A DNA stretch of 64,000 bases from Anaerolineae bacterium (GTDB lineage Bacteria; Chloroflexota; Anaerolineae; Aggregatilineales; Phototrophicaceae): positions 1 through 64,000 of the forward strand of contig JABWBO010000009.1 of the NCBI GenBank assembly GCA_013360465.1. The letters run 5' to 3'. A program made the position numbers and the translations under genes. Positions 1 through 64,000 of the stretch are shown here, piece after piece (position 1 is the stretch's first letter; each line of letters begins with the position of its first letter). Below the pieces are notes generated by a model that saw only the letters and a program-made list of their open reading frames with translations, had not been told where the DNA came from and made no database searches.

Positions 1-495
1 GTCGCCCGCGTCGGCGCGGTGCTGGGCTGGCCGCTGTCGCTGTTGCCGAACTCGGCGCGGGAGGTCGTGACGTACCTCGGGGCCGTGACGCTGTTCAACG
101 CGCTCGCGGTGTGGGGGTACATGCTGTTCGTTCACAAGCCCGAGTTGCCCCCGTTTCCGCCCGATGCCCCGGCGCTCCACGCCACCGAGCCGCCGCCCAA
201 GACGCCCGGCGAAGGCCACGAAGGCGGGGAAGGCCACGGCGATCCGCACGCCAAGAGCGACGGCTCGCACACGGGCAAGAGCGAAGGCTCGAATAAAAGC
301 AAGAGCGAAGGCTCGCACGGGAGCAAGAGCGAAGGCTCGCATGAGAGCAAGAGCGAAGGCTCGCACGCTTCACCCGCGACCCACGCCAAGAAGGAGCCCG
401 AGGGCCACGCTGGAGCGGAGCACGGCGGCGGTGATCACGCATCCGAGCAGCAGCCGCAGGCCAACGGGCACGGCGCGGCCCCGCACACGCCGTGA
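1..495 (+). CDS. Partial membrane protein with repetitive His/Lys/Glu/Ser-rich tail
   Basis: The frame is open from base 1, so this is the 3' part of a gene that starts outside the window. The visible part has one or two hydrophobic stretches (around the residues encoded by 20-150) and then a long hydrophilic tail rich in Gly, His, Lys, Ser and Glu. The tail contains five copies of an octapeptide repeat (253-372). The first methionine-type codon inside the window is at 19, but it need not be the true start. I do not recognise the family. The tail looks disordered and could bind metal or polyanions through its histidines (inference). It lies in the segment that appears to come from a different genome than the rest of the window. 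It converges with the ABC permease at 539. Confidence 0.6.
   Translation, partial: VARVGAVLGWPLSLLPNSAREVVTYLGAVTLFNALAVWGYMLFVHKPELPPFPPDAPALHATEPPPKTPGEGHEGGEGHGDPHAKSDGSHTGKSEGSNKSKSEGSHGSKSEGSHESKSEGSHASPATHAKKEPEGHAGAEHGGGDHASEQQPQANGHGAAPHTP
253..372 (+). repeat. 24-bp tandem repeat, five units, in coding sequence
   Basis: Five consecutive 24-bp units start at 253, 277, 301, 325 and 349. They encode an octapeptide of the form K-S-(E/D)-G-S-(H/N)-x-(S/G). The core AAGAGCGAAGGCTCG is nearly identical in units 2-5, while the last three codons vary. All units keep the reading frame, so copy number could vary without breaking the gene. Confidence 0.85.
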
Positions 496-538
496 CACGC
501 CGCGATACGCCGCGACATTCCCCCCGGGGGCCTGCCGT

Positions 539-2257
539 TCAAACGCGGAAGATCGCGCCCAGTTTCTTGCCCATCACCACGCTCGCGCCCACCAGCGTGA
601 CTCCGAGGAGCGCCATGCCCCACACGCCCATGGCGCTGGCGATGTGCGGGCCGTCGCCCAGCCGGTCGGCGAAGCCGTAGATCGCCTTGGTGATCGGGAA
701 GTGCTGCTCCTGCTGGGCCAGGATGAGCGAGTCCGAGACTTCCAGCATCGCGAACGAGAACGCCAGCAGCCCGCCGGCGATCAGGTTCGCCATGATCAAG
801 GGAACGATGACCGTCCGCACGGCGGTGAAGGTCGAGGCCCCGAGGTTGACCGCGGCCTCCTCCATTTCGCCGGAGGTCTGCTGGAGCCCCGCGACCGTCG
901 AGCGCACGATGTACGGCAACCGCCGCACCGCGTACGCGATGATCAGGAGCGGCACCGGGTTGGGCATCGAGCCCACCACGTCGGCGAAGCCCGCCAGCGG
1001 CTGCCCGGGGCCCAGCGGCCAGGACAGGCTCATCGCCACGTAGCCGAACGCCATCACCAGCCCCGGCACCGCGAGGGGCAGCATCGCGCACGCGTCCAGC
1101 ACCGCCCGCCCGCGGATGTTCGTCCGCACGATCACGTACCCGATCAGGATGCCCAGCACCAGGTCGATGGCGACCGCGGCGGCGGCGAGTTTCAGGCTGT
1201 TTACGATGGCCCCGAACGCCAGAGGGTGCCCCAGCGCCTGCCCGTAGTGGTCGAGCGTGAACGCCGAGGGCAGCACGCTGTCGTACCAGCGTCCCTGCAC
1301 CGCGAGGCTGTTGAAGACCACGCCCAGGTGGGGGGTGATCGCCGCGAGCGTCACAAGGGTGAACAGCCCGCAGGCGAGGGCCCCGCGCCAGCCGGTGAGC
1401 GGCACCTCGCCGCCGGCACGCGAGGCCTTGGCGTACATCGCGTGACCCTTGCCGCCGAACAGCAGCCGCCCGGAGGCGTACAGGCCCAGCGCGATCGCCA
1501 GCATCACCACGGTCAGCGCGTACGGCGTCGGGCTGGTGCCGACCTCCTTGATCCCGTTGAAGATCTGCACCGGCGCGACCGTGTAGTAGTCAAACATCAG
1601 CGGGGCGCCCAGCTCGGTGAACGACCAGATGAACACGATCGTCGCCCCCGCGAACAGCCCGGGGCGGATCAAGGGCAGCGTGATCTTGAAGAACCGGGTG
1701 CGCCACGGCGTGCCCACGGACTGGGCCGCCTCGTCGAGCGCGGGGTCGAGGTTCGCAAGCGCCGCCGTCGCGTTCAGGTAGATGATCGGGTACAGCGAGA
1801 GCGCCTGCGCGGCGCACACCCCCCAGAATCGCCCCTCGCCCAGGATGTCCCAGTGCGTGCCCAAGAGCGCGTTGAGTGAGCCTTCCCGCCCGAGGATCGC
1901 CCGCAGCCCGATCGCCCCGACGAACGGCGGCAGGATCATCGGCACCAGCACCAGCGCGTTCCAGAGTCCCTTCAGCGGGTACCGGTACGAAGCGGCGAGC
2001 ACCGCCAGCGGCAGCGCGATGATCGTGGCGATCGTCGTCGTGGTCGCCGCCACGCACAGCGAGTTCACGATGCTGTCGCGGAGGACCGGGTCCTCGAAGA
2101 CCGCGGCGATGTGGGAGAAGGTGAAGCCGGTCCCGCGTTCGATGTCCGACGCGAACCCGCCGCGCACCGTCAGCCAGATCGGGTAGATCAGGAAGACGGC
2201 GAAGAGCCCGAGGAGGGCGGCCAGCAGGGCGTACTGGAAGATCACACGCGGACGCAT
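539..2257 (-). CDS. ABC transporter permease, two fused MetI domains (iron(III)/thiamine type)
   Basis: The 572-residue inner-membrane protein consists of two homologous binding-protein-dependent permease halves in one chain, the layout of FbpB/AfuB/ThiP permeases that import Fe(III) or thiamine. The N-terminal half carries an EAA-like loop (around residue 200, region ALDEAAQSVGTPWRTRFFKI). The C-terminal half has a second one (MEEAAVNLGASTFTAVRTVI, around residue 480). These loops contact the ATPase. About twelve hydrophobic segments are visible. The start is ATG at 2257. No ATPase or binding protein lies in the window, so the substrate is inferred from architecture only. The gene lies in the left segment of apparently foreign origin. 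Confidence 0.85.
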   Translation of the reverse strand: MRPRVIFQYALLAALLGLFAVFLIYPIWLTVRGGFASDIERGTGFTFSHIAAVFEDPVLRDSIVNSLCVAATTTTIATIIALPLAVLAASYRYPLKGLWNALVLVPMILPPFVGAIGLRAILGREGSLNALLGTHWDILGEGRFWGVCAAQALSLYPIIYLNATAALANLDPALDEAAQSVGTPWRTRFFKITLPLIRPGLFAGATIVFIWSFTELGAPLMFDYYTVAPVQIFNGIKEVGTSPTPYALTVVMLAIALGLYASGRLLFGGKGHAMYAKASRAGGEVPLTGWRGALACGLFTLVTLAAITPHLGVVFNSLAVQGRWYDSVLPSAFTLDHYGQALGHPLAFGAIVNSLKLAAAAVAIDLVLGILIGYVIVRTNIRGRAVLDACAMLPLAVPGLVMAFGYVAMSLSWPLGPGQPLAGFADVVGSMPNPVPLLIIAYAVRRLPYIVRSTVAGLQQTSGEMEEAAVNLGASTFTAVRTVIVPLIMANLIAGGLLAFSFAMLEVSDSLILAQQEQHFPITKAIYGFADRLGDGPHIASAMGVWGMALLGVTLVGASVVMGKKLGAIFRV

Positions 2258-2308
2258 CGCCCGCAGTCTACCGGACGCGGGAATCGGGGTCGTCCTCCCG
2301 GCGAAGGG

Positions 2309-2839
2309 TCACGGCGCGTCGTCAACGTCTGCCGGGGCTTCGACGATCGCCGCTACCGCCGTGGCGTTCACCCGGTTGTAGAGCGCGACCGCCTGTTCGT
2401 CCGTCGCGGTGGGACCCACCCGCGCCCGCACGATCCCCAGCGCCGGGTTGTACCAGAACGACGCGGTGTCGCGGTCGAGCGCCACCCGCACGTTGGGGTT
2501 GGTTCGGTGCAACTCGCCGCCGGTGGCGATCTCGATCCACGGGCAGCCCGCCGGCGTCAGGCGGTTCACCGGCGGGGCCGTTCCGAACCACGCCGGCTCG
2601 ATCGTCACGGGCCAGCCCCGCTGGTTGACCTGTGTCTGCACCTCGGCCTCTTCAGGCGCGTCCAGGCCCGGGCGGCTTACGGCGGCCCGGAAGCGCACCT
2701 GCGAGTTCAGCGCCACCACCGCCCGGCGCGTCGCTTCGGCCCCCGCCTCGATCGAGTGCGTCGCCCGGTGATGCCACACCAAGAGCGCCGACCCGCACGC
2801 GATCGTCACAGTGGCCATGATGACGGACAGCCAGCGCAT
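2309..2839 (-). CDS. Membrane-anchored protein of unknown function
   Basis: I choose the ATG at 2839 (MRWLSVIMATVTI), because the upstream part of the longer open frame is Gly/Arg/Ser-rich and looks non-coding. The resulting 176-residue protein has a single N-terminal hydrophobic segment followed by a soluble extracytoplasmic domain of about 145 residues. I see no catalytic motif. The anchor-plus-small-domain layout resembles a minor pseudopilin, but the usual Gly-Phe-Thr-Leu-Ile-Glu prepilin signature is absent, so I do not call it one. It is 51 bp upstream of the ABC permease on the same strand and could be cotranscribed with it. It diverges from the M16 peptidase start at 3099. Confidence 0.6.
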   Translation of the reverse strand: MRWLSVIMATVTIACGSALLVWHHRATHSIEAGAEATRRAVVALNSQVRFRAAVSRPGLDAPEEAEVQTQVNQRGWPVTIEPAWFGTAPPVNRLTPAGCPWIEIATGGELHRTNPNVRVALDRDTASFWYNPALGIVRARVGPTATDEQAVALYNRVNATAVAAIVEAPADVDDAP

Positions 2840-3098
2840 CGGCGGCGGTGCTCCAGATCCCCAAGGGGACACGCCCCGGGGAGTGTTCCCGAACCAGACT
2901 TCATCGGCGCTCCGGGGGCCGAGCGCCGGGAAACCCCTCAGCGATGGGAACAACGGGTTCGGTCTGTCCCGGTTGGAGCAACGAAACGCCCGGGCGGGCG
3001 GTGCGGCTACGCTGGAAGCCCCGGATTCTGAGACGCTGCCTGCCTCGGCCCTATTCCCGCGCCCCCCCCCCCCCCGTCCCGCCCCAGCGACCCCTCCC
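2840..3098. other. Intergenic region with 14-nt poly-C run
   Basis: This is the divergent spacer between the minus-strand gene starting at 2839 and the M16 peptidase start at 3099. I see no credible gene. A run of 14 consecutive C residues lies at 3062-3075, a sequence that is difficult for many sequencing chemistries. No convincing promoter was found. Confidence 0.5.
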
Positions 3099-3228
3099 AT
3101 GCCCTCGATCACCACCACCGTCCTCGATTGCGGCATGCCCCTCATCACCGAGAAAATGGGGGGCGTGCGTTCGGTCGGGCTGGCGTGGCTGCTGCCGGGC
3201 GGGACCGCCCGCGACCCCCGCGACGACC
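3099..3228 (+). pseudogene. 5' end of M16 (insulinase-type) peptidase, truncated
   Basis: From ATG 3099 the frame reads as the start of an M16 zinc peptidase: a short beta strand (TTVLDCGMPLITEKM) followed by the conserved SVGLAWLLPGGTARDPRD region that normally precedes the helix with the HxxEH site. After about residue 43 the family resemblance stops and the frame continues as low-complexity Arg/Ala/Gly sequence, so the HxxEH motif is never reached. I take this as the left half of a composite junction rather than natural gene decay, because the next bases read as a different protein in another frame. The exact break point (about 3228) is an estimate. Confidence 0.6.
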
Positions 3229-3370
3229 CCCCGCCCACGGCCGGTGCACTATCCCGAGTCGGATGGCAAGCCGATGGCCGAGACCGACGTGCACCGCAAC
3301 GAGATGTTCGCGCTGATCGGCGCGCTCCTGTGGGAGCGTATGGATCAACGGTTCGACGGAAGCGCCGACG
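3228..3370 (+). other. Composite junction containing a Uma2-like N-terminal fragment
   Basis: Between the broken M16 frame and the membrane glycosyltransferase fragment, about 43 codons read HYPESDGKPMAETDVHRNEM followed by a helix ending WERMDQRFDGSAD. The motif Y-P-x-S-D-G-K-P-M-A-E-T-x-x-H-R is the familiar opening of many Uma2-family (DUF820) putative nucleases, where a Tyr-Val-Ser-Gly-Asn strand should follow. Instead the frame runs into a transmembrane protein. Thus three unrelated protein starts or middles lie within about 150 bp, with two breaks, at about 3228 and about 3370. This is either a metagenome assembly chimera or a rearrangement scar; I favour the former. Confidence 0.55.
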
Positions 3371-4608
3371 GTCCGACGCTGCCGCGCGCCGTCGAAGCGG
3401 TCCTTGCCCTGCCCCGAGCGAACCTCGTGCTGACCGCCCTGGCGGTCGCCCTGGCGGGAGGGACGACGTTCCTACTTTACCCGGCAGGACTGAGCGCGGT
3501 GGGCAACACCTTCGCCGGGCTGGGATGGCTGCTCACGCCGCTGGAAGCGCCGCCGACCGTCTTCCACGCACTGGTCGTCGCGCTTTTCTATGAACCGCAC
3601 GTGTGGGTCCTGGCAGCGGCGTCGGCGGTTCTGGCGCTGCGCCGCCGCCCCAGCCTGATCGACCGGCTGTTCCTGCTGCTCGCCCTCCTGGGCGCGGCGG
3701 CGGGCGTCATCTTCGACGGCGCGTCGGGTTCCGCCGCCCTCTGGCTGACGCTGCCCCTTGCCGGGCTGGCGTCGCGCCTGCTGGCGGACAGTTTTGCCGA
3801 AGACTCCGACGGCATGTACCTGCCCGCGCCCGGTTGGTCGCGCGGGGTGGTCGCCGTCGGGCTGATCGGCGCGCTGGCGGTCTTCACGCTGGCAGCTCAG
3901 GAGATGGCGCGGGCACTGATCGGTTCAGCGGATGGCACGGTCTCGGGCGTCACCCTGCCCAGCGACGCCATTGTCCTGATCTTCGTCTCGACCATGTTCA
4001 TCGTCATCGGGTTCTTCCTCTTCGCCAGCCTGTGGGGGGCGCGAACCACCTGGCAGGGCATCATCCTCGGCGCGACGGCGTTCTTCGGCGTGACCTCGCT
4101 GGGCAGCGGTTGGGGGCTGTCAGTCAGCCGCGCCGCGCAGCCTGCCCAGGTCTGGGATGCTGCCGCGACCAGCGGCGACAGCGCGCTGCTGCGAACGACG
4201 CTGCTCGACCTGAGCAAACGGGAAGCGCGCGGCTTCACCGGGCTGCCGATTCACGCGCTGGCGGAGAGCGACAGTCTCATCGCCTGGGTGCTGCGCGACT
4301 TCCCGCAGACGACGTTCATCCGCGAGGCGCAGGACGCCGCGCAGCAGGGGGTGATCATCGCGCCTGCCGCGCTGACGCCGGACCTGGGCGCGCAGTACGT
4401 CGGGCAGGACTTCCTGATGCAGCGTTTCTGGACTTCCAGCGCGCTGCGTCTGGTCGACTTTCCGGCATTCTGGACGCAGGCGAACGCCGGCAGCAGCGCC
4501 GCCGTCGGCTTCGAAGAACGGATCGTGCTTTGGCTGCGTCAGGACATCTACGACGGTACAGACGAAACGCTGGGCGGCGCCGCGCCAGATGGCGGAGGTG
4601 TGGGTTGA
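3274..4608 (+). CDS. Agl23-like membrane glycosyltransferase, N-terminally truncated, with Uma2-like leader
   Basis: From about residue 33 (base 3370) this open frame encodes a polytopic membrane protein that parallels the second half of the Agl23-type protein at 5853: a F-x-x-P-x-G-L-x(6)-G-x-W-L segment, a Tyr-Glu-Pro loop, several further helices and a C-terminal extracytoplasmic domain with a W-V-L-R-D-F-P motif. The N-terminal GT39-like half, with its Asp-Glu catalytic region, is missing. The first ~30 residues instead look like a Uma2 start. The listed start (ATG 3274) is simply the first ATG after the junction. As it stands the product should not be a working transferase. It is followed by the sigma factor 34 bp downstream. 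Confidence 0.6.
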   Translation: MAETDVHRNEMFALIGALLWERMDQRFDGSADGPTLPRAVEAVLALPRANLVLTALAVALAGGTTFLLYPAGLSAVGNTFAGLGWLLTPLEAPPTVFHALVVALFYEPHVWVLAAASAVLALRRRPSLIDRLFLLLALLGAAAGVIFDGASGSAALWLTLPLAGLASRLLADSFAEDSDGMYLPAPGWSRGVVAVGLIGALAVFTLAAQEMARALIGSADGTVSGVTLPSDAIVLIFVSTMFIVIGFFLFASLWGARTTWQGIILGATAFFGVTSLGSGWGLSVSRAAQPAQVWDAAATSGDSALLRTTLLDLSKREARGFTGLPIHALAESDSLIAWVLRDFPQTTFIREAQDAAQQGVIIAPAALTPDLGAQYVGQDFLMQRFWTSSALRLVDFPAFWTQANAGSSAAVGFEERIVLWLRQDIYDGTDETLGGAAPDGGGVG

Positions 4609-4635
4609 GGATGCCGCCTGCCAGGCGTGTATAAT
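4605..4635 (+). promoter_or_regulatory. Sigma-70-like promoter for the ECF sigma gene, probably leaderless
   Basis: A consensus -10 box TATAAT lies at 4630-4635, preceded by TG at 4628-4629 (extended -10 type). A partial -35 TTGAGG lies at 4605-4610, giving a 19-bp spacer. A start site seven bases after the -10 would fall at about 4642, the A of the chosen ATG, so the mRNA may lack a 5' leader. No ribosome-binding site is visible. Confidence 0.55.
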
Positions 4636-4641
4636 GCGGTC

Positions 4642-5265
4642 ATGATGACGAACCCGAACGGAACTTCCCAGGCTGCACTGGACGGCGGTGCCGACAACGC
4701 CGTGCTGATCGCCCACGCCCTCGGCGGCGATCAGACGGCGTACGGAGCGCTGTATGACCGCTACGCGCCGAGCATTTACCGCCTGTGCTACAGCCTGCTC
4801 CTCAACCGCGAGGACGCCGAGGATGTGACTCAGGAATCGTTCGTCTACGCCTTTCGCAATCTGCGCCGCTACGACGCGCGAAAATCGGCGTTCAAGACCT
4901 GGATGTTCACCATCGCCATCAGCCGCTGCCGCAACCAGTATCGGCGGTTCATGCCGCAGCTCCTGGATATCAGCGATCTGCTCGGTCTCGCCATCGCCGC
5001 GCCCCGTTCAGAGCAGCCGGAAGCGGCGGCGGCGCGAACGAGCGCCAAGGAAACGGTGGAAGCGGCGCTGCGGCGCTTGCAGCCGCGTCTGCGCGAGGCG
5101 GTGATGCTGCGTTACGGGCACGGGCTGACCTACCGCGAGATCGCCGAGGTCATGGACTGCCCGCAGAAGACGGCGGAGAGCCGCGTTCGCCTGGCGCATG
5201 AGGCGCTGCGCGGCTTGCTCCTGCCGGTTGGCGAAAGCCTGCTGCAAGAACTACTGGCAATATGA
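4642..5265 (+). CDS. RNA polymerase ECF-type sigma-70 factor
   Basis: The 207-residue protein has sigma region 2 at about residues 25-95, including the NREDAEDVTQESFVYAFRNL helix that contacts core polymerase and the -10 element. Region 4 is at about residues 135-190, with a helix-turn-helix (LTYREIAEVMDCPQKTAESR). There is no region 1 or 3, as in ECF (group 4) factors. The stop overlaps the start of a zinc-finger anti-sigma gene by 4 bp (ATGA), the usual sigma/anti-sigma coupling. I use ATG 4642, because an upstream GTG at 4627 lies before and inside the promoter's -10 box. Its regulon may include the envelope glycosyltransferase gene just downstream (inference). Confidence 0.9.
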   Translation: MMTNPNGTSQAALDGGADNAVLIAHALGGDQTAYGALYDRYAPSIYRLCYSLLLNREDAEDVTQESFVYAFRNLRRYDARKSAFKTWMFTIAISRCRNQYRRFMPQLLDISDLLGLAIAAPRSEQPEAAAARTSAKETVEAALRRLQPRLREAVMLRYGHGLTYREIAEVMDCPQKTAESRVRLAHEALRGLLLPVGESLLQELLAI

Positions 5266-5789
5266 GCAGCGTTGGAGACATGACGACCGAACCCAACATG
5301 ACCTGCCGGGATGTGCAGCGCGCACTTCCGGCTTACCTGCATCGAGAACTGCCGCCTTCCCAGCGCGGACAAGTGGCGCGGCATCTTGCCGGCTGCATCC
5401 AATGCGGCGCGCACTACCAGGCGCAGCGCGAGATCGCCCGCCGCCTGGAAGCGACCGTCCCGCTGATCGGCAGAGGGACTGAAGCCGGGCGTTTCGAACA
5501 GATGTGGCGGGGGATCGCCGCCCAGATCGCCGCCCGCCGGCGGCAAATCAGCATGACCAACCTGGTAACCAGCGGCGCGGCGCTGATGGTCGTGCTGCTG
5601 CTGGCGCTGGCGTGGGCGCCGACCGCATCCCAGGCGTGGGTGCCGACTCAGCCGACCGCCATTCGCGGAGATACCCGGTCCACCCCGGTAGCGGTCGCAT
5701 TTTCGTCGGAGGATACATCCCCGGCGACTCTAATGCCGCCGCTGCAAAGCAATTACGCCCCGGCTGTGGGCGCGACGGACGAACCCTGA
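5262..5789 (+). CDS. Zinc-finger anti-sigma factor, membrane-anchored
   Basis: The 175-residue protein carries an N-terminal zf-HC2/ZAS-type motif, H-x3-C-x2-C (HLAGCIQC, around residue 45), typical of anti-sigma factors that sequester an ECF sigma. One transmembrane segment follows (about residues 97-117, LVTSGAALMVVLLLALAW). A short extracytoplasmic Ser/Thr/Pro-rich tail ends the protein, with no visible sensory fold. The start ATG overlaps the sigma stop by 4 bp, so the pair should be translationally coupled. Release of the sigma would need proteolysis or a conformational change; no protease is adjacent. Confidence 0.8.
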   Translation: MSSVGDMTTEPNMTCRDVQRALPAYLHRELPPSQRGQVARHLAGCIQCGAHYQAQREIARRLEATVPLIGRGTEAGRFEQMWRGIAAQIAARRRQISMTNLVTSGAALMVVLLLALAWAPTASQAWVPTQPTAIRGDTRSTPVAVAFSSEDTSPATLMPPLQSNYAPAVGATDEP

Positions 5790-5852
5790 TCGGCGCAAAC
5801 TGCGAACGGTGTGCGCAGGCGCTCATGGCGAAGAGGATTGAGTACCCAGATT

Positions 5853-8800
5853 ATGGCAACGATGCATCCAGGTGTTGAACGGGAGCAGCAAGGGCAGGAG
5901 GCAGGCGGTGCGCTGAACCGCTTCCTGTCGAAAGAATTCCGCGTCGACTGGTTCACGGCGGCGTATATCCTGCTGGCGGCGCTGGCGATCTTCACGCGCT
6001 TCTATGCACTCGGCGACCGCGTGATGAGCCATGACGAGAGCCTGCATACCTACTACTCGTGGCGGCTTGTCGAAGCGGGCGACTTCCAGCACACCCCCTT
6101 GATGCACGGACCGATTCTCTTCCACGTCACCGCCTTCTTCTATTTCCTCTTCGGCGATAACGACTTCACTTCGCGCATCTACCCCGCTGCCCTGGGGGTG
6201 CTGATGGTGCTGTCGCCCCTGCTCTTCCGGCGCTGGATCGGGCGTTACGGCGCGCTGCTGGCATCGATCATGATCCTGATCTCGCCGCTGCTGATGTACT
6301 ACAACCGCTACATCCGCCATGATACGCCGTCGATGCTCGCGGCGATCCTGATGACCTATGGCATCTTCATGTACCTGGATGGACCGGCGCATCTACGGCG
6401 AAAAGCGCGCTGGCTGTATCTGCTGGCGGGCGGGATGATCTGGAATCTCGGCTCGAAAGAGACCGCCTTCATCTATATCGCCATCTTCGGCGCGGCGATC
6501 ACGCTCTATTTCGCCGCCCGCGTCATCCAGCACCTCACCCGCCGCCCGGCACGCATGGGCTACCATATCGCCTCCATCGGCATCACGCTCGGCACAGTCG
6601 TATCGCTGATCATGATCGCCGTCTTCAGCATTGCCCTGTTCAACTACGACTCGCTGGAAGCGCGTATCACCTTTCTGCGCGATCAGTTCAATCTGCTGGT
6701 TTCAGGAAGCCCGACCCTTTTCGACTTCAACGTCTTCATCACCTGGAGCCTGCTGGCGCTGGTCGCGCTGGTGTTGGTCCTGGTGGCGACGGCGACCTAT
6801 GCCACGTTGCGCAAGCGCGGGCGCTTTAACCCGGCGAGCCTGATCGTCGTGCTGCTGCTCACATTGGCGGTCACCACCGCGCTGATCGCGGTCGAGGAGT
6901 TCACCCAGAAGCCATCACGTGCCATCGCCGGTGAGGGCGTCGAAGACGTGCCGGTTGATCCGTCCGCCGCCTACAGCTACACCCCGACGATTGCCGCCTT
7001 CGCGCTGGCGTTCGTGGTGGCGGCGGCAGCAGTGCTGTCGCGGTCATCGGGCTGGTGGCGCAAGGCGTTCCATCGCTTCCCGGAACTCGACGTGCTGCTG
7101 GTGATGGGCACGCTCATCCTGCCCTGGCTCTCGCCGCTGATCACGTCGATCAGCGGCGGCAGACCGACCGACTACACGCAGGAAGGGATCATCCGTTCGG
7201 CGCTGGCGCTGCTGCCCTTCGCCATCATCTCGATCGCCGTCGGGCTGGCATGGAATCCCAAGCGCTGGATCATCGCCGCGCTGGTCTTCCATATCCCGTT
7301 CGCCTTCTTCTTCACCACCATGTTCACCAACCCGGTCGGGCTGGCGTCCGGCATGGTCGGCAGCCTGGGCTACTGGCTGGAACAGCAGGCAGTCAAGCGC
7401 GGCAGCCAGCCACAGTATTACTACATGCTGGCGGTGATGCCGCTTTACGAATACCTGCCGATCATCGGCGCGCTGCTGGCGGCGCTGGCAGGGTTGGTCA
7501 GGATGTGGAAGAACCTGATCCAGCCTGCCATATTGACGGATGAACTTGACTCCGACGATCCAGCAGACGAGAACGAAGATGAAATCGAACGCGGTCGTCC
7601 CGTCACCCACCCGAACTGGCTGCGTCGTCCGTCGCTGATCCTCTTCATCGCCTGGTGGGCGGCGCTGATGTTCCTGGCGCTGACTCTGGCTGGCGAAAAG
7701 ATGCCCTGGCTGGGGACCCACATGACCCTGCCGCTGATCTTCATGACCGCCTGGTACTTCAACGCCGTCTTCCGCAACGTCAACTGGGCAACCTTCGCTC
7801 GGCGCGGCTCGCTGTTCGTGGTGCTGGTCCCGCTGTTGGGAGTCGCCGTCGTGCAGGCGGTCATCCCCTTCGTCATCGGGCGCTCGCCGTTCGGCGGCTT
7901 GCAGGTTGATCAGCTTCAGAAGCTCAACGAGTGGCTGGGAATCCTCGCCTTCGCCGCGCTGATCCTGTTTCTGATCATCCGGGTCATCCAGCAGACCGGT
8001 TGGGGGCACTTCCGGCGCATGGTCGGGGTGGCGGCATTCTTCGGACTGTCACTCCTGACCGCCCGTCACGCCTGGATGGCGTCGTTTATCAACTATGACC
8101 TGGCGAACGAGAACCTGGTCTATGCCCATGCCGCGCCCGGCATCAAGCTGATGATGGACCAGATCGAAGAGGTCAGCCGGCGCACCACCGACGGTATGAA
8201 CATCGCCTTCGCCTGGGGCGGCAACGCCTGGCCCGTCACCTGGTACTTCCGCGACCTGACCAACGCCCGTTACTTCGCCAGCAACCCGACGCCGGGGTCG
8301 ATCGGCGACGCGGTGGCGGTCTATGCCAGCGACGACATCCGTTCGCGCATCGAACCGCTGCTCGAAGACCGCTACTACCGATTCGAGTACGTCCGCATGT
8401 GGTGGCCCGACCAGGACTACTTCTACCTGAACGGACAGCGCATCCTCAATGCGCTCGACCTGAATCCGGAAAACACCAACGCCGCGCTGATCCGCGAGGG
8501 GATGTTCAATATCTGGTGGAGCCGCGATTTCACCAAGTACGGCGAGGCGGTTGGGCGCGACTATTCGCTGGCGAACTGGCCCGTCTCGGAGAAGATGCAC
8601 TTCTACGTGCGTAAGGATGTCGCCGCGCAGGTCTGGAACTACGGCGTCGGCGAAGGGGCGGTGTTCAATCCGCTGGAAAATCTGCAGGTCAACGTCTGCA
8701 CGGAAAACTGGCAGCAGCTCTACGCGCAAACTCAGTTCGGCATCACGTCGCAGACGACGTTCAATCATCCGCTGGATATCGCCGTCGATTCCGAACTTGG

Positions 8801-9764
8801 ACGGGTCTACGTCGCCGAGGAGTTCGGCAATCAGGTGAGCGTGTTCGACTTGGTCGGCAACTTCATGCGAGTCATCAACGGCGGGACCGAGTTCGTCCAG
8901 CCGATGAACCGCCCCAACGGCGTGGCGGTGGCGCGCGACGGTACGCTGTACGTCGCCGATACCTGGAACTATCGCATCCGCGCCTTCACCCCCGACGGCG
9001 AGAACCTGTTTGGCTGGGGGCAGCCGGGACAGTTCGGCGCGGCGGCGCTGGTCGAACCGGTGGACGGCTTCTGGGGACCACGTGACGTGGCGCTGGATAT
9101 GTTCGGCAACGTCTATGTGGCGGATACCGGCAACAAGCGCGTGCGCGTCTATGATGCCAACGGTAACTGGCTGCGCGACATCGGCTCGGCGGGCACGGAG
9201 CTGGGTCAGCTCGATGAACCCTCTGGACTGGCGATCTCCAGCAGCGGCAGGCTGTACGTCGCCGACACCTGGAACCGCCGCGTGTCGGTCTTCACGCTGG
9301 ACGGCGTGCCGCTCTTCAACTTCCCGGTGCGGGGCTGGTATGCCGATGTCGGCAGACCCTATTTGGGCTTGGATGAGTCACGCAATCTGCTCTACGTCTC
9401 TGACCCGGACGCCGGGCGCGTGCTGGTCTACGACATCGAAGGGAACTGCGTCGGCTCGTTCGGTCAGCCGTCCGATAACCCAGTCGATCTCAGCCAGTTC
9501 AACACGGTCGGCGCGCTGACCGTCGACGCCTTCGGCAACGTCTACGTCAGCGACTCTGAGGCGGGGCGCGTGCTGAAGTTCGATCCCTTCCAGCAGGAAC
9601 CGGCCGTCCTGCCCGCTCCCCAGGTGGAGGGGCAGGCACAGGGTGACGGCGGTTCCGAGCTGATCGAGGTGACGCCGGAGATCATCGAACTGACGGAGGA
9701 AGCGGCGGCGGCTGAGGTCACCATCGAAGTGACGCCAGAGGCGACGGTCGAGGTTTCCGGTTGA
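5853..9764 (+). CDS. Agl23/TIGR03663-type membrane glycosyltransferase fused to NHL repeats
   Basis: The 1303-residue protein has an N-terminal polytopic half with the GT39-like first loop MSHDESLHTYYSWRL followed by a His-Gly-Pro motif, features of the flippase-activity-associated Agl23 family. An extracytoplasmic domain around residues 750-930 contains a Trp-Tyr-Phe-Arg-Asp motif. From about residue 960 to 1230 at least four NHL-type beta-propeller repeats follow (for example PNGVAVARDGTLYVADTWN). The tail is a Glu/Thr/Val-rich low-complexity stretch with repeated EVTPE. Predicted role: transfer of lipid-linked sugar outside the membrane, with the propeller binding a partner or glycan (inference). 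The start is taken as ATG 5853; ATG 5862 and GTG 5811 are alternatives. It ends before a bidirectional terminator. Confidence 0.8.
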   Translation: MATMHPGVEREQQGQEAGGALNRFLSKEFRVDWFTAAYILLAALAIFTRFYALGDRVMSHDESLHTYYSWRLVEAGDFQHTPLMHGPILFHVTAFFYFLFGDNDFTSRIYPAALGVLMVLSPLLFRRWIGRYGALLASIMILISPLLMYYNRYIRHDTPSMLAAILMTYGIFMYLDGPAHLRRKARWLYLLAGGMIWNLGSKETAFIYIAIFGAAITLYFAARVIQHLTRRPARMGYHIASIGITLGTVVSLIMIAVFSIALFNYDSLEARITFLRDQFNLLVSGSPTLFDFNVFITWSLLALVALVLVLVATATYATLRKRGRFNPASLIVVLLLTLAVTTALIAVEEFTQKPSRAIAGEGVEDVPVDPSAAYSYTPTIAAFALAFVVAAAAVLSRSSGWWRKAFHRFPELDVLLVMGTLILPWLSPLITSISGGRPTDYTQEGIIRSALALLPFAIISIAVGLAWNPKRWIIAALVFHIPFAFFFTTMFTNPVGLASGMVGSLGYWLEQQAVKRGSQPQYYYMLAVMPLYEYLPIIGALLAALAGLVRMWKNLIQPAILTDELDSDDPADENEDEIERGRPVTHPNWLRRPSLILFIAWWAALMFLALTLAGEKMPWLGTHMTLPLIFMTAWYFNAVFRNVNWATFARRGSLFVVLVPLLGVAVVQAVIPFVIGRSPFGGLQVDQLQKLNEWLGILAFAALILFLIIRVIQQTGWGHFRRMVGVAAFFGLSLLTARHAWMASFINYDLANENLVYAHAAPGIKLMMDQIEEVSRRTTDGMNIAFAWGGNAWPVTWYFRDLTNARYFASNPTPGSIGDAVAVYASDDIRSRIEPLLEDRYYRFEYVRMWWPDQDYFYLNGQRILNALDLNPENTNAALIREGMFNIWWSRDFTKYGEAVGRDYSLANWPVSEKMHFYVRKDVAAQVWNYGVGEGAVFNPLENLQVNVCTENWQQLYAQTQFGITSQTTFNHPLDIAVDSELGRVYVAEEFGNQVSVFDLVGNFMRVINGGTEFVQPMNRPNGVAVARDGTLYVADTWNYRIRAFTPDGENLFGWGQPGQFGAAALVEPVDGFWGPRDVALDMFGNVYVADTGNKRVRVYDANGNWLRDIGSAGTELGQLDEPSGLAISSSGRLYVADTWNRRVSVFTLDGVPLFNFPVRGWYADVGRPYLGLDESRNLLYVSDPDAGRVLVYDIEGNCVGSFGQPSDNPVDLSQFNTVGALTVDAFGNVYVSDSEAGRVLKFDPFQQEPAVLPAPQVEGQAQGDGGSELIEVTPEIIELTEEAAAAEVTIEVTPEATVEVSG

Positions 9765-9789
9765 GCGGCGCAGAGGGGTGTCTCGAAGG

Positions 9790-9826
9790 CGGCTACCAGG
9801 CGACCGCGCGGGTCACCTGGTAGCCG
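9790..9826. terminator. Long GC-rich hairpin after the Agl23-NHL gene
   Basis: A 16-bp stem (9790-9805 with 9811-9826) has one mismatch and a 5-nt GCGCG loop; the arms carry CGGCTACCAGG and CCTGGTAGCCG. There is no T-tract, so it may act as a transcript-stabilising or weak termination structure 25 bp after the stop codon. Confidence 0.55.
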
Positions 9827-9833
9827 CATCGGC

Positions 9834-9856
9834 TGTAGGGGCGAGCCGGCAGCTCG
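9834..9856 (+). repeat. Short dispersed repeat, copy 1
   Basis: TGTAGGGGCGAGCCGGC followed by AGCTCG matches positions 21657-21679 with one substitution (A versus G). Both copies lie in intergenic DNA. Similar GGGGCGAGCC motifs are common as dispersed intergenic repeats in some Chloroflexota and Cyanobacteria (from memory). Confidence 0.6.
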
Positions 9857-9894
9857 TTCATTCAAGTGAGAGATAACCGACCGCATCAGACGAC

Positions 9895-9925
9895 AAAAAA
9901 CGGACGCCGCAAGACGTCCGTTTTT
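9895..9925. terminator. Bidirectional intrinsic terminator
   Basis: An A6 tract at 9895-9900 is followed by stem arms CGGACG (9901-9906) and CGTCCG (9915-9920) around an 8-nt loop, then T5 (9921-9925). The symmetrical A and T tracts suit termination from both sides, which fits the convergent genes ending at 9764 (plus) and 10100 (minus). Confidence 0.8.
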
Positions 9926-9937
9926 CTTTGCAGTTCT

Positions 9938-10070
9938 AGGGTCTGTCTGCAAACTGCTCACCTCACCCCGTTTGGCTGCGCTCAACCGCCCCTCTCCAAT
10001 TGGAGGGGCAGGAAACCGTCAGGTTTCCGGGGTGAGGTTGTGTGAAAATCGGGTTTGCAGACGCGCTCTA
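9938..10070. repeat. MITE-like element with nested inverted repeats
   Basis: The outer arms GTCTGCAAAC (9945-9954) and GTTTGCAGAC (10053-10062) are perfect inverted repeats. Inside them lie CCTCACCCCG (9961-9970) with CGGGGTGAGG (10029-10038), then a near-palindrome around CCAATTGG, then a hairpin GGAAACC-gtca-GGTTTCC (10011-10028). The whole ~130-bp block has no open frame. The nested design suggests a folded RNA or a non-autonomous transposable element; only one copy lies in this window. Confidence 0.6.
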
Positions 10071-10099
10071 GCGCACCGCCGAGGCGAAGCTAATCGCAA

Positions 10100-10606
10100 T
10101 CAGAGGTAGCGCGCCAGCCCCATGCCCAGCAGGGCGATCACCATCAGGATGGTGCTGATCCGCTGATGCTCCATGAGCTTGGCTGCCAGCGCATTCAGGT
10201 TGCTCAGCGCATTGGCAGGGATCGCTGCATCGCCTTCCGGCACGGTGGTCGCCAGCGCCATCGCAAACTCACGGGTTGCCCGCCCCGTCATCGCGCCGCC
10301 GTGAACGGTCGCCGCGAGACCGGCAACCGCGCCGATCCCCAGCACGATGTTGCCCAGCAGCGAGAAGTGCGAGGGGCTGCCCACCAGATAAAGGAGCAAT
10401 CCCGCCAGCGTCGTCACGCCGGAGACGATAGGCATCATGCGCCCGAACGGCGTCCGCGTCAGAAGGTTCCTGGCGAAGCGCATCCCGCTTGCGCCGGAAG
10501 AAACGGCAGCGGGCAGGATATACAGCGTAGCCGTGATCCCCAAGCCGAACCACAGGAACGAAAAAACGATGTGCAGCAGACGCAATACCACCAGGATGAT
10601 GTCCAT
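10100..10606 (-). CDS. Small polytopic membrane protein (DUF2269-like)
   Basis: The 168-residue protein has four hydrophobic segments: residues ~4-30 (with His12), 52-75, 82-102 and 150-167. The pattern of an N-terminal helix with His, an Arg-rich loop and a C-terminal helix resembles small integral proteins of the DUF2269 or CopD-like type, but the match is loose and the function unknown. It lies 14 bp after the cytochrome c lipoprotein gene on the same strand and is probably the last gene of the minus-strand operon. That pairing hints at a role near a membrane redox or metal process (inference). Transcription should end at the terminator at 9895-9925. Confidence 0.6.
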   Translation of the reverse strand: MDIILVVLRLLHIVFSFLWFGLGITATLYILPAAVSSGASGMRFARNLLTRTPFGRMMPIVSGVTTLAGLLLYLVGSPSHFSLLGNIVLGIGAVAGLAATVHGGAMTGRATREFAMALATTVPEGDAAIPANALSNLNALAAKLMEHQRISTILMVIALLGMGLARYL

Positions 10607-10620
10607 TCAACCCCTCCCGC

Positions 10621-11061
10621 TCAAAGCGTAAGTAAATAAGCGATCAGATCTGCGATTTGCTGAGAAGAGAGCTTTCTTCCGTACTGATTGTACATGAGGT
10701 TGCTGAAACCAGGCACAACAAATGCGGCGGGCTGCACGATGCTCTGGTAGCTGTACCCTCTGGCGCTCATACCATCCACCCGCGACGAGGCGAGTGCGCC
10801 GTACCCCGCCAGGCTCGCGCCTTCCTCTTGCCCGCTTTCCAGAGAGTGACAGTTGGAGCAGGGCGGCGCGCCGTCGATGGAGACGATGAAGAGTTCGCCT
10901 CCAGAGCGCGGGTTTCCCTCCGGCAGCGAGGTGACTTCGGCGGGGTCCTGCCCTCCACTGGAACAGGCGGCAAGCAGCATCAAGAGCATGAGCGCCCCCA
11001 CCGCGCACAGAATCCGACGGCGAAAGGCGTGATCAATGAAGGCAGTAGGTGCGTCTGTCAT
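10621..11061 (-). CDS. Monohaem cytochrome c lipoprotein
   Basis: The 146-residue protein has a hydrophobic signal segment (about residues 17-33) ending in a lipobox-like Leu-Ala-Ala-Cys, so it is probably lipid-anchored outside the membrane. The single haem-binding motif CSNCH lies around residue 68-72. A likely distal Met ligand is in the conserved C-terminal region (SNLMYNQYGRKLSSQQIADL), which also shows the helix typical of class I cytochromes c. It should be a small electron carrier; its partner is not obvious. It is separated by 6 bp from the ABC exporter gene ending at 11068. Confidence 0.8.
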   Translation of the reverse strand: MTDAPTAFIDHAFRRRILCAVGALMLLMLLAACSSGGQDPAEVTSLPEGNPRSGGELFIVSIDGAPPCSNCHSLESGQEEGASLAGYGALASSRVDGMSARGYSYQSIVQPAAFVVPGFSNLMYNQYGRKLSSQQIADLIAYLLTL

Positions 11062-11067
11062 CGGTCC

Positions 11068-12894
11068 TCATCCTGGTGTGGTCGCTGCGAACAATTCGCG
11101 CGCGTTTTCGATATAGCTGAGCGACTGGTGTCGGAAGTAGGTATTATACAGTTCTGCATAATGGCCTCCCCGCTCCATCAGCATATCATGATTACCCTCT
11201 TCGATGATCGTGCCGTTTTGCAGGACGATGATGCGGTCGGCGCTGCGCACGGTGCTGAGCCGGTGCGCAACCAGGATCGATGTGGACTGCTTGAGGATCA
11301 GATCGATGGCGTCCTGAATCTGCATCTCGGTGAACGGATCGATGCTCGCCGTCGCCTCGTCGAGGATGAAGATCGCCGGGCGCTGCACCAGCACGCGCAG
11401 CAGAGCCACCAGCTGCCGCTGCCCCATGCTCAGGCGCGCACCGCGCTCGCCCACATCGGTATCCAGTCCCTCCGGCAGCGTTTCGATCCATTCGCCGCCG
11501 CCGATGCTGTTGGCGATCTTCATGATCTGGGCGTCGGTGGCGTCGGGACGCGCATAGCGGATATTGTCTTTGACCGTGCCGCTGAAGAGGAACGGCTGCT
11601 GCGGCACGATGCCCAGGCGCGCGCGATAGGCTGCCAGATCGAAGGTGCGGATGTCCTGCCCATCGACCAACACGCGCCCCTTCTGGAACTCGTAGAAACG
11701 GGTGATCAGCTTGGTGAGCGAGCTTTTTCCTGCGCCGGTATGCCCGACAATGGCGACGCTTTCGCCGGGGGCGATGCGCAGCGAGAAGTCTTCCAGCACG
11801 TTGCCGCCCTTGGCATAGGCGAAGGTGACGTTCTCGAAGCGGATTTCTCCTTCGATCCATGCCGGAGGCTTCTGGCTGTCAGTCTGCGTGACCGTATTTT
11901 CGGCATCGACCAGGGCGAAAATGCGCTCCATGGCGCTCAAGCCCTGCTGAAGCTGGCTCCAGAACGACGAGATGTTGATGACGGGGAACCAGAAACGGTC
12001 AATGCCCTGAATGAACAGGAACCAGGAACCGGCGGCGATGGCTCCCTCAATCGAGAACTGCCCGCCGAAGTAGACGACCAGGGCGATCACGAAGCCGGAA
12101 AGCGCGTTCATCGTCGGGAAGATGATGGCGAACACAAAGCCCCGGCGGATGTTGACGTTGTACGACTGCTGGTTCACCTGAGCGAACTCGTCGTAGATCA
12201 TCGCCTCCTGGCGGAAGTTCTTGGCGACGGTGATCCCGCTCACGCTCTCCTGAATATTGTCGTTGACGACCGCGAGCGAGCGCGACCCGCGACGGGTCGC
12301 GGAGCGCGCCAGCTGGCGGAACAGGATCGCCGCGCCGATGACGATCGGCATCGTCGCCAGCACCATCAGCGTCAAGCGCCATTCGCGGTTCAGCAGGGCG
12401 ATGAAGATCAGGGTGAATTCAAAGACCTGCGACACGATGTCCAGGCTGATCTGGATGATCTGGCTCAGGTCCTGGGTGTCGCTGGTGATACGGCTGACCA
12501 CCTTGCCGGTCTTGTTGTCATCGTAGAACGACAGATCGCGCTCCACCGCCGCGTTGAAGGCATCCTGACGCAGCGCGCCGATGACATCGGCGATCATCCC
12601 GGAGGTCAGCCGGCGGCGCAGCGCATAGATGAAGTAGTCGATGACGGCGATGACGCCCAACGCAGTGATGACCGCGATCAGCGCAGCACTATCGGCAAGC
12701 CGCAGCGCATCGACGCCGGCGGAGATGACGATCGGGATCAGCGCGCCAATCGCCGCGAACAGCAGCACCAGCCCGATGATCGTGAATACCAACCGGCGGC
12801 GCGGCGTAAAGTAAGCCGCCGCGCGCTTGAGCAGCTGACGATCATCGTATACGCGGTCGTAGGTATCTGCACCCAACCCGGCAAGAATTCCCAT
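11068..12894 (-). CDS. ABC exporter half-transporter, subunit B of heterodimer
   Basis: The 608-residue protein has an N-terminal six-helix exporter domain (about residues 30-330) and a C-terminal ATPase: Walker A GHTGAGKSS, signature LSMGQRQL (canonical LSGGQ altered), Walker B ending ILDEATASID with the catalytic Glu, and the H-loop His in VAHRLST. It lies 3 bp after the second exporter gene, so the two form one unit. The altered signature pairs with the partner's Glu-less Walker B, which gives one catalytic and one degenerate site as in BmrC/BmrD or TM287/288. The substrate is unknown; drugs, lipids or peptides are all possible. Confidence 0.9.
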   Translation of the reverse strand: MGILAGLGADTYDRVYDDRQLLKRAAAYFTPRRRLVFTIIGLVLLFAAIGALIPIVISAGVDALRLADSAALIAVITALGVIAVIDYFIYALRRRLTSGMIADVIGALRQDAFNAAVERDLSFYDDNKTGKVVSRITSDTQDLSQIIQISLDIVSQVFEFTLIFIALLNREWRLTLMVLATMPIVIGAAILFRQLARSATRRGSRSLAVVNDNIQESVSGITVAKNFRQEAMIYDEFAQVNQQSYNVNIRRGFVFAIIFPTMNALSGFVIALVVYFGGQFSIEGAIAAGSWFLFIQGIDRFWFPVINISSFWSQLQQGLSAMERIFALVDAENTVTQTDSQKPPAWIEGEIRFENVTFAYAKGGNVLEDFSLRIAPGESVAIVGHTGAGKSSLTKLITRFYEFQKGRVLVDGQDIRTFDLAAYRARLGIVPQQPFLFSGTVKDNIRYARPDATDAQIMKIANSIGGGEWIETLPEGLDTDVGERGARLSMGQRQLVALLRVLVQRPAIFILDEATASIDPFTEMQIQDAIDLILKQSTSILVAHRLSTVRSADRIIVLQNGTIIEEGNHDMLMERGGHYAELYNTYFRHQSLSYIENARELFAATTPG

Positions 12895-12897
12895 AGT

Positions 12898-14682
12898 TCA
12901 CCCCTGACTTTTCGTGACGGCGGCATCTGATTCATAGCGCGCGAAGATGCGGCGATAGGCTTCGGAATTCGCCAGCAGGTCGTCATGCGTCCCCTGCGCG
13001 ACGACCCGTCCGCCGCGCAGAACGACGATGTGGTCCGCCCAGCGAATCTGCGATAGGCGATGCGTGATCAGGATAGTCGTCCGCCCGCGCGACGCCGACC
13101 AGATCGCCTTCTGTATCTTGTCCTCGGTCGCGCTGTCGATGGCGCTGGTGCTGTCGTCGAGGATCAGGATCGGCGGGTCGGTGACGAAGGCGCGGGCGAT
13201 GGCGATGCGCTGGCGCTGCCCGCCGCTGAGCGTCACGCCGCGCTGCCCGACGACGGTCTCATAGCCTTCGGGAAGCCGCGCGATGAACTCATGCGCCTGC
13301 GCCTTGGTCGCCGCTGCGATCACCTCGTCAAGCGTCGCTTCCGGCTTGCCGAAACGGATATTGTCGGCAATCGAACGGCTGAACAGGAAGATGTCCTGCT
13401 CGATGATGCTGATCTGCGAGCGCAGTTTGGCTAGATTCCAGTCGCGCACATCCACGCCGTCGATCAGCACCCGACCGGAGGCAACATCGTAGGTGCGGTT
13501 AATCAGCTTGGTGATCGTCGTCTTGCCCACGCCGGTTTGACCGACGATGGCGACGGTCTTGCCCGACGGCACGCTGAACGAGACATCCTGAAGGATGCGC
13601 TTGTCGGTCGCGTAGTAGGCAAAATCAACGTGTTCGAGGGAGATCGCCCCGGCGATCTCGGCAGCGCGTCCCTGAAGATTCTGGTCCAGATCAGTTTCGG
13701 TGTTGAGGATCGCCAGGATGCGCTCGGCGCTGGCGAAGCCGTTGGAAAACTGCGTGAAGGAGAACTGCGAGGTGAAGACCGGGAAGCCAAAGAGCATGAC
13801 CTGCCCCACGAACGCCGCCACCGAGCCGATCGAGATCAGCCCCTCCCTGTAGAGGATGGCGGCATGGGTGAACCCGCCGAAGATCACCAGCCCCAGGAGG
13901 AGCTGCGGCACGTAGCGTGACTCAATGATGCCCTGGCGGATGGTCGCCTGGCGCACGCGGTCCACCAGCGCCGCGAACTGACCTTCCACGCGCTTCTCCT
14001 GCGCCGCGCCCTTGACGACCTGAAGCCCTTCCAGAGCCTCGGCGGCGAAGGCGTTCATCGCGCCAAACGACCGGCGCACGTCCTCCGCCTGAGGGCGCAG
14101 CATCCGCAGATAGCGCTGCTGCACCAGCACATAAGCGATGGCGAAGGCGAGCGGCAGCAGGATCAGGCTGGGATAGATCAGCGGCGCGCTGACCAGCGGA
14201 ACGACGACGAAGAAGCCGGACCCGATGATCAGGTTCATGCCAGGGTTCATCATCAGATTCAGTTCGCGCACATCGTTGGTCACCCGCGCCATGATTTCGC
14301 CGACAGGCTGCATGTCGTGAAAGGTCATGCTCTTGCCGAGCAGGCTGGCGTAGAGTTCGTCGCGTACGTCGCGTTCGATGCGCTGCGCGAAGATTTCCGA
14401 CGAGAAGTTGCGCATGAGCTGCAAACCGGCGCGCAGCAGCTGCGAAGCGACGATTGCCAGCGCCGAGGCAGTGACCACCGCCATGCCGTCGCCCTGGGTC
14501 ACCGCCGTGAACGCCTGACCGATGTAATAGGGGACCACCGATGCCAGCGCCGCGTTGGCGAACGCACCGATGATCATCGTGATGGCATAGACGGGCTGGC
14601 GCAGGATGTGCGACAGGATGAAACGCAGTGGGCTGCGTCGATCGCTTCTGAAGGACTCGCGAGCGATAAATTCGGCGGACAT
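12898..14682 (-). CDS. ABC exporter half-transporter, subunit A of heterodimer (degenerate Walker B)
   Basis: The 594-residue protein has six transmembrane helices (about residues 20-320) and an ATPase with Walker A GQTGVGKTT, intact signature LSGGQRQR and H-loop ITHRLSQ. Its Walker B reads ILILDDSTSAID, so Asp replaces the catalytic Glu. That is the hallmark of the non-hydrolysing site in heterodimeric ABC exporters. It is first in the minus-strand operon 14682-10100. A weak promoter candidate lies just upstream (minus-strand TAAGAT box about 14718) and an AGGA ribosome-binding site precedes the ATG. Confidence 0.9.
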   Translation of the reverse strand: MSAEFIARESFRSDRRSPLRFILSHILRQPVYAITMIIGAFANAALASVVPYYIGQAFTAVTQGDGMAVVTASALAIVASQLLRAGLQLMRNFSSEIFAQRIERDVRDELYASLLGKSMTFHDMQPVGEIMARVTNDVRELNLMMNPGMNLIIGSGFFVVVPLVSAPLIYPSLILLPLAFAIAYVLVQQRYLRMLRPQAEDVRRSFGAMNAFAAEALEGLQVVKGAAQEKRVEGQFAALVDRVRQATIRQGIIESRYVPQLLLGLVIFGGFTHAAILYREGLISIGSVAAFVGQVMLFGFPVFTSQFSFTQFSNGFASAERILAILNTETDLDQNLQGRAAEIAGAISLEHVDFAYYATDKRILQDVSFSVPSGKTVAIVGQTGVGKTTITKLINRTYDVASGRVLIDGVDVRDWNLAKLRSQISIIEQDIFLFSRSIADNIRFGKPEATLDEVIAAATKAQAHEFIARLPEGYETVVGQRGVTLSGGQRQRIAIARAFVTDPPILILDDSTSAIDSATEDKIQKAIWSASRGRTTILITHRLSQIRWADHIVVLRGGRVVAQGTHDDLLANSEAYRRIFARYESDAAVTKSQG

Positions 14683-14777
14683 GGGTTTTCCTGGTGCGAA
14701 GCGGATGCCCCTATCTTAATGCAAGAAGCAAGACCAAGTAACGCCAATTTGGTTTTGTTTGAAGGATGGTTCAGCGT

Positions 14778-16613
14778 TCATTCGATGCGGATCGCGCCGA
14801 GGTTTAGCGTATCACCGCCATCGGGCAGAGTCCAGCGCACGCCGTCCCACGACTGGTAGACGATCAGCGCCAGAGCGTAATCCCCCGGCGGGAGCGGCGG
14901 CGAGAGGGTGAGCGCGCGACGGTCGATATACAGCGCGCCGGGCTGCATGACGCTCGTCTCAATGCGATCTTGACCATAATGAAGGATCGCCCCGTCCTGC
15001 TGAGCGACCATTGCGCCCTCCACCGTCAAAAGCCGCAGGCTGAAGGACAGATCGCGTGGGATCGACCGCTCTACCCTCCACCACAACCGCACTGAAACAG
15101 CATCACGCGCCGCCCGGTCGAAGTCCATGCCCCAAAAGCCCAGATCGCCGTTGAACAGGACCGGCTGATCCAGCGGCGGCGCTTCCATCAACTGCGCCAG
15201 ATAGCACCAGGCGCGGTCGCACTGACCGATCACGCGCTGCACCGGATGCCCCGGCTCCAGCGTCTCGAACACGGCGCGCGTCGCTTCATCGAACCAGTCG
15301 CCGGTGATCAGCCAGACGCGCCGCGACCCCTGAGCCAGAGCGGGGTTGGCGGTCGCGCCGGTGCGCAGGTCGGCGTCCAGATAGTGATCGATCTGCCAGC
15401 GGACGAAGCCTTCGTCTTCACCGGCGCGGACGAACAGGACGGCGTCTCCCGGCAGGCTGGCGGCGCTGACTGCCTGGAAGATATCGCGGTAAGGGATACG
15501 CGCCGGCAGTGTCGCCGGGAAGCCTTGCAGGTTGAGGGCGATCAGGCACGCCAGCGCTCCCCAGCGAACGAGGCGCGGGATAGGCGCGAGCGCCAGCGCG
15601 CCGCCTACCGCGACCGCCAGCCCCAGGGCCAGGAAGCTGACGTAGCGCGGGGCATAGACACCAGCGCGCGTATTCACCAGCAGGTAGATCGCCGGGACGA
15701 CCAGCGCCCAGATCAGCGCCAGGAGCATCAATTCGCGCCCCCGCCGAGGCGTCTTGCGAAGAGTCGCCAAAGCCATGCCGAGCGTCAGCAGCGCACCGTA
15801 GAGGATCGGCTGGCTGTTGGTGGCGAAGTCGAGGAGCGCCTGAACGTTCTCCGGCGAGGTCAGCAGCGTGCTGACGCCGATGCCGATGCCGCCGCGCGCC
15901 GTCCCCGTCTCCGCCTCGACCGCGCGCAGATGGTTGATCTGCGTCACGGCGACCGGCAGCCAGGGCAGGAACGCCAGCGTCATGACGCCTGCCGCCGCCA
16001 TCCCCTGGCGCAGCAGGCGCGCATCGGGTCGGCGCGCCAGCAGAAAAAACAGCCCGTGCCCGACCAACAGGAAGATCAGCAGGTAATGGGTGTAAAGCAT
16101 GACCGCCGCGCTGAGTCCGTACCAGAGCGCCGCGCTGATCGTCCGCAGGCGCAGCCAGCGCCAGAGCAGAGCCGCGCTGACGGCGCTGACCAGCATCACC
16201 AGCGGGTACATGCGAATGTCGAGCGCATACTGAAAGAACAGCCCACTGCCGACCAGCACGAGCGGGGTGAAGACGCCGGCAGCGCCGCCGAATGCCCGGC
16301 GCGCCATGCGCGCGATCAGCGCCAGCGCCGGCAGGATGAGCAGCACGCCCAGGGCGCGGCTGGTGAACTCGGCATCGCCGACGAAGGCGCGCCAGAGGTT
16401 GAAAGTCAGGAACCACAGGGGAGCCTGGTTATCTTCCAGGTCGATCTGCCAGCGCAGCGTGTCGATCACCCCGCCCGCCGTCGCCCGGTAGGAGAGTTCT
16501 TCATCCGGGTGCATGTGCAGCCGGTCGATGTTGAGGATCAGAAACGCCGCCGCGACGAGGATCGCCGCCGCGCTCCACACAACGCCTATCCCCAGCCCAC
16601 GCCTCGGATTCAC
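14778..16613 (-). CDS. GT39-like membrane glycosyltransferase
   Basis: The 611-residue protein begins with a hydrophobic helix and the extracytoplasmic loop motif HMHPDEELSYR, whose Asp-Glu pair matches the catalytic acidic site of PMT/ArnT-type (GT39/GT83) transferases. A further Gln-Ala-Pro-Leu-Trp motif follows. About eleven membrane segments fill the middle, and a soluble beta-rich domain forms the last ~200 residues. It should use a polyprenyl-phosphate sugar donor outside the membrane. I choose GTG 16613 with GGAG six bases upstream; the longer open frame to 16742 would overlap the divergent dehydrogenase. It shares a promoter region with that gene. Confidence 0.75.
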   Translation of the reverse strand: MNPRRGLGIGVVWSAAAILVAAAFLILNIDRLHMHPDEELSYRATAGGVIDTLRWQIDLEDNQAPLWFLTFNLWRAFVGDAEFTSRALGVLLILPALALIARMARRAFGGAAGVFTPLVLVGSGLFFQYALDIRMYPLVMLVSAVSAALLWRWLRLRTISAALWYGLSAAVMLYTHYLLIFLLVGHGLFFLLARRPDARLLRQGMAAAGVMTLAFLPWLPVAVTQINHLRAVEAETGTARGGIGIGVSTLLTSPENVQALLDFATNSQPILYGALLTLGMALATLRKTPRRGRELMLLALIWALVVPAIYLLVNTRAGVYAPRYVSFLALGLAVAVGGALALAPIPRLVRWGALACLIALNLQGFPATLPARIPYRDIFQAVSAASLPGDAVLFVRAGEDEGFVRWQIDHYLDADLRTGATANPALAQGSRRVWLITGDWFDEATRAVFETLEPGHPVQRVIGQCDRAWCYLAQLMEAPPLDQPVLFNGDLGFWGMDFDRAARDAVSVRLWWRVERSIPRDLSFSLRLLTVEGAMVAQQDGAILHYGQDRIETSVMQPGALYIDRRALTLSPPLPPGDYALALIVYQSWDGVRWTLPDGGDTLNLGAIRIE

Positions 16614-16664
16614 CGCGCACTCCAGTCCGCGCGCCGCGTCACTCCCCCTTCGGCGCGCCGCTGC

Positions 16665-16672
16665 ATTATAAT
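16665..16672. promoter_or_regulatory. Palindromic -10 box for divergent promoters
   Basis: ATTATAAT at 16665-16672 contains TATAAT on both strands: plus 16667-16672, minus 16670-16665. It sits between the divergent starts at 16613 (minus) and 16711 (plus), with predicted start sites about 16679 and 16658. Neither -35 region is convincing. Confidence 0.5.
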
Positions 16673-16710
16673 CCCGCACAGCATCATCCGCAGAGAGTCG
16701 AGGAGCCGCC

Positions 16711-17712
16711 ATGCCCGGACACATCTTCGTCACCCGCATCATCCCCGCCGCCGGGCTGGACCGCGTGCGCGCCTTTTGCGCCGAGTCCGGCTTGGCGCTC
16801 GCGGTCTGGGAAGACCGTCTGCCCCCGCCCTACCCCATCCTGTGCGAGCAGGCGCGCGGCGCGGTCGGTGTGCTGACCACGCTGAACGACCGCATCGACG
16901 CCGCATTCATGGACGCGGCGGGCGAATCGCTGCGCGTGATCAGCCAGATGGCGGTCGGCGTCGACAACATTGACGTGGGCGCGGCGGCGGCCCGCGGCAT
17001 ACTGGTCGGCAGCACGCCGGGGGTGCTGACCGAAGCCACCGCCGATCTGGCGTTCGCCCTGCTGCTGGCTTCAGCGCGGCGGCTCTACGAAGGGACGCGC
17101 TACATCGAAGGCGGCGAATGGATTACCTGGGACCCGACGGCGCTGCTGGGAGGCGACCTGTCCGGCGCGACGCTCGGCATCATCGGCTACGGGCGCATCG
17201 GACGCGCCGTCGCCCGGCGGGCGCACGGCTTCGATATGCGCATCCTGGCGTACAGCCGCACGCTCAGCCCGGAAGCCGCCAGCCGTGACGGCGTGGAAGC
17301 GGGGGACCTGGGTCGGCTCCTGAGCGAGTCCGACTATGTCTCGCTGCACTGCCCGCTGACCTCGGAGACCCGCCGGCTGATCAATGCCGACACTCTGGCG
17401 CTCATGAAGCCCACCGCCCGGCTGATCAACACGGCGCGCGGCGGGGTGGTCGATACGGAGGCGCTGGTCGAGGCGCTCACCAGCGGCGTGATCGCCGCCG
17501 CCGCGCTGGATGTGACCGACCCCGAACCGCTGCCTGCCGATCACCCGCTGATGCGCCTGGAAAACTGCATCGTCGTGCCGCATATCGGCAGCGCCACCAT
17601 CGGCACGCGCGACAGAATGGCGAATATCGCCGCTGCGAACCTGATCGCCGGAGTGCGCGGTGAGCCGCTCCTCCATGCCGTCCAGGCTGCGGGCGGTCCC
17701 GCCAAGCCGTGA
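16711..17712 (+). CDS. D-2-hydroxyacid dehydrogenase (glyoxylate/hydroxypyruvate reductase type)
   Basis: The 333-residue cytosolic NAD(P)H-dependent oxidoreductase has the nucleotide-binding glycine motif [14 protein letters not shown] (about residues 155-168). The family catalytic set is present: Arg in [10 protein letters not shown], Glu in the DVTDPEPLP region and His in VVPHIGSAT. It should reduce glyoxylate or hydroxypyruvate, or act on a related 2-keto acid; the exact substrate cannot be read from sequence. The start ATG has a GAGGAG site 6 bp upstream. The stop overlaps the next gene by 4 bp (GTGA), so the two are cotranscribed, although the second is a membrane glycosyltransferase with no obvious metabolic link. 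Confidence 0.88.
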
Positions 17713-19157
17713 TCGCCGCCCTCGCGCCCTGGGCGGGCGCGGCGCTGATTTTTCTGGCTACCGCGCCCTGGTCGGCGGCGGTCGGCGGCGGCGCAGTCCT
17801 GACCACCGCGCTGACTCTGGGGCTGGCAGGGGGTGGCGGAGCGCTGATCCTCTTCTGGAGCGCCCTGGTCGGCGGCGGCTGGTCTTTGACGGCCGTATTC
17901 GCCTGTATGCTGCTGCTCGGCGCTGCCGGCACAGCCGTCTGGCATATCCGCCGGAGAAAGTGGGCGCAGCCCCCGGCACAACCGCCGCTGGGGCGCGCCG
18001 AATGGGGAGCGCTGGCGCTGATCGGCATCGTCGCGGCGGCGGTTCTGTTCAACAGCGCCTATTTCCCTTTCGCTAAAGCCGACGCGCTGGGGATCTACCA
18101 TCCCGCCGCGCTGACGATGTACGAAACCGGCACGCTTGAGCCGCTGATCGGTGCGGAGAGCCTTTACCGCACTTATCCGATCCTGGTCCCGCTCAACTAC
18201 ACCCTCGCCTACGCGCTCGCTGGGTGGGAACACGAGTATCTTGCCAAGACCCTCGCCGCACTGCTCAGCCTCGGCTGTCTGCCCGCCGCCTTCCTGCTGG
18301 GGCGCGAGATCGGCGGGCGGCGAGTCGGGCTGCTGACGGCGCTGATCCTGGCGATCACGCCGTCATTCGTCCGCTGGGCGTCATCCGGCTATGTCGATCT
18401 GCCGATGGCGTTCTTCTACACCCTGACCGCCTTGTTCGCCCTGCGCTTCCGGCGCGGCGGCGGCTGGATCGATGGGGCGTTGGCGGGGCTGATGCTCGGC
18501 TTCGCCGCCTTCACCAAGAACGCCGCGCTGATCGGCGTGCCGCTGCTGGCGGCGTGGCTGGCGGAGTCGCTCTGGGCGTCGCGGAGCGCGCCGGGGCTGA
18601 AGCGGCGCGCCGGAGCGGCGGTGCTGTCGCTCGCCCTCTGCGCGCTGATCGCCGCGCCCTGGTATCTGCGCAATCTCGCCGGCGCGGGCTTCCTGATCCC
18701 CGACACCGCCTGGACCGAGCAGGCGGAGCGGTCGCTGCGCACCCTGCTGATCTTCGTCACGCTGACCGACAACTTCCTGATCTCCGGCTGGCTGATGCTG
18801 TGGGGCGCGGCGGCGGCGGTCTGGCAGCTGGCGCGACGACATCGCGTCAGCAACGGGGGTCACGGCGTGATCGTCTGGTTCACACTGCCCTTCTTCGCCG
18901 CCTGGTGGCTGTTCGTCTCTTATGATCCGCGCTTCCTGCTGCTCTTCACACCAATCCTGTGCGTCGGCGGGGCGCTCGCCGCCGAGGCGGTGCTGGCGCG
19001 GCTGCGCCTTTCAGGTTCGACGCGAGTACTGCTGGCGGTGGGCATGACGGCGCTGGCGCTGTACTGCGCCTTTATCGCTGTCGAATTCAAAGACGAGATC
19101 GTCCGCCATCCGCTGATGAGTCACGAGGAAAAGATCGTCCTGGTGCGCGGGGGATGA
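17709..19157 (+). CDS. GT39-like polytopic glycosyltransferase
   Basis: The 482-residue membrane protein has about twelve hydrophobic segments. After three N-terminal helices the first large extracytoplasmic loop contains [19 protein letters not shown], which replaces the usual Asp-Glu pair with a lone Asp. It resembles bacterial GT39/ArnT-like transferases of unknown specificity. GTG 17709 overlaps the dehydrogenase stop, so translation is coupled. It converges with the minus-strand glycosyltransferase ending at 19161, leaving only 3 bp between the stops and no room for a dedicated terminator. Confidence 0.7.
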
Positions 19158-19160
19158 GTC

Positions 19161-21530
19161 TCACTCCACGTGAACCGTCACCGGCAGGATGCCGATCACG
19201 CCGTCCAGCGTTGCCGCGCCGGCTGCCGGCAGGTCGAGGATGCCGCCATCCTCCCCGACGGTGTACACCTTGACCCACAGCGCATAGTCGCCGGCAGGCA
19301 GGTCGGTGGGCAGGCGCAGCGCGCGATGATCCCAGTAAGGCGCGCCGGGAATCCAGGCGTCGGTCGGCGAAAAACCGTTGAGCGGCATCGAGTCGCTCTG
19401 CACGACCGCGCTGCCAGATGAGTCGCGCAGATACACGCCGATGGAACCACGCACATCCAGTGCCGCTTCCGTCGTCCAAAGCAGGGAGATGGGCAGCGCA
19501 TCGCCGGGTGCGTAGACGCCGCCGCGCGGCAGAGTCACCCCTTCCAGGCGGATCGCCGCCCCGAAGCGCAGATCGGTCGGCAGCACCGCGCCGCGAAAAG
19601 CGAAAGGATCGGGCGCGGGCGTCACGCTGAACTCGATCAGCCGGGTGAGCGGACCGGTCTGGATCACCCGGAGGGGATAGTAATACGTCGAGAGGTAGCG
19701 CTCCACCGGGCGGCTGCTCCACCACAGGTCCGGGCTGCCATCGACCACCAACCACAGCCGTCGGCGCGTCCCCGCCAGATTGGTCAGCAGGCGGTTGGTC
19801 TCTTTGGTCAGCAGCGCCGGGGGATAATCGCTTTCGACCCGCGCCGGCTGCGACTCGCTCACACGCTCGCCAACTTGAAGTTCCAGGGCGATCACCCTTC
19901 CGGCATCGAAGAGCTTGCCCCGGTTCTGAAAATAGGGCACATAGCGGGGACTGCTGAGCAGGATCACATCATCGCGCGTCGTCTCCGCTTCCAGGATGGG
20001 CAGCAGCGCGTCGAGCGCGGCGCTATCCGGCTGATAACGGGGATCACGCCCGTGGAGGAGCGTCAGCCCGTGCAGCGTCAGCGCCAGCCAGACGAAGAGC
20101 AGCGCGCCGGCAAGCAGACGACCCCGCCGGCGCAGCCCCCACAGGGCGAACAGCGCCAGCACACCATAGGCGAGGAACATCGCCGGGGTTTCCAGGATCG
20201 CCCAGGCGAGATCGAACGGCTGGGTGTTCCACAGCATCGGGATGATGTTCCAGCGCAGATAGGCAAGCACGTTCAAGCCTGCGCCCCAGTCGTACAGACC
20301 GTTCGCCTCTGGCGGCAGCGCGGCGGAGTAGCTCTCCAGGGGCAGCGAGACGGCGCTGAGGTTGACCCACGCGCCGTAGACGATCAGCACCGCGACCAGC
20401 CCTCCCCAGGGTGAAAGCGGACGCCGGGCGGCGCGTTCGAAGACGGGCAGCGCCGAAAGCAGCACGAGGGGGATCACCGGGACCAGGAAGCGCGGGGGCC
20501 ATGCCAGCCCGCCGAACCAGAACTCACCGTTGAAGACGGCGTAGCCGAAGGCGAAACCGAGTACCCCCAGCAGCGACGACAGGGCGACCCGCCCCCGCCG
20601 CTGGCGGATCAGCAGCCATGCGCCGGGCAGCGCCAGCAGCAGGACGGGCGACGTGCCCCACAAACTCCCGCCGGGACTGACCAGATAGGTATGCAGGGCG
20701 GTCGGCAGCGTCGCCACCGAAGCTTCCAGCAGGCGCGCCGCCACGTTGTAGCGCGCTCCCAGTCCGAGCCGGTCGCCCCACAGCGTCAGCCCGACGACCA
20801 GCAGCACCGGCAGCGCAGCCGCCGCGATCCACAGCAGCGCGATCCGCCGCGACAGCCGAAGTTCTCGCAGCGCGCCGGGCATAGGGAGCGTCAGCGCCAG
20901 CAGCGCCGGCACGGCGAAGAGCGATGAAGCGCGGGTGAGCAGCAAAGCGGCGGCACTGGCTGCCAGCAGGATCAGCCAGCCGGGCGCGTGAAAGCGCGTC
21001 TCACGCGCCTGGTAGGCGACGCAGGCGGCGGTTAGCAGCAGCAGCAGGGTCAGCGGCTCGCGAAAGAAGGTCTTGCTGTAGGGCAGCACCGCCGTGGCGA
21101 CGACGAGCGACAGCGCCGCAAGCAGCGCCGCGCGATTCGGCACGCCGAGCAGGCGGGCGAATCGGGCGAAGACGACGCCCGCAGCCGCCGTCATCAGCGC
21201 GCCGAACAGCCAGACGGTGTGCGCCAGCCCGACGCCGGGCAGTAGACGCGCCAGCAGGTACAGCGGCGCAGCAGCGAGGACCTGTCCCGGTTCGACGGCG
21301 GCATTTTCCAGCGGAAACCAGGCGGATGTCTGGGTGGTAGGTGGGTTTTCCCAGGCGGCGAGATCGAGGCGCAGATCGCCCCACTCCACCCAACTGCTGA
21401 CGGCATCGAAGAGACGAGTCGAGTCGCGCGATTCGGAGACGCCGCTGTAGACGAGCATACAGAGGCTCGCCAGGCAGACGAACAGGGCGACCCAGGAGAC
21501 CGACGAACCTTCACGGCGCAGGGAGGACAT
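19161..21530 (-). CDS. Large GT39-like membrane protein with C-terminal beta domain
   Basis: The 789-residue protein has a single N-terminal helix, a ~100-residue extracytoplasmic loop containing the acidic segment SRDSTRLFDAVSSW, about ten further helices (residues ~100-520) and a soluble C-terminal domain of about 270 residues. The overall plan is close to the protein at 14778: both end in a beta-rich domain closing with an LPAGDYALWVKVY-like strand. I use ATG 21530 (MSSLRREGSS); the frame is open to 21575. It is probably an envelope glycosyltransferase. Donor and acceptor are unknown, and no undecaprenyl-sugar synthase lies nearby. Confidence 0.65.
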   Translation of the reverse strand: MSSLRREGSSVSWVALFVCLASLCMLVYSGVSESRDSTRLFDAVSSWVEWGDLRLDLAAWENPPTTQTSAWFPLENAAVEPGQVLAAAPLYLLARLLPGVGLAHTVWLFGALMTAAAGVVFARFARLLGVPNRAALLAALSLVVATAVLPYSKTFFREPLTLLLLLTAACVAYQARETRFHAPGWLILLAASAAALLLTRASSLFAVPALLALTLPMPGALRELRLSRRIALLWIAAAALPVLLVVGLTLWGDRLGLGARYNVAARLLEASVATLPTALHTYLVSPGGSLWGTSPVLLLALPGAWLLIRQRRGRVALSSLLGVLGFAFGYAVFNGEFWFGGLAWPPRFLVPVIPLVLLSALPVFERAARRPLSPWGGLVAVLIVYGAWVNLSAVSLPLESYSAALPPEANGLYDWGAGLNVLAYLRWNIIPMLWNTQPFDLAWAILETPAMFLAYGVLALFALWGLRRRGRLLAGALLFVWLALTLHGLTLLHGRDPRYQPDSAALDALLPILEAETTRDDVILLSSPRYVPYFQNRGKLFDAGRVIALELQVGERVSESQPARVESDYPPALLTKETNRLLTNLAGTRRRLWLVVDGSPDLWWSSRPVERYLSTYYYPLRVIQTGPLTRLIEFSVTPAPDPFAFRGAVLPTDLRFGAAIRLEGVTLPRGGVYAPGDALPISLLWTTEAALDVRGSIGVYLRDSSGSAVVQSDSMPLNGFSPTDAWIPGAPYWDHRALRLPTDLPAGDYALWVKVYTVGEDGGILDLPAAGAATLDGVIGILPVTVHVE

Positions 21531-21656
21531 CAGTAGATGACACTCAACAGGCAGGGCTGCCCTCGCAGCAGGCACACGAGGCTCAGCCGGTGGTAATGTC
21601 GATGGGATTCATCCGCAAGCGGACAACCCGACGGATCATCCCTACGGACCATCGCT

Positions 21657-21679
21657 TGTAGGGGCGAGCCGGCGGCTCG
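21657..21679 (+). repeat. Short dispersed repeat, copy 2
   Basis: TGTAGGGGCGAGCCGGC followed by GGCTCG matches the copy at 9834-9856. It lies in the ~180-bp spacer between the minus-strand genes starting at 21530 and ending at 21715, and is followed by a further GGCTCGCCCG. No gene is seen in this spacer. Confidence 0.6.
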
Positions 21680-21714
21680 CCCGGCTCGCCCGTGAGAAAC
21701 CATGAAATCCCGCT

Positions 21715-22260
21715 TCAGTCCGACTTCTGACCGCCGGTCAGGCGATTGACGATCCCCGACAGCCCCTTGATGACCTTCTGGCTGGCGGATAGATCATTGA
21801 GTTCTTCCAGCCCAACCTGGTAGGATGCCGCGCCCGCCGTCAGCTTGCCTTCCTTGACCTGAAGCGCGCCCATCGCCACCAGCGTCTCACCGTGCAGTTT
21901 GGTCTCGCCCAGTTCGTCGAACAGGTCGGCGGCGGCGCGGTAGCTGGCGTGCGCCTGCTCGTTATCGCGCATCGCCGCGTAAACGCCGCCCATGTTGCCC
22001 AGCACCATCGCCAGACGGCGGCGGTCGTTCATCCCCTGAAAGACCTGAAGCGCCTCCTGCATGGCGGCGAGCGCCTGCGGGTGTTCGCCCAGCGCCCGAT
22101 GCACCAACCCAATGTTCACGCGCATCTCGGCAGCCATATCGGGCTTGCCCTCGGCGTCATAGGCTTCGCGCGCCTGGTGAAAGAGCTGCGCCGCCTCTTC
22201 GTAGTCCTTATGCTGGAAAAGCCGGACGCCGCGTTCCTGCAACTCTTTAGCGCTGCTCAC
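21715..22260 (-). CDS. Tetratricopeptide-repeat protein
   Basis: The 181-residue soluble protein has three or four TPR units. Examples are the helix pair starting KELQERGVRLFQHKDYEEAA, the MRVNIGLVHRALGEHPQALA unit and the LGNMGGVYAAMRDNEQAHAS unit. It should act as a protein-interaction scaffold. I choose GTG 22260 because AAGGAG lies 8 bp upstream, whereas the upstream extension to 22299 would overlap the regulator gene's stop. It sits 28 bp after the helix-turn-helix regulator and shares its promoter, so the pair probably works together (inference). Confidence 0.75.
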   Translation of the reverse strand: MSSAKELQERGVRLFQHKDYEEAAQLFHQAREAYDAEGKPDMAAEMRVNIGLVHRALGEHPQALAAMQEALQVFQGMNDRRRLAMVLGNMGGVYAAMRDNEQAHASYRAAADLFDELGETKLHGETLVAMGALQVKEGKLTAGAASYQVGLEELNDLSASQKVIKGLSGIVNRLTGGQKSD

Positions 22261-22288
22261 GGGAAAGACTCCTTGTCTCAGGGGTATC

Positions 22289-23038
22289 CTAGGGGGCAAT
22301 ACTCAGCGCGCTCTCGCCGATTTTGCGCAGGCGGTCGGCGGGCATCTGGCTGAACATGATGGCGATTTCGATGAAACCGATGTTGAGCGGGTTGGCGGCG
22401 AACCGGCGAATCTCCTCCGGCAGCGCGGTGAAGTGCTTCCATTCTTCGCGCATCGCCAGCAGTTCGCCAAGCTGGCTGTAGCTCTCCAGAAAATAGGTAA
22501 TGTTCTTGCGGACGGCGTTGGAAAGCACCGTCAGTTCGTGCATCGGCGCGGGCAGTTCCCCCAGTTCGTAGCGTTCGATCAGGTCGGCAGGCAGCCCGCT
22601 TTCGGCGCTCAGGTCGTCCAGCGTCAGCGCGCGCGCTTCGCGGGCGGAGCGCAGCAGCGCCCCGATCATGCGGTCACGCAGCGCAAGATACTCGTTTTGC
22701 GCGCTAACGGGATTCTCGCCCTTCGCTTCCAGCGTGTCCATGCCCCAGAAGTGGCTGACCGGAACCCCCAGGAAGAACGCCAGCACCTCCAGCTGCGGCA
22801 GCGAGGGCACTTCGTCACCGATCTCCCATCGGTCGTACTGCGCGACGCTGACGCGCGCCAGCCGCGCGCAGTCTTCCTGAGCGCGCTGCGCCTTACGGCG
22901 CGCATCCAGCAGCAGTAAGCCGACCATTCGCGCGCGAATGCGAAACGATTCGTCGTGATCGACCGCCCTGCGCTCTTCCGCCGGCTCGGTCTCGCGCAGG
23001 GACTTCATCCGCGCAGAGATGTTGGAAAAATCGCTCAT
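22289..23038 (-). CDS. Helix-turn-helix regulator with two XRE-type domains
   Basis: The 249-residue protein carries two Cro/C1-type helix-turn-helix regions. The first is around residues 40-95, with DCARLARVSVAQYDRWEIGD. The second is around residues 120-175, with LTLDDLSAESGLPADLIERY. A short C-terminal helical region follows. Duplicate HTH units in one chain suggest binding to a pseudo-symmetric site without dimerising (inference). A strong AGGAGG site lies 5 bp before the ATG, and a good promoter is present at 23080-23108. It is divergent from the histidine kinase and could control it. Confidence 0.75.
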   Translation of the reverse strand: MSDFSNISARMKSLRETEPAEERRAVDHDESFRIRARMVGLLLLDARRKAQRAQEDCARLARVSVAQYDRWEIGDEVPSLPQLEVLAFFLGVPVSHFWGMDTLEAKGENPVSAQNEYLALRDRMIGALLRSAREARALTLDDLSAESGLPADLIERYELGELPAPMHELTVLSNAVRKNITYFLESYSQLGELLAMREEWKHFTALPEEIRRFAANPLNIGFIEIAIMFSQMPADRLRKIGESALSIAP

Positions 23039-23079
23039 GCTGCCCTCCTGAGCGACGATGCGCCCGTTGATTTGTTCAT

Positions 23080-23108
23080 ATCATACCGGACTTGCCCAAT
23101 ACCGACAA
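23080..23108 (-). promoter_or_regulatory. Sigma-70-like promoter for the HTH-TPR operon
   Basis: On the minus strand, TTGTCG (plus coordinates 23103-23108) and TATGAT (23080-23085) are separated by exactly 17 bp. Position and orientation fit transcription of the genes at 23038 and 22260, with a leader of about 35 nt carrying the AGGAGG site. Confidence 0.6.
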
Positions 23109-23166
23109 TTCGCAGGCGGCAGCGCGCCGGCGGCATCCGCATTTTCCCCAAGCGTCGGAAGTGGCA

Positions 23167-23172
23167 TATAAT
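23167..23172 (+). promoter_or_regulatory. -10 box for the histidine kinase gene
   Basis: A consensus TATAAT on the plus strand at 23167-23172. The -35 region is unclear. A start about seven bases downstream coincides with an in-frame GTG at 23179, so the mRNA is either leaderless from that GTG or has a ~54-nt leader to ATG 23233. Confidence 0.45.
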
Positions 23173-23232
23173 CGCGCTGTGTGCGCGAACGAAGATGAAA
23201 CTGTTACACTTTCTCATATTGGGATCCCGCCG

Positions 23233-25314
23233 ATGCTCCCAAGCAATAACATTCCAGTCGAGCTGAGTGCCGCCGCCTACAAGAGTGCTTATGCGCTGAG
23301 TCTGTTCCTCGGCAGCGTCAGCGACCTCCAGACCCTCCTGCCGATGATCCCCACTTCCGTGCGCGATGTCCTGGGCTGCGAGCAGGTCATGCTGCTCCTT
23401 CCCGATGAAGGACGCGCCACGTTTCGCATCGCCTTGACGGCAAGCGCCAATCTGGTGCGGCATTTCGACGATCAGGTCGTGCTTCTCGACGCGCTGCCTG
23501 ATCGTCCGCCGTTCGATGCCTGGCGTCAGCGTCGCCCGGCGGTTATCGATCCGTCACAGCGCCCGCCTGGAGACGATGGCGAACGCAGCCTGCACGCGAC
23601 AGTGTTCAGGATTCTGCCGGCGAAACCCACCTTCAGCGCGCCCGTCTCCGCCAATGGTAGGCTGTACGGCGTGCTGCTGGCGCAGGATGCGGGCGATCAA
23701 ATCAGCGTCGAACGAGGCGAATTCCTGCTGCTGACCGCTCATGTGGTCGGCGTCGCTCTGGCGAATGCGGCGCGTTACCAGCATGCCGAGGAAGAGCGCC
23801 GCCGCCGCGCCGATGAGATGCGCATGATGGCGCAGGTGGACCGCGAACTGAGTGACTCCATTCAACTGGAGGATGTTTTCGCCATCACCCTCGACTGGGC
23901 GATGCGCTACACCCTGGCGCACGGAGCCTATCTCTCCCTGTTCGACGAGACCAGCGGGGCACTGCGTCCGGTCGCCAGCCTGGGTTATAAGACGCCGCCA
24001 GAAACCGTCACCGATCTATTCGACAGCGGCGGTATCGCCCAGCGAGTCGCGCTCTCTAACCGCGCCGAAATCGTCCCACAGGTATCGCTCGACAGCGACT
24101 ACGTGCCGGTGTCTATCGCCATGAACTCGCACGTCTCCGTCCCCGTCACCCGCGAGGACCGGGTCATCGCAGTGATCAGCCTGGAAAGCAAGCAGATCAA
24201 CGCCTTCACCGAGTCGCACCTCGAATTCATCCACGCCCTCAGCGCCCGCGCGGGGATCGCCATCGACAATGCCCGCCTGTATGCCAACGAAGTGCGCGAG
24301 CGGGAAAAGACGGCTTCCATCCTGCGAGAGATCGCCGATGTGGTGATCGTGGTCGGCAGCGATGAGCGCATCAACCTGATCAACGACTCCGGCATCAGCG
24401 CACTGCGCCTATATCCCGATCAGCAGTATGTCGGCAGACGCTTCGAAGAGGTATTCGAAGGTCAGCCCCTGCTCAAAGTCTTCCGTCGGGCGGTCGCCGG
24501 CGGCAGGGTACACAACGATACGCTGATGCTGCCGGGGGATCGCACCTACGCCACCAGCTTCGCTCGCCACCCCAAGGTCGGATGGATCATCACCATGCGC
24601 GACCTCACCGAGCTTCGTCACGCCGACCAGCTCAAGCACGATTTCATGTCGGTCCTGTCGCACGACCTCAAGCAGCCGGTGTCCGTCGTCAGCGGCTACG
24701 TCGAACTGCTGGAGATGCGCAATCCATCGCTGGACGAACGATCACGCTACTACGCCGCCATGATCTACCAATCGCTGAACAACATGCGCAAACTGATCGA
24801 CGATCTGCTCGATCTGGCGCGCCTGGATACCGACGTCGAGCTGATCCGAGCGCCCGTCGCGGTCGATCAGCTGATGATCGCCGTCCGCGACTGGATTCGC
24901 CCATCGGTAGAAGCGAAATCGATGACGCTGCACATCTCCCTTGGCGAGGGTCTCCCCTCCCTGCGAGGTGATCAGAACCGGCTGACGCAGCTCTTCGTGA
25001 ACCTCGTGCATAATGCCGTGAAGTATTCGCCGCCAGGCGGCGAGATCCGTGTCGAGATTGAGTCCTCCGGGGAAGAGGCGCTGACCATTGCCATACGCGA
25101 TAGCGGCATGGGCATCAGCCCGGAAGATCAGAAGGCGATTTTCGAGCGCTTCTACCGGGTGCGCCGCCCGGAAACGGAGAATATCGAAGGCAGCGGGCTG
25201 GGGCTGACGCTGGTCAAGCGGCTGGTGGACCTGCACAATGGACAGATCGGGCTGGTAAGCCGGTTGGGCGAAGGCACGACTTTCTTCGTCACGCTGCCCA
25301 TCTGGAAAGATTGA
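23233..25314 (+). CDS. Sensor histidine kinase with GAF and PAS domains
   Basis: With the ATG at 23233 the protein has 693 residues. An N-terminal GAF-like domain (~10-170) and a second GAF (~195-345) are followed by a PAS-like region (~360-460), a HisKA domain with the phospho-acceptor His in VLSHDLKQPVSVVSGY, and a HATPase_c domain with the N box (NLVHNAVKY), G1 (DSGMGIS) and G2 (GSGLGLTLVKRL). There is no transmembrane segment, so it should be a cytosolic sensor. No response regulator is adjacent, which makes it an orphan kinase here. GTG 23179 is an alternative start if the transcript is leaderless. Confidence 0.9.
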   Translation: MLPSNNIPVELSAAAYKSAYALSLFLGSVSDLQTLLPMIPTSVRDVLGCEQVMLLLPDEGRATFRIALTASANLVRHFDDQVVLLDALPDRPPFDAWRQRRPAVIDPSQRPPGDDGERSLHATVFRILPAKPTFSAPVSANGRLYGVLLAQDAGDQISVERGEFLLLTAHVVGVALANAARYQHAEEERRRRADEMRMMAQVDRELSDSIQLEDVFAITLDWAMRYTLAHGAYLSLFDETSGALRPVASLGYKTPPETVTDLFDSGGIAQRVALSNRAEIVPQVSLDSDYVPVSIAMNSHVSVPVTREDRVIAVISLESKQINAFTESHLEFIHALSARAGIAIDNARLYANEVREREKTASILREIADVVIVVGSDERINLINDSGISALRLYPDQQYVGRRFEEVFEGQPLLKVFRRAVAGGRVHNDTLMLPGDRTYATSFARHPKVGWIITMRDLTELRHADQLKHDFMSVLSHDLKQPVSVVSGYVELLEMRNPSLDERSRYYAAMIYQSLNNMRKLIDDLLDLARLDTDVELIRAPVAVDQLMIAVRDWIRPSVEAKSMTLHISLGEGLPSLRGDQNRLTQLFVNLVHNAVKYSPPGGEIRVEIESSGEEALTIAIRDSGMGISPEDQKAIFERFYRVRRPETENIEGSGLGLTLVKRLVDLHNGQIGLVSRLGEGTTFFVTLPIWKD

Positions 25315-25346
25315 AAAAACGGCGGACGCCTCGCGAGGCATCCGCC
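25314..25346 (-). terminator. Intrinsic terminator for the APC permease gene
   Basis: The stem GGCGGACGCCTCG/CGAGGCATCCGCC (25321-25346) has one mismatch. Read leftwards on the minus strand it is followed by a T6 tract (plus-strand A run 25314-25319). It lies between the convergent kinase and permease genes, and the stem may slow transcription from the plus side too. Confidence 0.75.
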
Positions 25347-25374
25347 GCTCAACCATACTACTTCGCGCCAAACG

Positions 25375-27390
25375 TCAGTTGGCGTGCGTTCCGTTGACGC
25401 TGGGCGCAGTTGTGACAGGTTCGGGCGTCGGCGCGCTGACAACCGCTCTCTTGCGGGCGATGACCGGTTCGTAGAGGTCGTCGCCGATGCGATAAGGCAC
25501 ATTGATAACCGCCCGACCGCGACCACGCGCGATCTGATCCTGATACAGCGCCTCGCGAATCGCCACGCTGGTCTGGTTATGCAGCAGCTTTTCCCACCAG
25601 GTGGAGACGACGAATTCCGGCAGGATGACCGTCGTCGGCAGGTTGCGATCCGGGCTTTTTTCATCGATCTCATGCAGATAGTCGATGAGCGGATGCCCGA
25701 TCTCACGATACGGCGAATCGATGACATCGAGCGGAATTCCGACATTCAGCTTCTTCCAGCGCGCCCGCAGATTCTCAACGGCGCTCGGCTCGACGGAGAT
25801 CGACACGGCGCGCACATTGTCCGAGAAGCGCACGGCGAATTCCAGGGCTTGCAGCGAGGAGCGATTGAGGCTGTTGACCAGCACGACGACAGGCTGCTTG
25901 TTGCCGGTCTTGTAGCTGTCGGGGTGGATGTCCGCCGATTCGATGCCGTCCAGCGTCAGCGAATGAGCGACATTTTCATAGTGCTTATGGACGCGCAGGA
26001 AGAGGAAGATCACGACCGGGATCGACACCGCCACCAGCCATGCGCCCTCGATGAACTTGGTGATCAGCAAAATCCACAATACGACGAAGGTGCAGAACGC
26101 GCCAAAGCCGTTCAGAGCGACCTTCAGCCGCCAGGAGAGCGTCGGCGCGAAGCCCTGTTTCCTGCGTTCCTTGAACCAGTGGACCACCATGCCCGACTGC
26201 GACAGCGTGAAGCTGAGGAAGACGCCGACCGCATAGAGCGGCAGCAGATTGTGTTCGCGGGCATCGAAGATGATGATCAGGATGCTGGCGACGAACGCCA
26301 GGCTGAGGATGCCGTTGCTGAACACCAACCGGTCGCCCAGGTTGGTGAGCTGGCGCGGCAGAAAGCGATCCTGCGCGATCAGCGACGCCAGCCGGGGAAA
26401 GTCGGCAAAGGCGGTGTTCGCCGCCAGCGACAGGATGAACAGCGTGGCGAACTGGAAATAGAAGAAGAAGAGCGTGCCTTCGCCAAAGGTAAAGCGCGCC
26501 ACCTGCGAGATGACCGTCGTCGTCCCCGGCTCGTGGCTGACCACCACCGGGAAGCTGTTGGCGAGGAAGGTGATGCCGACGAACATGGTCGAAAGGATGC
26601 CGACCATGATGATCAGCGTCCTGCCGGCGTTGTCGCTTTCAGGGCGTTTGAAGGCAGGGATGCCGTTGGAGATCGCCTCGACGCCGGTCAACGCGGTGCA
26701 GCCGCCGGCAAAGGCGCGCAGCACCAGAAAGACCGTCAGCCCCCCCAAAACCTCGGTCGCATGTCCTGCGCCTTCCAGCGCCTCTGGCGTGATCGTCGGG
26801 ACATTTCCGGTGACGACTCGCGCTACGCCGAAGATGATCATGGCAAAGACGCCGAAGATGAAGGCGTAGGTGGGGATGGCGAAGAACGTCCCGCTCTCCT
26901 TGACGCCGCGCAGGTTGACGATGGTGATGAAGGCGACGATGACCAACGCCACCTCGATGCGCAGCGGATCAAATTCGGGAAATGCCGAGACGAGCGCGGC
27001 GACACCTGCCGAGACGCTGACGGCGACGGTCAGGATATAGTCGATCAGCAGCGCGGCGGCGGCGACCAACCCCGGACCCTTGCCCAGGTTGTCTTTGGAG
27101 ACGATATAGGCGCCGCCGCCGTTGGGGTAGGCGTGGATGGTCTGAAAGTAGGAAAAGGCGACGATGATGAGCAGCGCGGCGATGCCAAGGGCGATCCACA
27201 TCGAGACCCCCAGCGCTCCGGAACCCGCTGCGATCAGGACCAGGAGGATGGCTTCGGTAGCATAGGCTGTCGATGAGAGGGCATCGGAGGAGAAGACCGC
27301 GAGCGCTTTGGGAATGGACAAGCGCTGATGTATCGCTTCACTGGTTGGAAGCGGGCGCCCGATGAGCATCCGGCGCATGTTGATAGACAT
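25375..27390 (-). CDS. APC-superfamily amino acid/potassium permease
   Basis: The 671-residue membrane protein has about twelve helices in residues 30-480, with the APC-type first-helix region around DALSSTAYATEAIL and the YPNGGGAYIVSKDNLG segment typical of this family. A hydrophilic C-terminal domain of about 150 residues ends the protein. It contains a VVVLVNSLNRSSLQALEFAV strand-loop resembling a UspA-like nucleotide-binding fold. Such long APC proteins move amino acids or cations by secondary transport; the substrate cannot be fixed here. The start is ATG 27390, with a GAGAGAG site upstream. A possible operator palindrome overlaps its promoter. Confidence 0.85.
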   Translation of the reverse strand: MSINMRRMLIGRPLPTSEAIHQRLSIPKALAVFSSDALSSTAYATEAILLVLIAAGSGALGVSMWIALGIAALLIIVAFSYFQTIHAYPNGGGAYIVSKDNLGKGPGLVAAAALLIDYILTVAVSVSAGVAALVSAFPEFDPLRIEVALVIVAFITIVNLRGVKESGTFFAIPTYAFIFGVFAMIIFGVARVVTGNVPTITPEALEGAGHATEVLGGLTVFLVLRAFAGGCTALTGVEAISNGIPAFKRPESDNAGRTLIIMVGILSTMFVGITFLANSFPVVVSHEPGTTTVISQVARFTFGEGTLFFFYFQFATLFILSLAANTAFADFPRLASLIAQDRFLPRQLTNLGDRLVFSNGILSLAFVASILIIIFDAREHNLLPLYAVGVFLSFTLSQSGMVVHWFKERRKQGFAPTLSWRLKVALNGFGAFCTFVVLWILLITKFIEGAWLVAVSIPVVIFLFLRVHKHYENVAHSLTLDGIESADIHPDSYKTGNKQPVVVLVNSLNRSSLQALEFAVRFSDNVRAVSISVEPSAVENLRARWKKLNVGIPLDVIDSPYREIGHPLIDYLHEIDEKSPDRNLPTTVILPEFVVSTWWEKLLHNQTSVAIREALYQDQIARGRGRAVINVPYRIGDDLYEPVIARKRAVVSAPTPEPVTTAPSVNGTHAN

Positions 27391-27423
27391 GTGACTCTCT
27401 CGCCTTGTGAGATGGACGTGGTT

Positions 27424-27451
27424 ATTCTAGTATCACTTTGCAGAACTGCAA
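27424..27451 (-). promoter_or_regulatory. APC permease promoter with overlapping palindrome
   Basis: On the minus strand a TAGAAT -10 box (plus 27424-27429) lies 16 bp from TTGCAG (plus 27446-27451), which is a weak -35. The -35 is one arm of a perfect palindrome TTGCAG-AA-CTGCAA at 27438-27451, the size and position expected of a repressor site. Confidence 0.45.
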
Positions 27452-27595
27452 GCAAGAATCGAGAAGTTCTTGATCATTCTCTGACAATCATTCGCTGGAA
27501 AGGAGTCGTCTCACCCCCTAGATTCTGGGAGTGCCCTGATAAAACCATTCTGGCGTCATCAAGAAATCATCAAGAAGGAAAGCGCAGGTCCAGCC

Positions 27596-30500
27596 ATGAT
27601 CGCCGAGTACTCCGCGCCACAAATCCTTGATCACCGCTACGTGCTGATCGCCGAATTGGGAAGCGGCGGGATGGGTGTGGTCCACCGCGTGCTGGATCGT
27701 CTGACCGGTGACCAGGTTGCGCTCAAGCAGGTAGCGGCGCGCGGCTCTGGCGACAGCGAGGGCGAAGCGGCGGACCGTCTGGCGCTGGCGCAGGAATTTC
27801 GCATCCTGGCGTCGCTGCGGCATCCCAATGTCATCAACGTACTGGACTACGGTTTCGCCGACGAAGGTCAGCCCTACTTCACGATGCGCCTGCTGCAAAC
27901 CCCGCGCTCGATCATCGCCTATGCTGTGGACGAAGATGCGGCGGCGCGGGTGCGTCTGCTGGTACAGACCCTCTCCGCGCTGGACTACCTGCATCGGCGG
28001 GGAGTCATCCATCGCGATCTGAAGCCGACGAACGTGCTGGTCGAGCCGAGCGGCGGCGTGCAGGTACTCGACTTCGGGCTGTCCCAGTTCGGCGCGAACG
28101 CCGGCGTCCCCGGCGGCACACTCGCCTACATGGCTCCTGAGCTGGTCGAAGGAGACAGTCCCAGCGTCGCGGCGGACCTTTACGCGGTGGGCATAATCGC
28201 CTATGAGCTGTTCGCCGGGAGCTATCCATTCGATGTCTCCAATTTCAGCCGGCTGGTCTATGCCATCCTGGAGGATCAGCCGGACTGGACGCCGCTCTAC
28301 GCCTACGATGAATTGAGCGGGACACATCGCCCGCTCCGTAAAGTGATCGCCCGGCTGCTGAACAAGGACCCGGCGCAGCGCTGTTCGAGTGCCTGGGAAG
28401 CCGTCGAGGAGCTGTGCCTGGCGGTTGGGCTGCCCATCCCTCACGAGGAGAAAGCGGCGCGGGAAAGTTTCCTGCAGGCGGCGAATTTTGTCGGACGCGA
28501 TGTCGAAATGTCCACGCTTCAGGGCGCGCTCCAACAGGTGCGGCAGGAGCAGAAGCCTCAGCTCTGGCTGATCGGCGGCGAAAGCGGCATCGGCAAGTCG
28601 CGGCTTCTCGAAGAACTGCGCACTATCGCCCTGGTGGACGGCTGGCGGGTGCTGCGGGGGCAGAGCAGCGCCGACCTGAGGCTGCCCTATCAGGTCTGGC
28701 GCGCGCCGGCACGCAGCCTGATCATCGGCTCGCAGCTCGACGACCTGCAGGCGGCGGTGCTGCGCTCGCTTGCGCCCGACATCGAGACGCTAATCGATCG
28801 CGCCGTCATGTCCGCCGCCGACCTGCAGGGCACTGCCTACGTTCAGCGGCTGGCTTCGACGCTGGCGAGTTTGCTCAGAGATGCCGCCCCCGTCCTACTG
28901 ATCCTCGAAGATCTGCACTGGGCAGGCGACGATCTCGACCTCCTCAGGCAGGTCACGGCGAGTCTGTCTGGCAGTCCGATCCTGATCGTCGGAAGCTATC
29001 GCAGCGACGAACGCCCCGACCTACCCGCCGCTTTCCCTTCGGCACAGAGCCTCTTCCTGAACCGCCTGCCGACGCCGCAGATCGACGCGCTGGCGGAATC
29101 GATGCTCGGCGCAGAGGGGCACAGTTCCGCGCTGGTCGATCTGCTGGAACGCGAAACCGAAGGTAATATCCTGTTCATCATCGAGGTCATCCGCGCGCTG
29201 GCGGAAGAAGCGGGCGAACTGCGGCGCATTCCACAGGAGCGGCTTCCCGCCAGGGTCTTCGCCGGCGGCATCCTGGAAGCCGTCCTGCGCCGTCTGCGCC
29301 GTCTGCCCGATTGGGCGACAGCACTTCTGAATATCGCCGCGCTCGCCGGGCGCGATCTTGATCTCACCCTTCTGCGGTCGCTCGTCACGCCGGTGTTCGA
29401 CCTTGAAGCGTGGCTGACGGCATGCGCCAACGCCGCCGTACTGGAGCTTGCTGATCAGCGCTGGCGCTTCAGCCATGACAAGCTGCGTGAGGCGCTGATC
29501 GCCCAGCTGCCCGATGATCAGTTTCGCCTGCTGCACGCCCAGATCGCCGAGGGCATTCAGCAGGTCTACCCGAACGATGATCAGTATGCCGAGGCGCTGT
29601 TCGAACACCTGCTCGCCGCCAACGAACCAGACCGCGCCATCCCGCATGGACAGGTCGCAGCGCGGGCGGCGCTTGCCAGCAGCCGCTATGGCGATACACG
29701 GCGCATTGTCGACGCCGTTAAGGCGCTGACGGGGGACAGCCTGGAGACAGTCGGCTTCGACCTCTTCGCCGCCGAAGCCGCGCTGTATCAGGGCGATTAC
29801 GCCCGCGCCGATGCCCTTTGCCAGGCGGTCCTGAGCCGTCTGCTGAGCGAGGAGGGGGCGAACGAGGGTGACGCGCGGCGGGCGCGCGCCCTGCTGCTGC
29901 GCGCCCGGCTCTTCACCGTCAAAGGCGACTATCAGCGCGCCGCCCCGACCTTTCAGGATGCCCTGGATCAGGCGAGGCTGGCGGAGGATCAGCGCGGGAT
30001 CGCCGATGCCCTCTTCGGGCTGGGGCAGATCGAGGAGCGGCAGGCAGAGGGTGAACGCGCCGGCGCACACTACGCGCAGTGCCTCGCGATCTACCGGGCG
30101 CTGAACGACGCCGCCGGAATCGCCGACAGCCTGCACGGTATGGGCGGAGTCGCCTACACCAGCGGCGACCACGAAAGCGCCCGCCGAGCCTACGAAGAGA
30201 GCCTCGCTATGCGGCGGAAGATCGGCGACCGTCGGGCGATTGCCAGCAGCTTGAACAACCTGGGCGGGGTCCTGGACGCGCAGGGCAAGAAGGACGAGGC
30301 GCACGCACGTTTCGCCGAAAGTCTGAACCTTCGCCGCGAGATCGGCGAGCGGCGCGGCATCGCCATGAGCCTGCTCAATCTCGGACATCTGCTGGAAGAC
30401 CAGGGCGATCTGGAAAGCGCGTTCGCCCATTTCAGCGAGAGCTACGAACTGTTCCGGGGGCTGGGGGTCAAGCAGGGAATTGCCATCAGCCTGATCAATC

Positions 30501-31045
30501 TCGCTTCGACCTGGCGGCTGCGCGGCGCGCATGTGCGGGCGCGCGGGCTGCTGGACGAAGGGCTGGCGCTCGTCCGTGAGATGGGCGACAGCCTGATGAT
30601 CGCCCACTGCCTGAACGGGCTGGCGCTGGCGGCGCTGGCGCTGGGCGAAACGCCGGCGGCGCTCGCCGCCTCCGACGAAGAGATCGATCTTCGCCGCGAA
30701 CTCGGCGATGCTCACCTGCTGGGGATGGCGCTGTGGACCCGCGCGGAGATTCTCCTCAGCGCCGAACGCCAGCGCGACTCCAACGCTGCGCTGCGCGAAG
30801 CGCTGCTGTTGGGTCTGAACGGAGGATTCGCCGATCTGCTGCTGCGTGCGCTGAAGAGTCAGGTCGTCCGCGGCGAAGGCGGCTCGCTGATCGCCATCCT
30901 GCGGGCGAATCGCGCGCTTGCCGATCTGGAGACGCGACGCTGGATCGATGCGCTGCCCGATCCGCCATCGCCGACGGAGGCTGTGCCAGACCTCGTCGAC
31001 GCCGCGCGGCGGCTCGTCGAGAAGCTTGACCAGGCGGACGGCTGA
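27596..31045 (+). CDS. Ser/Thr protein kinase fused to AAA ATPase and TPR repeats
   Basis: The 1149-residue soluble protein has three parts. Residues ~12-275 form a Hanks-type kinase: glycine loop GSGGMG at 22-27, Lys44 in VALK, catalytic HRDLKPTN, DFG and APE. Residues ~300-650 form an ORC/STAND-like ATPase with Walker A GGESGIGKSR (~326-335) and a Walker B-like LLILEDLHW. Residues ~690-1110 hold many TPR units (for example SLNNLGGVLDAQGKKDEAHA). This plan is known from signalling proteins such as PknK-like regulators; no DNA-binding output domain is visible. The start is ATG 27596. The upstream 205 bp is a divergent spacer shared with the permease. Confidence 0.88.
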   Translation: MIAEYSAPQILDHRYVLIAELGSGGMGVVHRVLDRLTGDQVALKQVAARGSGDSEGEAADRLALAQEFRILASLRHPNVINVLDYGFADEGQPYFTMRLLQTPRSIIAYAVDEDAAARVRLLVQTLSALDYLHRRGVIHRDLKPTNVLVEPSGGVQVLDFGLSQFGANAGVPGGTLAYMAPELVEGDSPSVAADLYAVGIIAYELFAGSYPFDVSNFSRLVYAILEDQPDWTPLYAYDELSGTHRPLRKVIARLLNKDPAQRCSSAWEAVEELCLAVGLPIPHEEKAARESFLQAANFVGRDVEMSTLQGALQQVRQEQKPQLWLIGGESGIGKSRLLEELRTIALVDGWRVLRGQSSADLRLPYQVWRAPARSLIIGSQLDDLQAAVLRSLAPDIETLIDRAVMSAADLQGTAYVQRLASTLASLLRDAAPVLLILEDLHWAGDDLDLLRQVTASLSGSPILIVGSYRSDERPDLPAAFPSAQSLFLNRLPTPQIDALAESMLGAEGHSSALVDLLERETEGNILFIIEVIRALAEEAGELRRIPQERLPARVFAGGILEAVLRRLRRLPDWATALLNIAALAGRDLDLTLLRSLVTPVFDLEAWLTACANAAVLELADQRWRFSHDKLREALIAQLPDDQFRLLHAQIAEGIQQVYPNDDQYAEALFEHLLAANEPDRAIPHGQVAARAALASSRYGDTRRIVDAVKALTGDSLETVGFDLFAAEAALYQGDYARADALCQAVLSRLLSEEGANEGDARRARALLLRARLFTVKGDYQRAAPTFQDALDQARLAEDQRGIADALFGLGQIEERQAEGERAGAHYAQCLAIYRALNDAAGIADSLHGMGGVAYTSGDHESARRAYEESLAMRRKIGDRRAIASSLNNLGGVLDAQGKKDEAHARFAESLNLRREIGERRGIAMSLLNLGHLLEDQGDLESAFAHFSESYELFRGLGVKQGIAISLINLASTWRLRGAHVRARGLLDEGLALVREMGDSLMIAHCLNGLALAALALGETPAALAASDEEIDLRRELGDAHLLGMALWTRAEILLSAERQRDSNAALREALLLGLNGGFADLLLRALKSQVVRGEGGSLIAILRANRALADLETRRWIDALPDPPSPTEAVPDLVDAARRLVEKLDQADG

Positions 31046-31102
31046 GCAGTTTTTTTTACCGTCTTGGCGAAACCAGCGGTGGGGATACGCCGCGATTGCC
31101 AG

Positions 31103-31108
31103 TATACT
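31103..31108 (+). promoter_or_regulatory. -10 box upstream of the Npt/C39/HAMP/ATP-grasp operon
   Basis: TATACT at 31103-31108, about 70 bp upstream of the first gene of the operon, with a poor -35. It lies in the 134-bp gap after the kinase gene, so the operon may have its own promoter. Confidence 0.4.
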
Positions 31109-31179
31109 AGGGTTGCCGGTAAGATCACAATCCTGACGCTGGGGTATGCGCGCCCCCCGAGAATGGTGTTTGCACTGTC

Positions 31180-32538
31180 ATGGCGGACTCTCTAAAAAAC
31201 CTGCTGCGCATCCGCGAAAGCGAAGGACGTACCGTCGTTCTGCTGGGAATGATCCTGATGCTCAACACGCTGGCGCTGGAAGCCGGTGACGTTGTGGCGG
31301 TCGCCGGCTTCCTGGGATCGGTCGATGTCTCGAATATCCTGATCCTATGGATCATCGACATGATCATGATCCTCGCCGTCGGCAGCATCCAGGGGCTGAT
31401 TGTGGACCGCTACAGCCGCATGAAGCTGCTGCGCGCCTTCAGCCTGCTCTTCGCGGTGATCTTCGGCGCGCTCACACTCCTTTTCGCCGCAGGCGTTTCC
31501 GACACGATCACCTATGGGCTGCTCTTCCTGCTGGTCGAACAGCAGAACATCTTCCTGCCGCTCATCTTCTGGATCTTCGCCAGCGAGCTGTTCACCGCGG
31601 CGCAGTCACGGCGGCTCTTCCCGGTGATCGCCAGCTGGTCCGCCATCGGGCAGATCGTGGGCTTGACCCTGGCATCCGCCGCGCCGGTCATCCGCGATGC
31701 GCTGGGCGTCTCCAGCCTGGCGCTCCTGCCGTTCAATATGCTCCTCTATCTGGTCAGCGCCGCCCTGATCCATTATGGCTTCCGCAAAGTGACGATTCAG
31801 ACGGTTCACACTGCCGAGAAGTCGGTCCACTGGCGAGAAAACGTGACGCGCGGTTGGGATTACATCCGCCGCATTGAAGCGCTGCGCTATATGACCATCG
31901 CCAGCTTTTGCGCCGTTATCGTGCTGACCATCATCGATTATCATTTTCTCGCCGTAGCAACACAGACTTTCACCGTCGAAACCACCAGCATCAGCTTTCA
32001 GACCTTTTACGGCATCTACCGGCTGGTGATGACCATCCTGATCATCCTGACGCAGAACCTCGTCGCCAACCGTCTAATTGAACGCTACGGCATCAAGAAT
32101 GCGCTGGTGGCAGTGCCGATCATCGTCCTGGGCGGCGCGCTGTTCGTCTTCATCGGACCGAGTCTGTTCTTCGTCGCGGTGGCGCGCGCTGTGATCCGTC
32201 TGGTCAACAGCTCGATAGACCTGCCGGCGCAGAAAGCGTTCCTCGCCCTCATGCCGGCAGATGTGCGGGGCGCGGTGAGCATCTTCACAGACGGTTACAA
32301 CTTCGCCATCGGGGCGATCATCGCCTCGGTGGTCATCGGCGCGGTGGTCTTCGGCATCCCATCGCTGGCGGGGACGAGCAGCCCGACCCCCCTCTATCTG
32401 GCGGTTGGTCTGCTATTCGCAATTGTCGGTATCATTGCTGTGCGGGCGATGTATCGCACCTACGACGCCACGCTGTTCAACTGGCGTCTGAAACGGCGGC
32501 AGCGGACCGCATCCGTCCTCAAAGACCTCGAATTCTAG
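31180..32538 (+). CDS. Npt1/Npt2-like MFS membrane transporter
   Basis: The 452-residue protein has about twelve hydrophobic segments. The segment IFWIFASELFTAAQSRRLFP, followed by a helix with Ser-Ala-Ile-Gly-Gln-Ile-Val-Gly, closely recalls the conserved FFW-x-F-A-S-D-x-F-x-x-R-Q-A-x-R-L-F signature of the Npt1/Npt2 (ADP/ATP translocase-like) family. The second helix pair has the MFS-type loop GLIVDRYSRMKLL. Family members exchange nucleotides, but many free-living bacterial homologues have unknown substrates. The next gene starts 20 bp after its stop, so it leads a four-gene operon with a cysteine peptidase-like protein, a sensor and an ATP-grasp enzyme. A generic MFS exporter is the alternative call. 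Confidence 0.7.
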   Translation: MADSLKNLLRIRESEGRTVVLLGMILMLNTLALEAGDVVAVAGFLGSVDVSNILILWIIDMIMILAVGSIQGLIVDRYSRMKLLRAFSLLFAVIFGALTLLFAAGVSDTITYGLLFLLVEQQNIFLPLIFWIFASELFTAAQSRRLFPVIASWSAIGQIVGLTLASAAPVIRDALGVSSLALLPFNMLLYLVSAALIHYGFRKVTIQTVHTAEKSVHWRENVTRGWDYIRRIEALRYMTIASFCAVIVLTIIDYHFLAVATQTFTVETTSISFQTFYGIYRLVMTILIILTQNLVANRLIERYGIKNALVAVPIIVLGGALFVFIGPSLFFVAVARAVIRLVNSSIDLPAQKAFLALMPADVRGAVSIFTDGYNFAIGAIIASVVIGAVVFGIPSLAGTSSPTPLYLAVGLLFAIVGIIAVRAMYRTYDATLFNWRLKRRQRTASVLKDLEF

Positions 32539-32557
32539 GCGTCAGAAGGGATCAAGC

Positions 32558-33271
32558 GTGCTGGCTTGGCACAAGGTGAGACCGATCATTCAGCAGGACT
32601 GGTACTGCGGACCCGCGACTCTCGCGATGCTGTACTCTGCCTTCGACCAGACTTACTCACAGGAGGCGGTCGCTGAAGCCACCGGCATTCGTCCGCATAT
32701 CCCTACGCGCGGCTGTCGGGTCGATCAGCTCGCCCATGCCGTCGGCGCGCTCACCCCGGACTTCATCCTGCTCGCCAGGTATGATGCCGGCGTCGAAGAC
32801 CTGCACACCCTCACCGACACGCTCGGCTGTCCGGCTGCGGTCGAGTGGCGCGGCACTTTTCTAGAGCCGAACGGGCATATCTGGCACGAGGGACATTACA
32901 GTATCGTGGAGCGGCTCGATTTCGACGCCGGAGTCGTCCACCTAGTCGATCCCTTCAACGGATCGAACATCGCCCATCGGAACGGCATCATCGCCGTCGA
33001 CGACTTCCTCACCCGCTGGTGGGATGACAACTATCTGCCCGCGCCCGATTCCCGCGATCCGCTGGACCCGGATACCTGGACCGATCACATCTTCACGGAG
33101 CATCTGATCTTCACGCTGGTCGCACGGTCTCAGGCGGAGCCGCTGACCGCGCGCGGCTTTCAACCTGCTTCGGCGGAATTCTCGCGGCGAAGTCACAAGC
33201 CGGGACGCACGCTCGACGCCGGTCTGAGCTATCGCCCCTCCGATCTGGTAAATCAGGACGAGAACACATGA
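32558..33271 (+). CDS. C39-like papain-fold cysteine peptidase
   Basis: The 237-residue protein starts at GTG 32558 with an AGAAGGG site upstream. The opening segment IIQQDWYCGPATLAMLY matches the C39 peptidase active site: an oxyanion Gln, then the nucleophile Cys in a Cys-Gly-Pro-Ala context. A His follows in the EGHYSIVERL strand and an Asp in HLVDPFNG, completing a plausible triad. C39 enzymes classically cut leader peptides at Gly-Gly sites, but stand-alone members are diverse. There is no signal peptide or membrane segment, so it acts inside the cell or is not exported in a standard way. It is tightly coupled to the sensor gene (4-bp overlap). Confidence 0.75.
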   Translation: MLAWHKVRPIIQQDWYCGPATLAMLYSAFDQTYSQEAVAEATGIRPHIPTRGCRVDQLAHAVGALTPDFILLARYDAGVEDLHTLTDTLGCPAAVEWRGTFLEPNGHIWHEGHYSIVERLDFDAGVVHLVDPFNGSNIAHRNGIIAVDDFLTRWWDDNYLPAPDSRDPLDPDTWTDHIFTEHLIFTLVARSQAEPLTARGFQPASAEFSRRSHKPGRTLDAGLSYRPSDLVNQDENT

Positions 33272-34341
33272 CTCAGGAACCCAGCAGCCGCAAACCTCTG
33301 TTCATCAGCGTTCGCGCTCGCCTAGTCATCGGCTTGACGCTCCTCTTCTCGATTGTCTTCATCGGCGGATTCCTGATCGTTTATCAGTTTGCCTCGGACC
33401 GCGCAATGGACCGTCTTGCCGAAGACCTGCGCGTGCTGCTGGAAGGGACCGCCGGGGGCATCGATGGCGACGCCTTCGCCTCGGTGGCGCGGTTTGGCGA
33501 GCCGAATGAAGCCGGGTATTCCGATGATCCGCGTTTCTGGATCATCGTCGATTGGCTGGCATCGATCAAGGCGGTCGATTATCGCACCGGCATCTACACC
33601 ATCGCGCTGAGTGACAGGCTGGGCGAATACGTCCTGATCGCCAGCGCCGCAGCGCGCACTGAACCGGATGACCCCGAGACGGCGCGTTTTCAGCAGCCGC
33701 TCGGTTACGCGCCCGGCGACGCCCCCGCCTTCGACGCGCTCTTCAACGGCGAAACCAGCGAATGGCTGCTGCTGGAGCCGTATCAGGACGACTTCGGCTA
33801 CTGGATCTCCGGGTACGAGAGCATCAAGAACGCCGCCGGCGAACCGGTCGGCGTGGTGGGCATCGATTATCGCGCTGAGTACGTCTTCAGCGTCCAGCGG
33901 CAGATCCTCGACGCAGCCCTTCCCAGCTTTCTGATCGGTTTCGCGGTCTTCTTCATCGTCGTCTACCTCATCTCGATCCCGCTCACCCGCCCGATCACCA
34001 CGCTGACCCTCGCAGCCGAGCGAATCGGCGAAGGCGATTACAGCGCACCGCTGCCGAAAGCCAGCCGCGTCGTCTCCGACGAGTTCAGCATCCTGGCGGA
34101 TGTCTTCCGGGTGATGGTCGGCAAGGTGCAGGGGCGCGAGGTCGAGCTGCGCAAGCAGGTTGAAGAGCTGAAGATCGAGATCGATGAAACCAAGGCGCGC
34201 GCCCAGGTCGCGGAGATCGTCGATACCGACTTCTTCGCCAGCCTTCAGGAGAAGGCGAAGCATATCCGCAGCCGCAGGGATGATCCGCCGCCGGTGCGTT
34301 CGAGCCAGGACGCCGAGACGCAGCCCCGGAGCGAGGGGTAG
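33268..34341 (+). CDS. Cache-like extracytoplasmic sensor with HAMP, no output domain
   Basis: The 357-residue protein has a first transmembrane helix at residues ~12-35 (LVIGLTLLFSIVFIGGFLIV), an extracytoplasmic domain of about 180 residues with a Cache/PAS-like closing strand (AGEPVGVVGIDYRAEYVF), a second helix at ~220-242 and a HAMP region (LTRPITTLTLAAERIGEGDY). A coiled-coil-forming C-terminus (~290-330) and a disordered tail follow. The usual kinase, cyclase or chemotaxis output is missing, so it may signal through a partner. Its start overlaps the peptidase stop by 4 bp (ATGA), and the ATP-grasp gene starts 2 bp after its stop. Likely partners are therefore in the operon (inference). 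Confidence 0.8.
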   Translation: MTQEPSSRKPLFISVRARLVIGLTLLFSIVFIGGFLIVYQFASDRAMDRLAEDLRVLLEGTAGGIDGDAFASVARFGEPNEAGYSDDPRFWIIVDWLASIKAVDYRTGIYTIALSDRLGEYVLIASAAARTEPDDPETARFQQPLGYAPGDAPAFDALFNGETSEWLLLEPYQDDFGYWISGYESIKNAAGEPVGVVGIDYRAEYVFSVQRQILDAALPSFLIGFAVFFIVVYLISIPLTRPITTLTLAAERIGEGDYSAPLPKASRVVSDEFSILADVFRVMVGKVQGREVELRKQVEELKIEIDETKARAQVAEIVDTDFFASLQEKAKHIRSRRDDPPPVRSSQDAETQPRSEG

Positions 34342-34343
34342 GC

Positions 34344-35606
34344 GTGCTGGTTCAAAGTCAGACCGCCGACGGGCTGGCGCTCCTTGACGACTTCATCCGC
34401 TCCTGCGCCTTCTTGCACGACGATTGGACCGACCACGAAGGCGTGGGCGGTTGGGGGCAGTATACGACCAATCCGCTGCTGTTTTCTCCGCCGGTCTGCG
34501 TCACCTCGTCGCTGGCAGGCTATGGTCCGCGCACCATCGACCAACTGCGCAGCCTGGGGGGCTTTCAGGGGAGCATCATCCAGCCGGAATGGCGCACCAA
34601 TAACCTGGCGCTGAATCTGCGCAGCGACCCGCAGGCGATGGCGGCGCTGCGCGAGCAGGTGCAGGCGCAGCGCCTGCATCTCTCCAGTTTCTACAACGAC
34701 CCCGGTCGGAGGATCGACGCCATCGCCGAGTCCCTCTCCTCGCCAGACCACACTGTGCAGGCGCATCCATCTCACAGCGCCTTCATGCAGATGTACAGCA
34801 AACTGCGCTTCTCCGACTATATTGATGGCGTGCCCAGCCCGCAGGCGGCGACCTGCGAGTCGCTGGCGGATCTGAAGGCGTTCGCCCGCGATTCGGCGCG
34901 CGCTAATCCCGGCATGGTGATCAAGCTGGATCACCGCAACCTGTTCCATCTCGATTCCGCGGATGACATTGACGGAATCGCCGATCAGCTCGAGTATCCG
35001 CTGCGGGTCGAGACAGCGTATCCGCTGACCGCGACGCCGATCGTCAATGCCATCCGCTGGAAGGGTCAGGTCGCCCCGCTGTTCATGGTCGATCAGTACA
35101 TCCGCGACTGGCTGCACTGGGGCAATGGATCGCCGGCGTCGGGAACGGCGGAGCAGCGCGCCCGGATGGTCGAATATACGCTCCGCATCGGCGAACAGAT
35201 GGAAGGCTATGAAGGCGTGTTCGGCGTCGATTTCATCCACACGCCAGATGGCGCGATCTACGCGGTGGATATTAACGCCCGCTTCTGCTCCTCGACCTAC
35301 CCCTACGGGCTGCTGACCCGCGCCGGCGTTGACCCCGACCGCACGCACACCCGCTATCGACTGGTCCCCTGCCGGCTGGACAGCCTCGATGATCTGACGA
35401 CCGACCGGGAATTCATCGCGCTGACGCCGGGGAGCGACTGCGGACTCTTCGCTTATGATCCGGTCGCCTATTTCGAACTGCCGCATCCCGTCCACTACGT
35501 CAATTACGTCTGCGTCGCCCCGACCGCAGCGGCGTGTCTAGCGCTTGATGAGATGATGACCCGCATCATCGCCCGGCATACGGCGCGGCACAGCGCCGAC
35601 GACTGA
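34344..35606 (+). CDS. ATP-grasp ligase of unknown substrate
   Basis: The 420-residue protein starts at GTG 34344 with GAGGGG upstream. An N-terminal pre-grasp region of about 140 residues is followed by an ATP-grasp fold. The Lys strand is in GMVIKLDH (about residue 195). The C-terminal metal-binding segment GVFGVDFIHTPDGAIYAVDI is followed by NAR, giving the family's Asp/Asn/Arg ligands. ATP-grasp enzymes activate a carboxylate as acyl-phosphate and join it to an amine or thiol. Substrates in this cluster could be amino acids or a peptide tail, given the adjacent peptidase (inference). No short precursor-like open frame was found close by. It is the last gene of the operon; the next gene begins 72 bp later. 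Confidence 0.8.
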   Translation: MLVQSQTADGLALLDDFIRSCAFLHDDWTDHEGVGGWGQYTTNPLLFSPPVCVTSSLAGYGPRTIDQLRSLGGFQGSIIQPEWRTNNLALNLRSDPQAMAALREQVQAQRLHLSSFYNDPGRRIDAIAESLSSPDHTVQAHPSHSAFMQMYSKLRFSDYIDGVPSPQAATCESLADLKAFARDSARANPGMVIKLDHRNLFHLDSADDIDGIADQLEYPLRVETAYPLTATPIVNAIRWKGQVAPLFMVDQYIRDWLHWGNGSPASGTAEQRARMVEYTLRIGEQMEGYEGVFGVDFIHTPDGAIYAVDINARFCSSTYPYGLLTRAGVDPDRTHTRYRLVPCRLDSLDDLTTDREFIALTPGSDCGLFAYDPVAYFELPHPVHYVNYVCVAPTAAACLALDEMMTRIIARHTARHSADD

Positions 35607-35678
35607 GCGCGCCGCTGCTGGCAGCAGCAGAGGATGATTCTGCGGTACAATCTCGACCATCGATGATGTTCTCTAAAG

Positions 35679-37301
<1,623 letters not shown>

Positions 37302-37310
37302 GGTGTGGCG

Positions 37311-37937
37311 ATGGTCCTGAGAGAACCGCGAGACCTGATCTCTGCCGATGCCTTCTGGGAGTTCATCGAGAATCTGCCGGCGCATGATTCGGGACATTAT
37401 GAACTTATTGAAGGAGTCATTGTACCGATGGCACCAACCGGAGAACTGCACGGAGATACGACAAGCGAGCTGGATTTTCAGGTGCGTTCGGTTGTCAAAG
37501 CCAACGATCTGGGGCGCGTCACCGCCGCCGAGACGGGCTACATCGTCTGGCGCAGCCCGGACCTGCAGGGTAAAGACATCATCCTCGCGCCCGACCTCGG
37601 TTTCATCGCCAAGGCGCGCATGAGCGCCAAGCCCTCGCGCGGTTTCGTGGAAGGCGCGCCCGATCTCGCCGTCGAGGTATTGTCGTCGTCGGACCGCATG
37701 GCGAATGTCATGAAGAAGGTGCAGCTCTACTTGCAGCACGGCACGCGGCTGGTCTGGGTGGTCGATCCCGACGCCGAGATGATCATCCAGTTCACGCCGC
37801 CGGGCGGCATCCATGTATTCGGGGCAGAGGATACGCTCGACGGCGGCGATGTGCTGCCCGGTTTCGCCCTGCCCCTGCGCATCCTGTTCAAGAGAGACCA
37901 GAGCGAATCCCATGAACCCGATCAGCCAACTGCGTAA
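37311..37937 (+). CDS. Uma2-family putative restriction-like nuclease
   Basis: The 208-residue protein has the DUF820/Uma2 PD-(D/E)xK-like core: YELIEGVIVPM, then Asp in ILAPDLGFI, Glu in LAVEVLSSSD and a Lys-Lys helix leading to the strand LVWVVDPDA. Uma2 proteins are abundant in Cyanobacteria and Chloroflexota and their cellular role is not established. ATG 37311 is chosen because AGG lies at a fitting distance; GTG 37305 is possible. It sits within the carboxylase cluster only 9 bp after the beta subunit stop, so it is cotranscribed, although no link to the pathway is apparent. It overlaps the next small gene by 26 bp. Confidence 0.85.
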   Translation: MVLREPRDLISADAFWEFIENLPAHDSGHYELIEGVIVPMAPTGELHGDTTSELDFQVRSVVKANDLGRVTAAETGYIVWRSPDLQGKDIILAPDLGFIAKARMSAKPSRGFVEGAPDLAVEVLSSSDRMANVMKKVQLYLQHGTRLVWVVDPDAEMIIQFTPPGGIHVFGAEDTLDGGDVLPGFALPLRILFKRDQSESHEPDQPTA

Positions 37938-38118
37938 TCTCACCGGCGCGTCGCGCACGGTCTTCATCCTGGTCGCCGTCGTGCTGGTGCTGATCGCGCT
38001 GTACGCCTTTTTCACTTCCGAAACAGGACGGATCATCAGCATCGCCTGCTGCGGTGGGGTGATTGTGCTGGCGGTCGTCGGCATCCTTTCCGAGCGCGGC
38101 ATGAGGCGACCCGGATGA
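37912..38118 (+). CDS. Small two-helix membrane protein
   Basis: The 68-residue protein has two hydrophobic segments, TVFILVAVVLVLIALYAFF and IISIACCGGVIVLAVVGIL, joined by a short polar turn, with a basic C-terminus. I do not recognise a family. The start ATG 37912 lies inside the end of the Uma2 gene in another frame, preceded by a purine-rich AGAGAGACCAGAG stretch. Its stop overlaps the next start by 4 bp (ATGA). The overlaps on both sides and the clear hydrophobic pattern support that it is real. Confidence 0.6.
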   Translation: MNPISQLRNLTGASRTVFILVAVVLVLIALYAFFTSETGRIISIACCGGVIVLAVVGILSERGMRRPG

Positions 38119-38822
38119 CGGCGATCTTTCGCTATTCCGACCCCATCATTCAGCGCTACCCCAACGTCGTCGGCGGTATCCTCGACGTGCGCGGCGCACA
38201 GGGCGGCGCTTCACAACCCGAACTGCTCGAACGATTCGCCGCTGAGCAGCGCGCCGTCCTCGCGCGCATCGGCGATACCCCCCTCAGCCAGATCGAGTCG
38301 CTGGCTGCCTGGCGGAGCGTGTTTCGATCCTTCGGCGTCGATCCCACACAGATTCGCAGCGCTTGCGAGGCGCTTCTGCGCCGCCTGACCAAACAGGGCG
38401 ACATCCCCAGCATCAACCGCCTTGTGGACATCGGCAACCTGGTCAGCATCCGCTACGGACTGCCCGTCGCGGTGGTGGATACTCGCGCGCTGACCGGCGG
38501 CATCACCGTCCGCCCTGCCGAGGGGACGGAGCATTTCACGAACCTGGGGACAACGGAGGTCGTCAACCCGGACCCCGGCGAGGTGATCTTCGCTGGCGAT
38601 GCGGGGCTGGTGTTCGCCCGCCGCTGGTGCTGGCGGCAGTCGGACCAGAGCGCGGCGCGGGAAGACACAACACGGTGCGTCGTCACCGTCGAAGCCCACC
38701 ACGCCGGCGGGCGGCGCGATGTCGAAGCGGCGCTGGCGGACCTGCAGGCGCTTTTCAGCGCATACACCGGTGGGCAGCAGCGCGCTGACATACTCACCAA
38801 GGATCAACCTGTGTTCAACTGA
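38115..38822 (+). CDS. B3/4-domain protein (PheRS-beta editing-like)
   Basis: The 235-residue protein is a stand-alone B3/B4 domain, the fold of the phenylalanyl-tRNA synthetase beta-subunit editing site. It includes the helix GVDPTQIRSACEALLRRLTK, the INRLVDIGNLVSIRYGLPVA strand-helix and the closing ARRWCWRQSDQSA segment. Free-standing members are thought to clear mischarged tRNA or to bind amino-acid-like ligands, but few are characterised. The start overlaps the small membrane protein stop. It belongs to the same plus-strand run as the carboxylase genes without an evident metabolic role. Confidence 0.75.
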   Translation: MTAIFRYSDPIIQRYPNVVGGILDVRGAQGGASQPELLERFAAEQRAVLARIGDTPLSQIESLAAWRSVFRSFGVDPTQIRSACEALLRRLTKQGDIPSINRLVDIGNLVSIRYGLPVAVVDTRALTGGITVRPAEGTEHFTNLGTTEVVNPDPGEVIFAGDAGLVFARRWCWRQSDQSAAREDTTRCVVTVEAHHAGGRRDVEAALADLQALFSAYTGGQQRADILTKDQPVFN

Positions 38823-38856
38823 TTTCATCGATACTTGTGCCTAGAGGAATAGCGTC

Positions 38857-40083
38857 ATGGTTCTGGAAACGCAGTCGGCATCTGCAACACCCTACCACCC
38901 CTTCACGGCGGAACACCACATGTTCCGCAAGGCGGTCCGCCAGTTCGTCGAAAGAGAACTCAACCCGCACTGCGATGCCTGGGAGCAAGCCGGCATCTGG
39001 CCCGCGCATGAAGTCCTCAGGAAGATGGGCGACCTCGGCTTCCTCGGTCTCAGCTACCCGGTCGAGTACGGCGGACAGGATGCCGATATCTGGTTCACGG
39101 TGGTCCTCATGGAGGAACTGGGGCGCTGCGACTGCGCCGGCGTGCCGATGGGAATCAGCGTCCACACCGACATGTGTACCCCAGCCCTCGCTAAGTACGG
39201 CTCCGACGCACTCAAGCGGCGCTTCCTCGCCCCGGCGCTGCGCGGCGAGATGGTCGGCGCGATTGGCGTCACCGAGCCGGGCGCAGGGTCGGACGTGGCG
39301 GGCATCCTCACCCGCGCCGACAAAGACGGCGATGACTACGTCATCAACGGCAGCAAGATGTACATCACCAACGGGACACAGGCGGACTGGGTGTGTCTGC
39401 TGGTCCGCACCTCGCCGCCCAGCGACACCGCTAACATGCGCGGCTACCGGGGCATGTCGCTGATCATGGTCCCGACGGATACGCCCGGTTTCATCGTCAG
39501 CAAAAAGCTGGACAAGCTGGGCAACCTTTCCAGCGACACCGCCGTCCTGACCTTTGAGAATATGCGTGTGCCTCAGGCGAACCGCATCGGCGAAGAAGGT
39601 ATGGGCTTCTATCTGCAAATGGAGCAGTTCCAGCGCGAGCGGCTGGTCGGCGCGGTCTCGACGACGGCGGGCATGGAAAAAGCCGTCCGCCAGACCATCG
39701 CCTACTGCCAGGAACGCAAAACGTTCGGCGCTCCGCTGCTGCACAACCAGTGGATCAGCTTCAAACTGGTCGAGCTGCTGACGGAGATCGAGGCGCTGCA
39801 CCATCTGAACTACTACTGCGCCGCGCTGATGGCGGAGGACGAAACCTCGCTGGAAGTGACCAAGATCGCCTCGATGTGCAAGCTGAAAGCCGGGCGGCTG
39901 GCGCGCGAGGTCGGCGACACCTGCCTCCAGTTCTACGGAGGCATGGGCTACATGGAGGAGACGCCGATTGCGCGCTACTACCGCGACGCGCGGCTGATCA
40001 GCATTGGCGGCGGCGCGGACGAAGTGATGATGGGGATCATCGCGCGGCTGGAAGGGATGCTGCCGGAACGCAGCCGAGGGTAA
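38857..40083 (+). CDS. Acyl-CoA dehydrogenase (isovaleryl-/citronellyl-CoA type candidate)
   Basis: The 408-residue flavoenzyme has the acyl-CoA dehydrogenase N-terminal helical domain, the flavin-contact segment IGVTEPGAGSDVAG and the C-terminal QFYGGMGYMEETPIARYYRD signature. At the place where MCAD has the catalytic Glu of its IYEGT motif this protein has ISIGGGADEV. A Glu is instead present in FQRERLVGAV (residue 261), the position of the catalytic base in isovaleryl-CoA and long-chain dehydrogenases. This supports a branched substrate, fitting isovaleryl-CoA (leucine pathway) or citronellyl-CoA (AtuD). AGAGGAA precedes the ATG by 8 bp. The AtuA-like gene follows after 4 bp. Confidence 0.85.
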   Translation: MVLETQSASATPYHPFTAEHHMFRKAVRQFVERELNPHCDAWEQAGIWPAHEVLRKMGDLGFLGLSYPVEYGGQDADIWFTVVLMEELGRCDCAGVPMGISVHTDMCTPALAKYGSDALKRRFLAPALRGEMVGAIGVTEPGAGSDVAGILTRADKDGDDYVINGSKMYITNGTQADWVCLLVRTSPPSDTANMRGYRGMSLIMVPTDTPGFIVSKKLDKLGNLSSDTAVLTFENMRVPQANRIGEEGMGFYLQMEQFQRERLVGAVSTTAGMEKAVRQTIAYCQERKTFGAPLLHNQWISFKLVELLTEIEALHHLNYYCAALMAEDETSLEVTKIASMCKLKAGRLAREVGDTCLQFYGGMGYMEETPIARYYRDARLISIGGGADEVMMGIIARLEGMLPERSRG

Positions 40084-40087
40084 AGCC

Positions 40088-41449
40088 ATGACCTACCGAA
40101 TAGGTTCCGCACAGGGGTTTTACGGCGACGATGTGACCAAAGCCCTGCCGATGATCGAGGGCGGGCATGTCGATGTCGTCTGCTTCGAGGCGCTGTCCGA
40201 ACTGACGATGGCGATCCTGCAAAAGGACCGCCTCGCCAACCCGACGCGCGGCTACACCTGGGACATCCGCGTCATCGCCGAGCGCATCCTGTCGGCGGCG
40301 TTCGCCCACAAAATACCGCTGATCACCAACGGCGGCGGGCTGAACCCCACCGCCGCAGCCGAACTGGTGCGCGAGATCGCCGCCAAGAAGGGGCTGAACG
40401 GCATTCGCATCGCCGCCATCACCGGTGACGACCTGCTGCCCCGGCTGGATGAAATCAAGCGCGCCGGCGAGACTTTCTCCAACCTGGACACCGGCGAGCC
40501 GCTGGATAAAGCGGCGAATCAGGCATTCCTGACCGCCAATGTCTACCTGGGCGCGTCGCCGATTGTCGAGGCGCTGCGCGGCGGAGCCGACATCATCATC
40601 GCCGGGCGCATCGCCGATCCCTGTCTGTACCTGGGCGCGCTGATCGTCCACTACGACTGGGCATGGGACGACTGGGACCGGCTGGCGGCGGGGATCGTCT
40701 GCGGACATCTGCTGGAATGCACCGGGCAGGTGGTCGGCGGCAACAGCCTCGCCCTGATCGATGAGATCGACGCCCGCGACCTGCCCCGGCTCGGCTACCC
40801 GATTGCCGAGGTTGAGGCGGACGGAAGCTTCATCCTGACCAAGACGCCGAACACGCCGGGCGTCGTCTCCGTCGAGTCGGTCAAGGAGCAGCTGTTGTAC
40901 GAAGTCCACGATCCGCGCCGCTACCTGACGCCCGACGTGACCGCGAATTTCACCACGCTAAGGCTGGAACCGGCGGGCAGCAGCCGCGTGCGCGTCTCTG
41001 GCGTGACTGGCGGACCGCGCCCGGAAAAGCTGAAGGTCAACCTGAATCGCTTCGAGGGCTACAAGCGCGAATTGATCTTCACCCTCGGCTACCCGAAGGC
41101 GTGGCAGAAGGTCGATCAGCTTCAGCGTATGCTGGAAGAGGCGTGGGCAGGGCTGTCCATCGAGCGCGTCGGCTATTCCTTCCTGGGCATGGACTCGCTG
41201 TTCGATGGGTTGGCGTCTTTGCCGGAAGACCCGCTGGAAGTGATCGTGCGGGTGGTGTTCACAGCGGCGGACGCCGAAACGCTCAAGACGGCGGTCCGCC
41301 GGGCGATGGCGAACGGACTCGCCTGCCCTGCCGGCATGAGCGTGAGCGGGCTGACCGTCGGCGCGGAACCCAGCCCGGTGGTCGGGCTGTGGTCGGCGCT
41401 GGTCAGCAGGGAACACATTCAGCCCCAGGTCAGCCTTCTGGAAGGATGA
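40088..41449 (+). CDS. AtuA-family protein (DUF1446)
   Basis: The 453-residue cytosolic protein matches the AtuA/DUF1446 family: the opening IGSAQGFYGDD, the LITNGGGLNPTAAAELVREI segment, the IIIAGRIADPCLYLGALI strand-helix and the C-terminal GMDSLF region. AtuA was named from acyclic terpene utilisation in Pseudomonas, but its biochemical role is not settled; members also occur with short-chain acyl-CoA carboxylases. It lies 4 bp after the dehydrogenase and 4 bp before its small partner. In Pseudomonas AtuA is longer and includes the partner domain; here the two are split. Confidence 0.8.
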   Translation: MTYRIGSAQGFYGDDVTKALPMIEGGHVDVVCFEALSELTMAILQKDRLANPTRGYTWDIRVIAERILSAAFAHKIPLITNGGGLNPTAAAELVREIAAKKGLNGIRIAAITGDDLLPRLDEIKRAGETFSNLDTGEPLDKAANQAFLTANVYLGASPIVEALRGGADIIIAGRIADPCLYLGALIVHYDWAWDDWDRLAAGIVCGHLLECTGQVVGGNSLALIDEIDARDLPRLGYPIAEVEADGSFILTKTPNTPGVVSVESVKEQLLYEVHDPRRYLTPDVTANFTTLRLEPAGSSRVRVSGVTGGPRPEKLKVNLNRFEGYKRELIFTLGYPKAWQKVDQLQRMLEEAWAGLSIERVGYSFLGMDSLFDGLASLPEDPLEVIVRVVFTAADAETLKTAVRRAMANGLACPAGMSVSGLTVGAEPSPVVGLWSALVSREHIQPQVSLLEG

Positions 41450-41453
41450 ACCG

Positions 41454-41774
41454 ATGACGACGCGACGACTTTTCGACCTCGCCTATGGGCGCGCCGGCGA
41501 CAAGGGCGACATCAGCAACATCAGCGTGATCGCCCGCTCGCCCGAAGCCTACCAGGAGATCAAGGCGAAGCTCACCGCTGAGCGCGTGAAGGCGCATCTG
41601 GGCGGGCTGGTGCGCGGCGAGGTCATTCGCTACGAACTGGACAACATCGAGGCGCTCAACTTCGTCTGCCACGATGCGCTGGACGGCGGCGGGACCCGCT
41701 CGCTGCGAATCGACAGCCTCGGCAAGTCGCTCGCCGGCGCGCTGCTCTATATGCCCTGGGATAGACAGGAGTAG
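41454..41774 (+). CDS. AtuA C-terminal-domain partner (ferredoxin-fold-like)
   Basis: The 106-residue protein begins LFDLAYGRAGDKGDISNISV, the hallmark of the small domain that forms the C-terminal part of longer AtuA proteins, and ends with a conserved segment NFVCHDALDGGGTRSLRID. It presumably binds the DUF1446 protein encoded just upstream and acts with it. Spacings of 4 bp before and 6 bp after place it inside the carboxylase operon. No cofactor motif is visible. Confidence 0.8.
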   Translation: MTTRRLFDLAYGRAGDKGDISNISVIARSPEAYQEIKAKLTAERVKAHLGGLVRGEVIRYELDNIEALNFVCHDALDGGGTRSLRIDSLGKSLAGALLYMPWDRQE

Positions 41775-41780
41775 GCGACC

Positions 41781-42557
41781 ATGGAAACCTTGATCTTCGA
41801 CCCCACCCCTCCCTTCGCCAGAATCACCCTCAACCGCCCCGATCAGCGCAACGCCATGAGCCTGCTCATGATGGATGAGCTGATCAAAGCGTTCGAAGTG
41901 CTGGAAGCTGCGCCGGAGGTGCGCGGCGTCGTGGTACGCGGCGCAGGGGGCAATTTCTGCTCTGGCGGCGACATCGCCGATCTGCGCGCCGCCGCCGGGC
42001 TGCCGGAAGATGAGCAGATCGCCCGGCTGGCGCGCATGGACACGCTGCTGGATCGCGTCAACCACAGTTCGAAGGTGGTCATTGCCGTCGTCGAAGGTGC
42101 GGCGCTCGGCGGCGGCTTCGGGCTGATCTGCGTGAGCGACATCGCCATCGCCGTCGAAGGCGCGGTCCTGGGTATGCCGGAGGTCCGCATCGGGCTTGCC
42201 CCGTCGCTGATCTCACCCTATGTCCTCCAGCGCATCGGGCTGACGACCGCCCGCCGGCTGATGCTGACCGGCGTGCGCTTCGGCGCACAGGAGGCGCTTG
42301 CCTACGGCGTCGTCTCCGAAGTCTGTACACCGGACGACGTCGACGCGGCACTGAACCGGCTGCTCGGCGATCTCCGCCAGTGCAGCCCGCACGCCCTCGC
42401 CGCCTGCAAACGCCTGATCTTCCGATCGTACGAGAGTCCGCCGATGGTGACCGCTCATTCCCGTGCCAGCCTGCTCGACGCGCTGATCAAGAGCGAAGAC
42501 GCCGCCGAAGGCATGTCCGCCATGCTGAGCAAGCGTCCGCCGAAGTGGGCGACCTGA
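41781..42557 (+). CDS. Enoyl-CoA hydratase/isomerase family protein
   Basis: The 258-residue crotonase-fold enzyme has the oxyanion-hole segment RGAGGNFCSGGDIADLRAA and the second active-site segment AAPSTT-equivalent region AVVEGAALGGGFGLICVSDI. The usual catalytic Glu region reads GMPEVRIGLAPSLISPYV, where MPE supplies one Glu. In this cluster it should hydrate the product of the carboxylase: 3-methylglutaconyl-CoA for leucine, or isohexenylglutaconyl-CoA (AtuE) for terpenes. The following carboxylase gene starts 1 bp after its stop. Confidence 0.85.
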   Translation: METLIFDPTPPFARITLNRPDQRNAMSLLMMDELIKAFEVLEAAPEVRGVVVRGAGGNFCSGGDIADLRAAAGLPEDEQIARLARMDTLLDRVNHSSKVVIAVVEGAALGGGFGLICVSDIAIAVEGAVLGMPEVRIGLAPSLISPYVLQRIGLTTARRLMLTGVRFGAQEALAYGVVSEVCTPDDVDAALNRLLGDLRQCSPHALAACKRLIFRSYESPPMVTAHSRASLLDALIKSEDAAEGMSAMLSKRPPKWAT

Positions 42558-42558
42558 C

Positions 42559-44484
42559 ATGATCCGCACACTGCTGATCGCCAACCGGGGCGAGGTCGCC
42601 GTCCGCATCTGCCGCACCTGCCGCGATCTGGGCATCGCGACGGTCGCCGTGTATTCCGACGCCGACGCCGAGTCGCCGCACGCGCGCGCTGCCGACGAAG
42701 CCGTGCGCATCGGACCCGCCCCAGCCGCCGAAAGCTATCTGAACATCCCGGCGATCCTGGACGCCACCCAGCGTTCTGGGGCAGATGCCGTCCACCCCGG
42801 TTTCGGATTCCTGGCGGAAAATGCCGCCTTCGCCCAGGCGGTGATCGATGCAGGACTGACCTGGGTCGGTCCAACACCCGCCGCCATCGCAGCGATGGGC
42901 GACAAACGCCGCGCCAAGCGGCTGCTGCGCGACATCCCCGTTGTGCCGGGCTACAGCGGGGAAGATCAGAGCGACGCGGCACTGGCGATGGCGGCGGATG
43001 AAATCGGCGTGCCGCTGCTGGTCAAAGCGGCAGCGGGCGGCGGCGGCAAAGGTATGCGCCGCGTGGACGATCTGGCGGACTTCGCCTCGGCGCTTCGCGG
43101 CGCGCGCCGCGAAGCCGAGCGCGCCTTCGGCGACGGCACGCTCATCCTGGAGCGCTACGTCGCGCAGCCCCGGCATGTCGAGATTCAGATCCTCGGCGAC
43201 AGGCACGGCGCGGTGATCGCCCTGGGCGAACGCGAATGCAGCATCCAGCGCCGTCACCAGAAGATCATCGAGGAGACACCCTCCCCCGCCGTCGATGATG
43301 CCCTGCGCGCCCGCATGAGCGCCGCCGCCGTCAGCATCGGGCAGCAGTTGGGCTACGTCAGCGCCGGGACGGTCGAGTTCCTGCTCGACGCCGACGGACA
43401 GTTCTATTTCATCGAGATGAACACCCGCCTTCAGGTCGAACACCCGGTCACCGAACTCGTCTACGGGGTCGATCTGGTGGCGATCCAGCTTCAGATCGCC
43501 GAGGGCGCGGCGCTTGGCGATCTGCTGCCGCGAGTCGAGCGGCGCGGGCACGCCGTCGAAGCGCGCATCTACGCCGAAGACCCGGCGAACGACTTCCTGC
43601 CCTCGACCGGCAGCGTCCAGCGCTGGACCGCCCCGACCGGCGCAGGAATCCGCGTCGATTCCGGCATCGAGACCGGCGGCGAGGTCACCGTCCACTATGA
43701 TCCGATGATCGCCAAGATCATCGCCCACGCGCCGACGCGGGCGGAAGCGCTGCGCCGTCTGGATCATGCGTTGGGCGAGACGGTGCTGCTCGGTCTGCGG
43801 CATAACATCGCCTTTCTGCGCCGCGTCCTGCGCCACCCGGAATTCGCGGCGGGGGCGTTCGACACCGACTTTCTGGCGCGCCAGCCAGTCCTATCGATGC
43901 CGGCAAGCGATCCGCCGCTGCACGCCGTCATCGGCGCTGCCCTGCGCTGCGCCGACCTGGGGACGGAGCGGTTTCGCAATAACCCTTACCGCCCGCAGCG
44001 GCAGACGCTCCGGCACGGCGACCGGTCTTTCGAGGTCTTGATCGACCGGGCGGGCGGTGGCGCTTTCCGCGTGACGCTGGACGGCGCAGCCCGCATCGCG
44101 CGGTGGAGCGGCGAAAACCGGCTGACGCTCGACGGGCACACCCGCCGCGTCGAGATTGTGCGCTCTGGCACAGCGCTGTGGACCCAGATCGACAGCGAGG
44201 TCCTCGCCCTGGAATGGATCGATCCTCTTCCCGCCGGGCAGGCGGTGCGCGAATCTGCCGGGTCGCTGCGCGCCCCAATGCCGGGGCAGATCATTAAGGT
44301 TGAGGCAGAAATTGGACAATTTGTTCTAAAAGGTACTATACTACTGGTGATGGAGGCGATGAAGATGGAGCATCGCATCAGCGCGCCCTACGATGGCACG
44401 GTGACCGCTATCCACTTCAATCAGGGACAGACTGTGCAGCAGGGTGTAACGCTGATCGACCTTCAGGCGTCTAATCCATCGTAG
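42559..44484 (+). CDS. Acyl-CoA carboxylase biotin-carboxylase/BCCP (alpha) subunit
   Basis: The 641-residue protein has an N-terminal biotin carboxylase: ATP-grasp loop KAAAGGGGKGMRRV, metal-binding FIEMNTRLQVEHPVTE and the QRRHQKIIEE segment. A linker domain and a C-terminal biotinyl domain with the target Lys in VMEAMKMEH (about residue 605) follow. It loads CO2 on biotin for the carboxyltransferase at 35679. The length fits methylcrotonyl-CoA or geranyl-CoA carboxylase alpha subunits (MccA/AtuF). Near the biotin site the codons become unusually AT-rich (44311-44345). No HMG-CoA lyase is in the window, so the pathway end is missing here. Confidence 0.88.
   Translation: MIRTLLIANRGEVAVRICRTCRDLGIATVAVYSDADAESPHARAADEAVRIGPAPAAESYLNIPAILDATQRSGADAVHPGFGFLAENAAFAQAVIDAGLTWVGPTPAAIAAMGDKRRAKRLLRDIPVVPGYSGEDQSDAALAMAADEIGVPLLVKAAAGGGGKGMRRVDDLADFASALRGARREAERAFGDGTLILERYVAQPRHVEIQILGDRHGAVIALGERECSIQRRHQKIIEETPSPAVDDALRARMSAAAVSIGQQLGYVSAGTVEFLLDADGQFYFIEMNTRLQVEHPVTELVYGVDLVAIQLQIAEGAALGDLLPRVERRGHAVEARIYAEDPANDFLPSTGSVQRWTAPTGAGIRVDSGIETGGEVTVHYDPMIAKIIAHAPTRAEALRRLDHALGETVLLGLRHNIAFLRRVLRHPEFAAGAFDTDFLARQPVLSMPASDPPLHAVIGAALRCADLGTERFRNNPYRPQRQTLRHGDRSFEVLIDRAGGGAFRVTLDGAARIARWSGENRLTLDGHTRRVEIVRSGTALWTQIDSEVLALEWIDPLPAGQAVRESAGSLRAPMPGQIIKVEAEIGQFVLKGTILLVMEAMKMEHRISAPYDGTVTAIHFNQGQTVQQGVTLIDLQASNPS
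44312..44342 (+). promoter_or_regulatory. AT-rich promoter-like patch inside the carboxylase 3' end
   Basis: TTGGAC at 44312-44317 and TACTAT at 44334-44339 (16-bp spacer; a TATACT overlaps at 44337-44342) sit in codons of the biotinyl domain. The patch is clearly more AT-rich than the surrounding gene. It could drive the peptide transporter operon starting at 44571. Confidence 0.35.
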
Positions 44485-44570
44485 CGCGCCGTTCGCAACA
44501 ACCGCCAACACTCCCCGCCCACGAGCGTTCGGCGCTGCGCTTTTCGGCTATCTCTCAGGGAGGAAAGTCC

Positions 44571-46130
44571 ATGTTCGTTCTGTCTCGCGGCGTGTCCCGC
44601 CTCGTCGTACTCGCCGCGCTCGTCGCCCTGCTGACGGCGGCGGTCGGCGTCTCGGCGCAGGATGCCGTGCCGTTTCGCGTCGGCATGACCACCCCGACTG
44701 TACTCGACCCGGCGCTGCATACCAACGACCCGGAAACGCTCCTCAACCGCGCCATCTACGACTATCTGGTCGAAGTCTTGCCCGATGCCACCATCGGCGC
44801 GAACCTCGCCGACTCCTGGACGATCAGCGAGGATGGGCTGACCTATACCTTCACCCTGCGCCAGGGCGTCACCTTCCACGACGGATCGACCTTCGACTCG
44901 GCGGATGTCGTCTGGACGTACAACCGTCTGAAAGAGGTCGGATCGCCGGCGCTGAACCTGATGGGAAGCGATTTCACCGTCGAAGCAGTCGATCCGGCGA
45001 CGGTCGTCTTCACCATCCCGTCGGTCAACGCCGATTTCCTGTACGGTGTCGGGGCGCTGCAGGCGCTGATCCTCCCCGAAGGGCAGAATACGCCCAATGA
45101 ACTGGGCGAAGGCGATGCCGCGCTGGCGAACTTCAACGGAACCGGTCCGTTTCGGCTGGTCAGCTTCGAACCGGGCGCGCGCGCGGTCTTCGCCGCCAAC
45201 CCGGATTATTGGCTGGAAGGTGCGCCGGGCGTCGTGGATATGGAACACATCTACATCGATGACCCGGTCGCCCAGGTCGATGCACTGCTGAGCGGCGCGC
45301 TCGATTTCATCATCAAGGTCTCGGTCGATCAGGTGAACCGTCTGGAAGGTGCTGACGGCATCACCGTCCTGGAGCAGGCGACCAGCCAGCACCCGGTCAT
45401 CCGTCTGCGCACCGACGCCGGATCGCTCGGCGAGAATGTCGCCGTCCGTCAGGCGTTCAAGTACGCCACCGACCGCCTGCTGATCAACGATCTGATCACC
45501 CAGGGGCGCGGCGTCGTCGGCAACAATGACCCGATCGCGCCGGTCTTCGCGGCGTTCTTCGACAACACCATCGAGAACCAGCTCTATGATCCCGCTGAAG
45601 CCTGCCGCCTGCTCGAAGAAGCCGGCATCGGCAGAGTCTCGACGACGTTTTACTATCCGCTCGACTTCGGCTATGAGCCGCTGCTGGCACAAACGCTTCA
45701 ACAGACCTGGGCGGCGGGCTGCATCGACGTGGAGCTTCAGGAAGTGCCGGTCGGGCTGTACTACGACGTGAGCAACCCGGAGAACTACTTCGACGTGCAG
45801 CTGGGCATCACCGGATGGGGCGCGCGTCCCTCGCCGCAACTCCTGCTGCAGGAAGCCTACATCGAGTCCGGCATCGCCACCTACTACAACGAATCGCGCT
45901 TTGCCGATCCTGAACTGGAAGCCCTGGTCGCGGAAGCCCGCGCCACCTCGGATGTCGAGGCGCGCAAGGCGATCTACAGCCAGGTCAGCCAGATCTTCCT
46001 GGAACGCGGTCCGATCATCATCCCGTTCTTCGCCCCGCTGGTCGGCGCGCACAGCGAGCGTGTCAATGGGCTGGTCATGGCTCCCTTCCCCGGACGCACC
46101 GATTTCCGCTCGGTCACGCTGGGCGGTTAA
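44571..46130 (+). CDS. ABC transporter peptide-binding protein (SBP_bac_5)
   Basis: The 519-residue protein has a signal peptide with the hydrophobic core LVVLAALVALLTAAVGV and a probable Ala-x-Ala-type cleavage near VSAQDA. The mature part has the family-5 binding-protein signature region SWTISEDGLTYTFTLRQGVT with FHDGSTF and SADVVWTYNRL. It should capture peptides or other oligomeric solutes outside the membrane for the permeases at 46269 and 49174. An AGGGAGGA site precedes the ATG. It lies 86 bp after the carboxylase gene. Confidence 0.9.
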   Translation: MFVLSRGVSRLVVLAALVALLTAAVGVSAQDAVPFRVGMTTPTVLDPALHTNDPETLLNRAIYDYLVEVLPDATIGANLADSWTISEDGLTYTFTLRQGVTFHDGSTFDSADVVWTYNRLKEVGSPALNLMGSDFTVEAVDPATVVFTIPSVNADFLYGVGALQALILPEGQNTPNELGEGDAALANFNGTGPFRLVSFEPGARAVFAANPDYWLEGAPGVVDMEHIYIDDPVAQVDALLSGALDFIIKVSVDQVNRLEGADGITVLEQATSQHPVIRLRTDAGSLGENVAVRQAFKYATDRLLINDLITQGRGVVGNNDPIAPVFAAFFDNTIENQLYDPAEACRLLEEAGIGRVSTTFYYPLDFGYEPLLAQTLQQTWAAGCIDVELQEVPVGLYYDVSNPENYFDVQLGITGWGARPSPQLLLQEAYIESGIATYYNESRFADPELEALVAEARATSDVEARKAIYSQVSQIFLERGPIIIPFFAPLVGAHSERVNGLVMAPFPGRTDFRSVTLGG

Positions 46131-46268
46131 CGTCACATTTCGGATGATCGCGCCGGGCGGCGACCCGGTGGGTCGCCCGTTCAAAAGGCATGGATTTCGT
46201 GCGTCCGCCGTCCCTGCATCACAGGAGCGGCGGATGCCCTCCTTCCGACAAGCCGGGATGTTCAGCCC

Positions 46269-47102
46269 GTGAGAACCGCCGTCGCGCAGCTCCTGCGCCG
46301 TCCTATGACCCTCTTCGGCGCGATCATCGTCGCGCTCTTTCTGCTGGCGGCGGTCTTCGGTCCGATGATCGCCCCCTACCCCTACGACATGCTCATTCGA
46401 GGCGCGGCGCGTCTGCCCCCATCGGCGGACTATCTCTTCGGAACCGACCAGATCGGGCGCGATGTCTTCAGCCGGGTGCTGTGGGGCGCGCGCGACATTA
46501 TCACCCTGCCGCTGCTCACGACGGCGCTCTCGGTGCTGTTCGGGACGAGCATCGGCTTGTTCATCGGCTACTACGGCGGCTGGATCGACGAGATCGTCTC
46601 GCGCATCCTGGACGCCCTTCTGGCGATTCCAGCGCTGGCGCTGGCGCTGGTCATGCTCCGCGCCGTCGGACCCTCCCCTTTCGGCATCGTCGCCGTGATC
46701 GTCGTCCTCTACACGCCCATCGTCGCCCGCGTAGTGCGCGCCGCTGCGCTCAGCCTGCGCGGCAGCGGCTACATCGAGGCGGCGAAACTGCGCGGCGAGG
46801 CGGTGCGCTATATCCTGTTCCGCGAAATCCTGCCCGGCGTCCTACCCGCCCTGGTGGTGGAGGCGGCGCTGCGCTTTTCCTACGCCATTTTCCTGACCGC
46901 TTCGCTCGGCTTTCTGGGCTTCGGCGTGCAGCCGCCCTCGCCGGACTGGGGGCGAATGGTCAACGAAGCCCGCACGGCGTTCTCACAGGTCCCCTGGGCG
47001 TTGTGGTTCCCTGCGGGGGCGATTATTCTGCTGATCGTCGGCGTCAACCTGCTCTCCGACGGGCTGCGGCGGGTCTTTCGCTACGAAGGGCAACTGCTGT
47101 GA
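46269..47102 (+). CDS. Peptide ABC transporter permease, DppC/OppC type
   Basis: The 277-residue inner-membrane protein has an N-terminal helix, a periplasmic loop containing LFGTDQIGRDVFSRVLWGAR (family-typical) and five further helices. The EAA loop SGYIEAAKLRGEAVRYILFR contacts the ATPase. The start is taken as GTG 46269 (VRTAVAQLLRR), with no strong ribosome-binding site. The 138 bp upstream is untranslated spacer without further features. Its stop overlaps the fused ATPase start (GTGA). Confidence 0.85.
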   Translation: MRTAVAQLLRRPMTLFGAIIVALFLLAAVFGPMIAPYPYDMLIRGAARLPPSADYLFGTDQIGRDVFSRVLWGARDIITLPLLTTALSVLFGTSIGLFIGYYGGWIDEIVSRILDALLAIPALALALVMLRAVGPSPFGIVAVIVVLYTPIVARVVRAAALSLRGSGYIEAAKLRGEAVRYILFREILPGVLPALVVEAALRFSYAIFLTASLGFLGFGVQPPSPDWGRMVNEARTAFSQVPWALWFPAGAIILLIVGVNLLSDGLRRVFRYEGQLL

Positions 47103-49174
47103 TCACTCCGGTTGTACAGGTGGAAGACTTCAACCTTGAATACCGGCTCGGCAAGCGCTGGCTGAACGTCCTGCGCGATGTGAGCTTCGCCATCATGCCC
47201 GACGAGATTCACGGGCTGGTCGGCGAGAGCGGCAGCGGAAAATCGACCCTGGCGCTGGCAATCATGAACAGCTTCACGCCTAACGCTCGCGTCGCCGGCG
47301 GGAGGGTGCGCTTCGAGGGCGAAGACCTTCTCGACCGGACGCCCGCCGAAATGCGCAGCATCTGGGGAAAGCGCATGAGCCTGGTTCCGCAGGACGCGCT
47401 GGCGGCGCTCAACCCGTCGCATACGGTGGGCGATCAGATCGGCGAGATCACCCGGCTGCACGAGGGGCTGTCCCGGCGCGAGTCGCTCCGGCGCGCCGAG
47501 GAGATGCTGCGCCGGGTGCGCATCAGCGACCCGGAAACCGTGATGCGGCGCTATCCGCATCAGCTCAGCGGCGGGATGCAGCAGCGTGTGACCATCGCCA
47601 TGGCGCTAAGTACGTCGCCGCGCCTGCTGATCCTGGACGAGCCGACGACCGCCCTGGATGTGACCACCCAGGCGGTGATCGTCGATCTGTTCCGCGATCT
47701 GATCCACGACACCCATGCCGCCGCGCTCTATGTCTCGCACGATCTCGGCTTGGTGGCGCAGCTGTGCGACCGCGTGACCGTCCTGTATGGCGGCGAGGTC
47801 ATGGCATGTGCGCCCGCCGCCGATCTCTACGGGCGTCCGCTGCACCCGTACACCATCAGCCTGCTCGCCAGCCTGCCGCGCCGCACTGAAGGGGCGGAGA
47901 CGCGCCTGCCGACTATCGAGGGCGTCGCCCCGGCGCTGGCGGATCGCCCGGCGGGCTGCGTCTTCGCGGCGCGCTGCCCGGCGGCGCTAGAGCAGTGCCG
48001 CCGCGAGAAACCGCCGCTGGAAGTGATCGCCGGCGACCGTCTGATCAAGTGCTGGCGCTGGCGCGAGATCGCCTCTGGCGCGCTGATCATCGACACCTCG
48101 CCGCAGCAGGGGGCGGGTGACGCTCCCCCGCGCGATGGCTACGTGCTGACCGCCCAAGCGATGTTCAAGGCGTTCGACCCGCCAACGCTCGTTGACCGTC
48201 TGCTGATGACCGGGCGACGCCCGCTGCGCGCCGTCGATGACGCCAGCCTGCGGGTGCGGGCGCGTTCGACGCTGGGGCTGGTCGGCGAATCGGGCAGCGG
48301 CAAGACCACGCTGGCGCGGCTGATCGTCGGATTGGAGACGGCGGATGCCGGCGCGCTGGAACTGCTCGACATGCCGCTCGATCTCCGCCTGAACCGCCGC
48401 CCGCGCTCGGCGCTGCGCGAACTCCAGATGGTCTTCCAGAACCCCAACGATGCGCTCAACCCTTATCTGAGCGTTGGCGAGCAGCTGGGGCGCGCCGTCC
48501 GCTGGCTTTCCGATGAACGTCTGAGCCGCGATACCGTACGCGAACGGGTGCGCGCCCTGCTGTCGGCGGTGCGCCTGCCGGAGACTTTCGCCGAACGCTA
48601 CCCGGTCGAGCTGAGCGGCGGCGAAAAACAGCGCGTCGCCATCGCCCGCGCCTTCGCCGCCGACCCGGCGCTGGTGGTCGCCGACGAGCCAACTTCGGCG
48701 CTCGATGTCTCGGTGCAGTCGGTGATCCTCAATCTGCTCAAGGACCTGCGGGCGCTCAAAGGAGCGTCGTACCTGCTGATCTCGCACAACCTGGACGCCG
48801 TCGCCTTCCTCGCCGACTGGATCGTCGTGATGTATCTCGGCGAGATCGTCGAACAGGGGTCGGTGGCACAGGTCTACAGTGCGCCCTCGCACCCCTATAC
48901 CGAAGCGCTGATCAGCGCCATCCCGGTCGCCGACCCGGCGGCGCAGCGCAAGCACATTCGGCTGGAGGGCGAGCTGCCCAGCCCGCGCGATCTGCCGACC
49001 GGCTGCCGCTTTCACACCCGCTGTCCCCGCAAGATCGGGGCGATCTGCGAACACGACGCGCCGCCGATCCGCGAAGCCGGCGACGGTCATTACATCCGCT
49101 GTCACATCCCGATTGAAGACCTCACCCGCTTGCAGGTGGAGGACCCCGCCGCACATGTCAGCGAGGCAGGCTGA
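47099..49174 (+). CDS. Fused peptide ABC transporter ATPases (DppD-DppF type)
   Basis: The 691-residue cytosolic protein consists of two complete ATPase domains in one chain. The first has Walker A GESGSGKSTLA, signature LSGGMQQRV and Walker B ILDEPTTALDV. The second has GESGSGKTTLA, LSGGEKQRV and VADEPTSALDV. Each is followed by an oligopeptide-transporter C-terminal motif with clustered Cys (CVFAARCPAALEQCR; CRFHTRCPRKIGAICE), possibly an iron-sulfur or metal site as in Dpp/Opp ATPases. The start GTG 47099 overlaps the permease stop; the larger frame to 46190 is spurious. DppD and DppF are usually separate. Confidence 0.88.
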   Translation: MITPVVQVEDFNLEYRLGKRWLNVLRDVSFAIMPDEIHGLVGESGSGKSTLALAIMNSFTPNARVAGGRVRFEGEDLLDRTPAEMRSIWGKRMSLVPQDALAALNPSHTVGDQIGEITRLHEGLSRRESLRRAEEMLRRVRISDPETVMRRYPHQLSGGMQQRVTIAMALSTSPRLLILDEPTTALDVTTQAVIVDLFRDLIHDTHAAALYVSHDLGLVAQLCDRVTVLYGGEVMACAPAADLYGRPLHPYTISLLASLPRRTEGAETRLPTIEGVAPALADRPAGCVFAARCPAALEQCRREKPPLEVIAGDRLIKCWRWREIASGALIIDTSPQQGAGDAPPRDGYVLTAQAMFKAFDPPTLVDRLLMTGRRPLRAVDDASLRVRARSTLGLVGESGSGKTTLARLIVGLETADAGALELLDMPLDLRLNRRPRSALRELQMVFQNPNDALNPYLSVGEQLGRAVRWLSDERLSRDTVRERVRALLSAVRLPETFAERYPVELSGGEKQRVAIARAFAADPALVVADEPTSALDVSVQSVILNLLKDLRALKGASYLLISHNLDAVAFLADWIVVMYLGEIVEQGSVAQVYSAPSHPYTEALISAIPVADPAAQRKHIRLEGELPSPRDLPTGCRFHTRCPRKIGAICEHDAPPIREAGDGHYIRCHIPIEDLTRLQVEDPAAHVSEAG

Positions 49175-50121
49175 TGCTGCGCTTTCTGACACGCCGGCTG
49201 GCGCTGCTCGCCCTGACTCTCTTCCTGACCTCGATCCTGGTCTTCGCCTCGACGCAGATCCTCCCCGGCGATGTCGCCCGGCTGATCCTGGGGCGCGAGG
49301 CTCAGGATCAGGCGCTGCAAGACCTGCGCGAGGAGCTGGGGCTGAACCAGCCTCTTCCGGTGCAGTACACCGCCTGGCTGACCGGTTTCGTGAGCGGCGA
49401 CTGGGGGCGCGCCTTCACCGGCGGCAGACCGCCGATCCGCCCGCTGGTCATGGAACGCCTGGGCAGGTCGATGCAGCTGGCGCTGGTCACGCTGATCCTC
49501 ACCGTCCCGCTGTCCGTCACGCTCGGCGTGATCGCCGGGCTGCGCGAAAACACCTGGATCGACAGCGTGATCAACATCCTAACGCTGGCGGTCGTCGGCT
49601 TGCCAGAATTCGTTACCGGTCTGGTGCTGATCAACGTCTTCGCGCTCGGCTTGGGGTGGTTCCCGACCGGCGCAGCCCTCTCGTCAGATGCCCCGCTGGG
49701 GGAAGCACTGCGCCAGATGATACTGCCCGCCACCGCCGCCGGTTTCGTCATGATGGCGTACATCGTCCGCATGACCCGCGCCGGGGTGATCGACGAGATG
49801 AAGAAGACCTATGTGCGCACCGCCATCCTCAAAGGGCTGTCCCGTCGGCAGGTGATCGTGCGGCATGTGCTGCGCAACGCCCTGCTGCCCACCGTCACGG
49901 TGATCGCGCTGTCGATAGGCTGGCTGATTGGCGGGCTGATCGTGATCGAAAACGTGTTCAACTATCCCGGTCTGGGACGGCTGATGACCGCCGCCGTCGA
50001 GGACAAGGATATCCCCCTGATGCAGGCGACGGTCATGGTGGTGGTGTTCTTCTTCGCGCTGGCGAACCTCGCCGCCGACGTGGTCTACGCCCTGCTCAAC
50101 CCGCGCATCCGCCTGGAGTAG
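49174..50121 (+). CDS. Peptide ABC transporter permease, DppB/OppB type
   Basis: The 315-residue inner-membrane protein has an N-terminal helix, the family motif LPGDVARLILGREAQ in the first loop, a long periplasmic loop and about five further helices. The EAA-like loop VRTAILKGLSRRQVIVRHVL is near residue 220. The ATG overlaps the fused ATPase stop by one base (TGATG). It comes last here, after binding protein, DppC and ATPases, whereas DppB usually precedes DppC. It completes a full importer. Confidence 0.87.
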   Translation: MLRFLTRRLALLALTLFLTSILVFASTQILPGDVARLILGREAQDQALQDLREELGLNQPLPVQYTAWLTGFVSGDWGRAFTGGRPPIRPLVMERLGRSMQLALVTLILTVPLSVTLGVIAGLRENTWIDSVINILTLAVVGLPEFVTGLVLINVFALGLGWFPTGAALSSDAPLGEALRQMILPATAAGFVMMAYIVRMTRAGVIDEMKKTYVRTAILKGLSRRQVIVRHVLRNALLPTVTVIALSIGWLIGGLIVIENVFNYPGLGRLMTAAVEDKDIPLMQATVMVVVFFFALANLAADVVYALLNPRIRLE

Positions 50122-50238
50122 AGGCTGGCTGCGGCACGGGCTGGTTTAGCATTTTTGTTCTTTTCGCCCAGGTCTGTTACCATTTGAGGTCTGATCGATG
50201 TTCAACTGCCATCTGCGCGGCAGCGCCAGGAGGAGATC

Positions 50239-50931
50239 ATGCCGGAATCGCTGCGTCTCGCGCTCGACTTTCTGCGCGACCTGAACCGCAACAATGACCG
50301 CGAATGGTTCAAGGCGAATAAAAAGCGTTACGATGCCGCTCGCGCCGCCCACGAGATCTTCATTGCCGAAGTCCTCTCCCGCTTCGATGAAGTGGAAGAT
50401 GTCGGTCCCCTGACGCCGCCGGAGACGCTCTACCGCATCCACCGCGACATTCGCTTTTCGCCGGACAAGACGCCCTACAAGCCCTGGATGGGTGCGCTGA
50501 TCGGTCCCCAGGGGCGCAAGACGCTGGGCAGCGCCTACTACATCCAGATTCAGCCGGGCGGAAGCATGATCGCCGGGGGACTCTACATGCCCAGTTCCGA
50601 GGCGCTTCAGGCGGTCCGCGAGAGCATCGCGGCGGATGCCCGTCCGCTGAAAGCCGTCCTCGTCTCGGAGTCCTTCATCCGCGCCTTCGGCAGCATCGAA
50701 GGCGACCAGCTCAAGACCGCGCCGAAAGGCTTCAGCAAGGATCATCCGGAGATCGCCCTGCTGCGCTACAAGCAGTTCCTCGCGGTGCATCCCATCGCCG
50801 ATGAGGATATTCTGAAGGATGATCTGGTGGATCGGGTGATCACGGTCTGCAAGGCGCTCAAGCCGTTCACCGACTACTTCTACGACCGTATTGACCCGGC
50901 GCTTTTGGAAAAGATGGCGCGTCCGGGATAA
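50239..50931 (+). CDS. DUF2461/TIGR02453 family protein
   Basis: The 230-residue protein has the typical DUF2461 start FLRDLNRNNDREWFKANKKRYD, then RIHRDIRFSPDKTPYKPWMG and the C-terminal segment KPFTDYF. Family members are widespread and of unknown function, and no catalytic site is established. An AGGAGAT site lies just before the ATG. The 117-bp gap before it contains a T-rich stretch but no clear terminator. It is followed after 35 bp by a zinc-ribbon gene. Confidence 0.85.
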   Translation: MPESLRLALDFLRDLNRNNDREWFKANKKRYDAARAAHEIFIAEVLSRFDEVEDVGPLTPPETLYRIHRDIRFSPDKTPYKPWMGALIGPQGRKTLGSAYYIQIQPGGSMIAGGLYMPSSEALQAVRESIAADARPLKAVLVSESFIRAFGSIEGDQLKTAPKGFSKDHPEIALLRYKQFLAVHPIADEDILKDDLVDRVITVCKALKPFTDYFYDRIDPALLEKMARPG

Positions 50932-50966
50932 AGTCACAGGCGACCATCACTCATCGGAGGACCGCC

Positions 50967-51269
50967 ATGCCCCTGTACGACTACCGCTGCGCCAGCGGAC
51001 ACGCCTTCGAAGCGCGCCACGGCATGAACGCCGCCGCGCCCGCCTGCCCGGTCTGCGGCGCGGCACAGGTGCAGCGGGTGATCACCGCCGCTCCGTGCCG
51101 ACTCCTGGGCATGGCGGCGGACGCCGGGCGCAGCGGCAGCGCCAGTATGGAGCAGATCAATTCCAAGTGGGCGGAGGAAACACCGAAGCTGCGCGAAAAG
51201 CTGGTCAGCAAGCTGGGCGAAGAGACCGTCAGCCGCAATCTGCCGACGCTCACCCCGAAAGAGGGCTGA
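50967..51269 (+). CDS. FmdB-type zinc-ribbon protein
   Basis: The 100-residue protein starts MPLYDYRCASGHAFEARHGM and has a second CPVC pair (residue ~28). In FmdB-type ribbons both halves usually carry Cys pairs; here the first half has a single Cys plus His (CASGH), a possible variant Zn site. The C-terminal half is helical and charged. Proposed roles are regulatory or metal handling. A CGGAGGA site precedes the ATG. The stop overlaps the amidohydrolase start by one base (TGATG). Confidence 0.8.
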   Translation: MPLYDYRCASGHAFEARHGMNAAAPACPVCGAAQVQRVITAAPCRLLGMAADAGRSGSASMEQINSKWAEETPKLREKLVSKLGEETVSRNLPTLTPKEG

Positions 51270-52432
51270 TGCGCCCGACCTTCCGCCGCGACTACGTGAT
51301 CGTCGGCGCGCAGATCGGCGCAGAGGGTGCGACTGCCGCAGGCGAACTCTGCATCTCGCGCGGGCGCATGGTCGAATCCGGCTTGCGCCGCGCCGCCAGG
51401 ATCGATCTCACCGGCTGCGTCATCCTGCCGGCGCTGGTGAACGCCCACGATCATCTCGAACTGAACCACTACCCGCGCACCCGCTACCGTGAGCGCTACG
51501 ACAATGCCCACCGCTGGGGCGAAGACGTGAACGCGCACCTGAACGACTCGCCGTTCCGCCGGCTGCGCGCGTTTCCCCTGTGGGATCGTCTGTTCCTAGG
51601 CGGGCTGAAGAACCTGCTGTGCGGCGCGCTGACCGTCGCACAGCACAACCCACCCCACCGTGAGCTGTTCCGCCGCGATTTCCCGGTGCGGGTGCTGCGT
51701 CGTTATGGGTGGGCGCATTCGCTGCATTTCAACAGCGACGCCGAAATCGTCAAAGCCTACCGGCGCACGCCGAGGAATGCTCTGTTCTTCATCCATCTCG
51801 CCGAAGGGACGGACGAGACGGCAGCGGGCGAATATCGGCGGCTCAGGGCGCTGGGAGCGGTCGGCGCGAACACCGTGCTGGTACACGGCATCGGCATGAC
51901 CCCCGACGATATCGCCGATGCCGCGCCGCGCGTGCACGCGCTGGTCACCTGCCCGACGACTAATCGCTATCTGCTCGGCAGGACAGCCGATCTTGACGCC
52001 TGGCAGCGCGCCGGCGGCGACATCTGGTTGGGCAGCGACTCGCGGCTGACTGCCGACGGCGATCTGCTGGACGAGGTCACTGCGCTCGCCCAACCGGGCG
52101 ACTCGCCGGTGGCGGTATTGGGACGATTCCGCGCCGAGAGATCGTTTGGATCAACGCGCAGCATCAGCGCGAACGCCGCCGGAAGCCTGATCGGGCGGGG
52201 GGACTGGATCGCCCTGCGCGCCGACTCCCGCCCGCCGATCCGCCGCGCTGACCTGGCGCTGGTGGTGCGGGGCGGCGTCCCGCAGATCGGCGACTCGGAG
52301 ATCATGGGTCAGTTCCCCGCCCTGCCGACCGTCCCGGCGATCCTTGACGGGAAGCCCAAAGCGATTTGCCATGCCCTGGCGGAGCAAATCCGCCGGTGCG
52401 CCCTCCAAGAATCCGGTTTGACGCTACAATAG
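51269..52432 (+). CDS. Amidohydrolase-superfamily protein
   Basis: The 387-residue TIM-barrel-type metal hydrolase has a composite N-terminal region and then LPALVNAHDHLELNHYPRTR with the His-x-His metal pair. A His-Leu-Ala-Glu segment (FFIHLAEGTDE), VLVHGIG and the C-terminal metal Asp in WLGSDSRLTADGD follow. These match ATZ/TRZ-like deaminases and hydrolases; the substrate is not clear. ATG 51269 follows GAGGG; the frame is open to 50891 but that part overlaps two other genes. It is probably cotranscribed with the zinc-ribbon gene. Confidence 0.8.
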   Translation: MRPTFRRDYVIVGAQIGAEGATAAGELCISRGRMVESGLRRAARIDLTGCVILPALVNAHDHLELNHYPRTRYRERYDNAHRWGEDVNAHLNDSPFRRLRAFPLWDRLFLGGLKNLLCGALTVAQHNPPHRELFRRDFPVRVLRRYGWAHSLHFNSDAEIVKAYRRTPRNALFFIHLAEGTDETAAGEYRRLRALGAVGANTVLVHGIGMTPDDIADAAPRVHALVTCPTTNRYLLGRTADLDAWQRAGGDIWLGSDSRLTADGDLLDEVTALAQPGDSPVAVLGRFRAERSFGSTRSISANAAGSLIGRGDWIALRADSRPPIRRADLALVVRGGVPQIGDSEIMGQFPALPTVPAILDGKPKAICHALAEQIRRCALQESGLTLQ

Positions 52433-52460
52433 GGACAAGCAAAGAGGAAAAAGACCCCCT

Positions 52461-52877
52461 ATGAGCAGCGTGATTCCCCCCAAATACGACGACATCATCG
52501 CCAGCGCCTACTATGTCTGGTTCACGACGGTCCGCCCCGATGGCATGCCGGCACCGACGCCGGTCTGGTTCGTACGCGACGGCGACTCGTTCGTCATCTA
52601 TACCACCCCCGGTTCGCAAAAGCTGAAATTCATTCAGGGCAATTTCCACGTCTCGCTCGCCTTCACCCCTGACGCCGACGCCGGGAACTATTTCGTCGTG
52701 CTGGGGACGGCGCAGGTCGATCAGACCGTGCCGCTGGCGATCAACAATCCGAGCTATATGACGAAGTATGGCGATGGCTTGGCGGCGACCGGCATGACCG
52801 CCGAATCGCTCAGCGACGCCTACAACGTACCGATCCGCGTCACACCGATCCGCATTCGCGGCATGGAAGACTATTGA
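52461..52877 (+). CDS. Pyridoxamine-phosphate-oxidase-like split-barrel protein, copy 1
   Basis: The 138-residue protein is a flavin/F420-binding split barrel: the opening strand YYVWFTTVRPDGMPAPTPVW, FVIYTTPGSQKLKFIQGN and VLGTAQVDQ. Such proteins bind FMN or F420 and reduce small substrates. It precedes a second, clearly similar gene at 52877 and the two overlap by one base (TGATG). An AGAGGAAAAA site precedes the ATG. Cofactor choice cannot be decided from the sequence alone. Confidence 0.8.
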   Translation: MSSVIPPKYDDIIASAYYVWFTTVRPDGMPAPTPVWFVRDGDSFVIYTTPGSQKLKFIQGNFHVSLAFTPDADAGNYFVVLGTAQVDQTVPLAINNPSYMTKYGDGLAATGMTAESLSDAYNVPIRVTPIRIRGMEDY

Positions 52878-53284
52878 TGGCGACCATTCCGGAGAAATTC
52901 GACCCCCTGATCGCGAGCGCAGTCTACGTCTGGTGTACCACCGTCCGCCCAGACGGCACGCCGCACACTACGCCGATCTGGTTCATTCGCGACGGCGGCA
53001 GCTTCTATTTCTACACGATTCCGGGGTCGCAGAAGGTCCGAAATCTGGCGGCGAATCCGCACATCTCGCTGAGCTTCGCGGCGGACCATGAAGGCGAGGA
53101 ATTCTTCGTGGTCGAAGGCACGGCGGCGGTCGATGACAGCCTGCCAAAGCCGCACCTGAACGACGCCTATATGGCGAAGTACCGCAGCGCGCCCTACATG
53201 ATCGAAGCGACGCCGGAGAAATACTCGCTGCGCTTCTCCCTGCCGGTGCGCGTGACGCCGACGCGGGTTCGCGGCATTGACTGA
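52877..53284 (+). CDS. Pyridoxamine-phosphate-oxidase-like split-barrel protein, copy 2
   Basis: The 135-residue paralogue of the preceding gene shares the pattern KFDPLIASAVYVWCTTVRPD and YTIPGSQKVRNLAANPHISL. The two probably arose by tandem duplication and may form a heteromer (inference). ATG 52877 is used; the TTG codon at 52874 is an unlikely start. The next gene (radical SAM) begins 3 bp after its stop. Confidence 0.8.
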   Translation: MATIPEKFDPLIASAVYVWCTTVRPDGTPHTTPIWFIRDGGSFYFYTIPGSQKVRNLAANPHISLSFAADHEGEEFFVVEGTAAVDDSLPKPHLNDAYMAKYRSAPYMIEATPEKYSLRFSLPVRVTPTRVRGID

Positions 53285-53287
53285 GCG

Positions 53288-54793
53288 ATGACCGATCTTC
53301 TGTTCGGGCAGTCCTACTTTCTGCGCTTCGACCCGAAGCTCTACGAAGCCATGCAGCCCTACCCGCCGCTCGGCGCGCTGTACGCCGCCAGCGCCCTACG
53401 CCGGGGCGGCTACGACGTGGCGCTGTTCGACGCCATGCTGGCGGAGTCGCCGGTAGAATGGGCAGCAGCGCTGGACCGCCACCGCCCCCGCTTCGCCATC
53501 CTCTTCGAGGACAACTTCAACTATCTGAGCAAAATGAGCCTGCTGCGTATGCGCGAGGCGGCGTTTGCCATGATCGACGCGGCGAAGGCGCGCGGCTGTA
53601 TCATCCTGTGCTGCGGCAGCGATCAGACCGACCACGCCGAACTGTATCTACAGCGGGGCGCGAATATGGTGCTGATCGGCGAGGGCGACGCCGCACTGCC
53701 GGAAGTCGTCGATCATTTCGCCGGGCGCAGCGCCGGGACGCTCGACGGCATCGCCGGGATCGCCTACCGGGCGGACGACGGGCGCGTCGTGCGGACGCTG
53801 CCCCGCCCGGTGATCGCCGATCTCGACGCCCTGCCCTTCCCCGCCTGGGACCTGGTCGAGCGCGACCGCTACCAGGCGATCTGGCGCGAGCATCACGGCT
53901 ATACGTCGATGAACCTGGTGACGACGCGCGGCTGCCCTTTCCACTGCAACTGGTGCGCCAAGCCGATCTGGGGGCAGCGCTACAACGTGCGCAGCCCGCA
54001 AAATGTGGTCGAAGAGATGGCGTGGCTGAAAGAACATTTCAACCCCGACCATATCTGGTTCATGGACGACATCATGGGCATCCGCGACCGCTGGATCGAG
54101 GAATTTGCCGATCTGCTCGAGGCGCGCGGGCTGCGCATCCCGTTCAAGAGCCTGAACCGGGTCGATCTGCTGCTGCGCGGGCGGACGATCCCGGCGCTGG
54201 CGCGGGCGGGCGCGCAGAGCGTGTGGGTTGGCGCGGAAAGCGGTTCGCAGAAGATTCTGGATGCGATGGAAAAAGGCACGACCGTTCAGCAGATCTACGA
54301 CGCCACCCGCCGGCTTCACGCCAACGGGGTGCGCGTCGGCTTCTTCTTGCAGTTCGGCTATCCGGGCGAGACGCGCAAGGACATCGAACTGACGCTCAGG
54401 ATGGTGCGCGACCTGATGCCCGACGACATCGGCATCAGCGTCAGCTATCCCCTGCCGGAGACGAAATTCTACGAGAGTGTTAAGCACGAACTGGGAGAGC
54501 GCGCCAACTGGATCGACAGCGAAGACCTCGCCATGCTCTACCAAGGACCGTTCCGCACCGAGTTCTACCGTCAGCTGCACACGGTTGTCCACAAGGAATA
54601 TCGGTCGCGCAAGACGGCGCGGGCGCTGCGCGATCTGGTCCGGCATCCGGCGGGGCTGCGACCGGGGCATCTGCGCCAGACGGCGTCGATGATCTACCAT
54701 CTGGCGACGCTGCCCGCCGCCCGCGCCCGCCTGGATACCCTGGCGCGGCTGCCGCATGACCCGGTGCGCGCGCCGAACGCCACGCTGGCGTGA
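53288..54793 (+). CDS. B12-binding-domain radical SAM protein
   Basis: The 501-residue protein has an N-terminal cobalamin-binding-like Rossmann region (PPLGALYAASALRRGGYDVA and a later VLIGEGDAALPEVVDHF). The radical SAM domain has the cluster motif TRGCPFHCNWC (C-x3-C-x2-C, about residue 218), GAESGSQKILDAMEKGT and QFGYPGETRKDIELT. The fold matches the HpnR/BchE-like class of methyltransferases and cyclases. The target is unknown. It belongs to the same run as the split-barrel genes, so a shared biosynthetic role is conceivable. A second, partial radical SAM protein lies at 63170. Confidence 0.88.
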   Translation: MTDLLFGQSYFLRFDPKLYEAMQPYPPLGALYAASALRRGGYDVALFDAMLAESPVEWAAALDRHRPRFAILFEDNFNYLSKMSLLRMREAAFAMIDAAKARGCIILCCGSDQTDHAELYLQRGANMVLIGEGDAALPEVVDHFAGRSAGTLDGIAGIAYRADDGRVVRTLPRPVIADLDALPFPAWDLVERDRYQAIWREHHGYTSMNLVTTRGCPFHCNWCAKPIWGQRYNVRSPQNVVEEMAWLKEHFNPDHIWFMDDIMGIRDRWIEEFADLLEARGLRIPFKSLNRVDLLLRGRTIPALARAGAQSVWVGAESGSQKILDAMEKGTTVQQIYDATRRLHANGVRVGFFLQFGYPGETRKDIELTLRMVRDLMPDDIGISVSYPLPETKFYESVKHELGERANWIDSEDLAMLYQGPFRTEFYRQLHTVVHKEYRSRKTARALRDLVRHPAGLRPGHLRQTASMIYHLATLPAARARLDTLARLPHDPVRAPNATLA

Positions 54794-54877
54794 TGCCCGG
54801 TCGTATGGCGGGTTGTAACGCGCCCGGTTTCGGGGTAACTTTAGGACCATCTAACATCATCGCGCGGAAAGAACTGC

Positions 54878-57115
54878 ATGGGAACGCTGAACCCAGATCT
54901 CGTCTCAAAAGATATGGATGCGGTGCTGAACGACGCCGTAGCGCTCAAGGACCAGCTGCGCAAATCGGTCCTGATGCCCGAACTCGTGCTGCTGGCGCTG
55001 CTGCGGCGTAAAGACACGGCGGCTGCCCGCATCCTTGACATTTTCGCCAACAGCCGGGCGGTCGATGTGGAAAAGCTCGACCGTCAGGTGACGCTCGCTG
55101 CCGAAAGCCGGCGCGACCCGGACGGCAACCTGGAATTCGTCGCCAAGGGCAACCGGCGCGTCCCGATGAGCCGCCAGACGATCATCCTGATCGACGACGC
55201 GCTCACCCGGGCACAGGCGCAGAACGAGGTGCGCGCCGACACCGATCACGTGCTTTCGGTGTTGAGCGAGGCGACGATCAGCACCGGCGGGCTGCTGCGC
55301 CAGGTCGGGATCACGCCGAAAGCCATCACCGATGTGACCAGCGACACCTCGCAGGTCATCCGCACCGGCGGCACGACTCAGGATTTCGTCGCCGGGGCGA
55401 AGAGCGGCAAGCTGCGCGCCGTCTACTTCCGCGAGGACCTGCTGCGTGAGATGATCAACCTGCTCACCCAGTCGTTCAGCCGCCACGTCGTGCTGATCGG
55501 ACCAGACGGCGTCGGCAAGCGGACGCTCGCCTACAGTCTCGCCCTGCTGATGAGCGAGGGCAAGGGACCGAAGGGGCTGAAAAGCCTGGTGCAGATCGAC
55601 GAAGCCGCCCTGCTCGATAACGACCAGAAGGCGGTGCGCGCCGGCATGAGCAGCGCAGCGGGTGGAATCTTGTTCGTGCCCCATCTGCACCGCTTCTTCG
55701 GCGGACCGATCCGCGCCGAATTCGCCAAGGCGACGCCGCTCATCCAGAAGGCATTTTTGAGCGACGACCCGGTGATCATCGGCACGACCACCGAGCAGGA
55801 GTTCAACCAGCGCATCGCCCCGATGAGCGGCGTCGCCGAACGCCTGCACATCCTGCGCGTGCCGGAGCCTTCGCTGGACGAAGCCATCGAAATCCTCAAC
55901 GTCATCCGCCCGCACCTGGAATCGGACTACACGCTGAAGGTGGCGGAGGACGTAGTCGGCATCGCCGTGCGGCTGGCAAAACGCTACCTGAGCGCCACGC
56001 CGCTGCCGCGCAGCGCCGAACAGCTCCTTCACCGGGCGGCGGCGATGGTGGCGATGAGCCAGCAGACCAACCTCGCTTACAGGTCCAGCACGTCCGACGG
56101 CGAGAACCTCGACGCCGAAGATGTCACCCTGGCGCTCAGCCAGATGACCGGCGTCCCGGTCAACAAGCTGGGCGAAGATGAGCGCCTGCGCTACGCCAGC
56201 ATGGTGGAATACATGGGCGAGCGCATCAAGGGGCAGGATCAGGCGGTGCTGGCGGTCAGCCGCGCCATCAAGACGGCGCGCGTCGGCTTCAAAGACCCCA
56301 AGCGCCCCATCGGCGCATTCCTCTTCCTTGGACCGACCGGCGTCGGCAAGACCGAACTGTCGAAGGTGCTGGCGGAATTCATGTTCGGCAGCGAAGACGC
56401 CATGCTGCCGCTGGATATGAGCGAGTTCAAGGACGAAAGCAGTCTGAACCGCCTGCTCGGCTCGCCTTCCGGCTACGTGGACAGCGAAGCCGGCGGTCAG
56501 CTGACCGAACGGGTCAAGCAGCAGCCCTACATCATCGTCCTCTTCGACGAGGTGGAAAAAGCCCACCCGCGCATCCTGGACATCCTGCTGCAAGTGATCG
56601 AAGAGGGCCGCCTGACCGACGGGCGTGGCAACCCGGTCAGCTTCAGCGAGACGGTGATCATCCTGACCAGCAATCTGGGGTCGGAATTCCTCGCCGTGCC
56701 GCTGATCACCGACGAGATCCGCGACGAGGCGATGGAGGAAGTGCGCACCTACTTCCGTCCGGAATTCCTGAACCGCCTGGATGAAGTGGTTATGTTCAAC
56801 AGCCTGACCGACGAGGTGCTGTACGCAATTCTGGGGCTGATGCTCGCCAAAGAATCCAAGCTCGCCGCCGACCGGGGGCTGAAGATCAGCTTCAGCGACC
56901 CGGCGAAGCGCTGGATGCTGGCGCAGAATGACGAGCCAGAGTACGGCGCGCGCCCGCTGCGGCGCATCATCCGCCGGTCGGTGCGCGAGCCGCTGGCGGA
57001 TTTTCTGCTGCGCGCCAACCCGCCCACCGGCACGGAGATCGCGGTCGATGCCCTGGAAGACGGCAGCGCCCTCAAGTTTTCGGCGCTGGTCAACGGACAG
57101 CAGGTGACGGTATAG
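54878..57115 (+). CDS. Clp/Hsp100 ATPase with degenerate first nucleotide site
   Basis: The 745-residue protein has a divergent Clp N domain (~1-150) and two AAA modules. D1 (~190-420) has Walker A GPDGVGKR, where Arg replaces the Thr/Ser that binds Mg-ATP. The Walker B position reads ILFVPHLHRF, with the acidic DE pair replaced by Pro-His. D2 (~440-745) is intact: GPTGVGKTEL, VLFDEVEKAHP, sensor ILTSNLGS and GARPLRR. No ClpB middle coiled-coil is inserted, and no IGF/LGF-type ClpP loop is seen between the D2 sensor 1 and the next helix. It may therefore work as a one-engine unfoldase or remodeller. The start is ATG 54878 (MGTLNPDL). Confidence 0.85.
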   Translation: MGTLNPDLVSKDMDAVLNDAVALKDQLRKSVLMPELVLLALLRRKDTAAARILDIFANSRAVDVEKLDRQVTLAAESRRDPDGNLEFVAKGNRRVPMSRQTIILIDDALTRAQAQNEVRADTDHVLSVLSEATISTGGLLRQVGITPKAITDVTSDTSQVIRTGGTTQDFVAGAKSGKLRAVYFREDLLREMINLLTQSFSRHVVLIGPDGVGKRTLAYSLALLMSEGKGPKGLKSLVQIDEAALLDNDQKAVRAGMSSAAGGILFVPHLHRFFGGPIRAEFAKATPLIQKAFLSDDPVIIGTTTEQEFNQRIAPMSGVAERLHILRVPEPSLDEAIEILNVIRPHLESDYTLKVAEDVVGIAVRLAKRYLSATPLPRSAEQLLHRAAAMVAMSQQTNLAYRSSTSDGENLDAEDVTLALSQMTGVPVNKLGEDERLRYASMVEYMGERIKGQDQAVLAVSRAIKTARVGFKDPKRPIGAFLFLGPTGVGKTELSKVLAEFMFGSEDAMLPLDMSEFKDESSLNRLLGSPSGYVDSEAGGQLTERVKQQPYIIVLFDEVEKAHPRILDILLQVIEEGRLTDGRGNPVSFSETVIILTSNLGSEFLAVPLITDEIRDEAMEEVRTYFRPEFLNRLDEVVMFNSLTDEVLYAILGLMLAKESKLAADRGLKISFSDPAKRWMLAQNDEPEYGARPLRRIIRRSVREPLADFLLRANPPTGTEIAVDALEDGSALKFSALVNGQQVTV

Positions 57116-57187
57116 CGCTGGCTTCAGCGTCAGATGCCGTTGCAGAGGATAGTGCATGATGGATTATTTCAAACTGGAGCCGAAGCC

Positions 57188-58606
57188 ATGCCAGCAGTGA
57201 TCACCAGCGTCTTTCGCAAGTATGACATTCGCGGCACCGCCGGAACGCCGGATGCGCAGCTGACGCCGGAACTGGCGCGGCTGGTCGGCGCAGCGCTCGG
57301 AACGTATCTGCCGCGTCACTTCCAGACCGAGCGGGTCTTCGTCGGTCAGGATAACCGCGTCTCTTCCGGTCCGCTCAAAGCCGCGCTGATCGAAGGGCTG
57401 GCTTCGACCGGGCTGAACGTGACCGACATCGGGCAGGTACTCACGCCGACCGTCTATTTCGCCGCCGCCAGCTATGGCGACCGGGGCGCAGGCGTGATGA
57501 TCACCGGCAGCCACCTCGATACACGCTACAACGGCATCAAGATGGCGTATGGGTCGCTGGCGCTGGCAGATCAGCAGATTCAAGACCTGCTCAAGATCAT
57601 CCAGGAGGATGGTTTTGCCACAGGCAGGGGGACGGTGACGCAGGATTTCGACGTGATCCACCGGCACATGGCGGCGATCCAGTCCAAGGTCACCATCAGC
57701 CGCCCGCTCAAGGTGGTCATGGACGCCGGCAACGGCTTGAGCGGCTCGCACGTCCCGCAGGTGCTGCGCAACCTCGGTCTGGATGTCACCTGTCTGTTCT
57801 GCGAAAGCGACGGGACCTACCCCAATCACCTGCCCAACCCCGAAGACCCGGAGATGACCAGGGACCTGGAGGCGAAGGTCGTTGAGCTGGGCGCGGACCT
57901 CGGTCTGGCGTTTGACGGCGACAGCGACCGCTGCGGTTTCATCGACAATCATGGACACCACATCGCCGCCGACCGTCTGCTGGCGCTGCTGGCGCGCGAC
58001 CTGCTCAGCCGTCAGCCGGGCGCTTACGTGGTCTTCGATGTCAAGGCGTCGCAGGCGCTCCCCGACGAGATTCGTAAATACGGCGGTCAGCCGGTTATGT
58101 GGAAGAGCGGGCACAGCCTGATGAAGGCGAAGATGCGCGAACTCGGCTCGCCGCTGGGCGGCGAGGTCAGCGGACATCTGTTCGTCGGCGAAAACTACTA
58201 CGGCTTCGACGACGCCCCGCTGGTGGCGCTCAAGACGCTGGAGATCATCGCCAACAGCGGCAGGACCATCGGCGAGCTGTTCGACGAGATCCCCAAGCTG
58301 CACGCCACGCCGGAGATCATCATGAGCGCGCCGGACGCGGTCAAGTTCCAGATCATCGACGAGATCCGCGCGGCGCTGGAAAAGAACTTCGAGGTGGTGA
58401 CGGTGGACGGCGCGCGCGCCGTCTTCGAACGAGGATGGGGGCTGGTGCGCGCCAGCAACACGCAGCCGGCGATCACCATGCGCTTTGAAGCCTACGAGCG
58501 CGCCGATATGGTGGACTACATGCGCCGCTTCCGCGCGCTGCTCAACGCCCACCCGGAAGTGGACGCCGCCAAGCTCGACGATCAGATCGCGGCGTTCAGC
58601 AAATAG
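57188..58606 (+). CDS. Phosphomannomutase/phosphoglucomutase
   Basis: The 472-residue alpha-D-phosphohexomutase begins with SVFRKYDIRGTAGT, contains the phosphoserine loop MITGSHLDTRYNGIKM (catalytic Ser; the usual Asn-Pro after Ser-His is Leu-Asp here) and the metal loop FDGDSDRCG (usually DGDGDR). The sugar-binding loop GGEVSGHLFV and the C-terminal phosphate loop ASNTQPAITMRFE follow. It should interconvert hexose 1- and 6-phosphates for envelope sugar supply, which suits a genome rich in membrane glycosyltransferases. ATG 57188 is chosen over the open extension to 57134 because the protein then starts at the conserved strand. Confidence 0.87.
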   Translation: MPAVITSVFRKYDIRGTAGTPDAQLTPELARLVGAALGTYLPRHFQTERVFVGQDNRVSSGPLKAALIEGLASTGLNVTDIGQVLTPTVYFAAASYGDRGAGVMITGSHLDTRYNGIKMAYGSLALADQQIQDLLKIIQEDGFATGRGTVTQDFDVIHRHMAAIQSKVTISRPLKVVMDAGNGLSGSHVPQVLRNLGLDVTCLFCESDGTYPNHLPNPEDPEMTRDLEAKVVELGADLGLAFDGDSDRCGFIDNHGHHIAADRLLALLARDLLSRQPGAYVVFDVKASQALPDEIRKYGGQPVMWKSGHSLMKAKMRELGSPLGGEVSGHLFVGENYYGFDDAPLVALKTLEIIANSGRTIGELFDEIPKLHATPEIIMSAPDAVKFQIIDEIRAALEKNFEVVTVDGARAVFERGWGLVRASNTQPAITMRFEAYERADMVDYMRRFRALLNAHPEVDAAKLDDQIAAFSK

Positions 58607-58637
58607 CCGTCAGCATCCACCAGAAGGACGAGGCATC

Positions 58638-59756
58638 ATGGCGACCGCACCCTGCATCGCAACCGGAAAAGTCTCCTCCACCGGCAAGCAAATCCTGGTG
58701 CGCCTCGCGCCGGGAGCCGATCAGCCCTACCTGGGGTCCATCCCGCTGAATCTGAGCGGCTACGAGGTCGTGGAAGCGCAGACGGGAGGCGATGGACTCG
58801 ACTGGGTGCGCCTTAACTTCTCCGGCGGAGTCTCCGGGTGGGTGCGCGCCGACGAGATCGACATTCAGGGCGACTGCACGGCGGCGGGTTACGGCGTCGT
58901 GGCGCAGCCTACCCGCGCCTCACAGATCAAGCGGGGCGCGCCGGTCATCCCTACCCCTGATCCGACGCCGACCCCCACGCCCACCCCCACGCCGGAACCG
59001 GAACCCGAACCGGAGCCTGAGCCTGTCCCGACGCCGGTCGACAACAGCCCAGAGCGGGTGCGCCGGGCGGCATTCAACATCACGGCGGGTTTTGAAGGCG
59101 GCGGCTACGCGACATTTCAGAACCGCGACTCCGGGGTGATCAGCTACGGGCGCTTCCAGTTCACCCTGGCAGCGGGCAGCCTGTTTTCGGTGCTGGATCG
59201 CTACCTACAGCGGGCTGCCGGCGCGGTCGCCGATGAACTGCGTACAGCATTTCGCGAGCGCGTCCTCGCCCGCGATGGCACGCTGCGCGGCGACACCCGC
59301 CTGCGCGATCTGCTGATCGCCGCGGCGGCGGACCCGATCATGCAGCAGGTGCAGGATGAGGTCGCCACCGAAGTCTACTGGAACCGGGTCCAGAACTTGA
59401 GCATCGCGCCGCGCGGCATCGCTTCGCCGCTCGGTCAGGCGCTTCTGTTCGACATGGCGATCAACCACGGCGTCTTCCACGACATGATCGGGCTGGCGGA
59501 GCAGGCATTCGGCGTCAAACCGAAGTCGAAGGTCGGCGAGAACGGCGTCAGCGAGCAGGACATGGTGTCGAAGGTGGCGCATATTCGCCAGGAGCGCATG
59601 AAGCTCCTCGCCGAAAAACTCAAAGCGCCGGGGCTGATCCCGCGCGGCGACTTCTGGGTTAAGGTGATCGCCGCCGGCGACTGGAACTTGCAGGGCGACG
59701 CGCGCGGCGAGATCGAGATCAAGACCGGGCGCAGGGTTCAGGTGCGCAAGCCGTAA
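58638..59756 (+). CDS. Chitosanase-like (GH46-type) protein with SH3-like domain
   Basis: The 372-residue protein has three parts. Residues ~12-80 form an SH3b-like domain (SGYEVVEAQTGGDGLDWVRL, GGVSGWVRADEI). A Pro/Thr/Glu linker spans ~105-135, encoded by 58957-59040. A catalytic domain of ~235 residues starts NITAGFEGGGYATFQNRDSG followed by a Gly-Arg-Phe-Gln-Phe segment. The Glu and Asp there fit the acid/base pair of GH46 chitosanases, and the later LLFDMAINHG is also GH46-like. SH3b plus linker plus glycosidase normally means a secreted wall- or chitosan-active enzyme, yet no signal peptide follows ATG 58638. The gene overlaps the convergent flippase gene by 19 bp. Confidence 0.7.
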   Translation: MATAPCIATGKVSSTGKQILVRLAPGADQPYLGSIPLNLSGYEVVEAQTGGDGLDWVRLNFSGGVSGWVRADEIDIQGDCTAAGYGVVAQPTRASQIKRGAPVIPTPDPTPTPTPTPTPEPEPEPEPEPVPTPVDNSPERVRRAAFNITAGFEGGGYATFQNRDSGVISYGRFQFTLAAGSLFSVLDRYLQRAAGAVADELRTAFRERVLARDGTLRGDTRLRDLLIAAAADPIMQQVQDEVATEVYWNRVQNLSIAPRGIASPLGQALLFDMAINHGVFHDMIGLAEQAFGVKPKSKVGENGVSEQDMVSKVAHIRQERMKLLAEKLKAPGLIPRGDFWVKVIAAGDWNLQGDARGEIEIKTGRRVQVRKP

Positions 59757-60979
59757 GCGGAGGGTCTGGCGAGGCGAACGAGCATCGCCCAGGCGGCAAG
59801 ATCGGCGAACAGCAGCGCCAGCGCCCCGCCCACCACGCCCGCCGACGGGATGAGGAGCAGCGCGGCGGTCCCCTGAATGAGCAGCGCCAGCGCGTTGATC
59901 CAGTTGACCACCGTCTCTCGCCGCCGCGCGAACAGCAGGAGAGTCTGTCCGCCGCGCAGCAGCGCCGGGATCAGCCCCACACCCAGCACGATCAGCGGCG
60001 GGACGGCGGCGGTGAAGCCGTCGCCGTAGACCATTCCGACGAGCGGCGCGCCAAAGACGAGCAGCCCGCAGGCGACCACTGCGCCGTAGACCAGCAGACG
60101 GCGGCGGTTTCGCGCGAAAACCCGCTCGAAATCGTCCGGGCTGGCAGCGAGGGCAGACAGCGCCGGAAAGAGCGCCCCGAACATGGCGTTGGGGAGCAGC
60201 TTCGCCGCTTCGGTGAAGCGGCTGGCAGCGGTGAACACCCCGGCGGCTTGCGGGTCCATCAGCGCTTCCAGCAGAATCAGCGTCAGCCGCAGGTTCAACG
60301 CCGCGAACACCCCCGCCAGCGCGAACGGCAGCCCGGCGCGCAGCAGCGCCAGAATCGACTGCCTGGCGCGCCCGACCGTCGCCGACGGCAGCCGGTACCG
60401 TCGTCGCCAGATCGCCCAGGCGGCGGCGAGCTGTCCCGCCGAGGTCAGTGTGTTAACCGCCAGCGCCTCCAACACGCCGCCGCCCCGCGTAAACACACCC
60501 GCCGTCAGCGCGACCTGCGCCAGGAGCATCCCCACGTTCAGCCACAGCACCGGCCGCATATCGCCGCGCGCCCGGAAGACAGCAGAAAACGTGCTGAAGA
60601 AGGGCAGCAGGATGACCATCGGCGCGGCGAGGACGATTCCCCGCTGAACGGTCAGGTCCGCACTCAGCGTCGGCGCGAAGCAGATCAGGCTGAATGAGAC
60701 GACACCGCCCACAACAACACGCTCTAACGCCGTCTGCCGAAGCGTATCGACCATCACCGTCGGGTCGCCCGCCGTATCGCGGGTCAGCAGCGTACTCAAT
60801 CCGAAATCGACCAGCAGGCTAAGCGGAAATGTCCACGCCAGCGCAACCGTGTAGGCTCCCAGCCCGTCCTCGCCGAGCGCCCGCCCGATCAGCATAGTCA
60901 GCAGGAAGGACAGGATCGCGCCGCCGGCGTTGCTGATCGACAAGGTGACGGTATGGGCGTCGATGCGACGGGCGATCAT
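59738..60979 (-). CDS. Oligosaccharide flippase family protein (MOP superfamily)
   Basis: The 413-residue membrane protein has twelve or more helices. The start (LSISNAGGAILSFLLTMLIG then RALGEDGLGAYTVALAW) is the signature of Wzx/RfbX-like flippases that move lipid-linked sugar units to the outside. ATG 60979 is preferred; the frame extends to TTG 61006. Its 3' end overlaps the chitosanase gene by 19 bp in convergent orientation. It fits functionally with the Agl23 and GT39 proteins elsewhere in the window. Confidence 0.82.
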   Translation of the reverse strand: MIARRIDAHTVTLSISNAGGAILSFLLTMLIGRALGEDGLGAYTVALAWTFPLSLLVDFGLSTLLTRDTAGDPTVMVDTLRQTALERVVVGGVVSFSLICFAPTLSADLTVQRGIVLAAPMVILLPFFSTFSAVFRARGDMRPVLWLNVGMLLAQVALTAGVFTRGGGVLEALAVNTLTSAGQLAAAWAIWRRRYRLPSATVGRARQSILALLRAGLPFALAGVFAALNLRLTLILLEALMDPQAAGVFTAASRFTEAAKLLPNAMFGALFPALSALAASPDDFERVFARNRRRLLVYGAVVACGLLVFGAPLVGMVYGDGFTAAVPPLIVLGVGLIPALLRGGQTLLLFARRRETVVNWINALALLIQGTAALLLIPSAGVVGGALALLFADLAAWAMLVRLARPSAYGLRT

Positions 60980-61065
60980 CAGAATTGAACAACCTTCAGC
61001 GAGCAAGATCGTATAGAGGGGTGAAGGACAGCCATTGTACTGCGAAATGATGGCAGGAGGCGCTC

Positions 61066-62388
61066 ATGACCGCGTTGGAAGGGACGGCATCACGAGTTCA
61101 GGGGGAGGTAAGGCGGCGTCCGCTGCTGGCGCTTTACGCAGCATCGCTCATCAGCGTCACCGGCGATTCGATGGCAGCGGTGGCGATCCCCTGGTTTGTG
61201 CTGCTGACGACGGGCAGCGCCGTGCAGACCGGCGTCGCGGCATTCTTCAGCGTCACCCCGATTATCATCGGCATGGTCTTCGGCGGCACGGTCGTTGACC
61301 GGACAGGCTTCCGGCGCATCAGTATCGCCGCCGATCTCGCCAGCGGCGTGATGATTCTGCTCATCCCCCTCCTGCATTTCAGCATCGGGCTGTCCTTCCC
61401 GGCGATGCTGGCGCTGGTCTTCCTGAGTAATCTCCTAGACGCCCCAGGCGGGTCGGCACGTCGCGCCATGCTGCCGGAGCTGGCGGCGGCAGCCGGCATC
61501 CCGATCGAGAAAGCGACCGCCTACGCTGAATCCGTCTCGCGCGCGACGCTGATGATCGGCGCGCCCGCCGCCGGGCTGCTGGTGACGCTGATGGGCGCGC
61601 CGGTCGTGCTGCTGGTCGATGCGCTGACCTTCCTCGTCTCGGCGCTCATCGTCGGCGCATTCGTCCCGGCGGCGCTGGTCGAACAGAAAGCCCCTGCCGA
61701 TGCGCCGAAAACCAGCTACATGGAAGATCTGCGGGAAGGGGTTCGCTTCGTGCGCCATCACCGGCTGATTCTGGCGATCATCGTGGTAGTCATGTTCACC
61801 AACATGATCGACTCGGCGGCATTTTCGGTGTCACTGCCGGTCTGGGCGGAGATGGTCTTCGGCGCAGAAAACGGCGCAGTCAACCTGGGACTGCTGATCG
61901 GCGTTTTCGGTGGAGCGGCGCTGGGAGGCGCGTTCCTGTACAGCCTGATCGCCACCAAGCCGTCGCGGCGGCTGCTCCTCGGTCTCGGCTTCGGCATGGC
62001 GGGAGTCATGCAGATCATGTTCGCCGCCGCACCTCCTGTGTGGGCGCTGATTGGACTGGCGATCTTCACGGGCATCCTGGTCGCACCGCTCAACCCGCTG
62101 CTGAGTACGCTGGTGTTCGAGCGTGTGCCCGTCGAATTGCGAGCGCGGGTGATGAGCCTGCTGAGCGCCGGCGTGATGGTGGGCATGCCGCTGGGAGCGC
62201 TGGCGGCGGGTTACGTGCTGGAATTCCTTGGCGTCCAGGTCGCCTATGTCCTCTATGGGTCGGTCTACCTGATCGCCGCGCTGATCTTCCGCTTCCACCC
62301 CGCCCTGCGCGATGTCGAAGCCAGAACCCCACCGACGCTTGAGGCAGTCGTCGATGCTGCTTCAGCGGCGGAGCGCTCCGCCGCCTGA
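61066..62388 (+). CDS. MFS transporter (MFS_3-like exporter)
   Basis: The 440-residue protein has about twelve hydrophobic segments. The first reads LLALYAASLISVTGDSMAAV, followed by GMVFGGTVVDRTGFRRIS, the conserved MFS loop. The segment NLLDAPGGSARRAMLPELAA is typical of the enterobactin-exporter/macrolide-efflux-like MFS_3 group. The substrate is unknown. A strong AGGAGG lies 6 bp before the ATG. It is divergent from the flippase (spacing 86 bp), and its 3' end is 15 bp from the convergent methyltransferase stop. Confidence 0.85.
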   Translation: MTALEGTASRVQGEVRRRPLLALYAASLISVTGDSMAAVAIPWFVLLTTGSAVQTGVAAFFSVTPIIIGMVFGGTVVDRTGFRRISIAADLASGVMILLIPLLHFSIGLSFPAMLALVFLSNLLDAPGGSARRAMLPELAAAAGIPIEKATAYAESVSRATLMIGAPAAGLLVTLMGAPVVLLVDALTFLVSALIVGAFVPAALVEQKAPADAPKTSYMEDLREGVRFVRHHRLILAIIVVVMFTNMIDSAAFSVSLPVWAEMVFGAENGAVNLGLLIGVFGGAALGGAFLYSLIATKPSRRLLLGLGFGMAGVMQIMFAAAPPVWALIGLAIFTGILVAPLNPLLSTLVFERVPVELRARVMSLLSAGVMVGMPLGALAAGYVLEFLGVQVAYVLYGSVYLIAALIFRFHPALRDVEARTPPTLEAVVDAASAAERSAA

Positions 62389-62403
62389 CGATTTGCGCCC
62401 CCG

Positions 62404-63189
62404 TCAGAGGCGGCGAAAGGCGATCCAGTAATGGTCGGCGGCGTTCGCCAGCCAGGGGGCGCGCCCGGCGGAGTCATCGAGCCGCAGCAGCGCCCGCAGC
62501 AGGCGTGGACGCCGTTCGACCGCGCCGTACACGTCGCTCGGCGGCAGGAAGACGCCAAGGGGCAGCGCTTCAATGCGCCGGAACTGGACGGCAAAGGCGC
62601 GCGTCACCTGCCCGACCGACGGGTAGCGCAGCCGGATCGCCGGCGCAGCAGGATCAGGCTGGAAGCCGGTCGTCGTCCGCAGCCGGCGGAGCGCCGTCGC
62701 GAATTCGCCATGCGCCGCGTGCCAGCCGATCTCCCACAGGCACAGCGGAGCCATGACCCCGAACGCCGCCGTCCCGCCGGGGCGCAGGCGCTCCGCCAGC
62801 CATTCCGCCAGCGCCGCGAGATCGCCGGCACAGTTGAGGACGCCGAAGTTGGCGAACGCCAGCGCGTAGGGCGGGTCGGGAGACAATCCGCCGGGGAGGA
62901 TGTTGAGATCGAGGCGCTCCAGCCGCACATTCGGCAGGTCGGCGCACTTGGCGCGGGCGAGCGCCAGCATCGCCGGGCTGGAGTCGGTCGCTGTCACCGA
63001 GAATCCACGCTCGCCGAAGAAGCGCGCATCCTCCCCTGTGCCGCAGCCGAGTTCGAGGATCGCCCCGCCGGGTTCTACGTAGGGCAGCAGGTGTGCCTGC
63101 GCCCGCCCCCGCAGATGACGGGCGATGGGGCTGCGGGTGAAGGCGGCGTCGTATTCGGGCGCGAGGGCGTCAAACGGCTGGGACGGCAT
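62404..63189 (-). CDS. Class I SAM-dependent methyltransferase
   Basis: The 261-residue protein has motif I ILELGCGTGEDARFF (about residues 40-54), motif II-like FSVTATDSSPAMLALARAK and a post-I segment YALAFANFGVLNC. This is a Methyltransf_25/11-type fold with an uncharacterised acceptor. The start ATG 63189 lies 20 bp inside the 3' end of the radical SAM gene on the same strand, so translation is likely coupled and the two may modify one substrate. Confidence 0.85.
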   Translation of the reverse strand: MPSQPFDALAPEYDAAFTRSPIARHLRGRAQAHLLPYVEPGGAILELGCGTGEDARFFGERGFSVTATDSSPAMLALARAKCADLPNVRLERLDLNILPGGLSPDPPYALAFANFGVLNCAGDLAALAEWLAERLRPGGTAAFGVMAPLCLWEIGWHAAHGEFATALRRLRTTTGFQPDPAAPAIRLRYPSVGQVTRAFAVQFRRIEALPLGVFLPPSDVYGAVERRPRLLRALLRLDDSAGRAPWLANAADHYWIAFRRL

Positions 63190-64000
63190 CCGCCTGTTCC
63201 CGCACGCTGGCCCGCCCGGCGGCGGTCTCGCGCTCGCCCTGCGTCAACGCCATGCCAACCCGCCCGACCAGCGCACTCGCCGTCAGCTTCGCCTGGCGCG
63301 GAAGATTCCTGTCGCCGGACTGGCGCGCCCGATTCAGCGCCACTTCGCTGACCATCCAGCGGGTGGCGAAGCGGTAGAACCGTCGGCTGCGCCGTCCTAC
63401 AACGATCAGATCGCGGTCGCTGCGCGCTTCCCAGGGCTGGTCGGCGACGATGCGATCTTCGACCTGCGCGTAGTAGGGCGTCCCCTTGATCGGATAGGCG
63501 ACGGTGGTCAGAAAGATGTCCGGGTTAGCATCCTTGAGATGCGCCGTCGTCTCGCGCAGATCGAGGATTTCCTCGCCTTCGTAGCCGAGCATGATGAACA
63601 TACCCGTCTCGATGCCCCGCGCCTTGAGTTTTTTGGTCACGGCGCGCACGTCTTCGGCATCGACCTTGCGCCGCATGGCGTCCAGGATGCGCTGCGAGCC
63701 GCTCTCGCTGCCGTTCCACAGACGAAAGCAGCCCATCTCAGCCAGTACCTCGATGACCGCGTCGTCCAGCCGGTCGGCGCGCGAGATGCACTCAAACGGG
63801 ATGCGCACGCCGCGCTTCTTCAGCGCCTCGGCATACTGGAAAAACCAGCGCCGGTTGATGGCGAAGACATCATCGGCATACCAGATCAGGTCAGGATTGT
63901 AGCGTTCTTTGATCCACAGCAGCTCGTCGGCGGCGTCATCCGGCGTGCGGCGGCGGTGGGTGCTGCCATAGACGCTGTGGCTGCACCAGGTGCAGGTATA
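63170..64000 (-). CDS. Radical SAM protein, partial (5' end beyond the window)
   Basis: The frame is open to base 64000, giving 276 residues of the C-terminal part. It begins in the cluster-binding region with YTCTWCSHSVYG, the end of a C-x3-C-x2-C motif. GCFRLWNGSESGSQRILDAM and FIMLGYEGEEILDLRETTAH follow, as in B12-binding radical SAM proteins such as the one at 53288. The N-terminal domain, presumably cobalamin-binding, lies outside the window. It is the upstream partner of the methyltransferase at 62404. Confidence 0.85.
   Translation of the reverse strand, partial: YTCTWCSHSVYGSTHRRRTPDDAADELLWIKERYNPDLIWYADDVFAINRRWFFQYAEALKKRGVRIPFECISRADRLDDAVIEVLAEMGCFRLWNGSESGSQRILDAMRRKVDAEDVRAVTKKLKARGIETGMFIMLGYEGEEILDLRETTAHLKDANPDIFLTTVAYPIKGTPYYAQVEDRIVADQPWEARSDRDLIVVGRRSRRFYRFATRWMVSEVALNRARQSGDRNLPRQAKLTASALVGRVGMALTQGERETAAGRASVREQADAVPAV

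Follow-up and report, generated by a model that had tools for sequence, protein, structure and literature searches.

The four genes examined here, located in a 64,000-nucleotide stretch of an Anaerolineae genome (hereafter the window), form an operon and represent a rare version of a wider gene cassette that is carried by a subset of the phylum Chloroflexota and in which a transporter and a receptor constitute the conserved core and the enzymes are the exchangeable part. As the best explanation of the data, to which we assign a probability of roughly one half, we propose that the cassette makes, moves and senses its own small amino-acid- or amine-derived compound.

The open reading frames of the operon all lie on the + strand, at 31180-32538, 32558-33271, 33268-34341 and 34344-35606, and are spaced, in order, by a 19 bp gap, a 4-bp overlap and a 2 bp gap. 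A preliminary description of this DNA had reported four packed genes, which was correct as to the genes, the operon, the overlap and the last gap, with the first gap being 19 rather than 20 bp. A scan for operon signals yielded two promoter-like sites (0.9 expected) and two terminator-like sites (2.3 expected). The same four-gene order was found in two further species of the genus: in G006, where the ligase is 94% identical to that of the window and the copy is divided between two contigs by a break within the C39 gene, and in G003, at 41-48% identity and with flanks different from those of the window. The preliminary description had named a lack of conserved order in relatives as grounds for discarding the grouping; since the order is kept in both species and the transporter-receptor core is conserved far more widely, this objection falls. 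The window's ligase type is rare nonetheless, being carried by 3 of 15 congeneric genomes, and a search of the class (396 genomes) recovered only the window ligase itself and two weak matches.

The first gene (31180..32538, +) encodes a small NTT/TLC-like major facilitator transporter of 452 aa, identified by a family profile, and it is the family of this protein that anchors the 64 loci examined. As a single sequence the window transporter gave no match in Pfam, whereas the family profile (11 rows) matched two ADP/ATP carriers in the PDB, the best being a chloroplastic ADP,ATP carrier (E 8.9e-10, positions 110-318), with the alignment to these carriers covering the middle of the protein only. 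The suggested resemblance to the nucleotide exchange family therefore stands as a distant sequence kinship to the NTT (ADP/ATP carrier, TLC) transporters. The C-terminal tail of the transporter is conserved (NWRLKRRQR...LEF). Fusions of NTT proteins to other domains are known in free-living organisms (PMC5381601); the cassette transporter differs from the NTT-HEAT fusions in its size of ~450 aa, in having no HEAT or cNMP part, and in adjoining a receptor and enzymes.

The third gene (33268..34341, +) encodes the membrane receptor, whose layout, according to Pfam, hydropathy and a structure model, consists of TM1 (residues 20-38), an extracellular Cache-type domain, TM2 (221-239), a HAMP domain (238-288) and a coiled-coil tail. 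HAMP was recognised by sequence (E 6e-7) and Cache only at E 0.1; the extracellular sensor domain (residues 39-220; 33382..33927, +), delimited by hydropathy and the model, was predicted to adopt a Cache-type fold near those of WalK, a formate chemoreceptor and Tlp3. Neither Pfam nor the model revealed an output domain after HAMP in the window receptor, so that HAMP is its last recognised cytosolic domain, in agreement with the earlier account of a sensor lacking an output. Beyond it lies a conserved coiled-coil tail motif (residues 286-336, ...EIVDTDFFASLQEKAKHIR...; 34123..34275, +) that recurs in other proteins with HAMP or GAF domains encoded by related genomes. A dCache_1-type amino-acid motif, Y-x4-R-x-W at residues 84-91, was dropped after it proved not to be conserved across 33 receptors, and a double Cache reading was set aside, the domain (about 182 residues) being judged too short. 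The window's own cassette contains no labelled signalling partner.

The two remaining genes encode the enzymes. The second (32558..33271, +; GTG start) specifies a C39-like papain-fold cysteine enzyme of 237 aa, recognised from a sub-cut-off Pfam match (Peptidase_C39_2, E 0.0065, 17.5 bits against a cut-off of 24), from conserved residues and from a predicted structure that is papain-like; comparison of its profile with solved structures gave one match at E 0.41, which we took as none. Gln12 (32591-32593), Cys17 (32606-32608), His113 (32894-32896) and Asp131 (32948-32950) are invariant in six family members, and we presume that Gln12 forms the oxyanion hole and that Cys17, His113 and Asp131 are catalytic; the Cys/His/Asp set noted earlier is thus intact. 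The papain-like fold and the Gln-Cys-His-Asp set are held in common with Peptidase C39, phytochelatin synthase and PeiR. In contrast to the Peptidase C39 family, the enzyme is a stand-alone gene without fusion to an ABC exporter, no double-glycine precursor emerged from a comparison of small ORFs within 6 kb, its sequence falls below the family cut-off, and it may catalyse either hydrolysis or transfer. It is present in 6 of the 64 cassette loci. Outside cassettes, relatives were found in 2 of 154 genomes of the order, each overlapping a Ddl-like ATP-grasp gene, which indicates that a ligase and a C39 enzyme recur as partners. The fourth gene (34344..35606, +; GTG start) encodes an ATP-grasp ligase of 420 aa, assigned by Pfam (ATP-grasp_3, E 7.7e-6, above cut-off), conserved residues and profile alignment. 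Its Lys194 (34923-34925), Asp309 (35268-35270), Asn311 (35274-35276) and Arg313 (35280-35282) are invariant in all three members of the family, which bears out the intact ATP-grasp Lys/Asp/Asn-Arg set proposed before. By sequence the ligase is a divergent relative of the PGM1/BesA-like amino-acid and peptide ligases. The likeness to PGM1, BesA and 8ynd runs through the PreATP-grasp family of sister cassettes, which aligns with the window ligase family (hhalign E 1.1e-7, 22% identity) and itself matches 8ynd (7e-16) and PGM1 (4e-12); amide formation by the window ligase is putative, and its family differs from these ligases in carrying DxN, not ExN, near the domain end.

Of the 64 loci (56 + 8), 53 have a receptor with the conserved tail no more than five genes away from the small transporter (52 of them on the same strand), and so do 47 of the 49 loci with 1.5 kb or more to the nearest contig end. 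A further check used 32 class-level loci added once the profile existed, and in 28 of them the receptor is on the same strand and within 3.5 kb; L138 and L139, both clear of contig ends, carry a transporter but no receptor. Labelled enzyme families occur in 50 of the 64 loci, in 44 of them together with the receptor, and 14 loci have none. GNAT is the commonest occupant of the enzyme slot, the others being ATP-grasp ligases, C39-like enzymes, arginine 2,3-aminomutase (2 of 3 above the NCBIfam cut-off), SAM decarboxylase, in some cases with spermidine synthase, P450, and an AMP-dependent ligase with glutaminase. The family names of the enzymes rest on Pfam/NCBIfam for one member or a few per family and on custom profiles for the remaining members, and genes at the loci were called with a simple custom script. 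The class search gave 45 places in 41 genomes, of which seven, lying in long NTT proteins with open frames >1000 aa, were not taken further; long NTT proteins obtained from other searches (L144-L146) fell to a 700-aa limit, and by our reading the small transporter is present in 35 of these 41 genomes and in 23 of 26 from another search. The phylum search outside the class gave 11 new loci, of which 8 were taken and three of one genus left out. Some of the transporters among the 64 loci are incomplete or of weak similarity (L100, L142, L143), and for G009, where the gene is present as two halves, a single contig was taken.

On the transporter tree, which leaves out L033, L099, L100, L135, L141, L142 and L143, the enzyme types require 16 changes, compared with 26.1 when shuffled, and are therefore partly inherited with the transporter; the starred branches alone force five changes for the pooled ATP-grasp type. 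A pairing of a multi-TM receptor with a second GNAT type (5/5) was discarded as not independent, since all cases fall in one clade of this tree.

The receptor input domain and the enzyme diverge together in the GNAT cassettes, as supported statistically. In the 24 of 30 GNAT loci whose GNAT was complete and whose receptor had two TM helices, GNAT and input domain gave a partial rank r of 0.68, given the transporter and the HAMP/tail (0/1000 permutations, which ignore phylogeny), and 0.71 in 14 representatives chosen by hand. By comparison, GNAT against the transporter gave -0.04 in both sets and, in the rank version, GNAT against the HAMP/tail gave 0.08 (24) and -0.03 (14); in a linear version the latter pair was weaker but unusual (0.27, 1/2000). 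The input domain also correlated with the transporter, at 0.58 (24) and 0.40 (14). The test covers GNAT cassettes only, and the window's enzyme types lie outside it.

According to the explanation that we favor, cytoplasmic enzymes (in the window, the ATP-grasp ligase and the C39-like enzyme) would produce a small amino-acid- or amine-derived compound, with GNAT, arginine 2,3-aminomutase, SAM decarboxylase with or without spermidine synthase, P450, or the AMP-dependent ligase with glutaminase as the putative counterparts in relatives. The NTT-like transporter would take the compound across the membrane, probably outward, and the Cache-HAMP receptor would bind it, or a close form of it, outside the cell. 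The state of the receptor would then be relayed via HAMP to the conserved tail, which may dock on a shared cellular partner, for which MinD/ParA-like proteins and, in some loci, SpoIIE/RsbW-like/STAS neighbours are candidates. If this is true, each cassette names a candidate synthase, transporter and receptor, so that ligands become directly testable; an NTT-fold transporter would serve a purpose other than nucleotide exchange; and the Af1503-type receptors, which have HAMP but no output domain, would gain a bacterial family, with an output open to genetics.

Alternatively, the output-less receptor could read an outside solute and gate the adjoining transporter, with the enzymes merely modifying that solute, which would be either taken up and converted or detoxified and exported. 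This scheme, which has been proposed for Af1503-like receptors, we regard as unlikely, if the most serious of the competitors. Its model is Af1503 of Archaeoglobus, an effector-less receptor with HAMP as its sole cytosolic part that shares an operon with a putative metal-ion transporter, and Af1503-like receptors often lie near transport genes (PMC4834066). This receptor and its transporter operon are the nearest precedent of the cassette: both have an extracellular sensor, TM helices, HAMP as the last recognised domain and an operon with a membrane transporter (PMC4834066), and Af1503 is the best PDB match of the HAMP of the cassette receptors (E 3.3e-5). The archaeal system has an MgtE-type transporter and a small protein, Af1502, whereas the cassette has an NTT-like transporter, biosynthetic enzymes and the conserved coiled-coil tail; a translationally coupled Af1502-like protein of 60-90 residues is absent from the window's operon, where the ligase follows the receptor and gaps are 2-19 bp. 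The co-divergence of input domain and transporter fits this alternative, and co-divergence with the enzyme would likewise be expected of a receptor that only controlled the transporter, if all three meet the same substrate. Against it, nine fetched stretches (L102-L110) carry the tail in GAF and HAMP proteins with no transporter match, which rules out the tail as a dock specific to the transporter, and several slot enzymes (arginine 2,3-aminomutase, SAM decarboxylase, spermidine synthase) are, by their predicted families, biosynthetic in kind.

Biosynthesis could also serve a small specialised-metabolite cluster that exports an antibiotic-like compound or metal chelator, the receptor controlling only its own production without communication. 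Arginine 2,3-aminomutase, found in some cassettes, is known from antibiotic pathways, the ligases are related to BesA and PGM1, the P450 comes nearest to the RiPP P450 model ApyO (below cut-off), and one GNAT weakly resembles a kasugamycin acetyltransferase (E 0.002); yet loci usually carry one to three labelled enzymes, genomes mostly carry one locus (45 places in 41 genomes), and the pairing of enzyme and receptor is kept in families outside the class, making this reading rather improbable. More improbable by far is the ribosomal peptide tailoring raised in the preliminary description (a C39 protease and an ATP-grasp enzyme acting on a distant precursor), which the enzyme names fit in general terms: none of the window's 4 small intergenic ORFs (15-90 aa, up to 6 kb away) matched any of 107 from six related loci, a comparison that covered intergenic ORFs and not those overlapping called genes, and the C39 enzyme is both infrequent in the cassettes and unfused to an ABC exporter. 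Finally, the rarity of the four-gene form is the one point in favor of chance neighbours with unrelated roles, to which we give practically no weight; chance is refuted for the transporter and receptor by their pairing in 53 of 64 loci, and for the window enzymes by their recurrence in G003 amid different flanks.

Extending the make-move-sense explanation, we tentatively suggest, as a possibility that we hold somewhat doubtful, a modular system of chemical communication in Chloroflexota, in which swappable amino-acid/polyamine synthases would be linked to a dedicated exporter of NTT descent and to a matching Cache-HAMP receptor without output domain, the receptor acting through its tail on MinD/ParA-type ATPases and a SpoIIE/RsbW/STAS switch. 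Enzyme swaps and input-domain adaptation would then furnish every lineage with a signal of its own. LuxI/LuxR and AI-2 quorum sensing rest on a self-made signal and a receptor, an idea that the cassette would share; its receptor differs in being a Cache-HAMP membrane protein, and no Pfam/NCBIfam match to LuxI/LuxR or AI-2 parts was found in the cassette proteins scanned. To our knowledge, no signalling system native to Anaerolineae has been established, an AI-2 survey reportedly mentions Chloroflexota, and literature searches aimed at a transporter-enzyme-receptor cassette returned no description of such a system. As for the candidate partners, SpoIIE/RsbW-like/STAS genes lie nearby in some loci, and in 20 of 64 a MinD/ParA-like gene stands no more than five genes away; a ParA-like profile built from genes adjoining cassettes located MinD/ParA-like genes at only 44 places in 61 near genomes, though mostly not the genomes with neighbouring MinD/ParA-like genes.

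ORF calling on the window recovered the four packed plus-strand genes that the preliminary description had claimed: a small NTT-like transporter (31180-32538, +), a C39-like enzyme (32558-33271, +), a Cache-HAMP receptor (33268-34341, +) and an ATP-grasp ligase (34344-35606, +), with 19 bp between the first two, a 4-bp overlap between the second and third and 2 bp before the ligase, in an assembly of 256 contigs and 5.93 Mb. The window's ligase type turned up in 3 of 41 near genomes and in 3 of the 15 genomes of the genus, namely the window's own (G000) and two other species, G006 and G003, while among the 396 genomes of the class the matches besides the window's own were two that were weak and short. 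When 84,980 species genomes were scanned with exact short peptide patterns, a method that lets distant forms escape, two loci with the ligase were returned, taken as those of G006 and G003. Conservation of gene order in relatives, proposed earlier as a check, was borne out in both: G006 has the same flanks as the window, with a contig end breaking the C39 gene, and G003 keeps the order and strand of all four genes at 41-48% identity between different flanks, so the four genes travel together as one unit. Another genome, G424, retains the transporter, C39 and receptor genes, its contig stopping 126 bp past the receptor; the transporters of the window, G003 and G424 form one clade (100/97), in which the window branch is long.

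Searched for separately, the transporter and the receptor were each commoner than the ligase and were neighbours of one another also without it. We defined this wider cassette family by fetching transporter or receptor loci and calling their genes. With a transporter profile built from 11 members, matches came from 26 of the order's 154 genomes (at 1e-20) and 41 of the class's 396 (at 1e-30), counts that by our reading take in 3 and 6 genomes, respectively, with only a long NTT protein; at 1e-40 the profile matched 28 of 400 genomes of the phylum, 11 of them outside the class. Of the 64 loci with a transporter shorter than 700 aa, 53 had a receptor bearing the conserved coiled-coil tail within five genes (on the opposite strand in one of them, L180), and such a receptor was near the transporter in 47 of the 49 loci lying 1.5 kb or more from the nearest contig end. 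It was likewise present on the same strand and within 3.5 kb in 28 of the 32 class-level loci fetched after profile building. Because the receptor profile, HAMP-only matches included, gave 1 to 11 matches per genome in 51 of 61 near genomes, we estimate that chance closeness would account for a few percent at most. The earlier four-gene observation is confirmed, and was understated.

A Ser/Thr kinase-AAA-TPR protein (1149 aa; 27596-31045, +) stops 134 bp upstream of the window's transporter on the same strand. Proteins resembling it (E 1e-27 to 1e-29, perhaps via domains in common) sit immediately after the transporter in L138 and L139, the two receptor-less loci that are clear of contig ends, and others occur elsewhere in the fetched loci; the protein may act as an alternative regulator.

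Within five genes of the transporter, the 64 loci carried a GNAT (30 loci), a second GNAT type (5), a PreATP-grasp ligase (8), a C39-like enzyme (6), a Ddl-like ATP-grasp (4), a SAM decarboxylase (4), a P450 (4), a KamA-type aminomutase (3 sharing the transporter's strand, 1 opposite to it) or the window's ligase type (2, the G006 copy being uncounted as it lies on a second contig); no labelled enzyme was present within this distance in 14. Single loci held a methyltransferase (L092), two reductases (L189), a spermidine synthase adjoining the SAM decarboxylase (L201), or a glutaminase with a ligase-like protein resembling, below cut-offs, AMP-dependent CoA ligases (L222). A tree of the transporters from 57 loci needed 16 changes of enzyme type versus 26.1 when shuffled, and starred branches forced at least five changes for the pooled ATP-grasp type: enzyme types are in part inherited with the transporter and are repeatedly exchanged. 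The window's ligase aligned with the PreATP-grasp ligases of other cassettes across residues 65-411 (hhalign E 1.1e-7); those PreATP-grasp ligases match 8ynd, an ATP-grasp peptide ligase, and PGM1.

The three same-strand aminomutases best matched arginine 2,3-aminomutase (610.6, 625.1 and 594.7 bits against a cut-off of 600, two passing and the third just under). Arginine 2,3-aminomutase adjoins the transporter in L178 (5026-9493), L179, which also has a Ddl-like ATP-grasp ligase, and L140, candidate cassettes for a beta-arginine-derived compound. In L201 (3193-7250), transporter, SAM decarboxylase, spermidine synthase, a CxxCxxCC-like protein and receptor form one run, a candidate polyamine make-and-sense cassette. 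A CxxCxxCC (putative metal-chelating) protein also lies between transporter and GNAT in L183, L192, L193, L196 and L199, its identity confirmed by Pfam for L192 and L196.

The C39-like enzyme keeps Gln12, Cys17, His113 and Asp131 unchanged across six aligned members, and its model (mean pLDDT 81) matches, among others, PeiR, phytochelatin synthase, staphopains and the ComA C39 domain. Its profile matched 8 of 154 genomes of the order, six in cassettes; in the other two, G471 and G455, the gene overlaps a Ddl-like ATP-grasp gene (Dala_Dala_lig_C, 1.8e-21 and 4.1e-20), so ligase and C39 enzyme are recurring partners beyond the cassette too, with the ligase family differing.

Our proposal is that the enzymes make, the transporter moves and the receptor senses a small compound. 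Distances were compared in 24 GNAT cassettes, a set from which the window's enzyme types are absent, and in 14 representatives picked by hand. When HAMP-tail and transporter were controlled for, GNAT and the receptor's extracellular domain had a partial rank correlation of 0.68 (n=24; 0/1000 permutations) and 0.71 (n=14; 0/1000). That of GNAT with the transporter was -0.04 in both sets, that of GNAT with HAMP-tail 0.08 (109/1000) and -0.03, and that of the extracellular domain with the transporter 0.58 (0/1000) and 0.40 (3/1000), respectively; a linear version gave 0.70 (0/2000) for GNAT and extracellular domain and 0.27 (1/2000) for GNAT and HAMP-tail. This co-divergence is the pattern expected if the receptor binds the enzyme's product, and is support, not proof, since phylogeny is not accounted for in the permutations and rates vary among the domains.

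Archaea have already been shown to possess HAMP receptors that lack an effector and sit in transporter operons, as with Af1503 and Af1505 (PMC4834066); the cassette has both features in common with Af1503, the cassette receptor's HAMP finds its top PDB match in that of Af1503, and we group the cassette, as a variation, with this known kind of receptor-transporter operon. NTT transporters in free-living organisms, and NTT fusions, have also been described (PMC5381601). A transporter-receptor combination with exchangeable enzymes found no description in the open-licence literature searched, and we put the probability that the cassette is a new chemical communication system at about one in three.

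The predicted receptor model (mean pLDDT 85) has a long first helix, an extracellular Cache-type domain, whose best solved matches include WalK, a formate chemoreceptor and Tlp3, and a second helix running into HAMP, followed by a helical stretch with the conserved motif and no recognisable domain beyond it. Elsewhere in related genomes the tail is carried by other GAF and HAMP proteins too, including nine stretches (L102-L110) with a tail protein and no transporter match, and may be a common docking element. MinD/ParA-like ATPases lay within five genes of the transporter in 20 of 64 loci, among them all eight fetched outside the class (three of these eight in one genus), their profile matching 44 places among 61 near genomes at 1e-30; SpoIIE-type phosphatase, RsbW-like ATPase and STAS genes share the run in some loci (e.g., L182, L222). 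We regard these neighbours as a lead to the receptor's output. At 1e-30 the window's genome has one ParA-like gene; it lies on contig C122, where a tail-bearing GAF protein is encoded some 6 kb away.

In L109 (6838-9015), a tail-bearing GAF protein directly adjoins an ATP-grasp gene in a stretch with no transporter, and in L100 (1942-4690) a dCache-HAMP-GAF-tail receptor stops 1 bp short of a divergent transporter gene, itself cut off by the contig end. Receptors of L096-L099, L181, L185 and L222-L224 show five or six transmembrane stretches by simple hydropathy, and in two of them, L096 (above the cut-off) and L099 (just below it), Pfam placed an ECF-type riboflavin transporter S component before HAMP and tail; an S-component-like membrane domain serving as sensor, if so, would be unusual.
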